A stretch of 64,000 nt of DNA. Origin: Asticcacaulis taihuensis (lineage in GTDB: Bacteria > Pseudomonadota > Alphaproteobacteria > Caulobacterales > Caulobacteraceae). The notes beneath the pieces were generated by a model. It was not told the DNA's origin and ran no database searches. It saw only the letters and a program-made list of their open reading frames with translations. Positions 1-64,000 of the stretch are shown piece after piece. The stretch covers positions 186,001-250,000 of the forward strand of contig NZ_FMTS01000006.1 in NCBI RefSeq assembly GCF_900100255.1, in the 5' to 3' direction. Both the position numbers and the translations under genes were made by a program. Each line of letters starts with the position of its first letter. The stretch's first letter is position 1.

Positions 1-1095
1 CGTTTACCGGTACAGGCCATCGATGCCTTCGGTCAAAGCGCCCACGCGGATGGTATGATCGAATCCGCTTATCCCAGTAATTCGAAGAATATCATTCCAA
101 CTTTCGGCCTCCTCTGGATCGGCATGATCCATGATTACTGGATGCAACAGCCGGATCATGCGGTTGTCAGGCGCAATCTCCCAGGTATGCGTCGGATTCT
201 GGACTGGTATGCCCCCTATGTATCCGGCAATGGGCTTTTGAAGCAGAATCCAGAATGGAACTTCGTCGATTGGGTCGGTGATCCATCCATCCCCCGTGAA
301 AAGTTCCCGTCCTTCGATCCGGCGTCGGGGACGTCCTGCCTCACCTCGCTGTTTTACCTGGGCGCTCTGCAACAGGCGGCCGATCTGGAGGGTTCGACAG
401 GCGAGGCCGCCCTGGCCGCATCCGACAAGGAAAAAGCGGTCTCTCTTTCGGCGGCTATCCAGAATAATTGCTGGGATGAAAAACGGGGGCTCTATGCGGA
501 CGATCCTTCCAAAACGATCTTCAGCCAGCACGCCAATGCGTTAGCGGTCCTCTACGATGTGGCGCCAAAGGATAAGGCAGCGGATGTTCTGAGCAGAATT
601 ACCCTGGCGAAGGGCATAGATGCGCCGGAGGGCATTCTTGAGAGCAGCTATTATTTCTCGTGGTATCTGATCCATGCCTTCGACCATGCCGGTCTTGGCG
701 ATCGTTATCTCGATCAGGTACAGACGTGGCGCGACCTGACTAAACTCAATTACACGACCTGGCCCGAGCAGCGCGGCAACACGCGATCGGATACGCACGC
801 CTGGAGCGCCCATCCGACAGCGGATTTACTGGGCATAGTGGCTGGCATTTCGCCAAATGCGCCCGGTTATACGTCCGTTCGTGTCGCGCCTCATCCAGGC
901 AACCTCAAATCCTTCGACGCAGCCGCAATGTCTCCGAAGGGGCTCGTGACTGTAGAATATGAAAGGATTGGCGCGAAAATCAGGTTTGCTGTCAGGTTAC
1001 CTGGTGATTTGTCAGGTGTGTTCGAATGGCACGACAAATCGATGCCCCTGAAACCGGGGGTGAACGTGTTCACCGTGCCGACAACACAACCTTAA
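1..1095 (+). CDS. GH78-like alpha-L-rhamnosidase, C-terminal part (5' cut by window)
   Basis: The frame is open from the first base, so the N-terminus lies outside the window and 364 C-terminal residues are visible. They resemble the last helices of the (alpha/alpha)6 barrel and the C-terminal beta-sandwich of GH78 rhamnosidases, notably WPEQRGNTRSDTHAWSAHP followed by GISPNAPGYTSVRVAPHPG. The catalytic-acid region typical of the family would lie upstream and cannot be checked. If the assignment holds, the enzyme removes terminal rhamnose from glycans, probably outside the cytoplasm, but no signal peptide can be seen. Substrate is inferred; GH78-fold proteins with other activities exist. Confidence 0.75.
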   Translation, partial: RLPVQAIDAFGQSAHADGMIESAYPSNSKNIIPTFGLLWIGMIHDYWMQQPDHAVVRRNLPGMRRILDWYAPYVSGNGLLKQNPEWNFVDWVGDPSIPREKFPSFDPASGTSCLTSLFYLGALQQAADLEGSTGEAALAASDKEKAVSLSAAIQNNCWDEKRGLYADDPSKTIFSQHANALAVLYDVAPKDKAADVLSRITLAKGIDAPEGILESSYYFSWYLIHAFDHAGLGDRYLDQVQTWRDLTKLNYTTWPEQRGNTRSDTHAWSAHPTADLLGIVAGISPNAPGYTSVRVAPHPGNLKSFDAAAMSPKGLVTVEYERIGAKIRFAVRLPGDLSGVFEWHDKSMPLKPGVNVFTVPTTQP

Positions 1096-1217
1096 TGAGG
1101 GTTGCCGCACAACCTCCCCTCAAATGCAAGATGCATTGCTCCCAATAAAATATGTTTTATATCAATTGGTTAGTATCTTGAAGGTTGATTAGAACTGAAT
1201 GCAATCTCACAACCCGA

Positions 1218-1640
1218 TCAGTTCTTCAGTTCCGCCGGCACCTTGCCGCCATTTTCGGCCAATTTTTGCATGACCTGTTTATGCAGCCAGACATTCATGG
1301 CGCCTGAATGGCGCAGATCACCGGTAAAGCCCAGTTCTGCGGCCAGAGCCTGACGCACGCCCAGGTCCGATTCCAGCCCGACCAGCTTCAGCAGATCGAC
1401 GATCGACATGCGCCAGTTGAGCTTCGGGTCGCGCTTAGCGTTTTCCTGGTCGAGAATAGCCGCCACATCGACCTGCTCCATCACCGGCGCTGGCAAAGGA
1501 TCGGCCATGGTGGTAGCCGGCGCGATGGCTTCAGATGTATGGATAGCCTCTTCGGCGGTTATCGGCTGCCGCGTCGCCGGGACGATCTGATCGCCGTGTT
1601 TATGGAAGATGAAGTCCTTGATCTGGCTGAAAATGCTCAT
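1218..1640 (-). CDS. DUF3597 family protein
   Basis: 140 residues. The C-terminal half carries the DUF3597 pattern: VDVAAILDQ, then LNWRMSIVDLLKLVGLES, then MNWLHK-type text (MNVWLHKQVMQKLAENGG). The N-terminal 60 residues are low-complexity and Ala/Pro/Thr-rich, acting as a linker after a short MSIFSQIKDFIF start. The start is supported by a GGAG ribosome binding site eight bases upstream of ATG. The family is common in alphaproteobacteria and has no established biochemical role. Monocistronic, read toward the GH78 gene. Confidence 0.85.
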   Translation of the reverse strand: MSIFSQIKDFIFHKHGDQIVPATRQPITAEEAIHTSEAIAPATTMADPLPAPVMEQVDVAAILDQENAKRDPKLNWRMSIVDLLKLVGLESDLGVRQALAAELGFTGDLRHSGAMNVWLHKQVMQKLAENGGKVPAELKN

Positions 1641-1791
1641 AAGCTTTACTCCGTCTTGTCAAACCCCCGTTTGCCGTGACCCGCCTATCTGTCTAGGCCA
1701 GCCGATTATAAAAATGCGATAAGGGATTACAGGCGGTGCTCATCGGCACGACCAAAGACAGATGGAGGGGGCGCCTCGCTCCCGGCAATTT

Positions 1792-1810
1792 AAACAGGCC
1801 GCACCTGTTT
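1792..1810 (-). terminator. Weak hairpin at the end of the 1809-2171 gene
   Basis: A 7-bp inverted repeat (AAACAGG / CCTGTTT, 5-base loop) overlaps the stop codon of the minus-strand gene. The following U-run is poor, so termination efficiency is uncertain. Confidence 0.35.
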
Positions 1811-2171
1811 ATTTCAACCCCAGCTTCGCCTTCAGATCGACAGACAGGTCATGGCCTTCTTCCCAAACGGCTTGCGGCCGATTGCAAAGCGCCGTTGCGT
1901 TTGCCCCCAGGGACTGCTCGTAACCACTGGTCTTGATGGTGGAAAACGGCACCCAGTCCGGATTCGCCGCCGTCAGAAATTCGCCGCAGATCAGATAGTT
2001 TCTGCCATCACCATTGGGAATATAGCCAAGACGCAAATTGCGGATATCGATGGGTGTTGGCGGTTGATGCGCCTGGAAATCGCTTGCTGCATCGTTCAGC
2101 AATTCTTCGGTCACGGCCGGCTGGCCGAGCAGATGAGCGCTGGCCAGCAACGCCAAAAGCAGGGTCTTCAT
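1809..2171 (-). CDS. Small exported protein of unknown function
   Basis: About 120 residues beginning with MKTLLLALLASAHLLGQ, a likely Sec signal peptide. Two adjacent ATG codons (2174 and 2171) follow GGAG; the second has the better spacing (6 bases), so 2171 is preferred. A longer version up to 2237 adds residues that do not look coding. The mature part has two cysteines (ICGEF, ALCNRP) that could form a disulfide in the periplasm, and an N-terminal segment rich in Pro and Asp. I do not recognise the family. Confidence 0.6.
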   Translation of the reverse strand: MKTLLLALLASAHLLGQPAVTEELLNDAASDFQAHQPPTPIDIRNLRLGYIPNGDGRNYLICGEFLTAANPDWVPFSTIKTSGYEQSLGANATALCNRPQAVWEEGHDLSVDLKAKLGLK

Positions 2172-2367
2172 CATTTTCTCCGCTATGTCTGCCGCATGAC
2201 ATGGGAGTTGTACGGAAAGTCCGCAATCCTTGCGCAAACAGTTGCAGTTTGAAAACTCACGGATGTGTTCAAATCGTCGGACAGGGTAGCCATGCCCTGA
2301 ATAACATTTTCATATATTCGTGCCCCGTTCTATTTTCTGTGGCGCCAATCCATGTATGGTCGTCGTT

Positions 2368-2685
2368 ATGACTGATATCGTCACCGTTTCCATCGCCTGT
2401 GCTGACGAGGCCGAGGCGCAAAGCCTGACCGGCCTGCTGGTCACCGCTCACCTGGCCGCCTGTGTGCAAAGCTTCGAGGTGCGCTCAACCTACCGCTGGA
2501 AGGGTGAAGTCGACACGGCCAACGAAATCATGCTGACAGCCAAGACCCTGATGGAAAAGCTACCCATGCTGGAAAAGCTCGTCCGGCAGCACCACAGCTA
2601 CGAGGTGCCGGAAATCCTCGCCACGCCTGTTGTCTGGGCCAGTTTGGACTATGAAAAGTGGCTGCGGGAGTCGTTGACGGTCTGA
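2368..2685 (+). CDS. cutA: Divalent-cation tolerance protein CutA
   Basis: 105 residues, the usual CutA length when started at MTDIVTVSIACAD. Family signs are LAACVQ near residue 35, the YRWKGEV strand, and the C-terminal VPEILATPV...YEKWLRESL segment. CutA proteins are small trimers of PII-like fold linked to copper tolerance in E. coli; their precise function is unsettled. The open frame continues upstream to 2320, and an in-frame ATG lies at 2356, but 2368 gives the family start. No strong ribosome binding site is visible. Confidence 0.9.
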   Translation: MTDIVTVSIACADEAEAQSLTGLLVTAHLAACVQSFEVRSTYRWKGEVDTANEIMLTAKTLMEKLPMLEKLVRQHHSYEVPEILATPVVWASLDYEKWLRESLTV

Positions 2686-2757
2686 TGTGGCGGGTTTGGC
2701 TTGTCACGTAACAGGTGTAGAGATACACACAGGCAAACAGCTACAGGTGCCCTCCCC

Positions 2758-3882
2758 ATGACCGAGATTTCAGGTATTTGCCCGCCCAAATTCGCCGCCG
2801 TTAAGGATGTTTTCGCCGCCAATCTCAAAGAGGGCAGGGAACGCGGCGCGCGGTTTTCAGCGGTAATCGATGGCGAGACGGTGCTGGATATCTGGAGCGG
2901 CAATGCCGACCGTGAAGGCGCCGTGCCTTTCAGCGACACAACCCTGACGCCGGTATTTTCGACCGGCAAGGCGGTGATGGCCGTGATGATCGCCCGGCTG
3001 GTCGACAAGGGCAAGCTCGATTACGAGACGGCGGTGGCGCATTACTGGCCGGAATTCGGCCAGAACGGCAAGTCGCGTATCACGGTCGGCCAACTGATTT
3101 CGCACCAGGGCGGGCTGCCGGGTTTTTCGCCGCCGCAGGATCCGACCATCTGGTTCGATGTGGAGGCCACGCTGAAGGCGCTGTGCGAACAGGCCCCCCT
3201 TTGGACGCCGGGCCAGGGTTCCGGCTATCACCCGATCGCCGGCGGCTATCTGCTGGGCGAGGTTTTTCGCCGCGTCGATGGTCGCTCGATGGGCACCGCT
3301 CTGCGAGAGGATATCGCCTCAAAATTCGGCCTGGACCTGATGATCGGCACGCCGGATGACTATGCCGCGCGCATTTCGGTCATGCAAAAGCCGACCTCGG
3401 CGCCGGATTTGGGAACGCTTGACGCGATCAAACAGGCGGCTTTTCTCGATCGCGGTTCGTCGCCTGCCGGCAAGGGTTCGGCCGACTGGCGGCGGATGGA
3501 AATCCCCTCGGCCAATACCCATTCGACGGCGCTGTCTCTGGCGCAGTTCATGGGCATTGTCGCCAATGGCGGCGCGCTGAAAGGCCAGAAGCTGCTGTCG
3601 CTTGGCACTCTGGGGCAACTGACGCGCGAGCGCGTGTATGGCCAGGATCGGGTGCTGCCGTTCAAGCTGTCATGGGCCGCGGGTTTGCTGCGCAATACCG
3701 GCATCCGGATTTACGGTCCCAATGAACGCGCGCTCGGCCACAGCGGCTGGGGCGGTTCGTGCGCCATGGCTGATCCGGAAAAGCGCCTGAGCGTCGGTTA
3801 TGTGATGAACAAGCAATCGGCCTATCTGATCGGCGATCCGCGCCCGGTCGGGCTGATCAATGCACTGTACGGGTGTTTGTAA
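2758..3882 (+). CDS. Beta-lactamase-fold serine hydrolase (family VIII esterase-like)
   Basis: 374 residues from MTEISGICPPKF. The SxxK nucleophile motif is in FSTGKAVMAVMIA, the Tyr motif in GYHPIAGGYLLGE, and the C-terminal strand motif in GHSGWGGS. This combination is typical of class C beta-lactamase-like carboxylesterases (EstB type), not of true beta-lactamases, and there is no signal peptide, which suggests a cytoplasmic esterase. The frame is open to 2701 but the extension looks non-coding. The next gene begins within a few bases of the stop codon, so the two may be cotranscribed. Confidence 0.85.
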   Translation: MTEISGICPPKFAAVKDVFAANLKEGRERGARFSAVIDGETVLDIWSGNADREGAVPFSDTTLTPVFSTGKAVMAVMIARLVDKGKLDYETAVAHYWPEFGQNGKSRITVGQLISHQGGLPGFSPPQDPTIWFDVEATLKALCEQAPLWTPGQGSGYHPIAGGYLLGEVFRRVDGRSMGTALREDIASKFGLDLMIGTPDDYAARISVMQKPTSAPDLGTLDAIKQAAFLDRGSSPAGKGSADWRRMEIPSANTHSTALSLAQFMGIVANGGALKGQKLLSLGTLGQLTRERVYGQDRVLPFKLSWAAGLLRNTGIRIYGPNERALGHSGWGGSCAMADPEKRLSVGYVMNKQSAYLIGDPRPVGLINALYGCL

Positions 3883-3887
3883 GCGCG

Positions 3888-4337
3888 ATGATTGACGTCA
3901 GCGGCTTTCAGTCAGCAGGTGTTGCCCTTGGTGAGGATGAAAAAGACACCGAACAGTTGCGGGCCCAATTCGAGGATGCGCAAGCCTATATAAAGGGTTT
4001 TTCGTGGTCAGAGCCGATTGAGCGTGCATATCTCGCTTTTGGCGTTGGGGGCATTTTTGCTCTTTTCCTTTTCGTTTTCGAAAAGGCAGTCGGTGGCACT
4101 GACAAAGAACTCTGGGTCGTGACAGGAGACTTACCAAGCGCTTACTTCATCACCGACGCCGCTGAGATGGTGCCTGACGCCATCGATACATATTGCTGCT
4201 TAATGGAAGAATGGATTGTCTCAGTTGAGGAAGACGATCACGAGATTAAAGTTTTTCCGATTGCCGCACAGCGCACAAAAGCAAATGCAGATGCCTTAAG
4301 GACTCGGATCGCCTTCCTGCGTAAAAACTTCCTCTAA
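3888..4337 (+). CDS. Hypothetical protein, low-GC
   Basis: 149 residues from ATG at 3888, six bases after the hydrolase stop; an in-frame GTG at 3873 would overlap that gene. The product has a hydrophobic stretch (YLAFGVGGIFALFLFVFEK) and an acidic C-terminal half with LWVVTGDLPSAYF and LMEEWIVSVEED. It resembles small proteins that sit beside enzymes in many bacteria, but I cannot name the family. Base composition is visibly less GC-rich than both neighbours, which suggests separate acquisition. The 3' end overlaps the converging rarD gene by 4 bases. Confidence 0.65.
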   Translation: MIDVSGFQSAGVALGEDEKDTEQLRAQFEDAQAYIKGFSWSEPIERAYLAFGVGGIFALFLFVFEKAVGGTDKELWVVTGDLPSAYFITDAAEMVPDAIDTYCCLMEEWIVSVEEDDHEIKVFPIAAQRTKANADALRTRIAFLRKNFL

Positions 4338-5248
4338 GCCTCCACCGGCTTAATCGCCTTCAGCCGCCGCCACGCTCCAAAGGCAAAGACCATCGCCCCG
4401 GCCCAGATAAAGGCGAAGGAGGCGGCGCGCAGAGGCGTGAAAGGCTCGCCCTGAAACAGGCCGATGACCAGGGTGCTGGTCGGCGATATGAACTGGATAA
4501 AGCCCATGGTCGAGAGCGGCAGTCGCCGCGCCACATAGGAGAAGAGTGTCAGCGGCAGGACGGTGATCGGGCCGGTCATCATGAACCAGAAGGCATGGCT
4601 GAAGGCGAAGAAATGCCCCTGTCCCGTCGTTTCAAACCAGATCAGATAGAGGATAGCCGGCACGAACATATAGGCGCATTCGACGAACAGCCCGGCCAGG
4701 GCATTGATGGCCAGTTGCTTGCGCAGGATGCCATAGGAACCGAAGGTCACGGCCAGAATCAGGGCGATCCACGGCACGTGGCCGAGGGCGAGGGTCTGGA
4801 TAATGACGCCGATCGCCGCCAGGGCAATGGCGCCCTTGCCCCAGTTATCGAGCCGTTCGCGGAACAGAACGGCGCCGGCGGCCATGTTGAGCAACGGGTT
4901 CAGATAATAGCCCAGCGAGGATTCGATGGTGTGGCCATTGGTCACCGCCCAGACATAGACGCCCCAGTTGGTGGCCACCAGGGCCGAGGTCAGGAGCAGC
5001 ATCCAGCGTAACTGCGGTGAACGGAAGGCGCGGAAGACTTCCGGCCACTGCTTCGTGGCCCAGACCAGCGCGCCGGCGCAGATGACGGCCCAGACCGAGC
5101 GGTGGGCGATGATTTCCAGCGCCCCGCCACCGAAGGCATGGATGGGGAGGTAGAACAGGGGCACCAAACCCCAGATCAGGTAGCACAATATGGCCAGGGC
5201 AACGGGCGAGGCCAGCGGATTGCCGGGAGACGGCGTGGAGGAGGACAT
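4334..5248 (-). CDS. rarD: EamA-family transporter RarD
   Basis: 304 residues with about ten hydrophobic segments, matching RarD of the drug/metabolite transporter superfamily: LAILCYLIWGLVPLFY at the start, the LGYYLNPLLNMAAG motif mid-protein, and GFIQFISPTSTLVIG near the C-terminus. It is an inner-membrane permease; E. coli RarD was linked to chloramphenicol sensitivity but its substrate is unknown. I chose ATG at 5248; an in-frame TTG at 5257 is an alternative. It lies just downstream of the asd terminator. Confidence 0.9.
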   Translation of the reverse strand: MSSSTPSPGNPLASPVALAILCYLIWGLVPLFYLPIHAFGGGALEIIAHRSVWAVICAGALVWATKQWPEVFRAFRSPQLRWMLLLTSALVATNWGVYVWAVTNGHTIESSLGYYLNPLLNMAAGAVLFRERLDNWGKGAIALAAIGVIIQTLALGHVPWIALILAVTFGSYGILRKQLAINALAGLFVECAYMFVPAILYLIWFETTGQGHFFAFSHAFWFMMTGPITVLPLTLFSYVARRLPLSTMGFIQFISPTSTLVIGLFQGEPFTPLRAASFAFIWAGAMVFAFGAWRRLKAIKPVEA

Positions 5249-5261
5249 GATCTTCAATCCG

Positions 5262-5301
5262 GAAAAGAAAAAAGCCGGCGGAACCCTCAGGCGCCGCCGG
5301 C
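5262..5301 (-). terminator. Rho-independent terminator of asd
   Basis: On the minus strand an 8-bp stem (GCCGGCGG / CCGCCGGC, arms 5274-5281 and 5294-5301) is followed by TTTTTTCTTTT. It lies 24 bases after the asd stop. Confidence 0.9.
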
Positions 5302-5325
5302 TTCAAACATCACAATCTGTGAAAT

Positions 5326-6354
5326 TCAAGCATCTACGGAGGCGATAACACCGCGTTCGTCGAGGAGCTGTGCGATCTGCACGGCATTGAGCGCCGCGCC
5401 CTTGCGCAGGTTGTCCGACGCGCACCAAAGGGAGATACCATAGGGTACGGTCGGATCGTTGCGGATGCGCGAGACATAGGTATCGAACTCGCCCACCACC
5501 TCGATAGGGGTGATGTAACCGCCGGCCTCGCGCTTGTCGACCACGGCCACGCCCGGCGCTTCACGCAGGATTTCACGGGCCAGTTGCTCGTCCATCGGGC
5601 TCTCAAACTCGATATTGATCGATTCCGAGTGGCCGACGAACACCGGCACACGCACGGCGGTCGGCACCACATCGATGGTCGGGTCGAGGATCTTGTGGGT
5701 TTCCACGATCATCTTCCACTCTTCCTTGGTGTAGCCGTCTTCCATGAAGACGTCGATGTGCGGGATGACGTTAAAGGCGATCTGCTTGGTGAACTTTTTC
5801 GGGGTCTTGTCACCCATGCCGTAGATGGCCTTGGTCTGGTCCCACAGTTCGTCCATGCCCGCCTTGCCCGCGCCGGCCACCGACTGGTAGGTCGAGACGA
5901 CGACGCGCTTGATCTGCGCGGCATCATGCAGCGGCTTGAGCACCACCAGCATCTGGATGGTCGAGCAGTTCGGATTGGCGATGATGTGCTTCTTCTTGCA
6001 GTCCCAGATCGCATCCGGATTCACTTCCGGAATGATCAGCGGCACGTCCGGGTCCATGCGCCAAGCCGAGGAATTATCAATGACGATCGGGCCGGCCTTG
6101 CCGATCTTTTCCGACCACGCCTTGGAGACGTCGCCGCCGGCGCTCATCAGCACGATATCGACCTTGCTGAAGTCGAAGGTTTCGAGATCGACGCATTTCA
6201 GGGTTTTGTTGCCGAAGGAGACCTCGACGCCGACCGATTTACGCGAAGCGACCGCGTAAATATCCGAGACGGGGAAGTTCACTTCTTCTAGGATCGTCAT
6301 CATTTCACGACCCACAGCGCCGGTGGCGCCGACTACGGCGACCCGATAACCCAT
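5326..6354 (-). CDS. asd: Aspartate-semialdehyde dehydrogenase
   Basis: 342 residues. Converts L-aspartyl-4-phosphate to aspartate semialdehyde with NADPH, feeding lysine/diaminopimelate, methionine and threonine synthesis. The NADP-binding motif VVGATGAVGREM is at residues 6-17, the catalytic cysteine is in NPNCSTIQM, and the later VPVFVGHSESINIEFE segment holds the conserved active-site His. The start is fixed by AGGAG seven bases before ATG at 6354; the frame continues to 6414 without support. Monocistronic with its own terminator. Confidence 0.97.
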   Translation of the reverse strand: MGYRVAVVGATGAVGREMMTILEEVNFPVSDIYAVASRKSVGVEVSFGNKTLKCVDLETFDFSKVDIVLMSAGGDVSKAWSEKIGKAGPIVIDNSSAWRMDPDVPLIIPEVNPDAIWDCKKKHIIANPNCSTIQMLVVLKPLHDAAQIKRVVVSTYQSVAGAGKAGMDELWDQTKAIYGMGDKTPKKFTKQIAFNVIPHIDVFMEDGYTKEEWKMIVETHKILDPTIDVVPTAVRVPVFVGHSESINIEFESPMDEQLAREILREAPGVAVVDKREAGGYITPIEVVGEFDTYVSRIRNDPTVPYGISLWCASDNLRKGAALNAVQIAQLLDERGVIASVDA

Positions 6355-6421
6355 AAGACTGCTCCTGTTAAATATACGAGCAGCGCAAATGATCCTTTTT
6401 AAGCCGTATGACAAGGCTTAA

Positions 6422-6430
6422 TTATCCACA
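6422..6430 (+). promoter_or_regulatory. Single consensus DnaA-type box
   Basis: TTATCCACA matches the classical DnaA box exactly. It lies between the receiver-protein stop codon and asd. One 9-mer can occur by chance, and no cluster or DNA unwinding element is seen. Confidence 0.25.
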
Positions 6431-6466
6431 CGCCGTGGATTTTACCGACAGCGGTTTCTGGTGATA

Positions 6467-6877
6467 CTAAAGCGCCTGTTTCATCTCCGTCAGGCTGCGC
6501 CGCTTGACGGCGCGCATCACGCTGTCCAGGGCGTTTATCAGGCCGCCTGAGGTGAAGGGTTTGTTCAGGTGACCGTCGCCGCCCATCTGATAGCCCATGT
6601 CGATCCGGTCGGCGCTTTCATTGGCGCTCAGAAAGAGGATCGGCGTGTAACCCAGATGAAAGCCGTCTTCCACCAGGCGGATTTCGCGCGTCGCCTGCAG
6701 GCCCGACATGCCCGGCATTTCCATATCCATCAGGACAGCGTCATATTCCGTGGTCTGGTAGGCTTCCAGGGCTTCCTGGCCATCCGCGGCGAAATCAACG
6801 TCTATCCCCGTGGCCGCCAGCATCAGATCAACCATTTTCCGTTGGGTGGCATTGTCTTCTACGCATAATACTTTCAA
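6467..6877 (-). CDS. Single-domain response regulator (CheY-like)
   Basis: 136 residues, a receiver domain and no output domain. Acidic pocket E7/D8, predicted phosphoacceptor D51 (VLMDMEMPGMSG), a Ser in the switch position (LFLSANES) and K106 (HLNKPF). Such stand-alone receivers act in phosphorelays or by binding partner proteins, as DivK and CpdR do in Caulobacter; this is neither by obvious sequence. No kinase gene is adjacent. The gene diverges from the flavoprotein gene at 6977. Confidence 0.85.
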   Translation of the reverse strand: MKVLCVEDNATQRKMVDLMLAATGIDVDFAADGQEALEAYQTTEYDAVLMDMEMPGMSGLQATREIRLVEDGFHLGYTPILFLSANESADRIDMGYQMGGDGHLNKPFTSGGLINALDSVMRAVKRRSLTEMKQAL

Positions 6878-6976
6878 GGTCGTTCCCTCTTCCCCGGTTC
6901 AGACCGTGTGCTCACGCGAATCACGATCTGTTACAATTATACACACTACGTGTTATCTGAATATGAGTTACGCAAG

Positions 6977-7807
6977 ATGGATGCCATCATTATAGGCGGC
7001 GGTCCCGCCGGGATCAGTTGCGCCATCTGGCTGAAGAAGCTGGGGGTCGAATGCGTCCTGCTGGAGGCCTCGGCGCAATTGGGCGGCCTGCAAACGCGCA
7101 GCCCGTACGAGAACCTGTGGATTCCCGGCGTACAAGGCAAAACCGGCCAGCAGGTGGCGGCTTCCCTGGCGGATCATGCGAAAGCGGTAGGTATAGATGT
7201 GCGGCTGGGTTGCCCGGTGCTTTTCGTCGATGGCCAGCAGGTGACAAGCCTCGTCGGCACATACTCCGCGCCATATCTGGTGATCGCCACAGGCTCACAG
7301 CCACGTACCGGCGGCTTTACGGCGTCAGACAGGATCATTATCGGGCCGGGCGTGGGGATGGAGACGCTCGATGTCAAAGGCCGGCGCGTGGCCATTTTCG
7401 GCGGCGGGGATAATGCCTTCGATCAGGCGCGGTTTGTGCGGGATCGCGGCGGAGAGGTGACGATCTTTTCGCGCTCAGCGCCGCGCGCGCAAAAGCTGTT
7501 GCAGGACATGATTCCCGATGTGCCGGTAGTCGTCGGGCCATATCAGGCGGATCAGGACGCCATGACCATCAATAGCGAGGCTTTCGATGCGTTCGGGGTG
7601 ATGTTCGGCTTTGAGGCGGTGGTGCCGGACGGATTGGCGCTGGACCTCGATAACGGCTATGTGCGGGTCGATCGTTTCGGCGAAACCAGTGAGCCGGGTG
7701 TCTATGCCTGCGGCGAGGTGACCGATTACTGGCACCCGTGCGTGACCACCTCTGCCGCGCACGGTATTCAGGTCGCCAAGCAGATTTCGATACGGTTGCA
7801 AAGGTAA
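6977..7807 (+). CDS. TrxR-like NAD(P)/FAD-dependent oxidoreductase lacking the CxxC
   Basis: 276 residues. The FAD motif GGGPAG is at residues 6-11, the NAD(P) motif GGGDNAFDQA sits mid-protein, and GVYACGEVTDYWHP is the second FAD contact. The layout is that of thioredoxin reductases, but the CxxC redox pair between the two nucleotide motifs is absent, so the enzyme probably passes electrons to something other than thioredoxin (ferredoxin-NADP reductase-like or unknown). Start at ATG 6977 (MDAIIIGGG); upstream frame looks non-coding. The stop codon overlaps the first bases of repeat R1a. Confidence 0.8.
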   Translation: MDAIIIGGGPAGISCAIWLKKLGVECVLLEASAQLGGLQTRSPYENLWIPGVQGKTGQQVAASLADHAKAVGIDVRLGCPVLFVDGQQVTSLVGTYSAPYLVIATGSQPRTGGFTASDRIIIGPGVGMETLDVKGRRVAIFGGGDNAFDQARFVRDRGGEVTIFSRSAPRAQKLLQDMIPDVPVVVGPYQADQDAMTINSEAFDAFGVMFGFEAVVPDGLALDLDNGYVRVDRFGETSEPGVYACGEVTDYWHPCVTTSAAHGIQVAKQISIRLQR

Positions 7808-7961
7808 GAAACCCCACCACCACGAGCCAAGAGGCTCGTGGTCCCTCTCCCCATCGGAGATGGGGAGGTACAAGAGGATTGCTTATTCTTATACCTCCCC
7901 GGCATAGCCGGGGAGGGGGACCGCGATCATCCTTCATGATCGTGGTGGTGGGGCTTCTTAC
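7804..7961. repeat. Dispersed palindromic repeat R1, full copy a
   Basis: Terminal inverted repeats GTAAGAAACCCCACCACCA (left) and its near-perfect complement (right) enclose four hairpins: 7820-7841 (9 bp), 7848-7866 (8 bp), 7894-7916 (10 bp) and 7924-7942 (7 bp). Other copies are at 50101 and 63097. The left end overlaps the TAA stop of the preceding gene. Hairpin arms differ from copy c but remain complementary. Confidence 0.9.
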
Positions 7962-8072
7962 TTACTTAACGCACATGCAGCATTTTTTTAACGCCATCTT
8001 GAGGCGGATCGTTTATAACCATCGTTAATAAATGGTGGGTCGCGGTCAGAAGGCCGTGCGCAGACAGATCGA

Positions 8073-9185
8073 ATGACCAATATCCGTAGTGAATACAAAC
8101 GCCTGCTGAAATCGGGCGAGATTGTTCCCGATGCCGCCCAGAAGGCGGCCATCGAGGCACTGGTCGTGCTGGAGCGCCGCATCCGTCAGAGCCGCGCCCT
8201 GTGGCGGCGCCTGCTCGGCATCCAGCCACGCGTCTGCGGGCTCTATCTCTGGGGACCGCCGGGCCGCGGCAAGTCCATGATGATGGACCTGTTCTACAAC
8301 AATGTTCACAAGATCCCGAAGCGCCGCGTCCATTTCCATGCCTTCATGGCGGAGGTGCACCACTATATCCGCCTGTGGCGCGAGAGCGACGCGAAGACCC
8401 GCAAGATCAATTTCGGCACGCATAAGGGCGACGATCCCATCGCGCCAGTGGCCCGCCTGATCGCCAGCCAGTCGCAACTCCTGTGCTTCGACGAATTGCA
8501 GGTGACGGATATCGCCGACGCCATGATCCTGGGGCGCCTTTTTGAGGCGCTGTTTGCGCGTAAAGTCATTCTGGTCGCCACCTCCAATCGCCCGCCGGAC
8601 GATCTCTATAAGGACGGCCTGAACCGCGAGCACATCCTGCCCTTTATCGCCATGATCAAGGACCGCACCACCCTCGTCCAGGTCTCCGGCCCCAAGGATT
8701 TCCGGCTTGATCGTCTGCGCGGCGCCAAAACCTGGTTTTCGCCCTCTACCGAACCGCGCGCCATTGCCGCCTTCAATACCTTGTGGGCCGACATGAAGCA
8801 CCTGATGACCGAGATGGACACGGTCCTGACGGTCAATGAGCGCAAACTGCATTTCGCCCGCGCCGCCGGCCCGATGCTGCGCGCCACTTTCGCCGAACTG
8901 TGCGCCGCCAATAACGGCCCGGCCGATTATCTCGCCATCGCCGAGCGCTTCACAACGGTGTTTATCGAGGGCGTGCCGATCCTGTCCCCTTCCAACCGCA
9001 ACGAGGCGAAGCGGTTCGTCACCCTGATCGATGCGCTCTATGAGGCCGGCACCAAGACGGTCATCCTGGCCGATGCCGAGCCGTCACTGCTCTATCCGGT
9101 GGGAGATGGCGCCTTTGAATTCGAGCGCACGGTGTCGCGCCTGGAAGAAATGCGCTCCGAGGATTACCTCAACCGCGCGGATTAG
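8073..9185 (+). CDS. zapE: Cell division ATPase ZapE (AFG1 family)
   Basis: 370 residues. Walker A GPPGRGKS at residues 61-68, Walker B LLCFDELQVTD near 140, then VATSNRPPDDLYKDGLNR, a signature of ZapE/AFG1 ATPases. In E. coli ZapE associates with the Z ring late in constriction; mitochondrial AFG1 homologues help degrade membrane proteins. It is a cytoplasmic AAA-type ATPase. Upstream lies repeat R1a and an AT-richer 110-base stretch that should contain its promoter. cimA follows 48 bases after the stop in the same direction. Confidence 0.93.
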   Translation: MTNIRSEYKRLLKSGEIVPDAAQKAAIEALVVLERRIRQSRALWRRLLGIQPRVCGLYLWGPPGRGKSMMMDLFYNNVHKIPKRRVHFHAFMAEVHHYIRLWRESDAKTRKINFGTHKGDDPIAPVARLIASQSQLLCFDELQVTDIADAMILGRLFEALFARKVILVATSNRPPDDLYKDGLNREHILPFIAMIKDRTTLVQVSGPKDFRLDRLRGAKTWFSPSTEPRAIAAFNTLWADMKHLMTEMDTVLTVNERKLHFARAAGPMLRATFAELCAANNGPADYLAIAERFTTVFIEGVPILSPSNRNEAKRFVTLIDALYEAGTKTVILADAEPSLLYPVGDGAFEFERTVSRLEEMRSEDYLNRAD

Positions 9186-9233
9186 TTAGCCGAAATCGTT
9201 TGACCACACTTATCCCCATTCTGTAGATGGGGC

Positions 9234-10817
9234 ATGGCTGAACGTATCTACCTTTATGACTCCACGCTGCGCGACGGTGCGCAGGCGCAAGGAATAGACT
9301 TTTCTGTCGCGGACAAGCAGGCGATTGCGGCTGCGCTCGACGCATTCGGCATTGACTATATCGAAGGCGGTTGGCCTGGCGCCAACCCGACCGACGACGC
9401 CTTTTTCGGCGCCCTGCCCAAGACGAAGACGGCGAAGATTTCTGCTTTCGGCATGACCCGCCGCGCCGGCCGTTCGGCGTCCAACGATCCGGGCTTGCAA
9501 GATCTGCTGGCGGTCAATACCCCGACCGTCTGTCTGGTCGGCAAGAGCTGGGACTGGCAGGTCGAGACGGCGCTCAAGGTTTCGACCTCAGAAAACCTGC
9601 GCATGATCAGCGACTCTCTGGCCCATATCCGCGCCAATGGCCGCGAAGCCGTGTTTGATGCTGAACACTTCTTCGATGGCTACAAGGCCAATCCAACCTA
9701 CGCCATAGAGGCGCTGAAGGCCGCACACGAAGGCGGCGCCAATTGGCTGGTGCTGTGCGACACCAATGGCGGCTCCATGCCCTCGGAAGTCTATCGCATC
9801 GTCAGCGCCGTGAAGGCCGCTTTGCCCGACGCCAATCTCGGTATCCACTGCCATAACGACACCGAGCAGGCCGTCGCCAATTCGCTGGCCGCGGTCGAAG
9901 CCGGCGTGCGTCAGGTACAGGGGTGCATCAATGGCATCGGCGAGCGTTGCGGCAATGCCAATCTGATCGCTATTATCCCGACCCTGATGCTCAAGATGGG
10001 TTACGATACCGGACTCACGCCTGAGCAACTGACCCATATCGGCGAACTGTCACGGCTGGTCGATGACCGCCTGAATCGCGCCCCCAACCGCCATGCGGCC
10101 TATGTCGGCTCATCCGCCTTCGCCCACAAGGGCGGGCTGCATGTCAGCGCCATGAACAAGGACAGCCGGTCCTACGAGCATATTGACCCGGCTTTGGTCG
10201 GCAATTCGCGCCTGATCCTGGTGTCGGATAAGGCGGGCCGCTCCAACATCGTCAACCGCCTGCATCAGATGGGCATCGAGGTCGCCGACGATGACGACCA
10301 TATCGGCGAGTTGGTCAAGGCGGTGAAGGAACGCGAGGCCCTGGGCTATGCCTATGAGGACGCCAGCGCCAGCTTCGAGCTGATGGCGCGCGAACGCCTG
10401 GGCCAGTTGCCGCGCTATTACGAACTGCAAAGCTACCGCGCGCTCAACGAATATCGCCTCGATGCAAAAGGCCGCGCCTTCGATGTCGCCGAGGCGACGG
10501 TCAAGCTGGTGGTCAAGGGCGAGCAGGTGATGAGCGTGGCCGAGGGCAATGGTCCGGTCAATGCGCTCGACGCCGCCCTGCGCAAGGCCCTGACGCCGCA
10601 TTATCCGCAACTGAACGCCATGCACCTCAATGACTACAAGGTGCGCATTCTGACGCCTTCGGACGCCACCGCGGCACTGACACGCGTCATGATCGAAAGC
10701 CGCGATGATCAGGGCCGCACCTGGAACACGCTGGGCGTCAGCCATAACGTGATCGATGCGTCCTATAATGCACTCTACGACGCCATCACCTATCACCTCC
10801 TGAAGGCAGGGGTGTAA
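9234..10817 (+). CDS. cimA: (R)-citramalate synthase
   Basis: 527 residues. The N-terminal TIM-barrel has YDSTLRDGAQAQG (residues 8-20) and the metal-binding GIHCHNDTEQA; the C-terminal third is the LeuA allosteric domain ending NVIDASYNALYDAITY. Length and the DGAQAQG motif fit CimA-type enzymes rather than LeuA. The reaction joins pyruvate and acetyl-CoA to citramalate, giving 2-oxobutyrate for isoleucine without threonine. The C-terminal domain implies feedback control. Window also encodes threonine ammonia-lyase at 29926, so both routes seem present. Confidence 0.9.
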   Translation: MAERIYLYDSTLRDGAQAQGIDFSVADKQAIAAALDAFGIDYIEGGWPGANPTDDAFFGALPKTKTAKISAFGMTRRAGRSASNDPGLQDLLAVNTPTVCLVGKSWDWQVETALKVSTSENLRMISDSLAHIRANGREAVFDAEHFFDGYKANPTYAIEALKAAHEGGANWLVLCDTNGGSMPSEVYRIVSAVKAALPDANLGIHCHNDTEQAVANSLAAVEAGVRQVQGCINGIGERCGNANLIAIIPTLMLKMGYDTGLTPEQLTHIGELSRLVDDRLNRAPNRHAAYVGSSAFAHKGGLHVSAMNKDSRSYEHIDPALVGNSRLILVSDKAGRSNIVNRLHQMGIEVADDDDHIGELVKAVKEREALGYAYEDASASFELMARERLGQLPRYYELQSYRALNEYRLDAKGRAFDVAEATVKLVVKGEQVMSVAEGNGPVNALDAALRKALTPHYPQLNAMHLNDYKVRILTPSDATAALTRVMIESRDDQGRTWNTLGVSHNVIDASYNALYDAITYHLLKAGV

Positions 10818-10925
10818 GCGATCTGAGCTAAACGGCGAAGCAGGCCATGCCGGCCGGTTTGTCGCCTGCCACTATAATGGCTGAGCGGCGACGTTTCTGA
10901 CTCTGTATAATGGCAGAGACCCGTC

Positions 10926-12170
10926 TTAAACCAGCTCGCCCCTGAGCAGCTTCGGCAGATCGCCCGTCGCCGCGCCGGCGTCTTCCATCACGAACTGGCG
11001 CAAGGTGGGCACCTTGTTGAACAGGCCGATGCCGACGCCGCGCACCGCCCGCAGCAGGGGATTGCCGTTTGAGAACAGCCGGACGAAGCCATCCATGATC
11101 ACCGAGGTACTGACATTATCGAAGCGCCGCCATTTGGCGTAACGTTCCAGCACCAGATCCGTGCCGATATCCTCGCCCAGACGCGCCGCCTCTATCAGCA
11201 CCTCGGCCAGGGCCGCCACGTCCTTCAGGCCGAGATTCAGGCCTTGTCCGGCGATCGGATGAATGCCGTGGGCGGAATCGCCCAACAGGGCCAGCCTGCC
11301 CTTGTGCATCTCTTCGGCGAGACCCAGGCCCAGCGGATAGATGAATTTCTCGCCCACCACGGTCAGATCGCCCAGGAATTCGCCGAAACGCCCGATCAGG
11401 TGGTCATAGAACAACTGGTCATCGACCTGCATCAGGGCTTTCGCTTTGGCATGGGTCTCCGACCAGACGATGCAGGCGCGGCTATCATTCAGCGGCAGGA
11501 TGGCGAAGGGCCCCGTCGGCAGGAAGTGTTCATAGGCGACGTGATTGTGCGAATGTTCCATCTGCACCGTGCAGACGACGGCGCTCTGGTCATAGGCCCA
11601 GTTGATGTGTTTGATGCCGGCCTTTTCGCGCAAGGTAGACTTGCGGCCTTCCGCCGAGACGACCAGCGGCGCGCGCAGGGTCTCTCCCGTATCGAGGTCA
11701 ACCTCGGCGAAGGAACCGTCCTCGCGGTTATCGACCACTGAGGCCGGGCTGATCAGGCGGATGCCCTGGTTGACGATCTCCTCATACAGTGCTTTGCGCA
11801 CCTGACGGTTCTCGACCATGTAGCCCAGCGGTTCGTCGCCGGTGCGGTCGGAGATTTCCTCCGAGGCGAAATGCAGGAAAAACGGCAGGGGTTTCGGCGC
11901 CGAAGCGCCCGGCAGATGGCCGTCCGTCACGAAAATCTCGTCCATGCGGCAGGCGTGTTTTTCCAGCACATCGCCAACGCCCAGCGCCTTCCACTGGCGG
12001 AAACAGGCATAGGCGATCGCCGAGGCGCGGCCATCGAAACTGACATCCAGCATGTCATCGAAAGGTTGTCGCTCGACCAGGGCGACCTCCAGACCGCCGG
12101 ATTTCAAAGCCAAGGCCAGGGTCATTCCGGCCATGCCGGCGCCTACGATTACGACATCATATGTTTTCAT
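10926..12170 (-). CDS. UbiH/UbiF/Coq6-family FAD monooxygenase
   Basis: 414 residues. FAD dinucleotide motif VIVGAGMAGMTLALAL begins near residue 8, and the second FAD motif LLGDSAHGIHPIAGQGLNLGLKD lies near 290. This is the UbiH/UbiF/VisC/COQ6 group that hydroxylates the ubiquinone ring; alphaproteobacteria use one or several members (UbiL, UbiM and others) with broader position specificity, so the exact carbon is not predictable here. Peripheral membrane enzyme. The 3' neighbour cimA converges with a 108-base gap. Confidence 0.88.
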   Translation of the reverse strand: MKTYDVVIVGAGMAGMTLALALKSGGLEVALVERQPFDDMLDVSFDGRASAIAYACFRQWKALGVGDVLEKHACRMDEIFVTDGHLPGASAPKPLPFFLHFASEEISDRTGDEPLGYMVENRQVRKALYEEIVNQGIRLISPASVVDNREDGSFAEVDLDTGETLRAPLVVSAEGRKSTLREKAGIKHINWAYDQSAVVCTVQMEHSHNHVAYEHFLPTGPFAILPLNDSRACIVWSETHAKAKALMQVDDQLFYDHLIGRFGEFLGDLTVVGEKFIYPLGLGLAEEMHKGRLALLGDSAHGIHPIAGQGLNLGLKDVAALAEVLIEAARLGEDIGTDLVLERYAKWRRFDNVSTSVIMDGFVRLFSNGNPLLRAVRGVGIGLFNKVPTLRQFVMEDAGAATGDLPKLLRGELV

Positions 12171-12262
12171 AGTGACATCATAGCTTTACCGGCCAAAAGC
12201 GCAATGCGGTCGGGTGACGCGGTTTGTTGCTTTCCGTACTGGCGCGCCGTAAGAACAGGGTC

Positions 12263-12538
12263 ATGAAAAACCGTCTGCCGCTCATCATCACCCTCGCCGG
12301 ACTGGCCGCCGCGGTCTATGCCGTGATCCTGAACCTTGTCACGGCGGTGCCGACAGCGGCGCAATCCTTCGTGATCCAGAGCCTGATCTTCGCCGTGGTG
12401 GCCATCGTCTGCGGCATCTATGCCTTGCGTCGGGGCGGCGGTTGGCGGTTTCTGGCCATCGCCATGATCGGTCCATCCGTATTTGTCATTGCGGATGCCG
12501 GAATGCGTCTCGCGCTTTATCTGCGTCAGGGTGTATAG
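12263..12538 (+). CDS. Small membrane protein, unknown
   Basis: 91 residues from MKNRLPLIITLAG with three predicted transmembrane segments (about residues 5-25, 34-52 and 62-82) and short basic loops (ALRRGGGWR). No family recognised. The frame extends to 12224, but ATG 12263 gives a positive-inside N-terminus and follows AGGG. It is divergent from the UbiH-family gene and 30 bases upstream of the GST gene, with which it may be cotranscribed. Confidence 0.65.
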   Translation: MKNRLPLIITLAGLAAAVYAVILNLVTAVPTAAQSFVIQSLIFAVVAIVCGIYALRRGGGWRFLAIAMIGPSVFVIADAGMRLALYLRQGV

Positions 12539-12568
12539 TCGGCCGCCTGATCTCAAGGATAAGCCGCC

Positions 12569-13204
12569 ATGACCCAGCCCGCCGCACCGATCAAATTCTA
12601 TTCCATGCACCTCTCCGGCAATGCGCACCGGGTGTTGCTGACCCTGAGGGCGCTCGACCGGCCGTTTGAGCTGATTGAGGTCAATCTGCGCGCCAAGGAA
12701 CAAAAATCCGAAGCTTTCCTGCAAATGAACCCCTTCGGCCAGGTGCCGGTGATCGATGACAACGGCACGGTCATCTGGGATTCTATCGGCATCATGACCT
12801 ACCTCGCGCTCCGTTACGATGATGGCAAATTGCTGCCGCGCGATCCGGCGCAATTCGGGCAGATCATGGCCTGGCTGGGCAAGACTTCCGGCCCGATCGC
12901 CTACGGCATGGCCACGGCGCGGCGGATCAACCTCTTCAATGCCCCGGCGGATATCGATTCCGCCCACGCCATCGCGCATGACTTCCTGCATGTGATGAAC
13001 GAACATCTGGAAGGCCGCGCCTGGCTGGTGGGCGGTACCGTCACACTCGCCGATCTGGCCTGCTATGCCTATGTCGCGCACGCGCCAGAGGGTGGGGTGG
13101 ACCTGAAGGGCTTCGGCAATGTCAGCGGCTGGCTGGCCCAGGTCGAGGCCCTGCCCTTCTTCGCCGCCATGCCGAAAGCCAAGGTCGGCCTGTGGGCGGA
13201 ATAA
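12569..13204 (+). CDS. Glutathione S-transferase family protein
   Basis: 211 residues. N-terminal thioredoxin-like domain with LSGNAHRVLLTL, NPFGQVPVIDD (cis-Pro region) and the glutathione gamma-Glu contact WDSIGIMTYLA; the C-terminal helical domain has VTLADLACYAYVAHAPEGGVDL. A catalytic Ser/Tyr/Cys in the first loop is likely the Ser of LSGN. Substrate unknown. Repeat R3a begins three bases after its stop. Confidence 0.88.
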   Translation: MTQPAAPIKFYSMHLSGNAHRVLLTLRALDRPFELIEVNLRAKEQKSEAFLQMNPFGQVPVIDDNGTVIWDSIGIMTYLALRYDDGKLLPRDPAQFGQIMAWLGKTSGPIAYGMATARRINLFNAPADIDSAHAIAHDFLHVMNEHLEGRAWLVGGTVTLADLACYAYVAHAPEGGVDLKGFGNVSGWLAQVEALPFFAAMPKAKVGLWAE

Positions 13205-13207
13205 AGT

Positions 13208-13282
13208 CCAGATTTCAATGAAATCTGGAAAGGGCAAGTGCCCGCCCGAGCCTATGCGAGGAGCCCCGCGGCGCTTGAGCGG
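13208..13282 (+). repeat. Dispersed repeat R3, copy a
   Basis: A variable hairpin (13208-13228, 9-bp stem) is followed by a conserved tail containing CCCGCCCGAGC, ATGCGAGGAGCC and GCGCTTGAGCGG. Other copies are at 43797, 58539 and, reversed, 60626. Begins three bases after the GST stop codon. Confidence 0.85.
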
Positions 13283-13290
13283 AAAAATGC

Positions 13291-13332
13291 CAAAAAAAGA
13301 CGCCGCTACGAGGGGGAAAACGTAGCAGCGCC
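13291..13332 (-). terminator. Rho-independent terminator, minus strand
   Basis: Stem of about 9 bp with one-base bulges (13301-13310 and 13321-13330), loop of ten, followed on the minus strand by TCTTTTTTTG. No annotated minus-strand gene lies directly upstream, which is why a small RNA is proposed. Confidence 0.7.
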
Positions 13333-13445
13333 AGAATAATCTCGGGGAAGAAGAAATGTCTGCCGGCCGGGGGACTACTGGATTCCGGGGGCTGGGGGGG
13401 CTGTTCAGGGGGGAACCCGAGCAAGTCGCCTCGGCCGACATCTGC
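13291..13445 (-). ncRNA. Candidate C-rich small RNA
   Basis: The 397-base gap between GST and the DUF2794 gene holds repeat R3a and, on the minus strand, a possible small RNA. It ends in a hairpin (13301-13330) followed by TCTTTTTTT. Upstream, complementary segments AUGUC-GGCCG and CGGCC-GGCA-GACAU would close a structure exposing several runs of five to seven C, including a GUUC-CCCCCU-GAAC hairpin. C-rich loops are typical of regulatory RNAs that bind ribosome binding sites. The promoter is not clear and the 5' end is a guess. No convincing coding frame is present. Confidence 0.35.
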
Positions 13446-13601
13446 ATAATCAATTGGGAAGCGGGCCACGGAAGGGCCAAATTAAGGTCATATCGCGTCC
13501 TTTTCATAACTTTCCCATAAAGACGGCCATATGAATTTACTTGCGCGATTCAGTCGCTTCAGGCGTAATCGGGTCAGATTTTCCTGCGGAGTCTTGGGTT
13601 T

Positions 13602-13961
13602 ATGAGTATTCAGGATTTGAGCGGCGCCTTTAACGCCTCGCAGCCCCAAAATGCCGGAAAGCCAGGGCCGGTCTTCTTTGAGCGCAAGGAACTGGAACTG
13701 ATCCTGCGGCTATACGGACAACATGTCGCCTCCGGTGACTGGCGTGATTATGCCATCGATCAGCTTGCCGACGCCGTAGCCTTCAATATCTTCCGCCGGA
13801 GTAACGAAGCGCCGCTGTACCGTATAGAGAAGCGGCCATCGCTCGCTCGCAAGCAGGGGGCTTTCGCCGTCTTCAACCAGGCGGGGATGATCCTCAAGCG
13901 CGGCCGCGAACTGGGGCCCGTGCTGGCCGTGCTGGATAAACGCAGGTTCGACGTTCTGTAA
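13602..13961 (+). CDS. DUF2794 family protein
   Basis: 119 residues. The family text is clear: FFERKELELILRLYG, DWRDYAID, VAFNIFRRSNEAPLYRIEKRP and RKQGAFAVFNQAG. DUF2794 proteins are nearly confined to alphaproteobacteria and their function is not established. An upstream AT-richer segment (13500-13600) probably contains the promoter. A strong hairpin terminator follows four bases after the stop. Confidence 0.9.
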   Translation: MSIQDLSGAFNASQPQNAGKPGPVFFERKELELILRLYGQHVASGDWRDYAIDQLADAVAFNIFRRSNEAPLYRIEKRPSLARKQGAFAVFNQAGMILKRGRELGPVLAVLDKRRFDVL

Positions 13962-13964
13962 AAC

Positions 13965-13995
13965 AAAAACCCCGGAAGTCACCTTCCGGGGTTTT
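13965..13995. terminator. Bidirectional terminator
   Basis: AAAAACCCCGGAAG / CTTCCGGGGTTTT stem with flanking A and T runs between two converging genes (DUF2794 and the BI-1 protein). It should work on both strands. Confidence 0.92.
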
Positions 13996-14017
13996 CAATT
14001 TCAGGCTTCAATCCGTT

Positions 14018-14770
14018 TTAGCGACGGCCGCCGAACAGGTTCAGCAGGCTGAGGAACAGGTTGATGAAGCTGACATAGAGGCCGATGGCGCCGATATAGG
14101 TCAGGGCGGCACGGTGATTGGCCGAAAGCTGACCGGTCGAATAGTACAGCGTCTTGAGCGATTGCGTCTGGTAAGCGATCAGGGCCGAAAACAGAACAAC
14201 ACCGATGCCTGACATCGCCATCATCATGATGCCGCTCTTGAGGATAAAGGCATTGACCAGGCCCGCGATAATCAGGCCCAGGACCGAGGCCGAGAAGAAG
14301 CCGCCCCAGCCGGACATATTGACCTTGGTGGTGTAGCCGATCAGGCTGACAACGCCAAAGGTGGCGGCGGTCACAAAGAAGATGGTGGCGATCGAAATGC
14401 CCGTATAGAGCAGGAAGATCGACGACAGCGACACGCCCATGATGGCGACGAACACCCAGTAGAAGGCGCCCGAAACCGCCGCGTTCAGGCCGTTCATGAA
14501 ACGGCCGGAAATAAAGCTTAAGACCAGCGGTGCGAAGGCGAAGATCCAGCCCAGCGGCGTATAGCCGGTGACGCGGCCGTCAGCGGTGAAATTATAGAGA
14601 AGCTGGATCAGGAAAGGCGAATTGGCCACGGCCCACGCCATGCCGCCGGTGACCACGAGGCCCAGCGCCATTTTCTGATAGATGCCCAGCAGGAAGTTGC
14701 GCAGGCCCATATCCCTGGCCTGTTCTTCCACGGTGGGCATGGCAATATAGCGAGTGTCCATGTCGTTCAT
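14018..14770 (-). CDS. Bax inhibitor-1 / YccA family membrane protein
   Basis: 250 residues from MNDMDTRYIAMP; seven hydrophobic segments and the BI-1 pattern (FLLGIYQKMALGLVVTG at the start, ALIAYQTQSLK and YVSFINLFLSLLNLFGGRR at the end). Bacterial members are inner-membrane proteins; some (BsYetJ) are pH-sensitive calcium leak channels, while YccA modulates FtsH. Start set by AGGGG ten bases before ATG 14770; the frame runs open to 14821. Monocistronic. Confidence 0.92.
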   Translation of the reverse strand: MNDMDTRYIAMPTVEEQARDMGLRNFLLGIYQKMALGLVVTGGMAWAVANSPFLIQLLYNFTADGRVTGYTPLGWIFAFAPLVLSFISGRFMNGLNAAVSGAFYWVFVAIMGVSLSSIFLLYTGISIATIFFVTAATFGVVSLIGYTTKVNMSGWGGFFSASVLGLIIAGLVNAFILKSGIMMMAMSGIGVVLFSALIAYQTQSLKTLYYSTGQLSANHRAALTYIGAIGLYVSFINLFLSLLNLFGGRR

Positions 14771-14923
14771 AGGTTTGAAACCCCTGTTAAATGTCTGATG
14801 CCGCTGGCTCGGTATTGCCAAGGCATTCTGGTGATAATATGGGACTGTGGCGCTTTCCTGACAAGGGGCTTTCTATGCCGGTCGGGGACTTTGATTATAT
14901 AAGCAAATTCAGGCGAAACCGGC

Positions 14924-15958
14924 ATGAAATATTCCCCCCTCGGACGCACGGGCCTTCAGGTCTCCCGCGTTTGTCTCGGCACCATGATGTATGGCAGCCA
15001 GGTATCGCAAACCGATGCCTGGGCGCAGATGGATTATGCCCTGACCCGCGGCATCAATTTCTTCGATACGGCCGAAGCCTATGCCATTCCACCGCGGCCG
15101 GAAACCCAAGGCGCCACCGAGCGGATCATCGGCGAATGGTTCAAAGCGCGCGGCAACCGGAAAGATATCATCCTGGCCACCAAGGCGGCTGGTCGCGCCG
15201 ATTTCATGACCTGGATTCGGAACGGCCCCCGCCATACGCGCGAGCACCTCGATGCCGCCATTCAGGGCTCGCTCGACCGCCTGCAAACCGACTATATCGA
15301 CCTCTACCAGCTCCACTGGCCCGACCGCCGCTATGCCGGCTTCGGCTTCCACCATTATACCGACTACGACGCCGATTATGAGAGCTTCCACGCTATTCTC
15401 GAAAGCCTCGATCGCCACGTAAAAGCCGGGCGCGTCCGTCATATCGGCGTCTCGAACGAGAGCCCCTACGGCGTGATGAAGTTCCTGGCGGAATCCGAGA
15501 AGCACGGCCTGCCGCGCATCGCCTCGATCCAGAATGCCTATTCGCTGGTGTCGCGCGCTTTTGATTACGGCCTGGCCGAGGTGAGTTTGCGCGAAGATGT
15601 CGGCCTGCTGGCCTATTCCTCGCTGGCCCAGGGCTATCTGACGGGCAAGTACCGTAACGGCGCCCTGCCGGAAGGCGCGCGCAAGACGCTCTATCAGCGC
15701 CTCAACCGTTATGAAGGCCCCGGCGGCATCGAAATGATCGATAAATATGTCGACCTCGCCGCTGAACTCGGTCTGAAGCCCGAACAACTGGCGCTGAAAT
15801 TCGTCGATCAGAGGCCATTCGTCACCTCGACCATTATCGGCGCCAGTTCGATGGATCAGTTGATCAGTGATATCGACGCCTTCGATCTGGAATGGACGCC
15901 GGAGATCGACAAAGCGGTGATGGCCCTGCACCTCAGCCATCCTAATCCTTGCCCGTAA
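14924..15958 (+). CDS. Aldo/keto reductase (Tas-like)
   Basis: 344 residues. MKYSPLGRTGLQVSRVCLGTMMYG is the usual opening; catalytic Asp/Tyr in FFDTAEAYAIPP, Lys in ATKAAG, and His in YQLHWPDR. RHIGVSNESPYGVMKF and STIIGASSMDQL complete the NADPH site. The long loop after the catalytic His fits the Tas/YajO-type subgroup of soluble NADPH-dependent reductases. Physiological substrate unknown. The lyase gene starts ten bases after the stop, so an operon is likely. Confidence 0.93.
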   Translation: MKYSPLGRTGLQVSRVCLGTMMYGSQVSQTDAWAQMDYALTRGINFFDTAEAYAIPPRPETQGATERIIGEWFKARGNRKDIILATKAAGRADFMTWIRNGPRHTREHLDAAIQGSLDRLQTDYIDLYQLHWPDRRYAGFGFHHYTDYDADYESFHAILESLDRHVKAGRVRHIGVSNESPYGVMKFLAESEKHGLPRIASIQNAYSLVSRAFDYGLAEVSLREDVGLLAYSSLAQGYLTGKYRNGALPEGARKTLYQRLNRYEGPGGIEMIDKYVDLAAELGLKPEQLALKFVDQRPFVTSTIIGASSMDQLISDIDAFDLEWTPEIDKAVMALHLSHPNPCP

Positions 15959-15967
15959 GGTTCAGTC

Positions 15968-16753
15968 ATGATGCGCTCCGCTCTCTTCATTCCCTGCGCC
16001 AATCCAAAAGCCATGGCCAAGGCGGCGACACTGGCCTGCGACGCCCTGATCTTCGATCTGGAAGACGCCGTAGGCGACTCTGAGCGCGACGGGGCGCTGG
16101 CGCGGCTGGCGGAAACCCTGGCCGGCGATTTTGTGGCCAGGACCGTGCTGGTGCGTATTCATCCGCAGTATCTGGGCGGCATTCACAAAGCGCTGTCGGG
16201 TTTACGGATCGACGGGCTGGTCATTCCCAAGGTCAATGGCGTGGCCGATATCACCGGCGTGGCGCATGTCTGGCCGGATATGCCTCTATGGGCGATGATC
16301 GAGACAGCGCAAGGCGTGGCCAATCTGGCGGAGATCGCCACGGCCGGCGTGAAGGGCCTGATCGCCGGACCGAACGACCTGCGCAAGGATCTGCGCAGCC
16401 GGTCAATGAAGGACCGCGCCGATATCCTTTTCGCCCTGTCCCAGATCGTTCTTTATGGCCGCGCCAATGGGCTGAGCGTGCTCGATGGCGTCTATAATGC
16501 CTTCCGGGACGAAGCGGGTTTTGCCGCCGAATGCGAACAGGGCCGCAGCCTGGGTTTCGATGGCAAGACCCTGATCCACCCGGCGCAGATCGCGGCGTGC
16601 GAGGTGGCATTTTCGCCTTCTGAAGCCGAGGTGGGGTGGGCAAAGGCTGTGGTGGCCGCCTTTGAAGGCAGTGCGGCCGGCGTGGTGTCGGTCAATGGCG
16701 AGATGGTCGAGCGCCTGCATCTTGCACAGGCGCATTGGATATTAAAATCTTAA
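15968..16753 (+). CDS. HpcH/HpaI aldolase / CitE-like CoA-ester lyase
   Basis: 261 residues of TIM-barrel type. RSALFIPCANPKAMAKA at the N-terminus, the metal-binding acidic pair in LIFDLEDAVGD, and GFDGKTLIHPAQI near residue 200 identify the CitE/malyl-CoA lyase group. These enzymes cleave citramalyl-, malyl- or related CoA esters. As a stand-alone gene it is not part of a citrate lyase complex; the partner is unknown. Follows the aldo/keto reductase by ten bases. Confidence 0.88.
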   Translation: MMRSALFIPCANPKAMAKAATLACDALIFDLEDAVGDSERDGALARLAETLAGDFVARTVLVRIHPQYLGGIHKALSGLRIDGLVIPKVNGVADITGVAHVWPDMPLWAMIETAQGVANLAEIATAGVKGLIAGPNDLRKDLRSRSMKDRADILFALSQIVLYGRANGLSVLDGVYNAFRDEAGFAAECEQGRSLGFDGKTLIHPAQIAACEVAFSPSEAEVGWAKAVVAAFEGSAAGVVSVNGEMVERLHLAQAHWILKS

Positions 16754-16759
16754 CCGCAG

Positions 16760-16784
16760 GAATTGGCCAAGACCAATTCTTGGC
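16760..16784. terminator. Stable hairpin after the CitE-like gene
   Basis: GGCCAAGA and TCTTGGCC form an 8-bp stem around a 5-base loop just after the plus-strand stop. No U-run follows, so it may stabilise the 3' end rather than terminate transcription. Confidence 0.45.
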
Positions 16785-16850
16785 CGGTTGTTAATCTGGT
16801 TTTAGACGACCAGGCATTCAGAATAATAAATATTCTGTCCTCCCCCTTCA

Positions 16851-17066
16851 CTACGCTTTCAGTGGCTCGAACTTGCGCGCCTGATCGACCAGCATGATCG
16901 GCACACCGGAACGGATGGGGAAGGCCAGGCCGGCCGTCGGGCTGATCAGTTCCTGCGCGACCTTGTCATAGGTCAGCGGGCGGCGTGTGACCGGACAGAC
17001 CAGGGCTTCCAGCAGGCGCGGATCGATTTCCAACTCATTTTTGGCGTAGGTTTCGATATCGGTCAT
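16851..17066 (-). CDS. Trm112 family protein
   Basis: 71 residues. [17 protein letters not shown] followed by [15 protein letters not shown] matches Trm112/YcaR. In eukaryotes and some bacteria these small proteins act as partners that activate methyltransferases. Only one cysteine of the zinc ribbon is present, as in many bacterial members. It starts eight bases after the thioredoxin-TPR gene stops, implying cotranscription. Confidence 0.88.
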
Positions 17067-17073
17067 GATGATC

Positions 17074-17949
17074 TCAGGAGAAAAGAAGCGACGACAGGCG
17101 GCGGCGGCCGGCCTTGGTCAGCTCGGATGACGCGCCGAGCGCGGTGAAAATCTTGAAGAGATAGGTGCGGGCGGCCTGGCCGTTCCATTCCGGATCATAC
17201 TTGACGATTTCCAGCAGAGCGTTCATCGCCTCGGCCATCTCGCCCTGGGCCGCCAGCGCCCGGCCAAGATCATACCAGGCATCGAAATCGCGGCCATCCG
17301 CGGCGATCCTGGCGCGCAGGCCGGCAATATCGGTGGGCGCACCCTCCGCCAGTTCCAGCGCGGCGCGCAGGCCGAGAATATCCGTATCCTTTGTATCGGC
17401 CGGCACCTGATCGAGGGTGGCTTTTGCATGATCCGGCTGTTGTAGTTTCAGGTAAATCCGCGCCATGCCGGCAATGGCCCTGGTATTTTCCGGGTCCTGT
17501 TCCAGCACGAACGCATAGGCTTCCATGGCGCTGGGCATATCGCCGTCTTCCACCGACTTGGCGGCCAGGGCCAGGGCATCATCCACCGACGGGCTACCGT
17601 CACCGGCCACGCCCAGCTTGTCGATAAAGGCGCGCAGTTCGGTTTCCGATTTGGCGCCCATGAAGCCATCGACCGGACGGCCGCCGACAAAGGCATAGAC
17701 GGTGGGGATCGACTGGACACGCATCTGGGCGGCGATGGCCTGGTTCTGGTCGACATCGATCTTGACCAGCTTCACCTTGCCCTTCTGCTCGCCGATCACC
17801 TTTTCCAGCGCCGGACCAAGCTGGCGGCACGGGCCACACCAGGTGGCCCAGAAATCGACAATGACCGGCTGGGTCATGGAGGCCTCGATGACATCGGCCA
17901 TGAAGGTGTTTTCGGAACCGTCGATGATATTGGGGTCGTTGCTGGCCAT
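17074..17949 (-). CDS. CnoX-like thioredoxin-TPR co-chaperone
   Basis: 291 residues. The N-terminal thioredoxin domain (about 15-115) has [14 protein letters not shown] and the cis-Pro in QSIPTVYAF; the rest is TPR-like helices ([38 protein letters not shown]). This is the YbbN/CnoX architecture; in E. coli CnoX holds oxidised clients and hands them to GroEL. Unlike E. coli CnoX, the CGPC redox motif is intact, so it may also reduce disulfides. Cytoplasmic; no signal peptide. Trm112-like gene is downstream. Confidence 0.88.
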
Positions 17950-18001
17950 GGGATACCTCTGTCTATTCGCTTATCTCAAGTGGGCGTGCGCATCAATGGA
18001 A

Positions 18002-18511
18002 TCAAGTGAGTGTGCTGAAATCGACGATTACCAGTTCACGGCCCAGAGACGCGATAAACGCCCGGAAATCAGCCTGACTGAGCGAAGTCGTGGCCGTATT
18101 GGTCAGAGGGTGGAAATTGACAATCTCCGCATCGGCCAGAGCCTTGTCGAGGATAAACCGCACCTTGCGTTCCGGATCATTGATCAGGCCCAGCGCCGTC
18201 ACCGAACCTGGCCGCACCCCCAGGGCATTATAAAGCCGCTCTTCCGAGCCGAAGCTCAGGCGTCCGGAGCCTATCACCTTCGGCAGGGTTTTCAGCGGAA
18301 TCTGCGTCGATTGCTCGGCCGATATCAGCCAGAGCTGACCCTTGTCGTCCTTCAGGAACAGGTTCTTGGTGTGCGCGCCCGGCAACTGCGACTTAATGTC
18401 GTCGCCTTCGCCCACGCGAAAGACGGCTTCGTGGGTCAGGGTGCTTGTTTTCAGGCCCAAATCATTTAAGGCTTCGAGCAGTTTTTCAGGCGTGTAGAGC
18501 GGATCGGTCAT
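18002..18511 (-). CDS. ProX-type prolyl-tRNA editing protein
   Basis: 169 residues of the YbaK/ProX fold, with [46 protein letters not shown] and [13 protein letters not shown]. This matches free-standing ProXp-ala/PrdX proteins, which hydrolyse Ala-tRNA(Pro) made by alphaproteobacterial prolyl-tRNA synthetases that lack an internal editing domain. Conserved Lys is in HTKNLFL. Separate from the CnoX-like gene by 52 bases, same direction. Confidence 0.9.
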
Positions 18512-18553
18512 GATCCGCCTTTACCGCAATCCTTTTGACGATGGAACTGCCCG

Positions 18554-19324
18554 ATGGAACTTGAGTGCTTTGTCATGACCACCTATCCGCCGGAAATCGT
18601 GCCCGGCCGGCCGGAGCGGGAATGGATGGACAGTTTTCAGTCCCGCTTCCCCTATCGCTGCCTGCCGCTCACTATGGCCAATACCACCGGCTGGGAAATT
18701 CTTTGCCCCACCGACATCACCATTATCTGGAACGGCGGCATAGGCAAGAACGATCTGACCATCACCTGCGATGCCGATCCGAACTACAATCTCGAACACC
18801 TGGTGTCGTCTCACTTCACCCACGGCGTCGTGACCTTCCATACCGGCTTCCTCTTCCGCACCCCGCCGGGCTATGCCGTGCAGGCCTCCGGCGCGCCGAA
18901 CCAGGTCAAGGACGGCATAGCGCCGCTGACAGGTCTGGTGGAAACCGACTGGCTGCCCTTCCCCTTCACCATGAACTGGCTGATGACACGCCCCGGCATG
19001 GTGACCTTCAAGAAGGGCGAGCCGTTCTGCTTTATCCAGGTGGTGCAGCACAAGGGTCAGGATGATATCCAGCCGGTGATCAAGTCGCTGGAAAGCGATC
19101 CGGAGCTGAAGAAGCAGTTCGATGCCTGGGCCCGGACACGCCAGGAATTCAATGACAGCCTCGTCCGCCGCGACCCCGACGCGGTCAAGGAAGCCTGGCA
19201 GAAATTCTATTTCAAGGGCGAGAAGCCCGACCCGACCGGCCAGGTGGTCGAAAAGGTCGACGACCATATCAATCGTCGCCGCCTGAAGACCCCCAAGGTC
19301 ATTCGCCCCAAAAAGACGCGCTAA
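18554..19324 (+). CDS. DUF6065-like protein
   Basis: 256 residues. The N-terminal half (PGRPEREWMDSFQSRFPYRCLPLTMANTTGWEIL) fits my memory of DUF6065, a family of unknown function. The protein is aromatic-rich (many Trp, Tyr and Phe) with a basic tail (RRRLKTPKVIRPKKTR), and has no signal peptide or membrane segment. An alternative start is ATG at 18575 (MTTYPPEI). It diverges from the ProX gene with a short gap, so the promoters must overlap. Confidence 0.75.
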   Translation: MELECFVMTTYPPEIVPGRPEREWMDSFQSRFPYRCLPLTMANTTGWEILCPTDITIIWNGGIGKNDLTITCDADPNYNLEHLVSSHFTHGVVTFHTGFLFRTPPGYAVQASGAPNQVKDGIAPLTGLVETDWLPFPFTMNWLMTRPGMVTFKKGEPFCFIQVVQHKGQDDIQPVIKSLESDPELKKQFDAWARTRQEFNDSLVRRDPDAVKEAWQKFYFKGEKPDPTGQVVEKVDDHINRRRLKTPKVIRPKKTR

Positions 19325-19329
19325 ATGGA

Positions 19330-19366
19330 GAAAGGACCGAGGCCAGTAGCCCCGGTCCTTTCATTT
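19330..19366. terminator. Bidirectional terminator
   Basis: GAAAGGACCG (19330-19339) pairs with CGGTCCTTTC (19353-19362), followed by ATTTT on the plus strand. Lies between converging stops at 19324 and 19367. Confidence 0.8.
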
Positions 19367-21490
19367 TCAGGCGAAGCCGCGCAGCCGCATCAGCGCATCG
19401 CGGTTGACATCCCGGCCGAGGAAATTGCGGAAGGCCACGTCCTGCGGAATGGTGTCCCCCACGCTCAGGATATTGTCGAAGTAGTTCTTCGCCGTCGGGC
19501 CGTCGAAAGGCCCGCCTTCCTTCATGAACTTCTCATAGGCGTCGGCCACCAGGGCGTCCGACCACAGGTAGGAATAATAGCCCGCCGAATAACCGTCATC
19601 GGCGAAGATGTGCGCGAACTGCGTCGGGCGGTGGCGCATGACGATTTCCTTCGGCATGTTCAGCTTGGCCAGTTCGGTCTTCTCAAAAGCGACGATGTCG
19701 ATATCGGTTTCGCCGGCCAGGTGATACTTCATGTCGATCAGGGCGCAAGCCAGGTATTCGACCGTGGCAAAGCCCTGGTTGAACTTCGATGACTTCACCA
19801 ACTTTTCCTGCAATTCGGCCGGCATTGGCTTGCCGGTTTCATAATGGATGGCGAACTGGTTCAGCACCACCGGTAGCGGTAGCCAGTGCTCGTTGAGCTG
19901 CGACGGGAACTCGACGAAATCGGTCGCCGTATTGGTGCCACCCTGGCTCGGATACCAGGCGTTCGAGCTGAGCGCATGGATGGCGTGGCCGAACTCATGG
20001 AACATGGTCTCGGCATCGTCCCAGGAAATGAGAATAGGCTTGCCCGGCTCAGCCTTGATGAAGTTGCAGTTGTTCGAGCAGATGCAGATGTGATCGAGCA
20101 TGTAGGACTGACCCTGGTACTCGGTCTCCCAGGCGCCGGAGGATTTGCCTTCGCGGGCGTAAGGGTCATAGTACCACACGCCGACCTGCTTGCCGGCGCG
20201 CATCACTTTATAGGTCGTCACGTCCGGTTGGAAGACCGGCACGTCCTTCACCTGAATGAATTCGAAACCGTACATCTTGTTGGCGGCCCAGAACATGGCG
20301 TCCTGGATCTTGTCCAGTTGTAGGTAGGGCTTCACTTCCGACTCATCGAGATCGTATTTCGCCTTCTTCACCTTTTCGGCGTAGAAGCGGTAATCCCAGG
20401 CAGCAATGGTGATGTTGGCCCCTTCGGCGTCGGCGATCTTCTGCATGTCGGCCACTTCCTCGTGGACGCGATTGACGGCCGGTCCCCACACCGCCTCCAT
20501 CAGGTTCATGGCGTTGTCAGGTGTCTTGGCCATGGCGACTTCGAGGCGCCAGTGCGCATGGGTCGGATAGCCATAGAGCTTTGCGCGCTTTGCTCTCAGC
20601 TTGAGGATTTGCGAACCGATCTGCTTGTTGTCCCACTGGTCGTTATTGTCGCCACGCATGATATAGGCGCGCCACACCTTTTCGCGCAGGTCGCGGCGGG
20701 TCGAATAGGTGGTGAAGGGCTCCATGGCCGAGCGCGTATTCTGCACGGCATACATGCCATCCTTACCCAGTTCCTTCGCCTTGGAGGCCAGGGCGGCAAT
20801 GAAGGGTTCCGGCAGGCCATCGAGATCATCCCTGGTGATGAAGGTGGCCTGGGCCTCGTCATGCTTCAGATTGTTCGAGAAGCGGTTGAACAGGGTGGCC
20901 AGTTGCTGATTGATATCGGCCACTTCCTTCTTTTGCGCATCCGACAGCTTGGCGCCGGCGCGGACGAAATTGTTGTACTTCTTCCACAGCAGACGGTCCT
21001 GCTGTGGATTGAGCTTCAGGCTGTCGCGCTGGTTATAAACTGCCTCGATACGCTGGAAGAGGTCGGCATTCTGGGTAATTTCGTCGCCGAAAGCCGCCTT
21101 GACCGGCGACAGCCTGGCGGAGACATCGGGGAAGCCGCCGGTGGAGAGGTTTGAATCCCAGACATTATAAACCGCACCGACGCGATCATAGGCGGCGCCG
21201 GAGGTCTCATAGGCTTCGATGACATTCTGGAAGGTCGGCTGGGCGGGATTGTCCGTAATCGCCCTGATCTCGGCGCGCATGGCATCCATGGCTGTCAGGG
21301 TCGCCGGTTCGAAATCGGCAATCTTCACCTTGTCGAAGGCGGGCACGCCGCCATAGGGACCGGTCCAGGCTTGAGTCAGATAGGCGGTAGCGATGGCAAT
21401 GCCTCCGGTGCTTTGCGCGAGTGTGGGCGTGGTGACGAAGGCGGCTGTGCTGGCGCCGGCCATCAGGCCAAGGGCGGTGCGGCGGTTCAT
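19367..21490 (-). CDS. M3 family metallopeptidase (Dcp-like), exported
   Basis: 707 residues from MNRRTALGLMAGAS, which with TPTLAQ looks like a twin-arginine (Tat) signal. Zinc site HEFGHAIHAL with the downstream Glu in the typical FVEFPSQLNEHW motif marks M3 thimet/peptidyl-dipeptidase enzymes. Predicted to trim dipeptides from periplasmic oligopeptides. The frame is open up to 21595, but the twin-arginine start at 21490 is preferred; the leader between 21491 and 21636 holds the divergent promoters with murI. Confidence 0.93.
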   Translation of the reverse strand: MNRRTALGLMAGASTAAFVTTPTLAQSTGGIAIATAYLTQAWTGPYGGVPAFDKVKIADFEPATLTAMDAMRAEIRAITDNPAQPTFQNVIEAYETSGAAYDRVGAVYNVWDSNLSTGGFPDVSARLSPVKAAFGDEITQNADLFQRIEAVYNQRDSLKLNPQQDRLLWKKYNNFVRAGAKLSDAQKKEVADINQQLATLFNRFSNNLKHDEAQATFITRDDLDGLPEPFIAALASKAKELGKDGMYAVQNTRSAMEPFTTYSTRRDLREKVWRAYIMRGDNNDQWDNKQIGSQILKLRAKRAKLYGYPTHAHWRLEVAMAKTPDNAMNLMEAVWGPAVNRVHEEVADMQKIADAEGANITIAAWDYRFYAEKVKKAKYDLDESEVKPYLQLDKIQDAMFWAANKMYGFEFIQVKDVPVFQPDVTTYKVMRAGKQVGVWYYDPYAREGKSSGAWETEYQGQSYMLDHICICSNNCNFIKAEPGKPILISWDDAETMFHEFGHAIHALSSNAWYPSQGGTNTATDFVEFPSQLNEHWLPLPVVLNQFAIHYETGKPMPAELQEKLVKSSKFNQGFATVEYLACALIDMKYHLAGETDIDIVAFEKTELAKLNMPKEIVMRHRPTQFAHIFADDGYSAGYYSYLWSDALVADAYEKFMKEGGPFDGPTAKNYFDNILSVGDTIPQDVAFRNFLGRDVNRDALMRLRGFA

Positions 21491-21636
21491 TTGGGGTGAG
21501 GACAAGTGAAGCTCCCTTAGAGGGCCGAAGGCTAAAAAGCCTAGTTTACGAGACAGGCCAAAAGTCGTAACTGATGAACCTATAGACCGCAACAAACGCG
21601 GCCAAATTAAGTTTTCGTAACACAGGAAATCAGTTC

Positions 21637-22506
21637 ATGGCGATCGGCGTTTTTGATTCCGGCATCGGCGGCCTAAGCATCCATCGCGCCCTGGTCGACC
21701 GCCTGCCCCAGGCCGATTTCGTCTATCTCGCCGATCAGAAACACGCCCCCTATGGTGACCGCTCCGGTGAGGAGATCGTCGAACTGACGCGTCAGGGCTG
21801 CGAAACCCTGTTTGAAGCCGGCGCGTCGCTGGTGGTGCTGGCCTGCAATACCGCTTCGGCCGTGGCCCTGCGCCGCCTGCAATCGACCTGGCTGGCGCAA
21901 TTCCGCAAAACCTATAGGCGTCCGGTCAATGTGCTGGGCATTATCGTCCCCACCATCGAGGCCGCCACCGGCCTGCCCTGGGAACACGAGGCCGAGCGTC
22001 GCGGCGAGAAGATCGAAAAGCTCGATGTCATCGGCGTGTTCTCGACCGTCGCCACCGCCCGCTCGCGCGTTTACGAGATCGAAATCGACAAGCGCCGTCA
22101 GGATATCGCCGTTTTCACCGAAGCCTGTTCCGGCCTGGCCGACATGATCGAGCAGGGCGCAGCGCGCGAAGACCTCTCGGCCAAGATCAAGGGGCATGTC
22201 GAATCCCTGCGTATTCGCATCGGCCGTTACCCGGACCGGGCCATCCTCGGCTGCACCCATTATGAACTTGTGGCCGACCTCTTCCGCGAGCACCTGCCCG
22301 CCGGCACGCCGCTGATCCACCAACCGGCGCCGGTCTCCAAGGCCCTGGCGGACTATATCGAACGCCATCCGGAATATACCATTGGCGACACCGGCGCGCG
22401 CACCTTCCTGACTACCGGCGAACCGCGCACGCAGTCGGCCCTGATCGAAGCCTTCTGGGGTGCGCCGCTGACGTTTGCCGCCGTGAGTGCCGTGAAAGCG
22501 GCGTAG
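21637..22506 (+). CDS. murI: Glutamate racemase
   Basis: 289 residues. IGVFDSGIGGLSI opens the protein; catalytic cysteines are C70 (LACNTASA) and C206 (ILGCTHYE). Supplies D-glutamate for peptidoglycan. It is slightly longer than E. coli-type MurI because of an insertion around residues 110-130 (GLPWEHEAERRGEKIEK). Monocistronic, with a strong hairpin 76 bases downstream. Confidence 0.95.
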   Translation: MAIGVFDSGIGGLSIHRALVDRLPQADFVYLADQKHAPYGDRSGEEIVELTRQGCETLFEAGASLVVLACNTASAVALRRLQSTWLAQFRKTYRRPVNVLGIIVPTIEAATGLPWEHEAERRGEKIEKLDVIGVFSTVATARSRVYEIEIDKRRQDIAVFTEACSGLADMIEQGAAREDLSAKIKGHVESLRIRIGRYPDRAILGCTHYELVADLFREHLPAGTPLIHQPAPVSKALADYIERHPEYTIGDTGARTFLTTGEPRTQSALIEAFWGAPLTFAAVSAVKAA

Positions 22507-22582
22507 AGCAAGGCTAGGAGGCACAGCCTACCGGGGGCGCCTAGCCTGGACCTCATAACAGGACAAGTGATTAACCGCTTAA

Positions 22583-22624
22583 CTACAGAAAAACCGGACC
22601 CGCTTGGGCCCGGTTTTTCTGTAG
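22583..22624. terminator. Perfect hairpin terminator after murI
   Basis: A 42-base near-perfect palindrome: CTACAGAAAAACCGG and its complement flank a GC loop. It has T-runs on both strands and can stop transcription from murI and read-through from ahpF. Confidence 0.92.
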
Positions 22625-22655
22625 TTCAAATGACTATCCACTGCCCAGTTCCGGG

Positions 22656-22679
22656 GTCAAGGGGTCCGTGACCCCTTGC
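22656..22679 (-). terminator. Hairpin after ahpF (R4 type)
   Basis: CAAGGGGTC / GACCCCTTG stem with core GGGGTCCGTGACCCC. The same 15-base core occurs, reversed, at 39973-39987 after another gene. Located four bases beyond the ahpF stop on the minus strand. Confidence 0.6.
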
Positions 22680-22683
22680 CTTG

Positions 22684-24270
22684 CTACTCTGCTGCGATAT
22701 CCACCGGCACCGACGTGCGGATCAGGTGATCAAAGGCCGACAGCGCCGCCTTGGAGCCTTCACCCATGGCAATGACGATCTGCTTGTAGGGTACGGTCGT
22801 CGCGTCGCCGGCGGCGAAGATGCCGTGGGCCGAGGTTTCGCCGCGGTCATTGATCTCGATTTCGCCGCGTGGGGAGAGGTTGATCGTGCCCTTCAGCCAT
22901 TCGGTATTGGGCAGCAGGCCGATCTGGACGAAGATGCCTTCCAGTTCGATTGTGTGCAGGGTATCGTGGATGCGATCCTTGTAGACCAGACCCGTCACCT
23001 TATCGCCGTCGCCCAGTACTTCTGTAGTCTGGGCATTGGTGATCACCGTCACGTTCGGCAGGCTGTAGAGCTTGCGTTGCAGGACGGCATCGGCGCGCAG
23101 TTCCGGCGCGAATTCCAGCAGGGTGACATGGGCCACGATGCCGGCCAGGTCGATGGCCGCTTCCACGCCGGAATTACCGCCGCCGATCACCGCGGTGCGC
23201 TTGCCCTTGAAGAGCGGACCGTCACAATGCGGGCAGTAGGCCACGCCCTTGTTGCGGTACTGGTCTTCACCGGGCACGCCCATCTGGCGCCAGCGGGCGC
23301 CGGTGGAGATCACCACCGTGCGGGCGCGCAAAGCGGCGCCGCTTTCGAGGCGCACCTCCGCCAGACCGCCGGGCTCTGAGGCCGGGATCAGCTTCGTTGC
23401 CTTTTGCAGGTTCATGATATCGACATCATAGTCCTTGACGTGCTGCTCCAGCGCCGTGGCCAGTTTCGGGCCTTCGGTATGCGAGACCGAGATGAAGTTC
23501 TCGATCGCCATGGTGTCGAGCACCTGGCCGCCGAAACGTTCGGCCACCACGCCGGTGCGGATACCCTTGCGCGCGGCATAGATAGCCGCGGCCGCGCCGG
23601 CCGGGCCACCGCCGATGACCAGCACGTCGAATTCCGACTTGGCGTCGATCTTGGCGGCTTCACGCGCCTGGGCGCCGGTATCGATCTTTGCGAGGATCTG
23701 CTCCAGGCCCATGCGGCCCTGACCGAAGGGCTGGCCATTGACCAGGATGGTCGGCACGGCCATGACCTGGCGCGCCTCGACCTCGTCCTTGAACAGGGCG
23801 CCATCGATGGCGACGTGCTTGATCTTCGGGTTGAGCACGCTCATCAGGTTCAGCGCCTGCACCACGTCCGGGCAGTTCTGGCAGGTCAGCGAGAAATAGG
23901 TTTCGAACTTCAGTTCGCCGTCGATATCCAGCGCCTTAACCTGCTCGATCACGTCGGCTTCGACGCGCGGCGGGTGGCCGCCGACCTGCAACAGCGCCAG
24001 GACCAGAGAGGTGAATTCGTGCCCCATCGGCAGGCCGGCGAAGGTGACGCTTATGTCGGTGCCGGGACGCTGAATAGCGAAGGAGGGCACACGCGAGTCA
24101 GTGCCATCTGTCTTCAGCGAGACCTTTTCCGAAGCCTCGACGATGTCGTTCAGCAGCTCGGTCATTTCGCGTGACTTCGCGCTGCCATCAACCGTGGCAA
24201 CCAGTTCGATCGGCATCCGGAGGTTTTCCAGATACGCTTTCAGTTGCGTCTTCATCCCTGCGTCAAGCAT
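22684..24270 (-). CDS. ahpF: Alkyl hydroperoxide reductase subunit F
   Basis: 528 residues. Two N-terminal thioredoxin-like folds with redox pair TCQNCPD, then a TrxR-like flavoprotein with FAD motif [12 protein letters not shown], active pair [10 protein letters not shown] and NAD(P) motif [12 protein letters not shown]. AhpF uses NADH to reduce AhpC. Encoded third in the ahpD-ahpC-ahpF minus-strand series but separated from ahpC by repeat R2a (240-base gap), which may uncouple its expression. Induction by OxyR is likely. Confidence 0.97.
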
Positions 24271-24349
24271 GGTGGTACTCCGTTAGAAATAGGGGGAAAT
24301 CATTGTCCATATTCAGGCTCCGCGAAGCCTGCATAAGGAGAATGAACTT

Positions 24350-24506
24350 ATCTCCTCCCTTGCGAGCTTCTTTGGCGAAGCGGGGGAGGTGGCGAGCAAG
24401 CGCCGCCGTCAGGCGAAGCGCGTCGAGACGGAGGGGGCTTTCATAAGCGAGAAGCCCCCTCCACCCCTTCGGGGTCCCCCTCCCCCGCTACGCAGGGGAG
24501 GAGAAG
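24350..24506. repeat. Dispersed palindromic repeat R2, copy a
   Basis: Outer ends CTCCTCCC... and ...GGGGAGGAG are complementary. Inside are CGGGGGAGGTGGCGAGCAAGC, GTCGAGACGGAGGGGGC and the reverse half CCCCCTCCACCCC. Lies five bases beyond the ahpC stop, within the ahpC-ahpF gap. Related copies: 47391, 53896, 57296, 59490. Confidence 0.88.
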
Positions 24507-24510
24507 GGGC

Positions 24511-25074
24511 TTAGATCTTGCCGACGAGGTCCAGCGAAGGCGCGAGCGTCTTTTCGCCTTCTTCCCACTTGGCCGGGCAGACTTCGCCAGGGTGCGAAGC
24601 GACATATTGTGCCGCCTTGACCTTGCGGAGCAGTTCGGTGGCGTTACGACCAACACCTTCCGAGGTGATTTCCATGAACTGGATGATGCCGTCCGGATCG
24701 ACCAGGAAGGTGCCTCGATCGGCCAGGCCGACGCCCGGACGCATGACGTCGAAATTGTTGGTGAGGGTGCCGGATTGATCACCAACCATATAGTAGTTGA
24801 TCTTGCTGATGGCCGGCGAGGTGTCGTGCCAGGCCTTGTGCGAGAAGTGCGTATCGGTCGAAACCGAGAACACTTCAACATTCATCTTTTGCAGTTCGGG
24901 ATAGATGCCGGCCAGGTCTTCCAGTTCGGTCGGACAGACGAAGGTGAAGTCGGCCGGATAGAAGAAGAAGATGGACCATTTGCCCTTGGTGTCGGCGTCG
25001 GAGATGTCGACGAACTTGCCTGCCTTGTAAGCGGTCGCCTTGAACGGCTTGATGGCGGTGTTGATGAGAGCCAT
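24511..25074 (-). CDS. ahpC: Alkyl hydroperoxide reductase subunit C (peroxiredoxin)
   Basis: 187 residues, standard length. Peroxidatic Cys in [17 protein letters not shown], resolving Cys in [13 protein letters not shown]. Reduces hydrogen peroxide and organic hydroperoxides and is recycled by AhpF. Ribosome binding site AAGGAA precedes ATG 25074. The 110 bases upstream are AT-rich with several T-N11-A patterns, so a separate OxyR-controlled promoter in addition to read-through from ahpD is plausible. Confidence 0.98.
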
Positions 25075-25184
25075 GGGGTATTTCCTTGATTAGAGTGGAA
25101 CCGGGTTAAGCGGTACGGGGGGACAATCGCTCAAAACAATCAATAGAGCAAATTTGTTTTATTTTATTTTTGCATAGATTTTTC

Positions 25185-25721
25185 TTATGTTGATGCCAGG
25201 GCCGATTCCGCGCGCAGAACCGCCGAAATGGCATTGACGGTCGAGGCGATGCGCAGGGCGGCCTGTATCTGGACCGCGGTGACGCCATGATTGCGCAGAA
25301 CCTTTTCGTGGCTGTCCATGCACAGGCCGCAGGCATTGACCGCCGAAACGGCCAGGGACCACAGCTCGAAATCGACCTTGTCGACGCCGGGATTGGTCAG
25401 GATATTCATGCGGAGGCCGGCGCGCATCTTTTCATATTCCTTGTTCTGCATCAGGTGCAGGGCACGGAAATAGACATTGTTCAGCCCCATGATGGCGGCC
25501 GCAGCCTTGGCGGCGGTGATCGCTTCCGGCGTCATGATCTCACTGGCGGCAGCTTCGATGTTTTTCACCACCGCCGGCACGCCAACCGCATGGGCGCAGG
25601 AGAGAAATGTGCCCCATTTCTGCTGGTCATTCACGATGGTTTCGTTCAGCAGGTTGGTTAGGTTCGACGACAGATCCTTGGCATAGGCGGGGATCAGGCT
25701 TTGCAGGGTTTCGATGGACAT
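25185..25721 (-). CDS. ahpD: AhpD-like alkylhydroperoxidase
   Basis: 178 residues of the carboxymuconolactone decarboxylase/AhpD fold with the catalytic pair in VNACGLCMDSHEKVLR. AhpD family members reduce peroxides or regenerate AhpC using the CxxC and a nearby His. Placement directly upstream of ahpC and divergent from an OxyR gene supports a role in the same response. In actinobacteria AhpD serves AhpC in place of AhpF; here both AhpD and AhpF are present. Confidence 0.9.
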   Translation of the reverse strand: MSIETLQSLIPAYAKDLSSNLTNLLNETIVNDQQKWGTFLSCAHAVGVPAVVKNIEAAASEIMTPEAITAAKAAAAIMGLNNVYFRALHLMQNKEYEKMRAGLRMNILTNPGVDKVDFELWSLAVSAVNACGLCMDSHEKVLRNHGVTAVQIQAALRIASTVNAISAVLRAESALAST

Positions 25722-25792
25722 GGGCGCCTCGGTTTTTATAGAATGTGGTTATGAATTTTGACAATTCAATAAACTGATCTTATATAGCCATC
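25722..25792. promoter_or_regulatory. Divergent ahpD / oxyR promoter region
   Basis: 71 bases between the two start codons, AT-rich, with several ATAG/CTAT-like and T-N11-A segments (for example TATAGAATGTGGTTATG). OxyR normally autoregulates and activates ahp from such a divergent region. The exact operator cannot be fixed by eye. Confidence 0.5.
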
Positions 25793-26713
25793 ATGCTCCC
25801 GACTCTCAGACAATTGCAATACCTCAAGCTGCTGGCCGAACATAAGAGCTTCGGCGGCGCGGCGGAAGCCGCCTTCGTGTCGCAGCCGGCGCTCTCTTCC
25901 GGCATTGCCGAACTGGAAAAGATACTGGGCGTGCGCGTGGTTGATCGTTCGCGCGGCCAGGTGATCCTGACGGCCGTTGGCGAAGAGACGCTAAAACGAT
26001 CGGAAGATATCCTGGCGCGGGCCGAAGACCTGGTGGAGGCAGCGCGCGGCGCCAATCGCCCCCTGACAGGCCGCTTCCGGCTGGGCGTCATCCCCACGGT
26101 CGCCCCCTTTCTGCTGCCCAAGGCGCTTTTGAAACTGCGCAGGGATTTCCCTGACCTGCGTCTCTTTCTGCGCGAAGACCAGACGGCCCGATTGATCGCC
26201 TCGCTGAAATCAGGGGCGCTTGATGCCGCCGTCATCGCCCTGCCTTATGACCTGGCCGGACTTGACCACGCCTTTATCTGCAAGGATGAGATCGTGGCCG
26301 CTACGCCTTTAGGCCACCGCCTTTCCGGCGGCGACCGCATCGCGCCGGAAGACCTGAAAAACGAAGAACTGATCCTGCTGGAAGACGGCCACTGCCTGCG
26401 CGATCATGCCCTGGCCGCCTGTTCCTGGACCTCGCCCACCGGCACCTCGGAATCGCTGTCGACATATGCGGCAAACCACGGTGGCGGCTTTGCAGCGACC
26501 TCGCTGAATACGCTTGTCCAGATGGTCGGCTCCGGCCTCGGCGTCTCGCTGCTGCCGGCCATGGCGGTGGATTCCGGTATGGTGAAAGCCGACGAGGTCT
26601 GTGTGCGCCCTCTTGCCTCGGATCATGCCTTCCGAGATATTGTCGTCATCTGGCGCGCCGGCTCCAGCCGTGCAGCCGAGGCCAGGCTACTGGCGGAAAA
26701 GCTCAAGGAGTAG
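25793..26713 (+). CDS. oxyR: Hydrogen-peroxide-responsive regulator OxyR
   Basis: 306 residues, LysR family. HTH at residues 1-60 (FGGAAEAAFVSQPALSSGIAELE). The sensor pair is C201 and C210 in GHCLRDHALAAC, nine apart as in E. coli OxyR (C199/C208), with the same HCLRD context. Peroxide oxidises this pair to a disulfide and switches the protein to an activator. Divergent from ahpD-ahpC-ahpF. Lipoprotein gene follows by three bases, probably on the same transcript. Confidence 0.95.
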   Translation: MLPTLRQLQYLKLLAEHKSFGGAAEAAFVSQPALSSGIAELEKILGVRVVDRSRGQVILTAVGEETLKRSEDILARAEDLVEAARGANRPLTGRFRLGVIPTVAPFLLPKALLKLRRDFPDLRLFLREDQTARLIASLKSGALDAAVIALPYDLAGLDHAFICKDEIVAATPLGHRLSGGDRIAPEDLKNEELILLEDGHCLRDHALAACSWTSPTGTSESLSTYAANHGGGFAATSLNTLVQMVGSGLGVSLLPAMAVDSGMVKADEVCVRPLASDHAFRDIVVIWRAGSSRAAEARLLAEKLKE

Positions 26714-26716
26714 CCA

Positions 26717-27139
26717 ATGCGGATAGTCTGTGCTGCCCTTGCCCTGCTGGCCCTCACGGCCTGCTCCAAACCGGCGCCGGAAGCGGATACATCGTCCGCG
26801 GCATCGGTCGCACCGCCGCCGGTCAGGGATGACTGGCCCGGCAAATATGAGGGCGAGCTGATGGTGCGCATCAGCGGTCTGCCCAATGCCCATAAAGTGG
26901 TGCTGGTGGCAGCCACGGCGGATGGCTGCACGGGTGATATCGGCCTGGCCGGCGGCGAGCCGGCAAAGGATATATCTCCCACCGAGCTTGGTTTGACTTT
27001 GAAACCCGACGACAAGACGACCTGCACCATCAGTATCAAGAAAGACGGTGATAAGTTGACCGTTTCCGAGAGTGGGATCTGCACGGCCTATCACGGCCTG
27101 GCGTGCAGCTTTAATGGCTCGGTGGTGAGGTTGAAGTGA
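26717..27139 (+). CDS. Lipoprotein, unknown family (paralogue 1)
   Basis: 140 residues with a lipoprotein signal ending LTAC (Cys about residue 16), then an Ala/Ser/Pro linker. The mature domain starts DDWPGKYEGELMVRI and ends CSFNGSVVRLK with four cysteines, suggesting two disulfides. The next gene encodes a clear relative with the same start (GDWAGVYSGYG) and end (CSFNGSIARIK). Starts three bases after oxyR. Function unknown; envelope location is inferred. Confidence 0.75.
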   Translation: MRIVCAALALLALTACSKPAPEADTSSAASVAPPPVRDDWPGKYEGELMVRISGLPNAHKVVLVAATADGCTGDIGLAGGEPAKDISPTELGLTLKPDDKTTCTISIKKDGDKLTVSESGICTAYHGLACSFNGSVVRLK

Positions 27140-27519
27140 TCCGATATGTTCTGATTTTGCCCTTATTGCTTCTAGGGGCTTGTTTAAAAGTTAAACAACC
27201 GGCCCCATCTCCTGGAGATTGGGCAGGTGTATATTCAGGGTATGGATTGAAGGCTCAAGTTATACCTAAGGGGGGTGGCTATAATATCATTTTGACGCTC
27301 AAATCACCTGACGGCTGTAAAGGTAAATTTCAAAACGAGGTCTTATCTAGGCCAGAAGGGGAAAGTCTTGATTTTGGAGCTTCTGCGCCTGGGAAAGCTT
27401 GGTGCGAGATAAATTTGACGCGTGACGGCGAGCTTGTGACCATTGAAGAAACAGATACCTGTCAAGTTTTCAGAAAAGAAGGATGTTCTTTCAATGGCTC
27501 TATCGCCCGCATAAAATAG
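27136..27519 (+). CDS. Lipoprotein, unknown family (paralogue 2, AT-rich)
   Basis: 127 residues beginning at GTG 27136, overlapping the previous stop by four bases (GTGA). Signal ILPLLLLGAC is a lipobox. The domain aligns with the previous protein (Trp near the start, four cysteines, C-terminal FNGS..R.K), but the DNA is far more AT-rich, with codons such as TTA, AAA and ATA that are rare in neighbours. It therefore looks like a foreign homologue placed beside a native copy rather than a recent duplication. Confidence 0.7.
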   Translation: MIRYVLILPLLLLGACLKVKQPAPSPGDWAGVYSGYGLKAQVIPKGGGYNIILTLKSPDGCKGKFQNEVLSRPEGESLDFGASAPGKAWCEINLTRDGELVTIEETDTCQVFRKEGCSFNGSIARIK

Positions 27520-27526
27520 CGCGCGT

Positions 27527-27691
27527 TTACTGCTCGTCTGTTTTTTGATTAGGTTCTTTCTCAGCCAATTCACGCTCTTTAGCCTCAAGCTCTGCAAGCG
27601 CTTTGAACACACTATCATATCGATCAAGCGTTCGCCGCATCGCTTCTTCAATAGTGATCGCAGGTTTTTCGGCTTTGGGTTTCTGGGTCAT
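27527..27691 (-). CDS. Small charged protein downstream of nadE (54 aa)
   Basis: An ATG frame of 54 codons on the minus strand, begun 22 bases after the nadE stop. The product starts MTQKPKAEKPAITIEEAM and has a Glu/Lys-rich helical tail (LAELEAKERELAEKEPNQK), suggesting a short coiled coil. No good ribosome binding site is seen. It is AT-richer than the neighbours, like the converging lipoprotein gene. The unbroken frame and amphipathic pattern favour a real gene, but it is unproven. Confidence 0.45.
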   Translation of the reverse strand: MTQKPKAEKPAITIEEAMRRTLDRYDSVFKALAELEAKERELAEKEPNQKTDEQ

Positions 27692-27713
27692 AACTAGTTA
27701 TACCACGGATTAA

Positions 27714-29702
27714 TCACTCAGGCACATTCGCCTTTAACTCATCAAGCCAGATTTTCGCATTGCCATCACTCGGCGCGCGCCAGTCACCGCGCGGGCTAAG
27801 CGCACCGCCGGAGATCAGTTTCGGTCCATTGGGTACGGCCGAGCGCTTGAACTGCGAGATCGTGAAGAAGCGGAACAGGAACAGCTCCAGCCATTTCCGA
27901 ATTTCAGGAAGCGTATATTTGTCTTTCCACGCCTGATAACTCAGGAAAGCCACCTTGGAGGGCTTCAGGCCATAGCGCGTGAGGTAATAGAGGTTGAAAT
28001 CCTGAAGCTCATAGGGGCCGACCTTATCCTCGGTGCGCTGGATGACACCGGCTTCGATCGGCACCAGTTCCGGAGAGATTTCGCGCTCCAGCACCGATTG
28101 CAGGATACGCCCGGTCTTTGCGTCAAACTCCTTTTTCGCTGCCCAGCGGATCAGGTGCTGGATCAGGGTTTTCGGCGCGCCGCAATTAACATTGTAATGG
28201 CTCATATGGTCGCCGACACCATAGGTACACCAGCCAAGCGCCAGTTCACTGAGATCGCCCGTACCGACGACAAAACCTTTCTTTTCGCCTGCCAGCCGGA
28301 ACAGAAAATCGGTGCGCAATCCCGCCTGAACGTTTTCGAAATTGACATCATAGACCTTTTCGCCCTGGCTGTAGGGATGGCCGATATCCATCAGCATCCG
28401 TTTGGCGGCGGGACGGATATCAAGCACTTCGGCAGAAATCCCCAGCGCCTTCATCAGCTTCATGGCGTCGTTGCGCGAACCGGTCGAGGTGCCGAAGCCC
28501 TGCATGGTATAGCCGTGGATATTGGCGCGCGGGATACCCAGCCGGTCGAACGCCTTGCACGCCACGATCAGGGCATGGGTGGAATCCAGCCCTCCGGAAA
28601 TACCGATCACCACGTTTTGCGTATTGCTGGTCGAGAGGCGCTGCATCAGGCCGTGGACCTGGATATTGAAGGCCTCGTAACAGTCCTCGTCCAGCCGCTC
28701 CGGATCGGCGGGCACATAGGGGAAGCGCGCGACATGGCGATGGAAGTCGGTCAGGTCATGGGGCGTATAATCAAATGAAGTGAACGCCTCCGCATCTGCC
28801 TTGTTGAAGAGCCGTGCATCTGCAAAAGTTGCCGTGCGGAGACGTTCCTGCGCGATGCGGTCGACATCGATATCGGCGAATGTTAGCGTATTACTGGCGA
28901 AGCGTTCCCCTTCGGCCAACAGCATCCCCATCTCATAGATCAGCGACTGTCCGTCCCATGCCAGATCCGTGGTGGATTCTCCCGGCCCCGACGCACTGAA
29001 GGCGTAGGCGCACATGAGACGCTCCGATGTGGCCTCACAGATGCGCTTGCGTACACGGGACTTGCCGACCGTGACCGGCGAGGCGGACAGGTTGAGGATG
29101 ATATGCGCACCGGATAGCGCCAGGCCGGTGGAAGGGGTGGCTGGCGACCACATATCCTCGCAGATTTCCACGCCGATCGTGAAGGCATCCTCTCCCCGTG
29201 CGACAAAAATCTGATTGGCGGCGACCACAATATATTTACCTGCAAAATAAATGTTTTCATTCAGGTCATGGCCGCTGGAGAACCAGCGCTTTTCGTAGAA
29301 TTCGCGGTAGTTGGGCAGGTAGGTCTTGGGCACAAGCCCCAGGCACTCTCCCCGGTGTATGATGGCCGCGAGATTATAAAGCGCCCCCTCGATTATCATC
29401 GGCACGCCGCAGACAATGACGGGGCGCATGTTCCTCGATGCTGTAATCAGGTCTTCGAGGGCGGTTTTAGCCGCCTCCTGAAGCGTTTGCTGAAGAAACA
29501 GATCGTCGAGCGCATAACCGGTCAGGCTGAGTTCGGGGAATAGCACCACATCGGCGCCGGCTTCATCCGCGCGTTTCGCCAGGGACAGATGTTCCGCCAG
29601 ATTGGCCTGCGGATCAGCGATATGCACCTTTGGCGTCACGCAGGCGATACGAACGAAGCCGTGGCTGGCCGGTGAAAAGAAGTTTTGCGATTTTACGGTC
29701 AT
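27714..29702 (-). CDS. nadE: NAD+ synthase, glutamine-dependent
   Basis: 662 residues. The N-terminal nitrilase-type glutaminase has catalytic Glu in FPELSLTGYALDDL, Lys in VPKTYLPNYREFYE and Cys in VEICEDMW; the C-terminal synthetase has the PP-loop GISGGLDSTHALI. It makes NAD+ from deamido-NAD+ using glutamine, with ammonia channelled between domains. Length matches the long two-domain type. Upstream of the start lies a 223-base AT-rich divergent region shared with ilvA. Confidence 0.96.
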   Translation of the reverse strand: MTVKSQNFFSPASHGFVRIACVTPKVHIADPQANLAEHLSLAKRADEAGADVVLFPELSLTGYALDDLFLQQTLQEAAKTALEDLITASRNMRPVIVCGVPMIIEGALYNLAAIIHRGECLGLVPKTYLPNYREFYEKRWFSSGHDLNENIYFAGKYIVVAANQIFVARGEDAFTIGVEICEDMWSPATPSTGLALSGAHIILNLSASPVTVGKSRVRKRICEATSERLMCAYAFSASGPGESTTDLAWDGQSLIYEMGMLLAEGERFASNTLTFADIDVDRIAQERLRTATFADARLFNKADAEAFTSFDYTPHDLTDFHRHVARFPYVPADPERLDEDCYEAFNIQVHGLMQRLSTSNTQNVVIGISGGLDSTHALIVACKAFDRLGIPRANIHGYTMQGFGTSTGSRNDAMKLMKALGISAEVLDIRPAAKRMLMDIGHPYSQGEKVYDVNFENVQAGLRTDFLFRLAGEKKGFVVGTGDLSELALGWCTYGVGDHMSHYNVNCGAPKTLIQHLIRWAAKKEFDAKTGRILQSVLEREISPELVPIEAGVIQRTEDKVGPYELQDFNLYYLTRYGLKPSKVAFLSYQAWKDKYTLPEIRKWLELFLFRFFTISQFKRSAVPNGPKLISGGALSPRGDWRAPSDGNAKIWLDELKANVPE

Positions 29703-29925
29703 TTTCGGCTCTCTCAGGCAAGCGCCACCTTCATATAGGCTTATAAAACGCTCAATTCAAAACAAGGTATAAACCAGACATGTCATTTTGACATTAAATT
29801 TAGTAAATTTCTAAGGCGCGATTTCAAAAATTGAAATTATAATATCATTTGATACTTTTGTTGCATCGCGTGGCATGCATTTTTTCAAAGCCATGCCCCG
29901 TCCCCTCTGATAAGGGAGCGCCATT

Positions 29926-31128
29926 ATGACCGTGACCTTCCCAGACATCGAAGCCGCCGCTGAACGCATCAGGGGACATGTGGTGCGCACACCTTGCGCC
30001 TTTTCCCAGCGCCTCAGCACCGCGGCGAAAACGAAACTATGGCTCAAGGCGGAAAACCAGCAATATACCTCGGCCTTCAAGGAACGCGGTGCGCTCAACA
30101 AGCTGCTGCAACTGAGCGCAGATGAACGCCAGCGCGGTGTCTTCGCGGCCTCCGCCGGCAATCATGCACAAGGGGTGGCCTGGCACGCCCAGCGCCTCGG
30201 CATTCCGGCCACTATCGTCATGCCAATCGGCACCCCTTTCGTGAAGGTGGAAAAGACGCGCGGTTATGGCGCCGAGGTCGTCATCGAGGGCCACAGCTAT
30301 GATGAGGCATCGGTCATCGCGCAGAAGCTCTGCGTCGAAAAAGGCGGGGTCTATGTCCATCCCTTCAATGACGAACAGGTTCTGACCGGCCAGGGCACCC
30401 TGGTCATGGAAATGCTGGAAGACGTGCCGGAACTGGACGTCATCCTGGTGCCGATCGGCGGTGGCGGTCTGATCGCCGGCGCCGCCATTGCCGCCAAGGC
30501 AATGAAACCGTGGATCAAGATCATCGGCGTCGAAGCGGCCATGTTCCCCTCCTTCACCGCCCGCAGGCGTGGGATGCCTATTCCCATGGGCGGTGCCACC
30601 ATCGCCGAGGGCATTGCGGTGAAAGAAGTGGGCGATATCTCGTTCAATCTTGCCAATCCGCTGGTCGATGACGTGCTGATCATCGATGAGGCCGATTTCG
30701 AGCACGCCATCGCCGCCTTGGCCAATATCGAGAAGACCGTCACCGAAGGCGCCGGCGCCGCGGGTCTCGCTGCCGTCATGCGCTATCCGGAGCGCTTCGA
30801 GGGCCTGAATGTCGGTCTAATCCTCTGCGGCGGCAATATCGACCTACGCCTGCTGGCTTCGGTGCTGCAACGCGAACTGGTCCGTGAAAAACGGCTTGTC
30901 ACCTATCGAATCTTAGGCGACGATCGTCCCGGCATGTTGTCGCGCATGGCCGATGTCATCTCGCAAAAGGGCGGGAATATCGTCGATGTGGCGCATAACC
31001 GCCTGGTGCTCGATGTCCCCGCCAAGGGGGCGGAGTTCGACATCATGGTGGAGACGCAAGGCCCGCGTCATGCCTTTGAAATTTCAGAAGCCCTCAGGAG
31101 CACAGGCTATGCCCTCCGTATGGATTAA
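29926..31128 (+). CDS. ilvA: Threonine ammonia-lyase with single ACT domain
   Basis: 400 residues. PLP lysine in YTSAFKERGALNK, phosphate-binding GGGGLIAG, and a C-terminal ACT-like domain from LVTYRILGDDRPGMLSRM. Deaminates threonine to 2-oxobutyrate. The roughly 400-residue length with one ACT unit resembles the short form rather than the 500-residue E. coli IlvA with two. The start is preceded by AAGGGAG. Its 3' end overlaps the first FKBP gene by 20 bases. Confidence 0.93.
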   Translation: MTVTFPDIEAAAERIRGHVVRTPCAFSQRLSTAAKTKLWLKAENQQYTSAFKERGALNKLLQLSADERQRGVFAASAGNHAQGVAWHAQRLGIPATIVMPIGTPFVKVEKTRGYGAEVVIEGHSYDEASVIAQKLCVEKGGVYVHPFNDEQVLTGQGTLVMEMLEDVPELDVILVPIGGGGLIAGAAIAAKAMKPWIKIIGVEAAMFPSFTARRRGMPIPMGGATIAEGIAVKEVGDISFNLANPLVDDVLIIDEADFEHAIAALANIEKTVTEGAGAAGLAAVMRYPERFEGLNVGLILCGGNIDLRLLASVLQRELVREKRLVTYRILGDDRPGMLSRMADVISQKGGNIVDVAHNRLVLDVPAKGAEFDIMVETQGPRHAFEISEALRSTGYALRMD

Positions 31129-31606
31129 AAAGACTTCAATATTCGCTCTCGCCTTCATTCTCACAGCCTGCGGACAAGCCATGGACAAGACAAACGCCCA
31201 AACCATTTCCGAACAGAACCTGCAAAAGGGTCAGGAATTCCTGGCGCAAACCGCCAAGGTGCCGGGTGTCTCGGTGCTCCCTTCCGGCGTGATGTACAAG
31301 ATCGTATCGCGTTCGCCCAATCCGGGGGCGCAGCCGACCGTGGCCGATAACGTCACCATCAATTATGAGGGCAAGCTGCTTGATGGCTCGGTTTTCGACT
31401 CATCCTTCGCCCGTAATGAACCGGCCAATTTCCCGCTCGGCCGTCTGATTTCGGCGTGGCAACAGGTGATCCCACTGATGCATGTCGGTGACGAGATCGT
31501 CCTCTACACACCGCCCACCTCGGCCTATGGCGAGCGCGATCTCGGTGAAATCCCGCCCAACTCGACCCTGATCTTCCGTGTGCAACTGCTGGGGATCAAC
31601 CAGTAA
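31109..31606 (+). CDS. FKBP-type peptidyl-prolyl isomerase lipoprotein 1
   Basis: 165 residues. Lipoprotein signal ALAFILTACG, short linker, then an FKBP domain (VTINYEGKLLDGSVFDSS, LGRLISAWQQVIPLMHVGD, TPPTSAYGERDLGEIPPNSTLIF). The start ATG 31109 lies inside ilvA but has AGGAG eight bases upstream, so translation is coupled to ilvA. Predicted envelope prolyl isomerase. A paralogue follows immediately. Confidence 0.9.
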   Translation: MPSVWIKKTSIFALAFILTACGQAMDKTNAQTISEQNLQKGQEFLAQTAKVPGVSVLPSGVMYKIVSRSPNPGAQPTVADNVTINYEGKLLDGSVFDSSFARNEPANFPLGRLISAWQQVIPLMHVGDEIVLYTPPTSAYGERDLGEIPPNSTLIFRVQLLGINQ

Positions 31607-32121
31607 TGCGCGTCATCTCGATTGCCGCTCTGGCTGGCTTGCTTACTCTGACGGCGTGCGGTCAATCACCTGATACCGCCGCTCAGCTTGAGGCCATGCA
31701 GGCGTCCGCCGATGCCGCTGCGGCGCAGAACCTGAAAGACGGCGAGGCCTATCTGGCCGATATTGCCAAGCAACCGGGCATCATCAAGCTGCCTTCAGGC
31801 GTGATGTACAAGATCGTTTCGCGTGCCGCGACGCCGGGCGCTCAGCCGACGATCAACGACACCGTGAAGATCAATTACGAAGGCAAGCTGTTGAACGGCC
31901 ATGTCTTCGATTCGTCCTATGCCCGCAATCAGCCGGCCGATTTCCCGCTCTCCCGTCTGGTTCCAGCCTGGCAGGAGGTTATTCCGCTGCTGCATGTCGG
32001 CGACGAGGTGATGCTCTATACACCACCGAGCCAGGGCTATGGCGAACGCGACATGGGTGAAATCCCGCCCAATTCGACGTTGATCTTCCGGATTCAGTTG
32101 CTGGGCGTACAGGGAAAATAG
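31606..32121 (+). CDS. FKBP-type peptidyl-prolyl isomerase lipoprotein 2
   Basis: 171 residues, starting at TAATG overlap with the preceding stop. Lipobox LTLTACG, a longer Ala-rich helix (AAQLEAMQASADAAAAQNL), then an FKBP domain nearly the same as the previous one, including INYEGKLLNGHVFDSSYARN and AYGERDMGEIPPNSTLIF-type text (QGYGERDMGEIPPNSTLIF). A tandem duplication with diverged N-terminal parts. A GC-rich hairpin follows. Confidence 0.9.
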   Translation: MRVISIAALAGLLTLTACGQSPDTAAQLEAMQASADAAAAQNLKDGEAYLADIAKQPGIIKLPSGVMYKIVSRAATPGAQPTINDTVKINYEGKLLNGHVFDSSYARNQPADFPLSRLVPAWQEVIPLLHVGDEVMLYTPPSQGYGERDMGEIPPNSTLIFRIQLLGVQGK

Positions 32122-32122
32122 G

Positions 32123-32145
32123 GGTGTGGGGGCCGCGCCCCCACG
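32123..32145 (+). terminator. GC-rich hairpin after FKBP genes (R4 type)
   Basis: GTGGGGGC / GCCCCCAC stem (32125-32143) followed by GTCTTAA. Lies between converging stops of the FKBP gene and pgi. Confidence 0.55.
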
Positions 32146-32147
32146 TC

Positions 32148-33752
32148 TTAACCCTTGATGCGCTTAATCAACGCCGTTGTGCTCGGATCATGCGGCGCAA
32201 TTTCGCTGCCGGTGATATCCTTGAGCACATTGACGCCGAGGGTCTTGCCCAGTTCGACGCCCCACTGATCGAAGCTGTTCAGCCCCATGACAATGCCTTC
32301 GACAAAGGTCTTGTGCTCGTACATGGCCAGAAGGGCGCCGAGGGTCTCCGGCGTCAGTTCATTGAGCAGAACGGTGGTCGAGGGCTTGTTGCCAGGGCAG
32401 ACCTTTTGCGGGGCGATCTGGGCCGTTTTCGCATCGTCGAAGCCGAGCTTGCGGCATTCGGCCTCGGAGGTTTCCAGCGACTTGCCGACCATGAAGGCTT
32501 CGCCCTGGGCGATGACGTTCGACAGCAGTTTTTGCTGCATATCGGTCGAGGCTTCGTCATTATGCTGCGCAGCAATTAGTTCCAGCGGCACGATGTCTTC
32601 CGACTGGTGCAGCATCTGGAAGAAGGCGTGCTGGGCATTTGTGCCTTCGTCGCCGAAGACGACGGGGCAGGTCTGGGTATCGAGCAATTCACCGGTCGGC
32701 GAGGTGCGCTTGCCGTTCGATTCCATTTCCAACTGCTGCAGGAAGGCGGCCAGACGGCGCAGGCGGTGGACATAGGGGATAACGGCGCGGGACGGGCGGT
32801 TCAGGCCGATACGGTTATAAAGCTGGGCGGCCGCCAACAGGACGGGTGCATTCTTTTCCAGCGGCGCGGTCAGGAAGTGCTGGTCCATTTCATGCGCACC
32901 GGCCAGCAGGCGCTCATAGACGTCGTAACCGGCGGCGATGATGACCGATAGCGACACGGCCGACCACAGCGAATAGCGGCCGCCGACCCAGTCCTTGAAG
33001 CCGAAAACGCGGTCGGCGGGGATGCCGTAGGCGCTGGTCTTGTCGGGGGCAGCGGAAACGGCGGCGAGGTGCTTCTTGGCGCCCTCTTCCCCCAGCCCCT
33101 TGATCAGCCAGTCGCGCGCGGCCAGGAAATTGGCCAGGGTCTCCTGCGTGGTGAAGGTCTTGGAAACGGCGATGACCAGGGTTTCGGTCGGATCGAGGCC
33201 AGCCGTGGCCAAGGCCAGTTCGGAACCATCGACATTGGCGACAAAGCGGATATCGATCTGCGGATTGAGCGGCGTCAGGCCGTGCCAGACCAGACGCGGG
33301 CCGAGATCCGAACCGCCGATACCGATATGGATGATGGTCTTGAAGGGCTTGCCGGTAGCGCCGGTGATGGCGCCGGAGCGGATACCGTCGGCGTAAGATC
33401 TCATGGCATCGCGGGCGGTCTTGACATCGGACGTGATTTCCGGTCCGCGCAGGCGCAGGTTTTCGGCGTCAGAATCGCGTAGGGCGACATGCAGCACAGC
33501 GCGGCCTTCGGAGACATTGATCTCCTGGCCGGTCCACATCTTCTCGCGCGCTTCGGCGATGGCCGATTGCGCCACGGCGGCGATGGCGGTTTCAAAACCC
33601 GCTTTCGACCAGCTCTGCTTCGACACATCGACGAAGAGACCGGCGACATCGAGGCTCATCCGCGCGAGGCGGTCCGGATCGGCCGCGAACTGGTCAACAA
33701 TCTTGAGAGTGGCGTCAGCAGCGGCCTGGGCTTTCAGGGCATCGAGGGTCAT
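32148..33752 (-). CDS. pgi: Glucose-6-phosphate isomerase
   Basis: 534 residues from MTLDALKAQAAADATL. Signature SKTFTTQETLANF, catalytic Glu region MESNGKRTSPTGE, and C-terminal His/Lys region QWGVELGK. Interconverts glucose-6-phosphate and fructose-6-phosphate. The frame is open upstream to 34178, but that extension overlaps the glycosyltransferase gene and looks non-coding. ATG at 33752 overlaps the upstream TGA by four bases (ATGA), so translation is coupled. Confidence 0.96.
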   Translation of the reverse strand: MTLDALKAQAAADATLKIVDQFAADPDRLARMSLDVAGLFVDVSKQSWSKAGFETAIAAVAQSAIAEAREKMWTGQEINVSEGRAVLHVALRDSDAENLRLRGPEITSDVKTARDAMRSYADGIRSGAITGATGKPFKTIIHIGIGGSDLGPRLVWHGLTPLNPQIDIRFVANVDGSELALATAGLDPTETLVIAVSKTFTTQETLANFLAARDWLIKGLGEEGAKKHLAAVSAAPDKTSAYGIPADRVFGFKDWVGGRYSLWSAVSLSVIIAAGYDVYERLLAGAHEMDQHFLTAPLEKNAPVLLAAAQLYNRIGLNRPSRAVIPYVHRLRRLAAFLQQLEMESNGKRTSPTGELLDTQTCPVVFGDEGTNAQHAFFQMLHQSEDIVPLELIAAQHNDEASTDMQQKLLSNVIAQGEAFMVGKSLETSEAECRKLGFDDAKTAQIAPQKVCPGNKPSTTVLLNELTPETLGALLAMYEHKTFVEGIVMGLNSFDQWGVELGKTLGVNVLKDITGSEIAPHDPSTTALIKRIKG

Positions 33753-34741
33753 GGTCGGCTCCGGTGGTCCATGGTGCGGGAAAGAATTTTGAGCGGACTC
33801 CATGTCAAGCTTTTGGCCAGCCGTAAAGCGCTTATTTGCCTGTGTTCCTGAATTGATTTTCGTTGCTTCAGGATTGGTCCCATGCCTGTGAGCGCGGCGA
33901 AAATGCCCCGCCAGACCACGCCGCCCTTCCCTTTGAGGGTATCGACCAGGGCAATGAGCAGCGTAAGACCAATATGCAGCGGCAGGCTCGGCAGCAGCAA
34001 GGCCAGAGGCATGTTTCTGACATACATCCAGAGGCGATTGCGATAGCCGTGAAAAAGCGCGAAATCGGAGCGCACGCCTAAGCTGGCCGAACCGATATGA
34101 TCGACCCGCGCCGAGGGCACGAAGACGCAGCTTTCGCCGATCAGCCGGGCGCGGAAACCGAGATCGACATCCTCGCAATAGCAGAAGAAATTTTCGTCGA
34201 AACCGCCCAGATACTCGAACAGGTCGCGCCGGATGATGAAGGCGGCGCCGCAGGGCGAAAAGACATGCGCTGGTTTCAGGTTCGGCGGCAGCACCTGCCC
34301 CAGGCCGGAGCGATAGGGGAAGCCGAAAAAGGTCAGGGCGTCGCCGGCACCATCCAGCCGGGAGGTATCCTCGGCCTGGAATTGCAGGGAGGTGAACAGG
34401 CCGATGGTCGGATAATCGTCAACGGCCTGCTTCATGGCCTTCAGCCAGTCATCGGCCACGAAGGCATCCGGATTAATAAAGCCGAGCCACTGCCCGCGCG
34501 CCGCTTTTGCCGCCCGGTTATTGCCCGCGGCATAACCCAGGTTTTCACCGAACGGCATGAAGATCACCGAGGGGAACTGCGCTTGCAGGGCGTCGAAATC
34601 CATGGCTTCCGAACCATTGTCGGCATGAATGATTTCAACCGTGCGCCCCAGCGCCGTTAAAGCCTTCAGGCAACGCTCAATAGAGGCTTCGCTGCGGTAA
34701 CTGAGGGTAATGAGGGTGAATTTCGGCGTGTCACTGGGCAT
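33749..34741 (-). CDS. Family 2 glycosyltransferase
   Basis: 330 residues. FTLITLSYRSEASIERCL, IIHADNGSEAMD, GENLGYAAGNNRAAK and FINPDAFVADDW are the GT-A fold nucleotide-sugar motifs, with NPD in place of the usual DxD; GGFDENFFCYCEDVDLGFRARL matches the rhamnosyltransferase-type GT2 group. A hydrophobic stretch near residue 245-270 (LALLLPSLPLHIGLTLLIAL) suggests membrane attachment. It overlaps queG by 11 bases and pgi by 4, forming a tight operon. Confidence 0.88.
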   Translation of the reverse strand: MPSDTPKFTLITLSYRSEASIERCLKALTALGRTVEIIHADNGSEAMDFDALQAQFPSVIFMPFGENLGYAAGNNRAAKAARGQWLGFINPDAFVADDWLKAMKQAVDDYPTIGLFTSLQFQAEDTSRLDGAGDALTFFGFPYRSGLGQVLPPNLKPAHVFSPCGAAFIIRRDLFEYLGGFDENFFCYCEDVDLGFRARLIGESCVFVPSARVDHIGSASLGVRSDFALFHGYRNRLWMYVRNMPLALLLPSLPLHIGLTLLIALVDTLKGKGGVVWRGIFAALTGMGPILKQRKSIQEHRQISALRLAKSLTWSPLKILSRTMDHRSRP

Positions 34742-35864
34742 GGCCGCCCTCCCATTCCTTCAGAACATCCGCGTCGGTTTCGCCAGCGACTTTTTGCACC
34801 CGCAGGCGCGCAAAGGCTTCCGGTCCAAGGCCCTGCTTCAGGGCCCAGACCGCGGCACCGCGCACGACCGGATTTTCCTCATCAAGGCTGCGTTCCAATA
34901 CCGCACCTGTCTCCGGATGGCGAGACACACGGAAGTGATTGCCCAGCGCATAATGAACATTACGCAGAAAGGACTCGCGGCCGATCCGCTTGACCGGCGA
35001 CTTTGAAAACAGCGCCCGAAAGCTCGCATCATCCAGTCCAACCAGGTCGGTCAGTTTCAAACTCTCGAACCCTTCCCGCACCTGAAGCTTAATTTCATGC
35101 GTCGCGCTGGCGAACTTGTTCCACGGACAGACGGCAAGGCAGTCGTCGCAGCCATAGATGCGGTTGCCCATGGCGCGGCGATATATTTCAGGCCACGGCC
35201 CGCGATATTCGATGGTGAGATAGGACAGGCACTTGCGGGCATCGAGCCGGTAAGGCCCTTCAAAGGCATTGGTCGGGCAGATATCGAGGCAGGCACGGCA
35301 CGAACCGCAATGGTCGCGCTCCGGTGTATCCTCAGCAATCACCCTATCGAGCAGGATAACACCGAGAAACAGCCACGAACCAAATTCGCGCGACACCAGA
35401 TTGGTGTGCTTGCCCTGCCAGCCGAGACCGGCCAAGGCCGCCAGCGGCTTTTCCATCAGGGGCGCCGTATCGACAAAGACCTTCAGCTCGCAGCCGATCT
35501 GGCCGACAATCCACGTCGCCAGTTGTTTCAACTTCTTCTTGATCAGCTCGTGATAATCGTCGCCGCGGGCATAGACGCTGATACTGGCCGTATCGGTCTC
35601 GGCCAGCAAAGCCAGGGGATCGCTGTCGGGACCGTAATTATAACCTAGCACCAGGGCCGACTGCGCCCCGCTCCACATATTGCGCGGATGTTTGCGGCGC
35701 TCCAGCGTCTCTTCCATCCACGTCATCTCTCCATGAAAGCCGGCCTCGACAAACACCTGAAGCCGTTCCGATGCCGCCCATACATCGGGTAAGGCTGCGA
35801 AACGCGCCGCGCTGAACCCCAAAACATGCGCCTGCTGCCGGATGGAGGCGGCCAGATCGCTCAT
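34731..35864 (-). CDS. queG: Epoxyqueuosine reductase
   Basis: 377 residues. Two [4Fe-4S] motifs, CGSCRACLDICPTNAF (from residue 186) and CDDCLAVCPWNKF (from 239); proton donor D132 in VFVDTAPLMEK. A C-terminal HEAT-like region follows (NPVVRGAAVWALKQ). The cobalamin-dependent enzyme completes queuosine at tRNA wobble position 34. First gene of the queG-GT2-pgi series, or second if the GST gene upstream shares the transcript (two-base gap). Confidence 0.95.
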   Translation of the reverse strand: MSDLAASIRQQAHVLGFSAARFAALPDVWAASERLQVFVEAGFHGEMTWMEETLERRKHPRNMWSGAQSALVLGYNYGPDSDPLALLAETDTASISVYARGDDYHELIKKKLKQLATWIVGQIGCELKVFVDTAPLMEKPLAALAGLGWQGKHTNLVSREFGSWLFLGVILLDRVIAEDTPERDHCGSCRACLDICPTNAFEGPYRLDARKCLSYLTIEYRGPWPEIYRRAMGNRIYGCDDCLAVCPWNKFASATHEIKLQVREGFESLKLTDLVGLDDASFRALFSKSPVKRIGRESFLRNVHYALGNHFRVSRHPETGAVLERSLDEENPVVRGAAVWALKQGLGPEAFARLRVQKVAGETDADVLKEWEGGHAQ

Positions 35865-35866
35865 GA

Positions 35867-36568
35867 TCAGAAGTCGAGTTCTTTATAGTGGGCCGAGGGC
35901 GCCACGCCCGGCAGCTTGTCATTGAGCAACGGTCGGAAGCAGGGGCGCGACTTGATCACCATGTACCAGGTCTTGAGGTGCGGGTAGCGTGACCAGTTGA
36001 TCTCATCGAGATAATCGAGGATCGACAACTGCCCGGCACAGGCGAAATCGGCATAAGAGATGGTGTGTCCCGCCAGCCAGTTGCGCACGGCCAGCAGGCT
36101 TTCAAAATAGCGCAGGTGGTCCTTCAGCGCCTCGCGGCCGGCCTTCATGGCGGGGATATCGGGCACGCCGCCGCCCATCAGCCGCTTTTCCATCTTTTCG
36201 TGCAGCAGCAAGGCATTGACTTCGAAATCGAACTTGCGCTCGAACCAGCCCACCAGCCGGCGCGCCTCTGCGCGCTCATTGACGTTCTTCGGCCACAGAC
36301 GGATATCCGGATAGGCTTCTTCGAGATGCTCCATGATGGCGCGATCCTCGCAGATGCGGTGGGTCTGGCCACCGGAGTCCTGTTCAGGTGTTTCCACCAG
36401 GATCGGTAACAGGCCGGATGGATTGAGGCGCAAGATCGTGTCATCCGGCTCCCAGTAGCGTACCGGGATTTCCTCGAAGGCCAGCTTCTTTTCACCCAGC
36501 GCCAGGCGGACCATGCGCGAATGCGGGTCGAAGGCGAAATGGTAGAGCTGGCGCGAACTGGCGGTCAT
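35867..36568 (-). CDS. Glutathione S-transferase family protein
   Basis: 233 residues from MTASSRQLYHFAFDPHSRMVRLAL. The thioredoxin-like domain includes NPSGLLPILVE and the glutathione-binding CEDRAIMEHLEEAYP; the helical domain includes ISYADFACAGQLSILDYL. It stops two bases before queG begins, so the genes are probably cotranscribed. The frame is open to 36652, but ATG 36568 is the family-like start. Substrate unknown. Confidence 0.88.
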   Translation of the reverse strand: MTASSRQLYHFAFDPHSRMVRLALGEKKLAFEEIPVRYWEPDDTILRLNPSGLLPILVETPEQDSGGQTHRICEDRAIMEHLEEAYPDIRLWPKNVNERAEARRLVGWFERKFDFEVNALLLHEKMEKRLMGGGVPDIPAMKAGREALKDHLRYFESLLAVRNWLAGHTISYADFACAGQLSILDYLDEINWSRYPHLKTWYMVIKSRPCFRPLLNDKLPGVAPSAHYKELDF

Positions 36569-36611
36569 GGCCCCTCTATGCCTTATTCGCCCCCCGTAAG
36601 TCAAAGCCCAG

Positions 36612-37568
36612 TCAGGCGTCCGCGTCGTGTTCTTCACTGAAAACGCCGGCATGGGCCTCTGCCCGGCCTTTCGGATCGGGATGGATCAGGATATCGGCAT
36701 TGGGAAAGATATCGAGCAGGCGCTTTTCGGCGGCGATGATGATCTGGTGCGCCGCATCGAGCGACAGGGTCGGCGCCATTTCGACATGGGCCTGGATCTG
36801 GATATAGGGGCCGGTCAGCCGCGTGCGCAACTGGTGGACCCCCAACACGCGCTCATCATCGGCAATCAGGCCGGCAATGCGCGCCACCTCGTCATCGCCC
36901 AGCGCCTTGTCCATCAGGTGATCGGCGGCCTCCTTCAGCACATTGACCGCGCCCCAGATGAACCAGGCCGCCATCAGAAAGCCAGCCACCGCATCCATGA
37001 AACCGAAGCCGAGCGCCGCCAGCACCACGCCCGCCAGGGCCACGCCGTTACTGACCAGATCGGTGACATAGTGCATCCGATCGGCCGAGACCGCCACCGA
37101 CTGGCTGCTTTTCAGGGCCAGGTTCTGCACGAACACCAGCCCCAGGGTCAGGGCCAGGGACAGGATCAGCACGCCGATAGCCAGGCCGGAGCGCGCGATC
37201 GGCTGCGGATTTTGCAGATTATGAATGCACGACTGCATGACCAGCGCGCCCGAAGCAAAGACAAGCCCCGCCTGAAAAAGGGCGCTGAAGGCTTCGGCCT
37301 TGCCGTGGCCGAAGGGGTGCTCCTTATCCGGCGGCACCTTGGCGTAACGCACAGCGCCGAAGGTGATCAGGGAGGCCAGCAGATCGAGCCCGGAATCGGC
37401 CAGGGAGGCCAGGATGGACTGCGAACCCGACAGGTAAAGCGTCACCCCCTTCATCGCCACCATGACGCAGGCCGTGACGACCGACAGGGTGGTGGCCAGC
37501 CGCACCAGGCTGTCCGGTGACAAATTGTGCAGGCCGGGGCCTTTGGCGTGAGGCGGATTGGAAGTCAT
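36612..37568 (-). CDS. Cation diffusion facilitator (FieF/ZitB-like)
   Basis: 318 residues, six transmembrane segments plus a cytoplasmic C-terminal domain. Metal-site motifs are the DxxxD of SLADSGLDLLAS, HPFGHGKAEAF between helices and HxxxD in MHYVTDLVSNG. Exports zinc, iron or a similar ion by proton exchange; metal selectivity is not predictable by eye. Divergent from the HTH-citrate-synthase gene with a 228-base gap. Confidence 0.93.
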   Translation of the reverse strand: MTSNPPHAKGPGLHNLSPDSLVRLATTLSVVTACVMVAMKGVTLYLSGSQSILASLADSGLDLLASLITFGAVRYAKVPPDKEHPFGHGKAEAFSALFQAGLVFASGALVMQSCIHNLQNPQPIARSGLAIGVLILSLALTLGLVFVQNLALKSSQSVAVSADRMHYVTDLVSNGVALAGVVLAALGFGFMDAVAGFLMAAWFIWGAVNVLKEAADHLMDKALGDDEVARIAGLIADDERVLGVHQLRTRLTGPYIQIQAHVEMAPTLSLDAAHQIIIAAEKRLLDIFPNADILIHPDPKGRAEAHAGVFSEEHDADA

Positions 37569-37712
37569 TGAAATCTGTTAGCACTTCGCCGCCGGTCTGC
37601 AAAGCCGCACGATCGCCCGTTTCCCGCCCTGATTTGGCCCGGAAGCCGTCGGAGGCTGGCAGGCGGCGTTACGATGAAAAAACATGTTAACAAATCGTAA
37701 ATCCACCTTTGA

Positions 37713-37725
37713 CTTTGGCGCAAAG
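37713..37725. promoter_or_regulatory. Palindromic candidate operator
   Basis: CTTTGGCGCAAAG is a 5-3-5 inverted repeat 72 bases before the HTH-citrate-synthase start, overlapping TTGACT (37709-37714), a possible -35 element. A candidate autoregulatory site for the HTH protein or a regulator of the cation exporter. Confidence 0.35.
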
Positions 37726-37796
37726 GGTGTAAACCTCGCAATAATCAATCTTGATATTTGCAGTGGTTTTTGTTTCGTTTTTTGAGCAGGTAGACA

Positions 37797-39014
37797 ATGT
37801 CACGAGTCTGGATCAGCCGCACCGAGGCGCTCAAGCGCCTCGACGTCAAGCCGCAAACCCTCTATGCCTATGTCAGCCGCCAGCGCATCGCCGCCAAGAG
37901 CGACCCCACGCATCCGCGCCTCAGCCTCTATGCGCTTGATGATGTCGAGCGCCTGTCGCGCCGTGCCCCCGGCCGGGTCGCCAGAACAGCCCATGGCGCG
38001 CCCCGCCACCACGCCGCCGCCAGTCTTTCCGGCGGCACCATCACGCGCGGCGAAGCGGCCATCGATACCGAAGTCGCCATTACCCTGCACGGCCATCACT
38101 ATGTCCGCGGCCGCGATCTTGTCACGCTGGCCGAAACGGAAAATTTTGAAAACGTGGCGGCGCTTTTGTGGCGCAGCGACACGCCCAATCCGTTCGGCCC
38201 GCTCAAGCCGCGCCCGGATGTCAACTTCCCCGGCGGGCCGCGCACCCGCGTGCTCTCCATGTTGAGCCGCCGACTGGAAGAGGACGCTCTTTCCGAGATC
38301 AGGGCCGAACGCGACCTCGGCACCGAGGCGGCCAGCCTGATCAACGAAATGTTCGATTCGGTCACCAATGGCGGGCCGCGCCTGTTTTTCCACCAGCGCC
38401 TGGCGCGCGCCTGGAAGGTCTATGACCTGAAGGACGTCGACCTGCTGCGCCGCGCGCTCGTTCTCTCGGCCGATACCAGCCTTGACGAGGCCACCCTGGC
38501 CGTGCGCGTCGCCGCCGCCACCATGGGACCGCTGGCCATTCCGCTGATCGCCGGTTTCGCCACCCTGACCAGCCCGAAACTGGGCGGTCGCATTTCGCGG
38601 GCGGAATCCTATGTCACCCAGGTGCGCCGCCACGGCAATCCGCTGGCCCTGGCCAAGGCGCTGCTCGAAAAAGGCCATGAGCTGCCCGGCTTCGAAAAAG
38701 AACCTTCGCCTTCGGAAACCCTGCGCGCACGCAACCTGATTGAGGCCGCTCCGCACATGGGCGAGGATCTCAAGATGATCCTGCGCGTCGGCGAAGACCT
38801 GACCGGCCAGAGCGTCGGCATGTCGCTCGCCCTGGCCCTGATCGGCCGTCACCTGGACCTGCCGCGGGAAGCGCCGATGACGCTCTATGGTCTTGGCCGC
38901 AGTGCCGGCTGGCTGGCCCACGCCATCGAACAGATGCAGACCGGCGCTTCGCCGAAGGCGCGCCTGCGTTATATCGGCATCCACCCGGAAGCGACCGAAC
39001 CGGTTGATGCATGA
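37797..39014 (+). CDS. Citrate-synthase-like protein with N-terminal HTH
   Basis: 405 residues. Residues 1-60 form a MerR/excisionase-like HTH (WISRTEALKRLDVKPQTLYA then SLYALDDVERLSRR). Residues 80-395 follow the citrate synthase fold, best seen in TLYGLGRSAGWLAHAIEQ near the end. By eye the three catalytic positions are all altered: the usual GPLHGGA reads SPKLGGR, PGFGH reads PGFEK, and NVDF reads SVGM. It is therefore probably not an active citrate synthase but a DNA-binding regulator that uses the fold to sense a metabolite. The alignment is manual. Confidence 0.8.
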   Translation: MSRVWISRTEALKRLDVKPQTLYAYVSRQRIAAKSDPTHPRLSLYALDDVERLSRRAPGRVARTAHGAPRHHAAASLSGGTITRGEAAIDTEVAITLHGHHYVRGRDLVTLAETENFENVAALLWRSDTPNPFGPLKPRPDVNFPGGPRTRVLSMLSRRLEEDALSEIRAERDLGTEAASLINEMFDSVTNGGPRLFFHQRLARAWKVYDLKDVDLLRRALVLSADTSLDEATLAVRVAAATMGPLAIPLIAGFATLTSPKLGGRISRAESYVTQVRRHGNPLALAKALLEKGHELPGFEKEPSPSETLRARNLIEAAPHMGEDLKMILRVGEDLTGQSVGMSLALALIGRHLDLPREAPMTLYGLGRSAGWLAHAIEQMQTGASPKARLRYIGIHPEATEPVDA

Positions 39015-39073
39015 TTTCGATTCACTTGGCGTTTAAAGTGCTCTAAGGATTTCCCGATCATATAGGGGTTTCC

Positions 39074-39877
39074 ATGCACTATTTACTCGCGGCGCTGCTG
39101 GGTCTGATCGAAGGGCTCACGGAATTCTTGCCTGTCTCTTCCACGGCGCACTTGTTGATCGCCGAAAAGCTGATGGCGTTCAATGATCCGGGCGGCAATT
39201 TCACGGTCATGATCCAGTTGGGCGCGATCCTGGCCGTCGTCGTGCTCTATTTCGCCCGGCTTTGGAAGGCCGTGATCACCCTGCCGACCTCAGCGGACTC
39301 ACGCCGTTTCGCCATCAGCGTTCTGGTGGCGTTTTTTCCGGCGGTGGTGATTGGCGTCATCGTCAAAAAATCGGGCATCTTGGGCGCCCTGTTTGACAAT
39401 GTGCCGCTGATCTGCGGCGCCCTGATCGTCGGCGGCGTGGCCTTGTGGGCGGTCGATAAATACGCGCCGAAGCCGGTGCATCATGATTCCGCCAAACTCG
39501 ACATCAAGACCTCGCTGCTGATCGGCCTGTTCCAGTGCCTGGCCATCATTCCCGGCATGTCGCGTTCGGGCTCGACCCTGATCGGCGCCATGGTGGCAAA
39601 GGTGGACAAGACGGCCGGCGCCGAATTTTCCTTCTTCCTCGCCATCCCGACCATGCTGGGCGCCTTCGTGGTCGAATTCGCCGACAGCCACAAGGAACTG
39701 ACCTCCGATCAATACAGCACCATCGCCATTGGTTTCCTGGTCGCCTTCCTGTCTGCGCTCCTGGTCATCAAGCCTTTCATCAGCTTCGTGCAGAAGCGCG
39801 GTTACGGCTTCTTTGCCCTGTGGCGGGTCGTGGTCGGCGTCGGCGGACTGGTGTGGTGGTTCGGCTTCGCGCACTAA
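39074..39877 (+). CDS. uppP: Undecaprenyl-diphosphatase
   Basis: 267 residues with about eight transmembrane segments. Active-site motifs EGLTEFLPVSSTAHL (residues 13-27) and PGMSRSGSTLIGAM near 155. Recycles undecaprenyl pyrophosphate to the monophosphate carrier needed for peptidoglycan and O-antigen synthesis; also confers bacitracin resistance when overproduced. Located 59 bases after the HTH-citrate-synthase gene, same direction. A strong bidirectional terminator follows. Confidence 0.96.
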   Translation: MHYLLAALLGLIEGLTEFLPVSSTAHLLIAEKLMAFNDPGGNFTVMIQLGAILAVVVLYFARLWKAVITLPTSADSRRFAISVLVAFFPAVVIGVIVKKSGILGALFDNVPLICGALIVGGVALWAVDKYAPKPVHHDSAKLDIKTSLLIGLFQCLAIIPGMSRSGSTLIGAMVAKVDKTAGAEFSFFLAIPTMLGAFVVEFADSHKELTSDQYSTIAIGFLVAFLSALLVIKPFISFVQKRGYGFFALWRVVVGVGGLVWWFGFAH

Positions 39878-39881
39878 ACTA

Positions 39882-39906
39882 ATGGGGTTTGGGGCCTGCG
39901 GCCCCA
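39882..39906 (+). repeat. R4-type hairpin
   Basis: TGGGGTTTGGGGCCTGCGG plus CCCCAA forms a GC hairpin five bases after uppP. A related element in the opposite orientation occurs at 39972-39997, after the L,D-transpeptidase gene; both share ATGGGGTTTGGGG. Confidence 0.55.
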
Positions 39907-39920
39907 AGTCTTTTCCCTTT

Positions 39921-39961
39921 AATAAAAAAGCCTCGCCCTTTTCGGGCGGGGCTTTTTTATT
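39921..39961. terminator. Bidirectional terminator
   Basis: AATAAAAAAGCCTCGCCC and GGGCGGGGCTTTTTTATT form a near-perfect stem between converging uppP and L,D-transpeptidase genes. Confidence 0.95.
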
Positions 39962-39971
39962 AAATCGAAGA

Positions 39972-39997
39972 TGTGGGGTCACGGACCCCAAACCCCA
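39972..39997 (-). repeat. R4-type hairpin, opposite orientation
   Basis: GGGGTCACGGACCCC followed by AAACCCCAT, the reverse complement of the element core after ahpF (22664-22678) and of the sequence after uppP. Sits just beyond the L,D-transpeptidase stop. Confidence 0.55.
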
Positions 39998-40002
39998 TAA
40001 GT

Positions 40003-40512
40003 TCACGCACAAATCTCGACCGCATCACCCAGTCGGGCTGCCCGCAGAAAGTCCAGCATGTCCGGCAGGGCCACAGCGACACACCCCTCGGTGCCGGAAT
40101 AATCTTCGCGCGCCAGGTGCATGAAAATGGCAGACCCCATACCAGGCACCGGCGGGTCATCATTATGCCCCAGTACCAAGATCACATCATAAACATGATC
40201 ATCCCGCCAAAGCTTTTCATGGCCAGGCGCAAAGGGCAGCTTCACATGGCGATTGTAAAATTCAGAGGACGGATCGTCGCACCAGCCATCATCCGGCGAC
40301 AAAGGCACCAATTCCAAAGTCGTTTCCGGGGGCGCTAGGCGGTCCGGACGATAGAAAACATAGCGAATCGGCCAGATTCCCAGCGGAGAGGCGCCATCTC
40401 CCTCTCTTTTATCGCCCGCGGGGCGAACGCCCCCTTTCCCAATAGCGCAACGCACACTATGTTCGTTGATATGGAATTGGCCAGCGGCGGCGGCACTAAA
40501 CTTATTGATCAT
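40003..40512 (-). CDS. L,D-transpeptidase family protein (YkuD)
   Basis: 169 residues. The catalytic motif HxnS/TxGC appears as HLAREDYSGTEGCVAV. Upstream text CAIGKGGVRPAGDKREGDGASPLGIWP matches the short YkuD-domain proteins of alphaproteobacteria. These enzymes form 3-3 peptidoglycan cross-links or attach proteins to the wall. No classical signal peptide is visible, so its location is uncertain. Divergent from the response regulator. Confidence 0.88.
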   Translation of the reverse strand: MINKFSAAAAGQFHINEHSVRCAIGKGGVRPAGDKREGDGASPLGIWPIRYVFYRPDRLAPPETTLELVPLSPDDGWCDDPSSEFYNRHVKLPFAPGHEKLWRDDHVYDVILVLGHNDDPPVPGMGSAIFMHLAREDYSGTEGCVAVALPDMLDFLRAARLGDAVEICA

Positions 40513-40565
40513 TTATTTGTCATCGCGGCTTAATCTGATAACGACAAGACTTAAAGTACAGGATC

Positions 40566-41252
40566 ATGGTGCAACAAAAAACCCTGCTGATCGTCGATGA
40601 CGATGATGAACTGCGCGAAGCCCTGGCGGAACAGCTCGAACTTCATGAAGAATTCAAGGTTATCCAGGCGTCAAACGGCACCGAGGGCCTCAAGCTGGGC
40701 AAGAGCGTCAATGCCGACCTGATCCTGCTCGATGTCGACCTGCCCGACATGGACGGCCGAGAAGCCTGCCGCCTGCTGCGCAAGGGCGGGCTGACCACAC
40801 CGGTGATCATGCTGACCGGCCAGACTTCGGATTCCGATACGATTCTGGGGCTCGATGCCGGGGCAAACGATTACGTCACCAAGCCCTTCCGTTTTGCCGT
40901 GCTGCTGGCGCGTATCCGTGCCCAGGTCCGTTCGCACGAAACCAGCGAGGACGCCACCTTCCGTATCGGGCCATATGAATTCAAGCCGGCGCTGAAAGTG
41001 CTGGTCGACCAGACGCAGAAGAAGACGCGCCTGACCGAAAAAGAGACCAATATCCTGAAGTACCTCTATCGCGCCGGTGGCAAGCCGATCACCCGTGAGG
41101 AGCTGCTGACCGAGGTCTGGGGCTATAATGCCGGCGTCACCACCCACACGCTGGAAACCCACGTCTACCGCCTGCGCCAGAAGATCGAACCCGATCCGGC
41201 CAATGCCCGCCTGCTGATGACGGATGCCGGTGGGTACAGGCTACAATTTTAG
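40566..41252 (+). CDS. OmpR-family response regulator, CenR-like
   Basis: 228 residues. Receiver domain with acidic cluster D11-D14, phosphoacceptor D56 (LILLDVDLPDMDG) and KPF at about 110; a winged-helix output domain follows (RLTEKETNILKYLYRAGGKPITREELLTEVWGYN and THTLETHVYRLRQKIEPDP). The output domain closely resembles the alphaproteobacterial CenR group, essential for envelope integrity in Caulobacter; that identity is from memory. No histidine kinase gene is adjacent, as is usual for cenR. Confidence 0.88.
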   Translation: MVQQKTLLIVDDDDELREALAEQLELHEEFKVIQASNGTEGLKLGKSVNADLILLDVDLPDMDGREACRLLRKGGLTTPVIMLTGQTSDSDTILGLDAGANDYVTKPFRFAVLLARIRAQVRSHETSEDATFRIGPYEFKPALKVLVDQTQKKTRLTEKETNILKYLYRAGGKPITREELLTEVWGYNAGVTTHTLETHVYRLRQKIEPDPANARLLMTDAGGYRLQF

Positions 41253-41295
41253 TAGGGCCACAGGCCCTGCACCCATTTGTTTGAGGGGAACAAAA

Positions 41296-41739
41296 TTGGA
41301 CGGCTTAATTCTGCGAATTATGGCGGTCGTTGGTTTGGCTGGCGGGGTGAATGCGCCGAGTCAAAACAATCCCGTATGGGCTGATAATCAGTCGTCAGTG
41401 ACTTTGGGAAGCGCAACAACGGATGCCGATGAAGCGGATCGATCGGTTATTGCCCAATTGAAGGCTCAAGGCTCGGATACAACCAAACCGACTGACGTCA
41501 TTTTCTATCTTATTTTCCCGACCCAAGCACACGCCGAAGCGCTTAGAGATTCAATCTCAGCAATGGGATTCAATGTCGATATTCATCAACTTGATGGGTA
41601 TAGCGAATGGACGCTGGCAGCAAATAAAACACTGGTTCCCAGTGAAACGAATATACTGCCCCTAAGTCATAAATTTGAAGCTATGGCCCTATCAGAGGAC
41701 GGAGAATATGACGGATGGGAAGCTGCGCTGCTTAAATAG
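41296..41739 (+). CDS. RraB-like protein with hydrophobic N-terminus (TTG start)
   Basis: 147 residues from TTG 41296, which has GAGGGG seven bases upstream; the ATG-free frame reaching back to 41224 would overlap the regulator gene. The C-terminal 90 residues match the RraB pattern: DVIFYLIFPTQAHAEALRD, YSEWTLAANKT and GEYDGWEAALL. RraB in E. coli binds RNase E. Here a hydrophobic, signal-like start (LILRIMAVVGLAGGVNA) suggests an exported or membrane-bound version, which would not fit an RNase E role. AT-richer than its neighbours. Confidence 0.65.
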   Translation: MDGLILRIMAVVGLAGGVNAPSQNNPVWADNQSSVTLGSATTDADEADRSVIAQLKAQGSDTTKPTDVIFYLIFPTQAHAEALRDSISAMGFNVDIHQLDGYSEWTLAANKTLVPSETNILPLSHKFEAMALSEDGEYDGWEAALLK

Positions 41740-41862
41740 TCTGCCTTTCGGACGAAATTGAACTCTGCAAAGGCTGGCGCTGCGAAACGTCGGCTTTAAT
41801 GTGTGTGATCCGATCCGGTTGGCCAGCGTATGTTGTTAAGGGCGGCAACCAAAGGATTTCGC

Positions 41863-42393
41863 ATGTTTCTGAAACTCGCCATGGCCAGCGCAGTCAGCGC
41901 CCTGCTTTTATCCGCCTGCGCCTCCATGCCCTCCAGTGCACAGGCGCCCCAGACGGTGGCAATCCCTTTAAGCCACTACAGCGGCACCTGGCTGGAGATC
42001 GCCCGCCGACCAATGTGGCTGACCAATGGCTGCGTGGCGGGTTATACGACCTATAGCACCGGCGCCAAGCCGAATGAGATCGCGGTCGAAGACGGCTGCC
42101 ACAAGGATACACCAACCGGAAAACTAAAGACGATCCGGGCGCGCGGCGTGCTGACGGATGCGGGCGGCGACAATGCCAGACTGGAAGCGCACTATCCCTT
42201 CTTCATTACATGGAATTACTGGGTGCTTTATGAATCACCCGACCATGACTGGTTCATCAGCGCCGATCCGAAGATGAAAAACCTATGGATCTACAGCCGC
42301 ACCGTGCCGTCTCCGGAAGCCCGCGCTGTCATGGTCGCCAAGGCCAAAGAACTGGGCTATGATGTCACTAAGCTGGAGTTTCCGGCCTTTTAG
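41863..42393 (+). CDS. Lipocalin family lipoprotein (Blc-like)
   Basis: 176 residues from MFLKLAMASAVSALLLSACAS, a lipobox-type signal. The lipocalin motif SHYSGTWLEIARRPMW is followed by NGCVAGYTTYS, and IYSRTVPSP is the last strand motif. Blc-type lipocalins are outer-membrane lipoproteins that bind fatty acids or lysophospholipids during envelope stress. Ribosome binding site AAGGA lies upstream of ATG 41863; an earlier in-frame ATG at 41830 is less likely. Confidence 0.9.
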   Translation: MFLKLAMASAVSALLLSACASMPSSAQAPQTVAIPLSHYSGTWLEIARRPMWLTNGCVAGYTTYSTGAKPNEIAVEDGCHKDTPTGKLKTIRARGVLTDAGGDNARLEAHYPFFITWNYWVLYESPDHDWFISADPKMKNLWIYSRTVPSPEARAVMVAKAKELGYDVTKLEFPAF

Positions 42394-42415
42394 GCCAGCT
42401 CTATTAGACCAGCAC

Positions 42416-42520
42416 ATGCAGGCGATTATTGAATATATTGTCGTTGCGATTATCGCGGCCACGGTCCTGATCCGGGTGATTGCCCTGGTGGTATTCAGCC
42501 GCAAGAACAGGCGCCGCTAA
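42416..42520 (+). CDS. Possible 34-residue membrane peptide
   Basis: MQAIIEYIVVAIIAATVLI and a basic tail SRKNRRR: one transmembrane helix with a positive end. The frame overlaps the converging gene by four bases. No ribosome binding site is evident. Supported only by its composition and position 23 bases after the lipocalin gene. Confidence 0.35.
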   Translation: MQAIIEYIVVAIIAATVLIRVIALVVFSRKNRRR

Positions 42521-42936
42521 ACCTCTTCTGCATCGACATACCAGACGAACCAGATGGCGTCTTCCAACGTGCCGCCGCTCTCAATAAAGCGCGCTACCGG
42601 TTCCGGAAATGCCTCTTTGATCTCCCTGGCAAAATTGAATTCTGCCTTGAGCAGTTGCAAATCCTGCAAGGCGACATTGGCTGCCATCTCGACCTGGGCG
42701 TCCCAGGGCAGGATCGGCGGGATCAACTGACAGGCATCGATCTGCACCCAGTCGCATTCGCCGATGGCATCGGGTGTGCGGATTTGCAGTTGGCCGCCGA
42801 TATTGCGCAGGCCCAGGGCGCGCGCCGCCTCAATCACTTCCGGTAGGTCGATAATGCGCCAGGCATATTCGTTATGACGGAAATCGGCCTTGGCCAAGGT
42901 ATCCGCCGGCAGGCGGCTTTCAATCGGTTCACTCAT
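42517..42936 (-). CDS. Hypothetical protein
   Basis: 139 residues, acidic (many Glu, Asp) with aromatic residues near the C-terminus (IWFVWYVDAEEV) and no signal or membrane segment. Text includes NEYAWRIIDLPEVIEAARALGLRNIGGQLQ. I do not recognise the family. It lies 35 bases downstream of xthA in the same direction and may share its transcript. Confidence 0.65.
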   Translation of the reverse strand: MSEPIESRLPADTLAKADFRHNEYAWRIIDLPEVIEAARALGLRNIGGQLQIRTPDAIGECDWVQIDACQLIPPILPWDAQVEMAANVALQDLQLLKAEFNFAREIKEAFPEPVARFIESGGTLEDAIWFVWYVDAEEV

Positions 42937-42971
42937 GCGGGTCTCGTCTGGCAGGGCCCTGCCCCCGCCAA

Positions 42972-43772
42972 TTAGATGTCAAAAATGGTCTGGATCGGCG
43001 CGTGATCGGAGGGCCGCTCCCATTCGCGCACGGTGTCGTGGATCTTGGCGGTGATATCGCCCCTGACCTTCGCCATCAGCCCCGGATTGAGCAGGATGTG
43101 ATCGAGGCGCAGGCCGCGATTGCTTTTGCGGAAGTCTGCCGCACGATAGCTCCACCAGGTAAATATTTTCTGCGGATCAGGATAGGTGACGCGGAAGGGA
43201 TCGTGAAACTCACCGGCCTGCATCAGCTTGCCGAAGGTTTCGATCTCGATCGGCGTATGGCTGACCACGCGCAGCATCTGGCGGTGGCTCCACACATCGA
43301 ACTCACCCGGCGCGATATTGAGATCGCCACAGATCAGCAGGGGCTTATCCGGACCGCGCCGCTCCAGATCTTCGATCAGGCGCTCATAGAAGGTTAGCTT
43401 GTGATCAAATTTGTCATTGCCCTCACGGTCGGGGAAATCGCCGCCGGCCGGGATATAGAAGTTCCAGATATCCACGCCATCAATCCGTATGCCCTGGGCG
43501 CGGGCCTCGCCGCGGCGGCAGAAGGCCGGCGCCGGCAGGGTCTCGAACGGGATTTTCGACACCAGCGCCACGCCATGCCAACCCTTTTGACCGGCAATAT
43601 GGATATGGCTGTAGCCCAGCGCCTCGAATGCCTCACGGGGGAACTCGTGCTCCTGGCACTTGATTTCCTGCATACACAGGATGTCGACATCGGCATCTCT
43701 CAGGAACTGTTCGATCTGTGGCAAGCGCAGACGAACGGAATTGACGTTCCACGAGACAAGGCTAAGGCGCAT
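42972..43772 (-). CDS. xthA: Exodeoxyribonuclease III
   Basis: 266 residues from MRLSLVSWNVNSVRLRLPQ. Metal ligand E36 in CMQEIKCQ, LLICGDLNIAPGEFDVW and the final SDHAPIQTIFDI with catalytic Asp-His. AP endonuclease and 3'-5' exonuclease of base-excision repair. The frame continues to 43925 but the extension is translated R3 repeat; ATG 43772 is correct. Hairpin of repeat R3b begins 25 bases upstream of the start. Confidence 0.96.
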   Translation of the reverse strand: MRLSLVSWNVNSVRLRLPQIEQFLRDADVDILCMQEIKCQEHEFPREAFEALGYSHIHIAGQKGWHGVALVSKIPFETLPAPAFCRRGEARAQGIRIDGVDIWNFYIPAGGDFPDREGNDKFDHKLTFYERLIEDLERRGPDKPLLICGDLNIAPGEFDVWSHRQMLRVVSHTPIEIETFGKLMQAGEFHDPFRVTYPDPQKIFTWWSYRAADFRKSNRGLRLDHILLNPGLMAKVRGDITAKIHDTVREWERPSDHAPIQTIFDI

Positions 43773-43796
43773 AAGGGAACAACTCTCAGAAACTCT

Positions 43797-43872
43797 AATG
43801 CCGGAGGCATTGGCAAGGGCGCCCGCCCGCCGGCGCTGATGCACCAAGCCCCGCGGCGCCTGAGCGGAAAAA
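43797..43872 (+). repeat. Dispersed repeat R3, copy b
   Basis: Variable hairpin AATGCCGGAGGCATT (43797-43811), then the conserved tail with GGGCGCCCGCCC and GCGGCGCCTGAGCGG. Reads antisense to xthA and ends beside a minus-strand terminator, as copy a does. Confidence 0.8.
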
Positions 43873-43876
43873 AGCA

Positions 43877-43912
43877 CAAAAAAAACCGATCCGCGCTGAC
43901 GGATCGGTTTAA
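43877..43912 (-). terminator. Rho-independent terminator, minus strand
   Basis: CCGATCC / GGATCGG stem (43886-43892 and 43901-43907) with flanking A:T pairs, followed on the minus strand by eight or more T. About 140 bases after the lolA stop, so it ends lolA or a small RNA. Confidence 0.88.
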
Positions 43913-44030
43913 AGATTTGGCACATAACACGAAGAGAAAAAAGGGAAAACGCACACCTGGAAGTCCAGGTCGGGAGATAATCCGCCGTTCCATCTCCATG
44001 TGTTCAAAATAACACTCTTGCCAAAAATAC
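43877..44030 (-). ncRNA. Candidate small RNA between lolA and xthA
   Basis: Between the lolA stop and the terminator the minus strand holds GAGAU...AUCUC and ACCUGGA-CUUCCAGGU type hairpins separated by U-rich single-stranded segments (UUUUCCCUUUUUUCUC), the pattern of an Hfq-binding small RNA or a 3'-UTR-derived RNA. No promoter could be fixed. It may simply be the lolA 3' untranslated region. Confidence 0.35.
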
Positions 44031-44053
44031 ACAAGAAAAAAGTGAAAAAGGCG

Positions 44054-44731
44054 TTATTTTTTCTTCTGCGGCTTATTTAACACAAATAAATCAGCCTTTT
44101 GCGCCGAATCGCGGCTGAAACTGGTCAGTTTAAGGTTCGTGGCGCGGTTTTGCGCATCGGTAATCGTCCACTCACGCAGGGCCAGCGCGCCGTTTGGCGC
44201 CTGGTCGAAGCCCAGCACCACCGAGCCTTCCACCGATTTGCGGCGGTCGCGCGCCTTCAGCGTAAAGCCTTGCGCATTGGAGCTGACGGCCGTCACGATC
44301 ACGCCCTGGTCGAAGCGAATCTGACGGGCGAGGAACAGCGACAGGGGCGTTTCCGACAGCGGATACTGATCGAAGGATTGCAGACGCGGATCCCACATGC
44401 TGACCGTCTTGCCGTTGGAAACGATCAGCAGAGAGGTCGGCGCATCATATTCAAAGCGCATCTTGCCGGGACGGGCCAGATACCAGTTACCCGTGCTTTT
44501 GCGTCCGCGATAATCGGTCTGCTCGAAGCGGCCGTGGGCCGTGCCGAGCGCCTGCAGATAGGCCGTGGCGCTGGCGATACGCGCCTTATCGGCGGCATTG
44601 AAACTGGGGGGCGAAATCAGGCCGCTGAACTGGTTCTTGTTGCCCTGAGCCAGGGCCGGTGTAATGGCGGGCGCGGTGACAAGGGCGGCGGCGAGGCCAG
44701 CCAGCAGGATACGTTTGGTCAAATCGGTCAT
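44054..44731 (-). CDS. lolA: Outer-membrane lipoprotein carrier LolA
   Basis: 225 residues. Signal peptide to PALAQ, then the LolA fold: AHGRFEQTDYRGRKSTGNWYLARPGKMRFEYDAPTSLLIVSNGKTVSMWDP is the recognisable core of half-open beta-barrel carriers (given in parts: FEQTDYRGRKSTGNWYL, GKMRFEYD). Carries lipoproteins across the periplasm. Lies between xthA and, after the interposed GH2 gene, ftsK, matching the ftsK-lolA-xthA order of related genomes. Confidence 0.92.
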   Translation of the reverse strand: MTDLTKRILLAGLAAALVTAPAITPALAQGNKNQFSGLISPPSFNAADKARIASATAYLQALGTAHGRFEQTDYRGRKSTGNWYLARPGKMRFEYDAPTSLLIVSNGKTVSMWDPRLQSFDQYPLSETPLSLFLARQIRFDQGVIVTAVSSNAQGFTLKARDRRKSVEGSVVLGFDQAPNGALALREWTITDAQNRATNLKLTSFSRDSAQKADLFVLNKPQKKK

Positions 44732-44927
44732 GGTCTACCCATAAAAGCAAAATTCGTAAAAATCCAATGCCTTCAGGAAACATCTCAAGGCGTCATTTTT
44801 ACGACCTTAAACAGGATGCGCTGAACCCGGCGTGAATGCGACCGTTAGGCTAAAATCGTATACTTTATGCTTGTGTGGCGTGGCAAAAGTCGGCTTAAAT
44901 GGAGTCGGTTTTCGAAGGATTGATCTC

Positions 44928-47387
44928 ATGGTCGAAGTGCATCGTCGTCATCTGCTGCAAGGCGCAGCCGTCTTAAGCGTTGGCCTGGGTGCCGAAATGG
45001 CGGCACAGCCGGCTTTGGCAGGTATCCTCCCTGGGCCGGCCGACCTGGCGCCGCGCCAGCGCATCCGTTTTGATGAGGACTGGCGTTTCGCCTTTGGGCA
45101 CGCTTCAGATGTCAACCGTGATTTCGGCTTCGGCGCCTATCAGTATACTCACGCCAAGCAGGGACTTTCGGGCGTTACCGCCGCCGAGCCGGATTATGAC
45201 GACAGTACTTGGCGCCAGGTCAGCCTGCCGCATGATTGGGCGGTCGAGCTGCCTTTCGTCAATAACGATACCTACACCCTGCCGGCGCCGGATAAGCGCC
45301 GTGAATATGAAGAGGATGAAGCGGCGGCGCATGGCTACAAGCCTGTGGGCCGCAAATATCCGGAAACCAGTATCGGCTGGTATCGGAAGGTGCTCAGGCT
45401 GGAAAAGGGTGACGAACAAAAGCGTCTGACCCTGGAATTCGATGGTGTCTTCCGCGATTCCATCGTCATCCTCAATGGCTATATCCTGAATCGGCACGAG
45501 AGCGGCTATACGCCCTTCGAAGTCGATATCAGCAACTTCATCAATACCGACGACAAGCCGAATATCCTGCTGGTGCGGGTGGATGCCTCGTATGGCGAGG
45601 GCTGGTTCTATGAAGGCGCCGGCATTTACCGTCATGTCTGGCTGGTCAAGACGGCGCGGACCTATGTGCCGCAGTGGGGCACCTTTATCAAATCGGATAT
45701 TTCCGGCGCGGTCGATATCGAGACGCGCATCGTCAATGGCACCGATACGGCGAAAACGGTGACACTGGTTTCGACCATAAGCGACGCCGACGGCAAGGTA
45801 GTAGCACGACTGGAAACGCCGGTGGAACTGGCGGCGCAGGACGAACAAACGGCCAACCAGACCACCAAACTGGCCTCACCGCGCCTGTGGGGGTTGAAAG
45901 ACCCGCATCTGTACAGCGTCCGTACCGAGATTATGGAAAGCGGCGCGGTGGTGGATGTTTTCGCCAGCACGTTCGGTATCCGCGAGGTGGTATTCAAGGT
46001 CGATGGCTTTTTCCTCAATGGCGAGGCCATGAAGATCAAGGGCACCAACAACCACCAGGATCACGCCGGCGTCGGCTCGGCCATTCCCGATGGCCTGCAT
46101 GTCTGGCGCTTGCAGCAATTGAAGGAAATGGGCTCGAACGCCTATCGCTCGTCGCATAATCCGGCGACGCCGGAAGTTCTGGAAGCCTGCGACCGGCTGG
46201 GCATATTGGTGCTCGACGAAAACCGCCTGATGACCTCGGCGCCGGAAGGCATGTATGAACTGGAAGCCCTGATCCGGCGCGGGCGCAACCACCCCTCCAT
46301 CATCCTGTGGTCGATCGGTAATGAAGAGCCCCAACAGGGCACGGAACGCGGTGCTAAGATCGCTCGTGATATGCGCCGGCTGATCAAGAAACTGGACCCG
46401 ACGCGGCCGGTGACAGCCGCCATGAACAATGGCCAAGGCTTTGGCATCACCGAGAGCCTGGATGTGCTGGGCGTCAACTATTACGTCACGCGGCTGGGGC
46501 CGGTGCGCGAAAAATACCCGAACCTGCCGGTAGTCGGCACGGAAACGGCCTCGACACTATGCACGCGTGGCGAATATGAGCGCTCGGAGACGAAACTCTA
46601 TGTGCCGGCCTATGATGTCACCGCGCCGAAATGGGGACACACGGCGGAAAACTGGTGGCCGCTCTATGACAAGACGCCGAACCTGCTGGGCGGCTTTGTC
46701 TGGACCGGTTTCGATTACCGCGGCGAGCCGACGCCCTTCAACTGGTGGCCGTCGGTCACCTCGCATTTCGGCATCATGGACCTGTGCGGCTTCCCGAAGG
46801 ATAATTTCTGGTATTATCAGGCGTGGTGGTCCGACAAGCCGGTGCTGCATCTTTTCCCGCACTGGAACTGGGAGCCGGGCAAGGATGTCTCCGTCTGGGT
46901 CCATTCCAACTGCGAGGCGGTGGAACTGTTCGTCAACGGCAAGTCACAGGGCCGCAAGGACGTGGCTAAGGATTATCACCTGGAATGGACCGTGCCCTTT
47001 GTCCCAGGCAAAATCACGGCCTATGGCTATCGGGGTGGCAAGGTGACCATGAAGGCCGAGCGCGTGACGGCCGGTGGCGCGGCAAAAGTCGTTCTGACCT
47101 CCGAGCGGGTGGACGATATAGCCGTGTTGAAGGCCGAAGTGTTCGACAAGGCGGGCGTGGCGGTGCCCAAGGCGGACAACCTGATCTTTTTCGATGTCGA
47201 AGGGCCTGCGGAAGTGATCGGTGTCGGCAATGGCAACCCCACCAGCCACGAACCGGACAAGGCACTTTACCGCAAGGCGTTCAATGGTCTGGCGCAGGCG
47301 ATTGTGCAGGTAAAAGGTACGGGATCGGTGACGATTACCGCGCGTTCGGAAGGGCTGATTTCGGGGCGAGTGGTTTTAAAAGCTTAA
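44928..47387 (+). CDS. GH2 beta-galactosidase-like glycoside hydrolase, exported
   Basis: 819 residues. N-terminus HRRHLLQGAAVLSVG looks like a Tat signal. After the sugar-binding and immunoglobulin-like domains the TIM barrel has acid/base Glu in SIGNEEPQQG and the nucleophile in VVGTETAST; NNHQDHAGVG and SSHNPATPEV are GH2 landmarks. A C-terminal Ig-like domain follows (DUF4982-like). AAGGA upstream of ATG 44928 sets the start; the frame is open to 44832. It sits between lolA and ftsK on the opposite strand and looks inserted into that block. Confidence 0.9.
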   Translation: MVEVHRRHLLQGAAVLSVGLGAEMAAQPALAGILPGPADLAPRQRIRFDEDWRFAFGHASDVNRDFGFGAYQYTHAKQGLSGVTAAEPDYDDSTWRQVSLPHDWAVELPFVNNDTYTLPAPDKRREYEEDEAAAHGYKPVGRKYPETSIGWYRKVLRLEKGDEQKRLTLEFDGVFRDSIVILNGYILNRHESGYTPFEVDISNFINTDDKPNILLVRVDASYGEGWFYEGAGIYRHVWLVKTARTYVPQWGTFIKSDISGAVDIETRIVNGTDTAKTVTLVSTISDADGKVVARLETPVELAAQDEQTANQTTKLASPRLWGLKDPHLYSVRTEIMESGAVVDVFASTFGIREVVFKVDGFFLNGEAMKIKGTNNHQDHAGVGSAIPDGLHVWRLQQLKEMGSNAYRSSHNPATPEVLEACDRLGILVLDENRLMTSAPEGMYELEALIRRGRNHPSIILWSIGNEEPQQGTERGAKIARDMRRLIKKLDPTRPVTAAMNNGQGFGITESLDVLGVNYYVTRLGPVREKYPNLPVVGTETASTLCTRGEYERSETKLYVPAYDVTAPKWGHTAENWWPLYDKTPNLLGGFVWTGFDYRGEPTPFNWWPSVTSHFGIMDLCGFPKDNFWYYQAWWSDKPVLHLFPHWNWEPGKDVSVWVHSNCEAVELFVNGKSQGRKDVAKDYHLEWTVPFVPGKITAYGYRGGKVTMKAERVTAGGAAKVVLTSERVDDIAVLKAEVFDKAGVAVPKADNLIFFDVEGPAEVIGVGNGNPTSHEPDKALYRKAFNGLAQAIVQVKGTGSVTITARSEGLISGRVVLKA

Positions 47388-47390
47388 GGT

Positions 47391-47476
47391 CGCCCCCTCC
47401 GTCAGCGACACCAGCCCTGCGGGCTTCGCGCTGCCACCTCCCCCGCTTCGCCAAGAGGCTCGCAAGGGAGGAGAAA
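47391..47476. repeat. Dispersed repeat R2, half copy b
   Basis: Only the right half: CGCCCCCTCCGTCAGCGACAC, then GCCCTGCGGGC, then CCACCTCCCCCGC and GGGAGGAGAAAGG. Begins three bases after the GH2 stop and lies before the ftsK 3' end. Confidence 0.85.
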
Positions 47477-47534
47477 GGGCGCCGATGCTGCAACTCGCAC
47501 TGTAGCGATTCCGGGTTAAGGGTGCTTCGCACCC

Positions 47535-50000
47535 TTAGTGGCCGGGAGGCGGGCCGACCAGGATGTCGCGCTTGCCGACATGGTTGGCGGGACCGACCAC
47601 GCCTTCCATTTCCATCTTTTCCATCAGCGAGGCGGCGCGGTTATAGCCAATCTGGAGCTTGCGCTGGATGTAGGAGGTGGACGCCTTGCGGTCGAAGGTG
47701 ACGAAATAGACGGCCTTGTCGTAAAGGTCGTCGCCGGAGCCGCCGCCTTCACCGCCCATGCCGCCTTCGGAGCCGCCCTCTTCATCGCCGCCATAGGTGA
47801 CGTCTTCGAGATATTGCGGCGCGCCCTGATCGCGCAGGAATTGCGCCACGGCCTCGACTTCCTCGTCGGAAACGAACGGGCCGTGCAGGCGGGTGATGCG
47901 GCCGCCACCGGCCATATAGAGCATGTCGCCCTGACCGAGGAGCTGTTCGGCGCCCTGTTCGCCCAGGATGGTGCGGGAGTCGATCTTGGAGGTGACCTGG
48001 AAGGAAATCCGGGTCGGGAAGTTGGCCTTGATCGTGCCGGTGATGACGTCGACCGACGGGCGCTGGGTGGCCATGATCAGGTGGATGCCGGCGGCGCGGG
48101 CCATCTGGGCCAGACGCTGCACGGCGCCTTCGATATCCTTGCCGGCCACCATCATCAGGTCGGCCACCTCGTCGATGATGACGACGATATAGGGCATGGG
48201 CTCGGGCACCATTTCGTCGAACTCGTAGATCGGCTGGCCCGTCTCGTCGAAGCCGGTCTGCACCTTGCGGACGAAGTTCTTGCCTTCGGCAGCGGTGGCG
48301 CGGGCGCGTTCGTTGAAATTGCTGATATTGCGCACGCCGACCTTGGACATGCGGCGGTAGCGGTCTTCCATCTCCTTGACGGTCCATTTCAGCGCCACAA
48401 CGGCCTTTTTCGGATCGGTGACGACCGGGGCCAGCAGGTGCGGAATGCCGTCATATACACTGAGTTCCAGCATCTTCGGATCGATCATGATGAACTTGCA
48501 CTGTTCGGGATCGAGGCGGTAGAGGATCGACAGGATCATGGCGTTGACGCCGACCGACTTACCCGAACCGGTTGTGCCGGCGATCAGGAGGTGGGGCATC
48601 TTGGCCAGGTCGGTGACATAGGGATCGCCGCCGATATTTTCGCCCAGCACCATCGGCAGGGTGTGTCCGGCTTTCTCGAATTCGGCCGAAGCCAGCATGT
48701 CGCGCAGATAGACGGTTTCGCGCACCTGATTGGGCAGTTCGATACCGATGGCGTTACGGCCCTGAACGATGGAGACGCGGCAGGAACGGGCCGACATGTT
48801 GCGCGCGATATCGTCGGCCAGGGCCACGACACGGGCGCCTTTCACGCCGGCGGCCGGGGCCAGTTCATAGAGGGTGACGACCGGGCCGGGGCGGATCTGG
48901 TCGATAACACCACGCACACCGAACTCTGCCAGCACGCTTTCCAGCATCCGGGCGTTTTGGCGCAAGCTATCTTCATCGAAGCTGTGGTTGCGCGCCTTGG
49001 GCTTGGCCAGGATAGACAATTCCGGCAGGCGGAAATTACTCGGGCGCAGGAAGTCGAACACCGGCTGCTTTTCAGCCTCGGCGCGCGGCGATGGCTTTAT
49101 GGGCTTTATATCCGAAACCGGCGTCTCCATCGAATCGAGGAAGTCCGGGTCTTCGTATGGGCTCATCTCGTCATCGAGCGGCGGCAGTGCGCCGGTACGG
49201 GCCGTATTGGGTGAGATGCGCGGGGCGAAGGCGGGGGCGGCGGCCTCTTCCACCGGCGCCTCGAAGGTCTCTTCGTCGATGGCCACCTTCACCTTGGGGG
49301 CGCGCCTGACCTTGGCGACCACGGCCTCGCCGGTGCCGGTGGCGACGCGGCCGACACCCATGGCCGACATACCTTTTTGCGCCAATCCGCCCAGCACGCC
49401 GGAGAGATGCAGGTAGTGGCCCATGTTCAGGCTCAGGGCCTTGTTGAAGCCCAGAAGCGCCACGCCGGCATAGATCAGGCTGGCGATAATATCGCCGCCG
49501 GGCAGGTGCATGAAATCGAAGATCGATTTCAGCAGATTGTGGATGCCAGATCCCCAGAAACCGCCCAGGCTCTGTTTCAGAACCGGGTCATCGGAGGTCA
49601 TGATCGGGGCGATGGCGGCGCTCAAAGCCAGCACGAACAGGGTGGCCCACAGGGCATGTAGGCGCAGCTTCAGGCGCGTCTGGTCCGGATCAGCATGGAA
49701 GGTGCGCAGCAGGCCGAAATAAATCATCAGGGCGGCGGCGGGCCAGGCGGCCAGGCCAATCGACTGGCTGCCGATATCGGCGATCATGGCGCCGAAGGAG
49801 CCCAGGGCATTCTGGATATCGCCATGACCGGCCGTATTCAGGCTGGAGTCTTCGGCATGATAGGTGGCCAGGGCGATAAAGAAGGAAAAGCCGGCCAGGG
49901 CCGTGAACGCGCCGCGCAGACGGGCCATAAGCGGCGATTGCCACATGGCGCGCATATGGGTTTCGACGGCGTTCCAAACGGTCATGGTCAGGCTGGACAT
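47535..50000 (-). CDS. ftsK: DNA translocase FtsK
   Basis: 821 residues. N-terminal four transmembrane segments (about 25-190), an Ala/Pro-rich linker, then the motor domain with Walker A AGTTGSGKSVGVNAM and Walker B YIVVIIDEVADLMM, and a C-terminal winged-helix gamma domain (SYIQRKLQIGYNRAASLMEKM) that reads KOPS sequences. Links chromosome dimer resolution and terminus segregation to division. A TTAA-N7-TTAC site at 50061-50075 may give cell-cycle control. A small hairpin overlaps the stop codon (47518-47537). Confidence 0.96.
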   Translation of the reverse strand: MSSLTMTVWNAVETHMRAMWQSPLMARLRGAFTALAGFSFFIALATYHAEDSSLNTAGHGDIQNALGSFGAMIADIGSQSIGLAAWPAAALMIYFGLLRTFHADPDQTRLKLRLHALWATLFVLALSAAIAPIMTSDDPVLKQSLGGFWGSGIHNLLKSIFDFMHLPGGDIIASLIYAGVALLGFNKALSLNMGHYLHLSGVLGGLAQKGMSAMGVGRVATGTGEAVVAKVRRAPKVKVAIDEETFEAPVEEAAAPAFAPRISPNTARTGALPPLDDEMSPYEDPDFLDSMETPVSDIKPIKPSPRAEAEKQPVFDFLRPSNFRLPELSILAKPKARNHSFDEDSLRQNARMLESVLAEFGVRGVIDQIRPGPVVTLYELAPAAGVKGARVVALADDIARNMSARSCRVSIVQGRNAIGIELPNQVRETVYLRDMLASAEFEKAGHTLPMVLGENIGGDPYVTDLAKMPHLLIAGTTGSGKSVGVNAMILSILYRLDPEQCKFIMIDPKMLELSVYDGIPHLLAPVVTDPKKAVVALKWTVKEMEDRYRRMSKVGVRNISNFNERARATAAEGKNFVRKVQTGFDETGQPIYEFDEMVPEPMPYIVVIIDEVADLMMVAGKDIEGAVQRLAQMARAAGIHLIMATQRPSVDVITGTIKANFPTRISFQVTSKIDSRTILGEQGAEQLLGQGDMLYMAGGGRITRLHGPFVSDEEVEAVAQFLRDQGAPQYLEDVTYGGDEEGGSEGGMGGEGGGSGDDLYDKAVYFVTFDRKASTSYIQRKLQIGYNRAASLMEKMEMEGVVGPANHVGKRDILVGPPPGH

Positions 50001-50060
50001 GTGTACTCGTAGAGCGGCTTTAAACGGGGAATTCAGCCTGAACAGATGCCACAGAAAGGG

Positions 50061-50075
50061 TTAATAGCGGTTTAC
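50061..50075 (-). promoter_or_regulatory. CtrA-like site upstream of ftsK
   Basis: TTAATAGCGGTTTAC has the TTAA-N7-TTAA layout with one mismatch, 61 bases upstream of the ftsK start. ftsK is part of the CtrA-linked cell-cycle programme in Caulobacter. The evidence here is pattern only. Confidence 0.35.
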
Positions 50076-50100
50076 CATGTCGGGTTTTGCGGCCTTAAAA

Positions 50101-50211
50101 GTAAGAAACCCCACCACCAACGCGCAAGCGCGCGTTGGTCCCATGGCTTGCGAAAGCTATACTTTCGCTGGCGCCAAACCCCAAACAAGTTGGGGAGGTA
50201 CAAGAGGCGCC
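50101..50211. repeat. Dispersed repeat R1, truncated copy b
   Basis: Left end GTAAGAAACCCCACCACCA as in copies a and c, with hairpin arms ACGCGC / GCGCGT-type that differ in sequence, then an extra GCGAAAG...CTTTCGC hairpin and CCCAA-ACAAG-TTGGG. The right half is missing. The 314-base gap between ftsK and acnA otherwise contains the candidate ftsK promoter (50001-50090) and the acnA terminator. Confidence 0.8.
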
Positions 50212-50234
50212 GCGTTCACTGTCGAAGTGCGGGT

Positions 50235-50297
50235 GCAGGGCCATTATGGCCCTGCAAAGAAAAAGCCCTCCGACCTTTTGGCCGGAGGGCTTTTTCT
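50235..50297 (-). terminator. acnA terminator
   Basis: Two hairpins: GCAGGGCCA / TGGCCCTGC (50235-50255) and AGAAAAAGCCCTCCG / CGGAGGGCTTTTTCT (50258-50297). The second has a T-run on either strand. Lies just after the acnA stop. Confidence 0.92.
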
Positions 50298-50314
50298 TTT
50301 AGATGGCGCTTAAT

Positions 50315-53014
50315 CTACTCAGCAGCTTCGGCAACGCCGCGGGCCAGGTTACGCAGGACGTACGGCATGACACCGCCGTTCTTGTAGTATTCCAGTTCGG
50401 TCGGCGTATCGATGCGGCAGCGGACCGGGAAGCGGGCCACCTTGCCGTCCGAGGCGCGGAACAGCTCAACGATCAGTTCCTGACGCGGGCTGAGGTTTTC
50501 CAGGCCGCGGATGGTGACAATCTCTTCACCGGTCAGGCCGAGCTTGGCCCAACCATCGACCTTGAACTGGAGCGGCAGCACGCCCATGCCGACCAGGTTC
50601 GAGCGGTGGATGCGCTCGAACGATTCAGCGATGACGGCGCGGACGCCCAGCAGCTTGGTGCCCTTGGCAGCCCAGTCACGCGACGAACCGGTGCCGTATT
50701 CCTTGCCGGCGAAGACAACCAGGTTGCGGCCTTCCGACTGGTAACGCATGGCGGCGTCATAGATCGGCATGACATCGCCGGACGGGAAGTGCTTGGTCAC
50801 GCCGCCTTCGATTTCCGGGGTCATCTTGTTACGGATGCGGATATTGGCGAAGGTGCCGCGCATCATGACTTCATGGTTGCCGCGGCGGGCGCCGTAACCG
50901 TTGAATTCCGAGACGGGGACGCCACGGTCGATCAGGTACTTGCCGGCCGGCGAAGCAGCCTTGAAGGAACCGGCGGGCGAAATGTGGTCGGTGGTGATCG
51001 AGTCACCGAAGACGCCGAGCACGCGAGCTTCGACGATATCGGTCACCTTGTCCGGCGTCATGGTCATGCCGTCGAAATAGGGCGGGTTGGCGACATAGGT
51101 CGAGGCCTCGTCCCAGCCATAGGTCTGGCCACCGGCCACCGGGATGGCCTGCCAGTGCTTGTCGCCCTTGAAGACGTCGGAATAACGGCTGGCGAACATG
51201 GCGTTGGTGACATGCTTGCGCTGCATGTCGGTGACTTCCTGCGTCGTCGGCCAGATGTCCTTGAGATAAACGTCCTGACCGTCCGAACCGGTGCCGATCG
51301 CGTCCTTGGTCAGGTCGATGTTCAGCGAGCCGGCGATGGCATAGGCCACGACCAGCGGCGGCGAAGCCAGGTAGTTGGCGCGGACATCGGGGTTGACGCG
51401 GCCTTCGAAGTTACGGTTGCCGGAGAGCACCGAGGCGGCGACCAGATCGCCCGAATTGACGGCGGCCGAGATGGCTTCCGGCAGCGGGCCTGAGTTACCG
51501 ATACAGGTGGTGCAGCCGTAACCGACGAGGTTGAAGCCCATAGCGTCGAGGTCTTCGGTCAGGCCGGCCGAGTTCAGGTAATCGGTGACGACCTGCGAGC
51601 CGGGGGCCAGCGAGGTCTTGACCCACGGCTTGACCTTCAGGCCCAGGGCGCGCGCCTTGCGGGCCACGAGACCGGCGGCGATCAGGACCGAAGGGTTCGA
51701 GGTGTTGGTGCAGGAGGTGATGGCGGCGATCACCACATCGCCGTGGCCGACGGTGAAGTCGGCACCTTCGACCGGGACGCGCTTCGATTCGTCACCGGCC
51801 TTGCCGAACTCGCCTTGCAGGGCCGAGGTGAAGGCGGTGGCGGCGTCGGAGAGCAGGACGCGGTCTTGCGGGCGCTTCGGACCGGCCAGCGACGGCAGGA
51901 CCGAGCCGAGGTCGAGTTCGAGCGTGTCGGTGAAGACCGGCTCGTGGCCGGGCTCCAGCCACAGGCCTTGCGCCTTGGCATAGGCTTCGACCAGGGCGAC
52001 GCGTTCCGGCGTGCGGCCGGTTTCGGCCAGGTAGTTGATGGTCGGCTGCGAGATCGGGAAGAAGCCGCAGGTGGCGCCGTATTCCGGGGCCATGTTGGCG
52101 ATGGTGGCCTGGTCTTCCAGGGTCAGGTTGGCGATGCCGTCGCCGTAATATTCGACGAACTTGCCGACGACGCCCTTCTTGCGCAGCATCTGGGTGACGG
52201 TCAGCACCAGGTCGGTGGCGGTGGCGCCTTCCGGCAGCTTGCCGGTCAGCTTGAAGCCGATAACTTCCGGGATCAGCATGGGGATCGGCTGGCCGAGCAT
52301 GGCGGCTTCGGCCTCGATGCCGCCGACGCCCCAGCCGAGGACCGACAGGCCGTTGACCATGGTGGTGTGCGAGTCGGTGCCGACCACGGTGTCCGGATAG
52401 GCCACTTCACCGCCATCAGCGACGTTGGTCCAGACGGTCTGGGCCAGGTATTCCAGGTTCACCTGGTGGCAGATGCCGGTGCCGGGAGGCACGACGCGGA
52501 AGTTGTTGAAGGCCGAGGAACCCCAGCGCAGGAAGTTGTAGCGCTCGATATTGCGCTCATATTCACGATCGACGTTGCGGGTGAAGCTGTCTCCGTGGCC
52601 GAAATAGTCGACCATGACCGAGTGGTCGATCACGAGGTCGACGGGGTTCAGCGGGTTGATCTTCGCCGGATCGGCGCCGAGCTTGACCATGGCGTCGCGC
52701 ATGGCGGCCAGGTCGACGACGGCCGGAACGCCAGTGAAATCCTGCATCAGCACGCGGGCCGGGCGGAAGGAGATTTCGTGTTCGACGGCGCCCTTGTTCT
52801 TGACCCAGGCGGCCATGGCGCGGATGTCGTCAGCCTTGACGGTGTCGCCGTCTTCGTTGCGGAGGAGATTTTCCAGCAACACCTTCAGCGAGGCGGGGAG
52901 CTGTGAGACGCCTTCGAGGCCATTGGCTTCGGCGGCTTTCAGATCGTAGTAGGTGTAGGTTTTGTCGCCGACCTTGAGTTCGGCTTTTGACTTGAACGAG
53001 TCAACGGAAGACAT
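50315..53014 (-). CDS. acnA: Aconitate hydratase A
   Basis: 899 residues. Iron-sulfur cluster cysteines in [13 protein letters not shown] and [27 protein letters not shown] and [13 protein letters not shown] are AcnA/IRP1-type signatures. Isomerises citrate and isocitrate in the TCA cycle. Swivel domain at the C-terminus ([33 protein letters not shown], here [20 protein letters not shown]). Upstream region 53015-53247 is shared with ccmA. Monocistronic with its own terminator. Confidence 0.98.
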
Positions 53015-53247
53015 TTACGCGGTGTCCTTTTCAGGTTAGCCCGCCCAGTCGCCACGATGGCAAACTGTAATTCAAGAATGCGCGTGCCTAAGCGCTTTTG
53101 GCGCGTCAAACAAAACAATGAGGGACGCACAGGGTCCGGACATTGCGCTGCAATACCTTGAAGGCGGAGCATCTGCCTTCTAAACTTTCTATTTGTTTTC
53201 GTCTATGCCAGAACCATGCGAAGCCTTGGCGCGAAAAGGGTTATTTT

Positions 53248-53883
53248 ATGGGGTTGAATGTGAAGGTTGAGGGATTGAGCCTTAAAAAAGGCTACAACCT
53301 TTTGATTCACAACCTGAATTTTGAAATAAAGCCCGGTGAGGTGATTAGCCTGACGGGCGAAAACGGCGTCGGAAAAACGACTCTTTTACGTACTCTGGCA
53401 GGGTTTCTTATGCCCCACGCAGGCACGATTTCTGCGCATGAGAATGATGTGCAGATTGAGCCGGAAATATGGCATGGCAGCATGACCCATTTCCTCGGTC
53501 ACCACGATGCCCTGAGCCCCTCGCGGACGGTGGCGCAGGAGCTGAAATTCCAGGCCGACTTTCTGGGCGGCGAGGTGGCCGGGATCGAGCAACTGAACCT
53601 GCTGGGCCTGATGGATCTGGAAACGCGCTATCTCTCGGCGGGGCAGAAACGCCGGCTGTCGTTTGCGCGCCTGCTGATGGTGAAGCGACCGCTGTGGCTG
53701 CTCGATGAACCGATGGCGCCGCTCGATGTTGGTCATCGCGCGCTCATCGCCGGGCTCATGCAGAAGCACCTGTCCGAAGGCGGCATGATCATCGCGGCGG
53801 TGCATGATCCGCTGCCGTTTGAGACGCGCGGTCTGAAACTCGAACGCCCGACGGCAAAGGAACGCGAGGCCGCGAGTGTTTGA
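53248..53883 (+). CDS. ccmA: Heme exporter ATP-binding protein CcmA
   Basis: 211 residues. Walker A GENGVGKTTL, signature LSAGQKRRLSFARL, Walker B LWLLDEPMAPLD. Forms the ATPase of the CcmABCD complex that releases holo-CcmE for c-type cytochrome maturation. Start at ATG 53248 (AAAAGGG seven bases upstream); the frame is open to 53143. Repeat R2c fills the gap to ccmB. Confidence 0.95.
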   Translation: MGLNVKVEGLSLKKGYNLLIHNLNFEIKPGEVISLTGENGVGKTTLLRTLAGFLMPHAGTISAHENDVQIEPEIWHGSMTHFLGHHDALSPSRTVAQELKFQADFLGGEVAGIEQLNLLGLMDLETRYLSAGQKRRLSFARLLMVKRPLWLLDEPMAPLDVGHRALIAGLMQKHLSEGGMIIAAVHDPLPFETRGLKLERPTAKEREAASV

Positions 53884-53895
53884 GGTGATGGTCAA

Positions 53896-54086
53896 CTTCT
53901 CCTCCCCTGCAAAGCGGGGGAGGTGGCAGCGCGAAGCCCGAAGGGCTGGTGTCGCTGACGGAGGGGGCATTTCGGATGCAGTGTCGCCCCCTCCGTCTCG
54001 ACGCGCTTCGACCTGCGGTCCGCGCGTTGCTCGACACCTCCCTCACAACGAAGTTGCCGTGGCGCTGCGCTACAGGGGAGGAGAAG
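53896..54086. repeat. Dispersed repeat R2, copy c (supplies ccmB ribosome binding site)
   Basis: Left end CTTCTCCTCCCCTGC with hairpins GGCAGCGCGAAGCCCGAAGGG-type and GTCGCTGACGGAGGGGGC; the right half carries CCCCCTCCGTCTCGACGCG and ends AGGGGAGGAGAAGG directly before the ccmB ATG. Longer than other copies (191 bases) because of extra sequence in the right arm. Begins 12 bases after the ccmA stop. Confidence 0.9.
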
Positions 54087-54087
54087 G
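54075..54087 (+). promoter_or_regulatory. ccmB Shine-Dalgarno inside repeat R2c
   Basis: GGGGAGGAGAAGG ends one base before ATG 54088 and is the conserved right terminus of R2. It is a purine-rich anti-anti-Shine-Dalgarno match at short spacing, and it can pair with the left end of the same repeat, so folding could hide it. Confidence 0.6.
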
Positions 54088-54756
54088 ATGATCCGCCCCG
54101 CCCTCACCCTTCTCAAACGCGATCTCGGCTTGTCCCTCACCAAGGGCGGCGGGCCGCTGCTGGCGGTCGGCTTCTACCTGACCCTGATGGCCATGATCCC
54201 CTTGAGCCTCGGTCCCGATCAGGCCGTGCTTTCCCGCATCGCCGCCGGACTAACCTGGTTGTGCCTGGCGCTCTCCAGCCTGCTGTCTCTGGAGCGTCTG
54301 TTCGAGCGCGATTATGAGGACGCGGTGTTCGATACCTTGCGCCTCGGTCCCTTGCCGCTGGAACTGATCGCCCTGCTGAAATGCCTCAGCCAATGGTTCG
54401 GCACCGGCGTGATCCTGTCGCTGATGACGCCGATCGTCATGATCATCCTCGGTGCGCCGGTGTCGCTGGCGCTGATGGGACTAGTCTCGGCGTTTCTGGG
54501 GTCTTTGAGTTTTGCCCTTATCGGCGGGATCGGCGCCTCACTGGCCTTGGGATCGCGCAAGGGCGGGGTGCTGATGGCCCTGCTGGTCCTGCCCTTCTAC
54601 GTGCCGCCGGTGATCTTCGGCGCCGGCCTGATGCAGGCGGTGCAAACAAGCGCCTCTCCGTTACAGGCGCTGGCTTTTCTGGCGGCCTATGCTCTGTTCG
54701 CCCTGGCGCTCGGTCCTATTGCTATGGGGGCGGCGCTCAGAGGCGCCCTCAGCTAA
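54088..54756 (+). CDS. ccmB: Heme exporter membrane protein CcmB
   Basis: 222 residues, six transmembrane segments. LTLLKRDLGLSLTKGGGPLLAVGFY opens the protein and FERDYEDAVFDTLRLGPLPLELIALLK is the characteristic CcmB loop. Membrane partner of CcmA. Its start codon immediately follows repeat R2c. It abuts the converging gene at 54757. Confidence 0.94.
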   Translation: MIRPALTLLKRDLGLSLTKGGGPLLAVGFYLTLMAMIPLSLGPDQAVLSRIAAGLTWLCLALSSLLSLERLFERDYEDAVFDTLRLGPLPLELIALLKCLSQWFGTGVILSLMTPIVMIILGAPVSLALMGLVSAFLGSLSFALIGGIGASLALGSRKGGVLMALLVLPFYVPPVIFGAGLMQAVQTSASPLQALAFLAAYALFALALGPIAMGAALRGALS

Positions 54757-55059
54757 TCACCACGGCAGATAGCGGGTGGCCTTGATATGGTGCTCGCGAT
54801 AGGTGACGCGGCGGGCATTGGCATGGCCGAACCAGTAACGCGCCGGAATGCTCAGGCCCAGCATCAGCAGGATCGAGAGCTGTATGATCAGATGGGCGAG
54901 GTTCGCGTTTTCCACCAGTCGGTCGATGGCGATGCAGAAGCCTGTCATGACAATGGCGGCCAGCCATGAGATCCAGCGGCAATCCTTGCGCACGTCGAAA
55001 TAATAGACGGCGAAGGTCAGGCCGAAGATCAGGGCGAGAAGAAAATACCCGAACTGCAT
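54757..55059 (-). CDS. Small membrane protein within the ccm cluster
   Basis: 100 residues from MQFGYFLLALIFG, with three transmembrane segments and a basic C-terminus (NARRVTYREHHIKATRYLPW). GGGAG eight bases upstream supports ATG 55059; a TTG start at 55095 is possible. It reads against the ccm genes and separates ccmB from ccmC. No family recognised. Confidence 0.65.
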   Translation of the reverse strand: MQFGYFLLALIFGLTFAVYYFDVRKDCRWISWLAAIVMTGFCIAIDRLVENANLAHLIIQLSILLMLGLSIPARYWFGHANARRVTYREHHIKATRYLPW

Positions 55060-55178
55060 GTCATACGCTCCCAGCGATTCAGACGAGTTTAGCAAATAAC
55101 TGCAATCAGAAGGTTAACGCGAAAAAGCCACATTTGACGCCCCTTGCCGAACATCGCCAAACCCCGTATGTCCGGAGC

Positions 55179-55898
55179 ATGATCAATTTCCTAGCCAATC
55201 CGGAACGCTTTACCCGCGTCACGCGGCCCCTGCGGCCGTGGCTGGCGGGGGTGACGGCGCTGCTGTTCGTCTGGGGGCTTTATCTCTGCTTTGCCTCGCC
55301 GGAGGATTACCAGCAGGGCGATACGGTGCGGATCATGTATGTCCATGTGCCGGCGGCCTGGATGGGCCTGACCGTCTATGCCGCCATGGGGATTGCCAGC
55401 TTTTTCGGCCTGATCTTCCGTCATGCGCTGGCCGATGTCGCGGCGAAAGCGATGGCGCCGATCGGAGCGGTCTTTACCGGCCTGGCCCTCCTGACCGGTG
55501 CCCTGTGGGGGATGCCGATGTGGGGCACGCCGTGGCAATGGGACGGCCGCATGACCTCCGAACTGATCCTCTTCCTCTTCTATATCGGCTATATCGCGCT
55601 TCATGCCTCGATCGAGGATGAGGTGCGAGCCGCGAAGTCGACCGCGATCCTGGCCCTGGTTGGTCTGGTCAACCTGCCGATCGTGCATTTTTCTGTGCAG
55701 TGGTGGAACAGCCTGCACCAGGGGGATTCGATCTTCGTCAAGGGCGGGCCGACGGTCGCGCCGGACATGCTGTGGCCGCTGTTCGTCATGGTGGCGGCCT
55801 ATCACGCCCTGTTTGCCTGGCTGTTCCTGGTGCGGCTCGATAGCGAAATCCTCGCCCGCAAGTACCGCGCTTTACGCGCCCGGCTCAGTTTCAACTAG
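55179..55898 (+). CDS. ccmC: Heme ABC exporter / handling protein CcmC
   Basis: 239 residues, six transmembrane segments, and the tryptophan-rich heme-handling loop WGTPWQWDGRMTSELILF, with conserved His in VHVPAAWMG and HFSVQWW. Delivers heme to CcmE. The frame is open from 54966, but ATG 55179 (MINFLANPERFTR) fits the family. ccmD follows nine bases later. Confidence 0.95.
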   Translation: MINFLANPERFTRVTRPLRPWLAGVTALLFVWGLYLCFASPEDYQQGDTVRIMYVHVPAAWMGLTVYAAMGIASFFGLIFRHALADVAAKAMAPIGAVFTGLALLTGALWGMPMWGTPWQWDGRMTSELILFLFYIGYIALHASIEDEVRAAKSTAILALVGLVNLPIVHFSVQWWNSLHQGDSIFVKGGPTVAPDMLWPLFVMVAAYHALFAWLFLVRLDSEILARKYRALRARLSFN

Positions 55899-55906
55899 GA
55901 GCGCTT

Positions 55907-56062
55907 ATGGACCTTAATATGGGCAAATATGTCGTCTTCGTCTGGGGCTGCTATGGCGCCACGGCTTTGGCTCTGGGCGCGTTGATCATCGTGTCTCTGC
56001 GCGCACAGGCCAAACGTCGCAAGGTGCTGGAAGCTTTGCAGGCCGCCGTGGAGACCAAATGA
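55907..56062 (+). CDS. ccmD: Heme exporter small subunit CcmD
   Basis: 51 residues: MDLNMGKYVVFVWGCYG, one transmembrane helix, then RAQAKRRKVLEALQ. Length, single helix and position between ccmC and ccmG identify CcmD, which helps release holo-CcmE from CcmC. AGGAG sits six bases upstream of ATG. It overlaps ccmG by four bases (ATGA). Confidence 0.92.
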   Translation: MDLNMGKYVVFVWGCYGATALALGALIIVSLRAQAKRRKVLEALQAAVETK

Positions 56063-56589
56063 AACGCCTGATCTACTTCGCCCCGCTGGTGCTGTTTGTC
56101 GGCCTGCTGGCCGTGCTGGGCTATTACAATTTCCACAAGAAGGAACGGCTGGAGCCGCGTGAAATGGTCGGCAAGGCGGTGCCCGAAGTGGTGATCAACG
56201 ACCTGCAGGATGGCACGCCGGCCTCGTTGAAGGCGCTGGTGGCGGGGCATGACAAACCGGTGCTGGTCAATGTCTTCGCCTCGTGGTGCATGCCGTGCGT
56301 CGCCGAAAATCCGCAACTGATGGCGCTGAAGGCCAAGGGCGTGACGATTATCGGCATCGCCTGGAAGGACGAGCCGCAGAACACCCTGACCTTCCTGGCC
56401 CAGCACGATAATCCGTATGCGAAAACCCTGACCGATCCGGAGGGCAAGATGGCTCTGGCGCTGGGGATCACCGGTGTGCCGGAGACCTTTATCGTCAGCC
56501 CGGACGGCACTATCACCGACAAGATCGCCGGCCCCATCGTGCCGGATACCTTCGATGCGGTCTATGCTGAGGTCAGCGCTAAGAAATAA
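56059..56589 (+). CDS. ccmG: Thiol:disulfide interchange protein CcmG/DsbE
   Basis: 176 residues. N-terminal membrane anchor (LIYFAPLVLFVGLLAVLGYY), then a thioredoxin fold with WCMPC in FASWCMPCVAENP and the family motif GVPETF. Periplasmic reductant for apocytochrome c cysteines. Overlaps ccmD. The rest of the maturation set (ccmE, ccmF, ccmH) is not in this window. Confidence 0.93.
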   Translation: MKRLIYFAPLVLFVGLLAVLGYYNFHKKERLEPREMVGKAVPEVVINDLQDGTPASLKALVAGHDKPVLVNVFASWCMPCVAENPQLMALKAKGVTIIGIAWKDEPQNTLTFLAQHDNPYAKTLTDPEGKMALALGITGVPETFIVSPDGTITDKIAGPIVPDTFDAVYAEVSAKK

Positions 56590-56678
56590 AGGTTGCTTTT
56601 GCGAACTTTGTAAAATTTCCGGTAACCCTGTTCGGCTAGACTGCCCGCCTAATTGATAGCATCAATCGGGTGCGGAGC

Positions 56679-57224
56679 ATGAAACTAGCCAGCTTGGAAC
56701 GCGTCAGATTTCTGGTCGTCGAAGACAACGGCCACATGACGAATATTGTGAAAACCATTCTGCGCGGCTTTGGCGCGGTGCATATATTCGAAGCGCGCGA
56801 CGCCACGGAAGCCTTCCACCGCCTCAAGCATGACGCCATCGATATCGTTATCGTTGATTACCAGATGGAGGTGCTGAACGGCATCGAGTTTGTGAACCTG
56901 GTACGCAAGTCGTCGGACAGCGCCAATCGGTTTGTGCCCATCATCATGCTGACCGCGCATTCTGAGCGCTCGCATGTGGTGGATGCGCGCGATGCCGGCG
57001 TGACGGAATTCTGCTGCAAGCCGGTCACGGCCAATGAGCTGTACCGCAAGGTCGTGTCCATCGTCGATCATCCACGTCCGTTTTTTAAGCTGAACAGTTT
57101 CTTTGGGCCGGAGCGCCGCCGTCGGACGGATTCGAAATATGAAGGCCCCGAGCGCCGCAAGGAACGGCGGCCGGAACCGCCCGCGCCGGAAAGCGATCAG
57201 GACGCGCTTAATGCAGCGTCGTGA
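56679..57224 (+). CDS. Receiver-domain protein with charged C-terminal tail
   Basis: 181 residues. Receiver domain with predicted phosphoacceptor D60 (IVIVDYQMEVLNG), Thr switch (IMLTAHSE) and KPV; after residue 125 there is no known output domain but a disordered, Arg/Glu-rich tail (GPERRRRTDSKYEGPERRKERRPEP). The GPERR repeat occurs twice. GTG 56670 is an alternative start. No kinase adjacent. Possible role in protein-protein signalling. Confidence 0.8.
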   Translation: MKLASLERVRFLVVEDNGHMTNIVKTILRGFGAVHIFEARDATEAFHRLKHDAIDIVIVDYQMEVLNGIEFVNLVRKSSDSANRFVPIIMLTAHSERSHVVDARDAGVTEFCCKPVTANELYRKVVSIVDHPRPFFKLNSFFGPERRRRTDSKYEGPERRKERRPEPPAPESDQDALNAAS

Positions 57225-57295
57225 GCGCGATCACTGAGCAGATCGATGGGATCGTCTTCCTGATAGGTTCGAGACTGGTCAGCAGGAAGAAGTGA

Positions 57296-57451
57296 CTTCC
57301 TCCCCTGCGAAGCGGGGGAGGTGTCGAGCAAGCGTAGCGCGTCGAGACGGAGGGGGCCTCTTCTCTGGCTGAAATACCCCCTCCGTCAGCGACACCGGCC
57401 CTTTGGGCCTCGCGCTGCCACCTCCCCCGCTTCGCAGGGGAGGAGAAAGTT
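57296..57451. repeat. Dispersed repeat R2, copy d
   Basis: CTTCCTCCCCTGCGAAGCGG at the left and CTTCGCAGGGGAGGAGAAAG at the right are complementary; inner GTCGAGACGGAGGGGGC and CCCCCTCCGTCAGCGACAC as in other copies. The right end touches the slyX stop codon. Confidence 0.92.
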
Positions 57452-57651
57452 CAGTAATGCGGCGGCTTGGTCACCGGCACCTCGCCCGCGCCGGATTCCA
57501 TGGTTTCCAGCCGTTCGCCCAGGCGCTCCAGCATCCGTTTCATCCGGTCGATGACCTTCCACTGTTCGGTGACCTGTTCCGACAGTTCGTCTATGGTCTT
57601 CGCCTGGTGCGCCGTCAGTTCTTCCAGCGCCGTCAAACGGTCATCGGACAT
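57451..57651 (-). CDS. slyX: SlyX family protein
   Basis: 66 residues, a predicted coiled coil (LTALEELTAHQAKTIDELSE, then KVIDRMKRMLERLGERLETME) with the short hydrophilic tail PVTKPPHY of SlyX. Function unknown. ATG at 57651 shares its base with the upstream TGA stop (TGATG), so it is translationally coupled to pheA. The frame extends to 57786 only as shadow. Confidence 0.88.
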   Translation of the reverse strand: MSDDRLTALEELTAHQAKTIDELSEQVTEQWKVIDRMKRMLERLGERLETMESGAGEVPVTKPPHY

Positions 57652-58514
57652 CAGCGCTGCCCCTCGGAATTGCGGAACGGATCGAGCGGATAGGTGCCGA
57701 GGATCTCGACATCGACGGCGAAGAAGTTCAGTTCTTCCAGCGCCTGTTTCAGCCCGCCTTCGGTTGGCCGGCCTTCGACATCGCAATAGAAGACGGTCGA
57801 GGCGAAAACGCCGTTTTCGATATAGCTCTCCAGCTTGGTCATGTTGACGCCATTGGTGGCGAAACCGCCCAGCGCCTTGTAGAGCGAAGCCGGGATATTC
57901 TTCACGCGGAAGATGAAGCTGGTCATGCAGTCGATGCCTGGCTCAGGCTCGACCACGCGGTCTTCCGTCGTCAGGATCAGGAAGCGCGTTGTGTTGTTTT
58001 GCGCGTCTTCCATATGGCGGCGCAGGATTTTCAGGCCGTAAAGCTCAGCGGCCGGCTCCGGTGCGATGACAGCGCGGTCCAGTTCGCGGGTCTCGGAAAG
58101 CGCCCGCGCGGCGCCGGCGGTATCGTGGAAGACCTCGGCGGTGATGTTCAGTTCGCGCAGCGCCTTGCGGCATTGCAGCAGGGCCATGGTATGCGAGGCG
58201 GCCACCCGGATATTTTCCAGTTTCGTTTCCGGCACGCCCATCAGGATCATCTCGATCGGCAGAAAGCGCTCTCCGATGATCTTCAGGCCGGAATTGGGCA
58301 GCAGGTGATGAACGTCGGTGACGCGGCCGGCGACGGAATTCTCGACCGGGATCATGCCCAGTTCGCATTCGCCATCGCGCACGGCGGCAAAGGCGGCTTC
58401 GAAGGTGGGGTAAGGCGCCGGGGTAAATTCGCCAAACCAGCGCTTTATGGCCTGATGGCTGAAAGCCCCCGGCTCGCCCTGATAGGCGATCTTGCGAATG
58501 GTTTGCGTGTTCAT
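57651..58514 (-). CDS. pheA: Prephenate dehydratase
   Basis: 287 residues from MNTQTIRKIAYQGEPGAFS. Catalytic region with Thr in NNTTRFLIL and the GMIPVENSVAGRV motif; a C-terminal ACT domain starts near MTSFIFRVKNIPASLYKALGG and binds phenylalanine for feedback control (ESYIENGVF corresponds to the ESRP-type motif, here KLESYIE). Converts prephenate to phenylpyruvate. GAGG precedes ATG 58514; TTG at 58526 is rejected. slyX overlaps at the end. Confidence 0.95.
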   Translation of the reverse strand: MNTQTIRKIAYQGEPGAFSHQAIKRWFGEFTPAPYPTFEAAFAAVRDGECELGMIPVENSVAGRVTDVHHLLPNSGLKIIGERFLPIEMILMGVPETKLENIRVAASHTMALLQCRKALRELNITAEVFHDTAGAARALSETRELDRAVIAPEPAAELYGLKILRRHMEDAQNNTTRFLILTTEDRVVEPEPGIDCMTSFIFRVKNIPASLYKALGGFATNGVNMTKLESYIENGVFASTVFYCDVEGRPTEGGLKQALEELNFFAVDVEILGTYPLDPFRNSEGQR

Positions 58515-58538
58515 GGTAGTCCTCAACCTCAGAAATTT

Positions 58539-58614
58539 CCAAAACCGGTCCCGGTTTTGGCAAGCACAAAGTGCGCCCGAGCTGATGCGAGGAGCCTCGC
58601 GGCGTCTGAGCGGA
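58539..58614 (+). repeat. Dispersed repeat R3, copy c
   Basis: Perfect 10-bp hairpin (58539-58560, CCAAAACCGG / CCGGTTTTGG), then tail GTGCGCCCGAGC, ATGCGAGGAGCC and GCGTCTGAGCGG. The hairpin begins 25 bases upstream of the pheA start, the same distance as R3b from xthA. Confidence 0.88.
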
Positions 58615-58648
58615 TTAAGTGCGACGAAATGCCACGCATGGCTCTAAT

Positions 58649-58666
58649 TTAGCCCCGCGGGGCTAA
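58649..58666. other. Perfect 18-base palindrome
   Basis: TTAGCCCCGCGGGGCTAA. Lies between R3c and the cytochrome c gene in a 295-base intergenic region; could be an operator or a short hairpin. Confidence 0.4.
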
Positions 58667-58809
58667 AAGTAAGCTTGCGAAAATGCCGGTAGCGTGTCAG
58701 AGAGCCAAACGCAAGTAGATCAATAAGCCTTGCTTTCGCCACATATTGACACACGTCACGGGTGGCCTAAGCTTCGGGCACTAATGAATCAACAGGGTAA
58801 CTTGGCGAC

Positions 58810-59430
58810 ATGAGCGGCGACCTTCAGGTAAACAAAATTCTCGGTGCGGTCCTGGCGACCGGTCTGGTGATCATGGGCGTCAAGCTCGGCGCCGAAGCCA
58901 TCTATCATCGTGAAGCGCCCGAAAAGGCCGGTTATCATATCGAGGTCGCCGATACCGGTGGCGAAGGCGGGGCTGCTGCCGCCGTCGATACGCCGCCCGA
59001 CTGGGGCACGGTGATCCCGACCGCCGATATCGCCGCCGGCGAAAAGACCTTCCAGACCAAGTGTACCTCCTGCCACAATAACGCCAATGGCGGTCCGAAC
59101 GCCATAGGTCCGAACCTGTGGGGCGTGGTCGGCCGTCCGGTCGCCTCGCACCCCGGCATGGACTATTCCGACGCCATGAAGGCGCACGCCAAGGAGGTGC
59201 CGAACTGGTCGTGGGATGCCATCTACGCCTTCCTAGGCGCGCCGTCGAAAGTGGTCAAGGGCACCAAGATGACCTTCGTCGGCGTCAAGAAGCCGGAAGA
59301 CCGCATCAATCTGATCGCCTACCTGCATAGCCAGGGCTCGACCGGCTACGCCGTGCCGGCGCCGAATCCGGCCGCTGCCTCCGAAGGCGCTGCTGCGTCA
59401 CCGGCAGCCGCGGAAGCTGCTTCTAAATAA
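58810..59430 (+). CDS. Membrane-anchored class I cytochrome c
   Basis: 206 residues. N-terminal signal anchor (ILGAVLATGLVIMGVKLG), an acidic Gly/Ala linker, then a heme site CTSCH (C85, C88, H89) and Met ligand in KGTKMTFVGVKK. The C-terminus is Ala/Pro-rich. It resembles CycM, which carries electrons between the bc1 complex and terminal oxidase in related bacteria. Divergent from pheA, an arrangement I recall from Caulobacter. Maturation would need the ccm products encoded 3 kb away. Confidence 0.92.
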   Translation: MSGDLQVNKILGAVLATGLVIMGVKLGAEAIYHREAPEKAGYHIEVADTGGEGGAAAAVDTPPDWGTVIPTADIAAGEKTFQTKCTSCHNNANGGPNAIGPNLWGVVGRPVASHPGMDYSDAMKAHAKEVPNWSWDAIYAFLGAPSKVVKGTKMTFVGVKKPEDRINLIAYLHSQGSTGYAVPAPNPAAASEGAAASPAAAEAASK

Positions 59431-59449
59431 GCGGATACAAACGCAAAAC

Positions 59450-59483
59450 AAAAACCCCGCCGGATCATTCCGGCGGGGTTTTT
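59450..59483 (+). terminator. Rho-independent terminator of the cytochrome c gene
   Basis: AAAAACCCCGCCGG / CCGGCGGGGTTTTT stem with a short loop, 20 bases after the stop, ending in a T-run. Confidence 0.95.
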
Positions 59484-59489
59484 CATGTC

Positions 59490-59637
59490 TTATCCTCCCT
59501 TCTTGGAGGGGAGGTGGCAGCGCGAGGCGCTTTAGCGCCGGTGTCGCTGACGGAGGGGTAAATGTCGCGGCGGGTTGGCCCCCTCCGTCGCGGACAAGCC
59601 GCGCCACCTCCCCCGCTTTGCAGGGGAGGAGAAAGTT
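59490..59637. repeat. Dispersed repeat R2, copy e
   Basis: Left CCTCCCTTCTTGGAGGGGAGG is itself a hairpin; then GGCAGCGCGAGGCGC, GTCGCTGACGGAGGGG, and the right half CCCTCCGTCGCGG, CCACCTCCCCCGC, GGGGAGGAGAAAG. Right end is one base from the C40 peptidase stop codon. Confidence 0.9.
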
Positions 59638-59638
59638 C

Positions 59639-60502
59639 TTACAAACGCCTGAACGCCAGCGGCATACCCGAACCGCATGAATCGATGCGATTAACGGCAT
59701 CGGCCAGAGGTTCGATGGCCACCTTCATGTGGTGGGCGTTGGCATGGATGATATGCACATCATCGGTCATGATGGCGACATGGCCCTTCCAGAACACCAG
59801 GTCGCCGCGCACCAGACCGCGCAGGTCAGGCCCGATATCGAGGGCTAAGCCCAGCTTCATTTGCATATCGGAATCACGCGGGCAGCCGTAACCTGAGGCA
59901 TAGAGCGCCTGTTGCAGCAGGCCGGAGCAATCCAGGCCCAGGCTTTCGCGGCCGCCCCACTGATAGGGCGCATTGATATAACTTTCGGCCACGCTGACGA
60001 AATCCGGCGCGAAGGTCTCGAAGGTCGACAGGTGATTGGCAAACACCCAGCCCATTTCATTGATATAGGCAAAGCCATTTTCATAACGCGTGACCGAGAC
60101 CAGCGCATTGTGGCTGAGCGCGGTCAACGTCGAGGATTTCAGGTTCGGACCGGCGAAGACGTAAGTACGCAGGGTTGAGACATAATGTGTCGGCAGGTAC
60201 CAGTCGCGCTTGAAAGCCGATACGGGCACATAGCCGACATAGCCGTCGCGCAGGGCCTGGCCCCAGAAATAATCATGCTTGCGCTCGATGACCTTGAAGC
60301 GCTCGCCCATCAGCAACTGATCCCACTGTTCCGCGCCGTGTTCCGGCTGCGACAGGATCGGCGCCGAAGCATCGTAACAGGAGAGCACCTCACCGGCGAC
60401 ATAGGTCTTGGCGCGGATCAGGCCCTCATGCGCCTGATCGGTCACGCCATCCTTGAAGGGCGTGGTGCGCTTGTCGAAAGGATCATCACTCATCTGCGTC
60501 AT
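59639..60502 (-). CDS. NlpC/P60 (C40) peptidase with SH3-like domains
   Basis: 287 residues from MTQMSDDPFDK (ATG 60493, MSDDP, is possible). Two SH3-like regions (VLSCYDASAPILSQP and VRYENGFAYINEMGWVF, the latter as SVTRYENGFAYINEMGW), then the C40 domain with catalytic Cys in LDCSGLLQQAL and His in KGHVAIMTDD. Cleaves peptidoglycan peptide bonds. No signal peptide, as in the cell-wall-recycling type. The M17 aminopeptidase gene lies upstream in the same direction. Confidence 0.92.
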   Translation of the reverse strand: MTQMSDDPFDKRTTPFKDGVTDQAHEGLIRAKTYVAGEVLSCYDASAPILSQPEHGAEQWDQLLMGERFKVIERKHDYFWGQALRDGYVGYVPVSAFKRDWYLPTHYVSTLRTYVFAGPNLKSSTLTALSHNALVSVTRYENGFAYINEMGWVFANHLSTFETFAPDFVSVAESYINAPYQWGGRESLGLDCSGLLQQALYASGYGCPRDSDMQMKLGLALDIGPDLRGLVRGDLVFWKGHVAIMTDDVHIIHANAHHMKVAIEPLADAVNRIDSCGSGMPLAFRRL

Positions 60503-60625
60503 AAAGCCGTATACCTTCTGCAGGTCACTATCACCGTGGCGCACGTACTCTGCGCCTTATATGGTCACTCTACGATACGGATGCAAAGATCGCCTTAACG
60601 GCCAAGGTCAACAGAGTCTTTATGC

Positions 60626-60701
60626 GCTCAAGCGCCGCGCGGCTTACCTCGCATCAGCTCGGGCGGGCGGTCGCCCTTGCCGGATTTCCTGAGAAATCCG
60701 G
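60626..60701 (-). repeat. Dispersed repeat R3, copy d (reverse orientation)
   Basis: On the minus strand: hairpin CCGGATTT...AAATCCGG (60680-60701), then CAAGGGCGACCGCCCGCCC, ATGCGAGGTAAGCC and GCGCTTGAGCGC. Lies between the C40 peptidase and aminopeptidase genes. Confidence 0.82.
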
Positions 60702-60742
60702 AATTTTATGAAAACTTAAAGCAGGTCTTAACACGGATGATT

Positions 60743-62140
60743 TCAGTAAGATGTCAGCAACTGATATACCGCCCTAAGCGCCTGCGCCTCGGCCCCAACG
60801 GGGGAACCGGCCCGGCCGCGCGGATTCCAGGCATAGATGTCGAAATGCACCCAGGCGCCTGATTTCGGCGCGAAGCGTTGCAGGAAAAGCGCCGCCGTCA
60901 CCGAACCGCCCTGTGCCCAGCCGGCCGGATCGTTACGGATATCGGCGATGTCGGAATCCAGCGCATCAGTATAGCCCTTCCACAGCGGCATCCGCCACAG
61001 GGGGTCGTTCTGGGCGATCGAGGCCACTTCCAGTTGCCGCGCCACATCCTCGTCATCGGTATAGAAGGGAATGACCTCCGGCCCCAGGGCCACGCGCGCC
61101 GCACCGGTAAGCGTGGCGAAGTCGACGGTCAGGGCCGGTTCCAGTTCGCCCGCCCGCGCCAGGGCATCGGCCAGGATCAGCCGGCCCTCGGCATCGGTAT
61201 TGCCGATCTCGATCGAAAGACCGGCGCGTGAGGCCAGGATATCGCCCGGCCGGAAGGCATCGCCTGAAATCGAATTTTCCACCGCCGGGATCAATACGGA
61301 CAGCGCCACCGGCAACTGGCTGGCCATCACCCAATCGGCCAGGGCGAGCGCATGGGCCGCGCCGCCCATATCCTTCTTCATCAGCCCCATGCCGGCGCCA
61401 CCCTTGATATTCAGACCGCCGGTATCGAAGGCCACGCCCTTGCCGACCAGGGCGACCACCGGGAGCGGACCGGGCACACCCGCCGGCTGCCAGGTGATCT
61501 CGATAAAGCGCGGCTGGTTGTTCGGCCCGGCGGCACGACCAACGGCGTGAACGGCGGGAAAGTTTTCGGCCAGCAGATCATCGCCAACCGTCACCTGGAT
61601 CGCGGCGCCATGCGCCCCGGCGATGCGGCGCGCCTCGGCCTCTATCTCCGCCGGCCCCATATCGTTGGTCGGCGTATTGACCAGATCTCGCACCAGATTG
61701 TGCGCCCTGACCTCGCGCGCCACGGCGGTTTTCGTCGCCTCGTCGAGCGCCGAGTCATCGAGCCTGACTTCACTCGGCGTGCTGCCCGATTTATAGCGCG
61801 TGAAGCTGTAGGCGCCTAATCCCCAGGCGACATGGATGGAATGAGCATCCAGTTCCGCGTCATGTTGCAGGGCCCACAAACCCTTCGGCAATTGCGATGG
61901 CAGGGCGCGGAAAGTCATCGGCGTGTAATTCTTGCGCGCACCCAGGCCGAACCAGGCGCGGCAGCCGCTCTCTTCCGGCAGGACGATCAGGCTGCCCGCC
62001 TTACCGGTAAAGCTTTTCGCCGTCAGGAACTTCGCCTGTGCCGGCTTCAGCGCGGCGATCGCCGCGGCGGCCTCTTCCTCGAAAAGGGCAATCAACGTGT
62101 TCTCTGGGGCGGCTTTGGGGGCCTTGATCGGCTTGGGCAT
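60743..62140 (-). CDS. Leucyl aminopeptidase family protein (M17)
   Basis: 465 residues. Metal-site motifs GKGVAFDTGGLNIKG, KKDMGGAAHAL and the M17 signature NTDAEGRLILADAL; N-terminal domain is shorter than that of PepA. Releases N-terminal residues from cytoplasmic peptides, a plausible partner for the neighbouring C40 peptidase in murein peptide recycling. Conserved pairing in relatives is recalled, not checked. Confidence 0.92.
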   Translation of the reverse strand: MPKPIKAPKAAPENTLIALFEEEAAAAIAALKPAQAKFLTAKSFTGKAGSLIVLPEESGCRAWFGLGARKNYTPMTFRALPSQLPKGLWALQHDAELDAHSIHVAWGLGAYSFTRYKSGSTPSEVRLDDSALDEATKTAVAREVRAHNLVRDLVNTPTNDMGPAEIEAEARRIAGAHGAAIQVTVGDDLLAENFPAVHAVGRAAGPNNQPRFIEITWQPAGVPGPLPVVALVGKGVAFDTGGLNIKGGAGMGLMKKDMGGAAHALALADWVMASQLPVALSVLIPAVENSISGDAFRPGDILASRAGLSIEIGNTDAEGRLILADALARAGELEPALTVDFATLTGAARVALGPEVIPFYTDDEDVARQLEVASIAQNDPLWRMPLWKGYTDALDSDIADIRNDPAGWAQGGSVTAALFLQRFAPKSGAWVHFDIYAWNPRGRAGSPVGAEAQALRAVYQLLTSY

Positions 62141-62235
62141 TGAGGGGCATCACCGTTAACGATTGTTAAGAGCTTTAACTATATCTTCACAGCGGTCACC
62201 GAAAGCTTAATTCTGTTCGTTAATCGGGGTTCGCC
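62141..62235. promoter_or_regulatory. Divergent promoter region rich in TTAA half-sites
   Basis: Between the aminopeptidase and TPR genes, four TTAA tetramers lie within about 80 bases, including GTTAACGATTGTTAAG (N6 spacing). Half-sites resemble CtrA binding, but spacing departs from N7. Confidence 0.3.
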
Positions 62236-63096
62236 ATGCTGCGCCACCTGCTTGTTTCCGCTGCTCTTGTGGCTTGTTTCACGGCCAGTCCTGCATCCGC
62301 CGGCCTGTTCGGCAAGGATGACGCCAAAAAAGACACCGCGCCGGCCACTTCCGCATCCGCCACACCGAAAGCGGCCGGTTTCAAGCCGGCCACCAAGGCC
62401 GAGATCGAGGCCGCCCTGCGCGCCGATCCGCTGCAACAGTCGGTTTTCTTCAATGACCAGTTCGAGCATAACCCGACCGATGCGAAGATGGGGCTCTACC
62501 TCTCCAACGCCCTGCGTGCGCTCGGTCGCTATCCCGAAGCCGCCGACATCGCCCATCGTGTCCTGCTGTTCGCCCCGGATAATACCGACATCCTGCTGGC
62601 CGCCGCCCGCGCCCATATCGCCGACAACAACGCCTTCTTCGCCATCGATCCGCTGCAGCACGTTATCGAGCTGAAGCCGAAAGACTGGCAGGCTTACTCG
62701 CTGCTGGGCGTCGCCTATGACCAGACCAAGCGGCCGGACGAGGCGCAAACGGCGTGGAACCAGGCCCTGGCGCTTTCACCCAATAATCCCGCCGTGCTCA
62801 CTAATATGGCCATGGCGAAAGTCACCCGCGGCGATTTCACCGGCGCCGAGCCGCTCTTGCGCACCGCCGTGGCGCAAGCAGGCGTCACCGTGCAGATTCG
62901 TCAGAACCTGGCCCTGGTGCTGGGCCTCGAAGGCAAGATGACGGAAGCCGAAAGCCTGCTGCGCCGCGACCTGCCGCCACAACAGGCGGATGCCGCGCTG
63001 GCGTGGCTGCAAGGCGCCGTGGCCGCCAAGGCCGCGCCGGCTTCGACCGCCGCGCCGACGCGGTCATGGGATTCTGTGAAGGCGTCGGGTAGTTAA
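62236..63096 (+). CDS. Exported TPR-repeat protein
   Basis: 286 residues. Signal peptide (LLVSAALVACFTASPASAG), an Ala/Lys linker, and four or five TPR motifs (LYLSNALRALGRYPEAADIAH, YSLLGVAYDQTKRPDEAQTAW, ALVLGLEGKMTEAESLLR as cut pieces). TadD-like in layout but no tad genes lie near. Repeat R1c begins directly after its stop. Confidence 0.85.
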   Translation: MLRHLLVSAALVACFTASPASAGLFGKDDAKKDTAPATSASATPKAAGFKPATKAEIEAALRADPLQQSVFFNDQFEHNPTDAKMGLYLSNALRALGRYPEAADIAHRVLLFAPDNTDILLAAARAHIADNNAFFAIDPLQHVIELKPKDWQAYSLLGVAYDQTKRPDEAQTAWNQALALSPNNPAVLTNMAMAKVTRGDFTGAEPLLRTAVAQAGVTVQIRQNLALVLGLEGKMTEAESLLRRDLPPQQADAALAWLQGAVAAKAAPASTAAPTRSWDSVKASGS

Positions 63097-63242
63097 GTAA
63101 GAAACCCCACCACCATTTCGCTTCGCTCATGGTCCCCCTCCCCAATAAATTGGGGAGGTACAGGAAGCTATCCTTATGCCTCCCCGACTTGTCGGGGAGG
63201 GGGACCGCGCCCATCTTCGGGCGTGGTGGTGGGGGTTCTTGC
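63097..63242. repeat. Dispersed palindromic repeat R1, full copy c
   Basis: Left end GTAAGAAACCCCACCACCA, right end its complement with two mismatches. Inner hairpins CCCCAAT-AA-ATTGGGG, CCTCCCCGAC-TT-GTCGGGGAGG and CGCCC-ATCTT-CGGGCG. Starts at the base after the TPR gene stop. The 371-base gap to nrdB contains this repeat and the nrdB promoter region. Confidence 0.92.
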
Positions 63243-63246
63243 TTCC

Positions 63247-63457
63247 TTATCCCCATCACCAATTGTAACCCGTTAACTTTTGTCGCTGCACGCCACAACG
63301 CCCTGTGCTAGCGTGATCCGCAAAGCGTCGTTTCGCGCCTTCGTATCGGGATTGAAAAATTATCCCCAAAAACCACCTACCATATGTAGATGTTAACCTA
63401 GCCTTAACCACGAAATGTGGTGATATAGCCACGACATTTGCGCTTTAGTATCGATTC
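63247..63457 (+). promoter_or_regulatory. nrdB upstream region with cell-cycle-type motifs
   Basis: TTAACCTAGCCTTAAC (63393-63408) is a full TTAA-N7-TTAA CtrA-type site. Two TTATCCCCA 9-mers (63247-63255 and 63360-63368) are one mismatch from the DnaA box. GATTC at 63453-63457 is a GANTC methylation site 11 bases before ATG. CTACCATATGTAG (about 63377-63389) is an imperfect palindrome that might be an NrdR-type box. Confidence 0.5.
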
Positions 63458-63467
63458 GGGGTTTTCT

Positions 63468-64000
63468 ATGAGCAGTTCACTTCTTCTGGCCAATTCTTCC
63501 GCCGGTCTCCTGACCCCGAGCCATTCCTACAAGCCGTTCCGCTATCCCTGGGCCTTTGAGTTCTGGCGCAAGCAGCAGCAGGTCCACTGGATTCCGGAAG
63601 AAGTGCCGCTGGGCGAAGACTGTAAGGACTGGGCCACCAAGCTCAACGATTCCGAGCGCAACCTGCTGACCCAGATCTTCCGCTTCTTCACGCAATCGGA
63701 TATCGAGGTTCAGGACAACTACCTGGAACGCTATTCACGCGTTTTCAAGCCGACCGAAATCAAGATGATGATGTCGGCCTTCGCCAATATGGAAACCGTC
63801 CATATCGCCGCCTACGCCCTGCTGCTCGAAACCATCGGTATGCCCGAAAGCGAGTTTGGCGCGTTCATGGATTACCAGGCCATGCGCGACAAGCACGACT
63901 ATATGGGCACGTTCGGCGTCGATACCGAAGCCGATGTCTGCCGCACGCTCGCCATGTTCGGCGGCTTCACCGAAGGGCTGCAACTGTTCGCCTCCTTCGC
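63468..64000 (+). CDS. nrdB: Class I ribonucleotide reductase small subunit (3' cut by window)
   Basis: The first 177 residues are in the window and the frame runs off its end. FRYPWAFEFWRKQQQVHWIPEEVPLGED (in two parts: AFEFWRKQQQVHWIPEE and VPLGED), FFTQSDIEVQDNYLERY and ANMETVHIAAYALLLE show the metal ligands Asp, Glu and His and the radical Tyr in the ExxHxxxY spacing. Supplies deoxyribonucleotides for replication, consistent with the cell-cycle-type promoter. Confidence 0.94.
   Translation, partial: MSSSLLLANSSAGLLTPSHSYKPFRYPWAFEFWRKQQQVHWIPEEVPLGEDCKDWATKLNDSERNLLTQIFRFFTQSDIEVQDNYLERYSRVFKPTEIKMMMSAFANMETVHIAAYALLLETIGMPESEFGAFMDYQAMRDKHDYMGTFGVDTEADVCRTLAMFGGFTEGLQLFASF

Follow-up and report, generated by a model that had tools for sequence, protein, structure and literature searches.

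Transcription factors that use the fold of a metabolic enzyme as a sensor are already a known kind. In the MocR/GabR regulators, a helix-turn-helix (HTH) is fused to an aminotransferase fold that serves as a sensor and keeps its PLP cofactor. These regulators resemble the gene described here in that an HTH is joined to an enzyme fold put to use in sensing, while they differ in the HTH family, in the enzyme fold, and in the retention of PLP. BzdR combines an HTH with a domain derived from shikimate kinase and responds to the effector benzoyl-CoA, as described in PMC3602430, which also remarks that few experimental approaches exist for how enzymes become transcription factors.

Among citrate synthases (CS), Berge et al. 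(2020; PMC7083601) describe citB (CCNA_03757) and citC (CCNA_03758) of Caulobacter crescentus, two genes with consecutive numbers. According to that paper, E. coli gltA is complemented by CitB and not by CitC, CitC is treated only as a putative CS, and Caulobacter CitA has a non-enzymatic role in the cell cycle; its main text contains no mention of helix-turn-helix, excisionase, or (unhyphenated) DNA binding. Among the papers listed in searches of an open-licence library, none describes an HTH-CS fusion as a regulator; subscription papers could hold such a description.

Here we analyze such a fusion gene (HTH-CS) in a 64,000-nucleotide stretch of the Asticcacaulis taihuensis genome, referred to below as the window. 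Quite likely, in our view, the product of this gene is a one-component transcription factor that uses a CS scaffold with a catalytically dead site, regulates its own gene, binds the inverted repeat ATCAATCTTGAT, and probably senses a ligand. With somewhat less confidence, we favor the broader view that HTH-CS proteins are an unrecognized family of transcription factors in the Pseudomonadota that sense through the CS active site, bind RTCAANNTTGAY/TTGAT-N7-ATCAA, and control citB and themselves, and that Asticcacaulis and its kin dropped the enzyme half of the locus and let the catalytic residues of the sensor decay, giving a series from enzyme-like to pure regulator. What would be new is a regulator derived from citrate synthase with a widely conserved operator. 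Moreover, in HTH-CS, unlike in BzdR, living relatives display graded stages between an intact active site and a missing one.

Domain architecture and fold

The gene and its domains are as follows.

37797..39014, plus strand: HTH-citrate synthase gene (HTH-CS, probable CitC ortholog), 405 amino acids, catalytic residues lost
37797..37964, plus strand: winged HTH domain (HTH_17/MerR-like), residues 1-56, with a strongly conserved TLYAYVSR region
37965..38060, plus strand: linker, residues 57-88, pLDDT below 50 (disordered in the model), fast evolving
38061..38990, plus strand: citrate-synthase-derived domain, residues 89-398 (about), from Pfam, AlphaFold2, and Foldseek

A preliminary description of this DNA had read the open reading frame as an N-terminal HTH followed by a citrate synthase remainder, and this architecture is supported. 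The window protein belongs to the CS fold by its Pfam score of 84.7 bits for Citrate_synt (PF00285; cut-off 27). HTH_17 reaches 16.8 bits at residues 6-34, which is under its cut-off of 27; at the level of the family, however, the assignment is convincing from the matches of the relatives, as 21 of 22 members match HTH_17 (best E value 5e-8) and 9 of 22 match MerR_1, both at E<=0.01. The HTH core is strongly conserved across the Pseudomonadota, and the match of the window protein to the HTH-CS family profile, of whose 22 rows it is one, spans positions 1 to 385 of 387.

The structure prediction that had been proposed as a check gave a winged HTH followed by a CS fold. The AlphaFold2 model, built from 18 sequences, has a mean pLDDT of 81.7 (85-91 for residues 1-50) and shows a helix-helix-strand-strand-helix topology, that of a winged HTH, ahead of a helical CS body. 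Foldseek gave 237 PDB matches at E<=0.001. Each of the 50 listed is a citrate synthase or a methylcitrate synthase, with TM scores of 0.58-0.70 and E values as low as 2e-12. Mycobacterium tuberculosis CitA, which is among the best matches in both sequence and fold, has the fold and several structural motifs in common with the window protein; compared with such solved citrate synthases, the window protein adds an HTH and lacks the catalytic triad. A search of the PDB with the HTH profile alone gave one unrelated match (E 0.64) and no solved HTH structure.

Loss of the catalytic residues

The catalytic columns were placed by alignment to the CitA-like and PrpC-like CS of the same genome and to intermediate sequences, using E. 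coli citrate synthase numbers that we take to be equivalents (His264, His305, Asp362, His229, Arg314, Arg387, and Arg407).

38580..38582, plus strand: Leu262, replacing the first catalytic His (E. coli His264), by alignment
38697..38699, plus strand: Lys301, replacing the second catalytic His (His305), by alignment
38823..38825, plus strand: Ser343, replacing the catalytic Asp (Asp362), by alignment

The earlier claim that all three catalytic residues are lost therefore holds, with Leu262, Lys301, and Ser343 in the His/His/Asp columns, and the protein lacks the residues by which an enzyme of this type would be recognized. One detail has to be corrected, as the motif NVDF had been paired with SVGM: the loss of the Asp stands, but the register does not, since PNVDFAL aligns with VGMSLAL and the Asp column falls on Ser343 rather than on the Gly or Met of SVGM, which leaves the conclusion the same. 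Catalytic residues that are intact and merely displaced are ruled out by the alignment through intermediates.

The loss extends to all 25 Asticcacaulis genomes, in which the three columns read LKS (8), LAS (5), MAT (5), LRS (3), LTT (2), MTT (1), and LAT (1), and because it is fixed throughout the genus it is not a matter of chance. In the window protein, Thr227 stands in the column of the substrate His (His229 equivalent). Of the three carboxylate-binding arginines, two are kept as Arg310 and Arg368 (Arg314 and Arg387 equivalents), while Lys387 replaces the third (Arg407 equivalent). Likewise, both of these arginines are kept in 25/25 Asticcacaulis genomes. The ligand site is nevertheless only half kept, because the Arg407 equivalent is replaced in 22/25 genomes and the substrate His in 25/25. 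The kept arginines would favor a carboxylate as ligand.

The HTH-CS family and its plain CS partner

Three genes with a Citrate_synt domain are present in the genome of A. taihuensis, namely the window gene, a CitA-like gene, and a PrpC-like gene that sits in a prpB-prpC-prpD-like order (names read from sequences). A search with the protein P0001 gave matches in 79 of 99 genomes of the taxonomic family; these include fragments, and the second matches found in many genomes are plain CS. With the 22-member profile, matches starting at position <=10 were found in 32 of 289 genomes of the class, and at E<=1e-50 in 38 of 299 genomes of the phylum, all of them spanning the profile and 8 coming from other classes. 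The window protein is a member of a widespread proteobacterial HTH-CS family whose genes often lie divergent from a plain CS.

After removal of identical sequences, and leaving out the window protein, 119 HTH-CS rows were compared, 60 with a plain CS in the fetched stretch (paired) and 59 without (solo). At 60/61 paired loci the two genes are divergent; in the remaining one the open frames are overlong. His/His/Asp is kept in 59/60 paired rows versus 15/59 solo rows, and two of the 15 intact solo rows (L131 and L142) sit on cut contigs, L131 having CitB on another contig. Of the 38 phylum genomes with matches, 18 supplied a further 18 loci, of which 15 read His/His/Asp and three (L265, L257, and L259) do not; one locus, L271, has His at the Arg387 column. 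The family is large, often paired with a second CS, and mostly His/His/Asp, so the catalytic residues were lost secondarily, in some of its lineages.

Of 63 plain CS rows, 59 have His/His/Glu, and the other four are the CitA and PrpC of A. taihuensis, a truncated HTH-CS fragment (L189), and the neighbor at L177. In paired loci such as L052, L056, L160, and others, it is the probable CitB that carries this Glu (NVEF) at the catalytic Asp column. The Glu deserves mention in a partner whose Caulobacter counterpart CitB is reported to be a working citrate synthase (PMC7083601).

The plain-CS/HTH-CS pair is probably Caulobacter citB/citC, judging by adjacency and gene number rather than by the NA1000 sequence itself. 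In particular, citC would be the HTH-CS gene because the adjacent CS pair of the family consists of a plain CS and an HTH-CS, and the plain CS comes first in genome G096. CitC (CCNA_03758) is very likely the positional ortholog of the window gene and an HTH-CS protein, given the divergent plain CS and the same cation-diffusion-facilitator-like (CDF) gene. In contrast to paired members of the CitC type, which keep His/His/Asp in 59/60 rows, Asticcacaulis has lost all three residues together with the partner.

A conserved inverted repeat upstream of HTH-CS genes

The region 37569-37796, which had been named earlier as the place to look for DNA binding, holds an operator-like repeat common to HTH-CS genes across several classes.

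37744..37755, no strand assigned: operator-like inverted repeat ATCAA-TC-TTGAT (ATCAATCTTGAT), 41 bp before the start codon

This is the sole exact copy of ATCAATCTTGAT in the 3.97-Mb genome. When 16 Asticcacaulis upstream regions are aligned, one near-perfect block, TCAA-TC-TTGAT, stands out amid otherwise diverged DNA; it reads ATCAATCTTGAT in most, GTCAATCTTGAT in L040-L042, and has one extra T in L036 and L037. A second, weaker block resembling TGGATTTT lies farther upstream. The repeat is found 35-141 bp before the start codon in 25/25 Asticcacaulis genes, with a two-base spacer in 23 (the copy in L200 ends in C) and a spacer one base longer in 2.

Across the HTH-CS family, the inverted repeat RTCAANNTTGAY occurs a short way ahead of the gene. 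Among distinct upstream regions, 57 of the 60 paired and 30 of the 58 solo ones contain it, against expectations of 0.06 and 0.075 regions, respectively, from 200 Markov resamplings; these counts are not independent, because the genes are related. It is also present in 16 of the 18 further loci, including 6 of 8 from other classes. The repeat is missing from 28 solo regions, and a related degenerate group (L105, L106, L108-L112, and L114) lacks it in 8 of 8 cases.

In 53/61 paired loci, TTGAT-N7-ATCAA is found upstream of HTH-CS and usually overlaps the same core. The extended 23-bp form, TCAANNTTGAT-N7-ATCAA, lies at the HTH-CS locus in 8/8 genomes searched (7 exact, 1 with one mismatch); it has four matches elsewhere, and the reversed control has none. 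Genus g7 includes two genomes with another exact copy of the 23-bp operator candidate (L231:1500-1523 and L237:1500-1523). This copy is placed at the 3' end of an rnhB-like gene, immediately ahead of a gene of 350-362 amino acids and unknown function, a possible second target. In Asticcacaulis, the third half-site is lost or degraded and the core repeat is kept; a search for the three-half-site form with <=2 mismatches matched 22/25 Asticcacaulis genomes, and among the matches listed only that of G394 is at the HTH-CS gene.

In the genome of A. taihuensis, RTCAANNTTGAY occurs at 25 places versus 7 for the reversed control. Four of the 24 places other than that at the window gene were examined by open reading frame context, and no convincing second target was seen among them. 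Two of the four lie inside uvrA-like and GGDEF/EAL-like coding sequences (names read from sequences), and a ATCAATATTGAT pair falls between two convergent gene ends. The gene's own promoter would be the only target supported in this genome. A promoter scan found no promoter. The repeat does not fit an FNR/FixK box, which we take to be TTGAT-N4-ATCAA, by its spacing.

The proposal that the protein is a transcription factor is thus strongly strengthened, as far as sequence goes, by a conserved repeat that forms a putative operator near the gene itself and has a single exact copy in the genome. DNA binding by the window protein is strongly indicated, and we infer that this protein is the one that binds the repeat, whichever the sign of the regulation may be.

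Probable locus history and order of losses

Two neighbors of the window gene serve as synteny markers.

36612..37568, minus strand: cation-diffusion-facilitator-like (CDF) gene, divergent; neighbor of citB in paired relatives; name read from sequence
39074..39877, plus strand: UppP/BacA-like gene, downstream; marker of Asticcacaulis and related degenerate loci; name read from sequence

Paired loci of the taxonomic family often have the order QueG-GST-CDF-citB, followed by the divergent HTH-CS. The CDF gene is found in 24/39 of these loci, with the order and strands of CDF-citB-citC as expected in 23 of the 24. In Asticcacaulis, it is upstream of HTH-CS in 12 of 15 loci (L034-L047 and L049), with a weak, partial match in L037 and none in L040-L042, and UppP is downstream in 13 of the 15, the two without it being L036 and L046, whose sequence ends there. 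All five synteny markers are carried by the intermediates L100-L104, and UppP is also downstream in two paired loci (L133 and L135). At E<=1e-60, a CitB ortholog is found in 42 of the 99 genomes of the taxonomic family and in 0/12 Asticcacaulis genomes; that of A. taihuensis has none either. The order CDF-citB-citC, set against CDF-HTHCS-UppP, suggests that Asticcacaulis lost citB, and the simplest reading would be that its locus is the ancestral paired locus minus citB. In genome G009, a citB/HTH-CS pair with intact residues (L065) coexists with a degenerate solo copy of HTH-CS, located at a CDF/UppP locus (L101), which indicates that duplication or transfer also occurred.

A quick maximum-likelihood tree was built from 98 HTH-CS rows and 4 plain CS after masking of four active-site columns. 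It places Asticcacaulis within a clade of 21 rows (SH-aLRT 100) in which the first His is absent from 21/21. Tyr/His/Asp, Phe/His/Asp, and Leu/His/Asp all occur in this clade, so some of its members still have the other two catalytic residues, and the first His was probably lost first. A separate solo clade, L061, L063, and L151, has all catalytic residues replaced (LSV, SSA, and TSA). Broken residues are seen in 31/45 solo versus 1/53 paired tree rows, a striking association behind which there are few independent events; a test on independent pairs, of which only 3 were usable, was not significant for missing partner versus broken residues.

Selection and alternative explanations

The HTH-CS gene is present in 25/25 Asticcacaulis genomes. 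By the NG86 method, dN/dS over 10 species pairs is 0.025-0.156 for the whole gene, and it is 0.00-0.06 for the HTH versus 0.01-0.15 for the CS domain, the HTH value being the lower in all 10 pairs; those ratios for which dS comes close to 1 or exceeds it are rough. These values show that the gene is not decaying, and together with its presence and the retention of the repeat in 25/25 they rule out reading it as a pseudogene. We therefore regard as scarcely tenable the idea of a duplicate that is heading toward a pseudogene after the loss of citB, to which the missing catalytic residues would lend themselves. In G393, a relative with 97% identity, the match to the gene is split into two pieces near the 3' end (L196/L206), by an assembly error or a real frameshift, and this too would fit decay. 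Very improbable as well is that the protein is still an enzyme of the CS superfamily with displaced or unusual catalytic residues. The retained fold and the purifying selection on the CS domain would be expected of such an enzyme, but within this one genus neither the three catalytic columns nor that of the substrate His keep their residues, and the replacements are so varied that there is no consistent stand-in. Moreover, CitC, by inference an intact member of the family, failed to complement gltA (PMC7083601).

Some other protein might read the repeat. It is conceivable, if unlikely, that the HTH is real, that a different regulator binds the repeat, and that the CS-derived domain works with another citrate synthase, CitA or PrpC, as its non-catalytic partner or its regulator. 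CS subunits oligomerize, CitA-like and PrpC-like genes are still present in the genome, and the mostly Glu-bearing plain CS and Asp-bearing HTH-CS of paired loci would fit a mixed oligomer. The moonlighting of CitA in the Caulobacter cell cycle offers a precedent (PMC7083601). Against this, the repeat accompanies HTH-CS genes in several classes, at paired and many solo loci, and the HTH has a lower dN/dS than the CS domain in 10/10 pairs.

Proposed mechanism and significance

Citrate synthases are dimers that make an open/closed movement, and this movement is our model for how a ligand might act on the HTH-CS transcription factor. The CS-derived domain would form a dimer and probably bind a ligand without catalysis, the candidates being acyl-CoA and carboxylates with two or three carboxyl groups. 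Most likely, by analogy, the dimeric domain holds the HTHs and the ligand alters their geometry, and the winged HTH would then bind ATCAATCTTGAT at 37744-37755, before its own start codon. In the presumed ancestral state, HTH-CS was divergent beside a plain citB with one operator region for both, and because this divergent neighbor shared its operator region, HTH-CS probably controlled an isozyme of citrate synthase. The loss of citB and the decay of the catalytic residues in Asticcacaulis and its close relatives would have left the fold and the HTH in place and, in Asticcacaulis, the core repeat as well. The absence of catalytic residues from solo lineages hints at a change in the ligand, or in how it is handled, after citB was lost.

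If this is true, a regulator made from citrate synthase that directly senses entry into the TCA cycle would be a new type of sensor, and it might also account for the failure of Caulobacter CitC to serve E. coli as a citrate synthase. The family supplies living intermediates (His/His/Asp, then one, two, and three residues lost) for studies of how an enzyme turns into a transcription factor, and the 12-23 bp operator candidate is testable at once.

Elsewhere in the window, at 30953-32121, two adjacent and similar FKBP-like lipoprotein open reading frames of 217 and 171 amino acids (names read from sequences) form an apparent tandem duplication.
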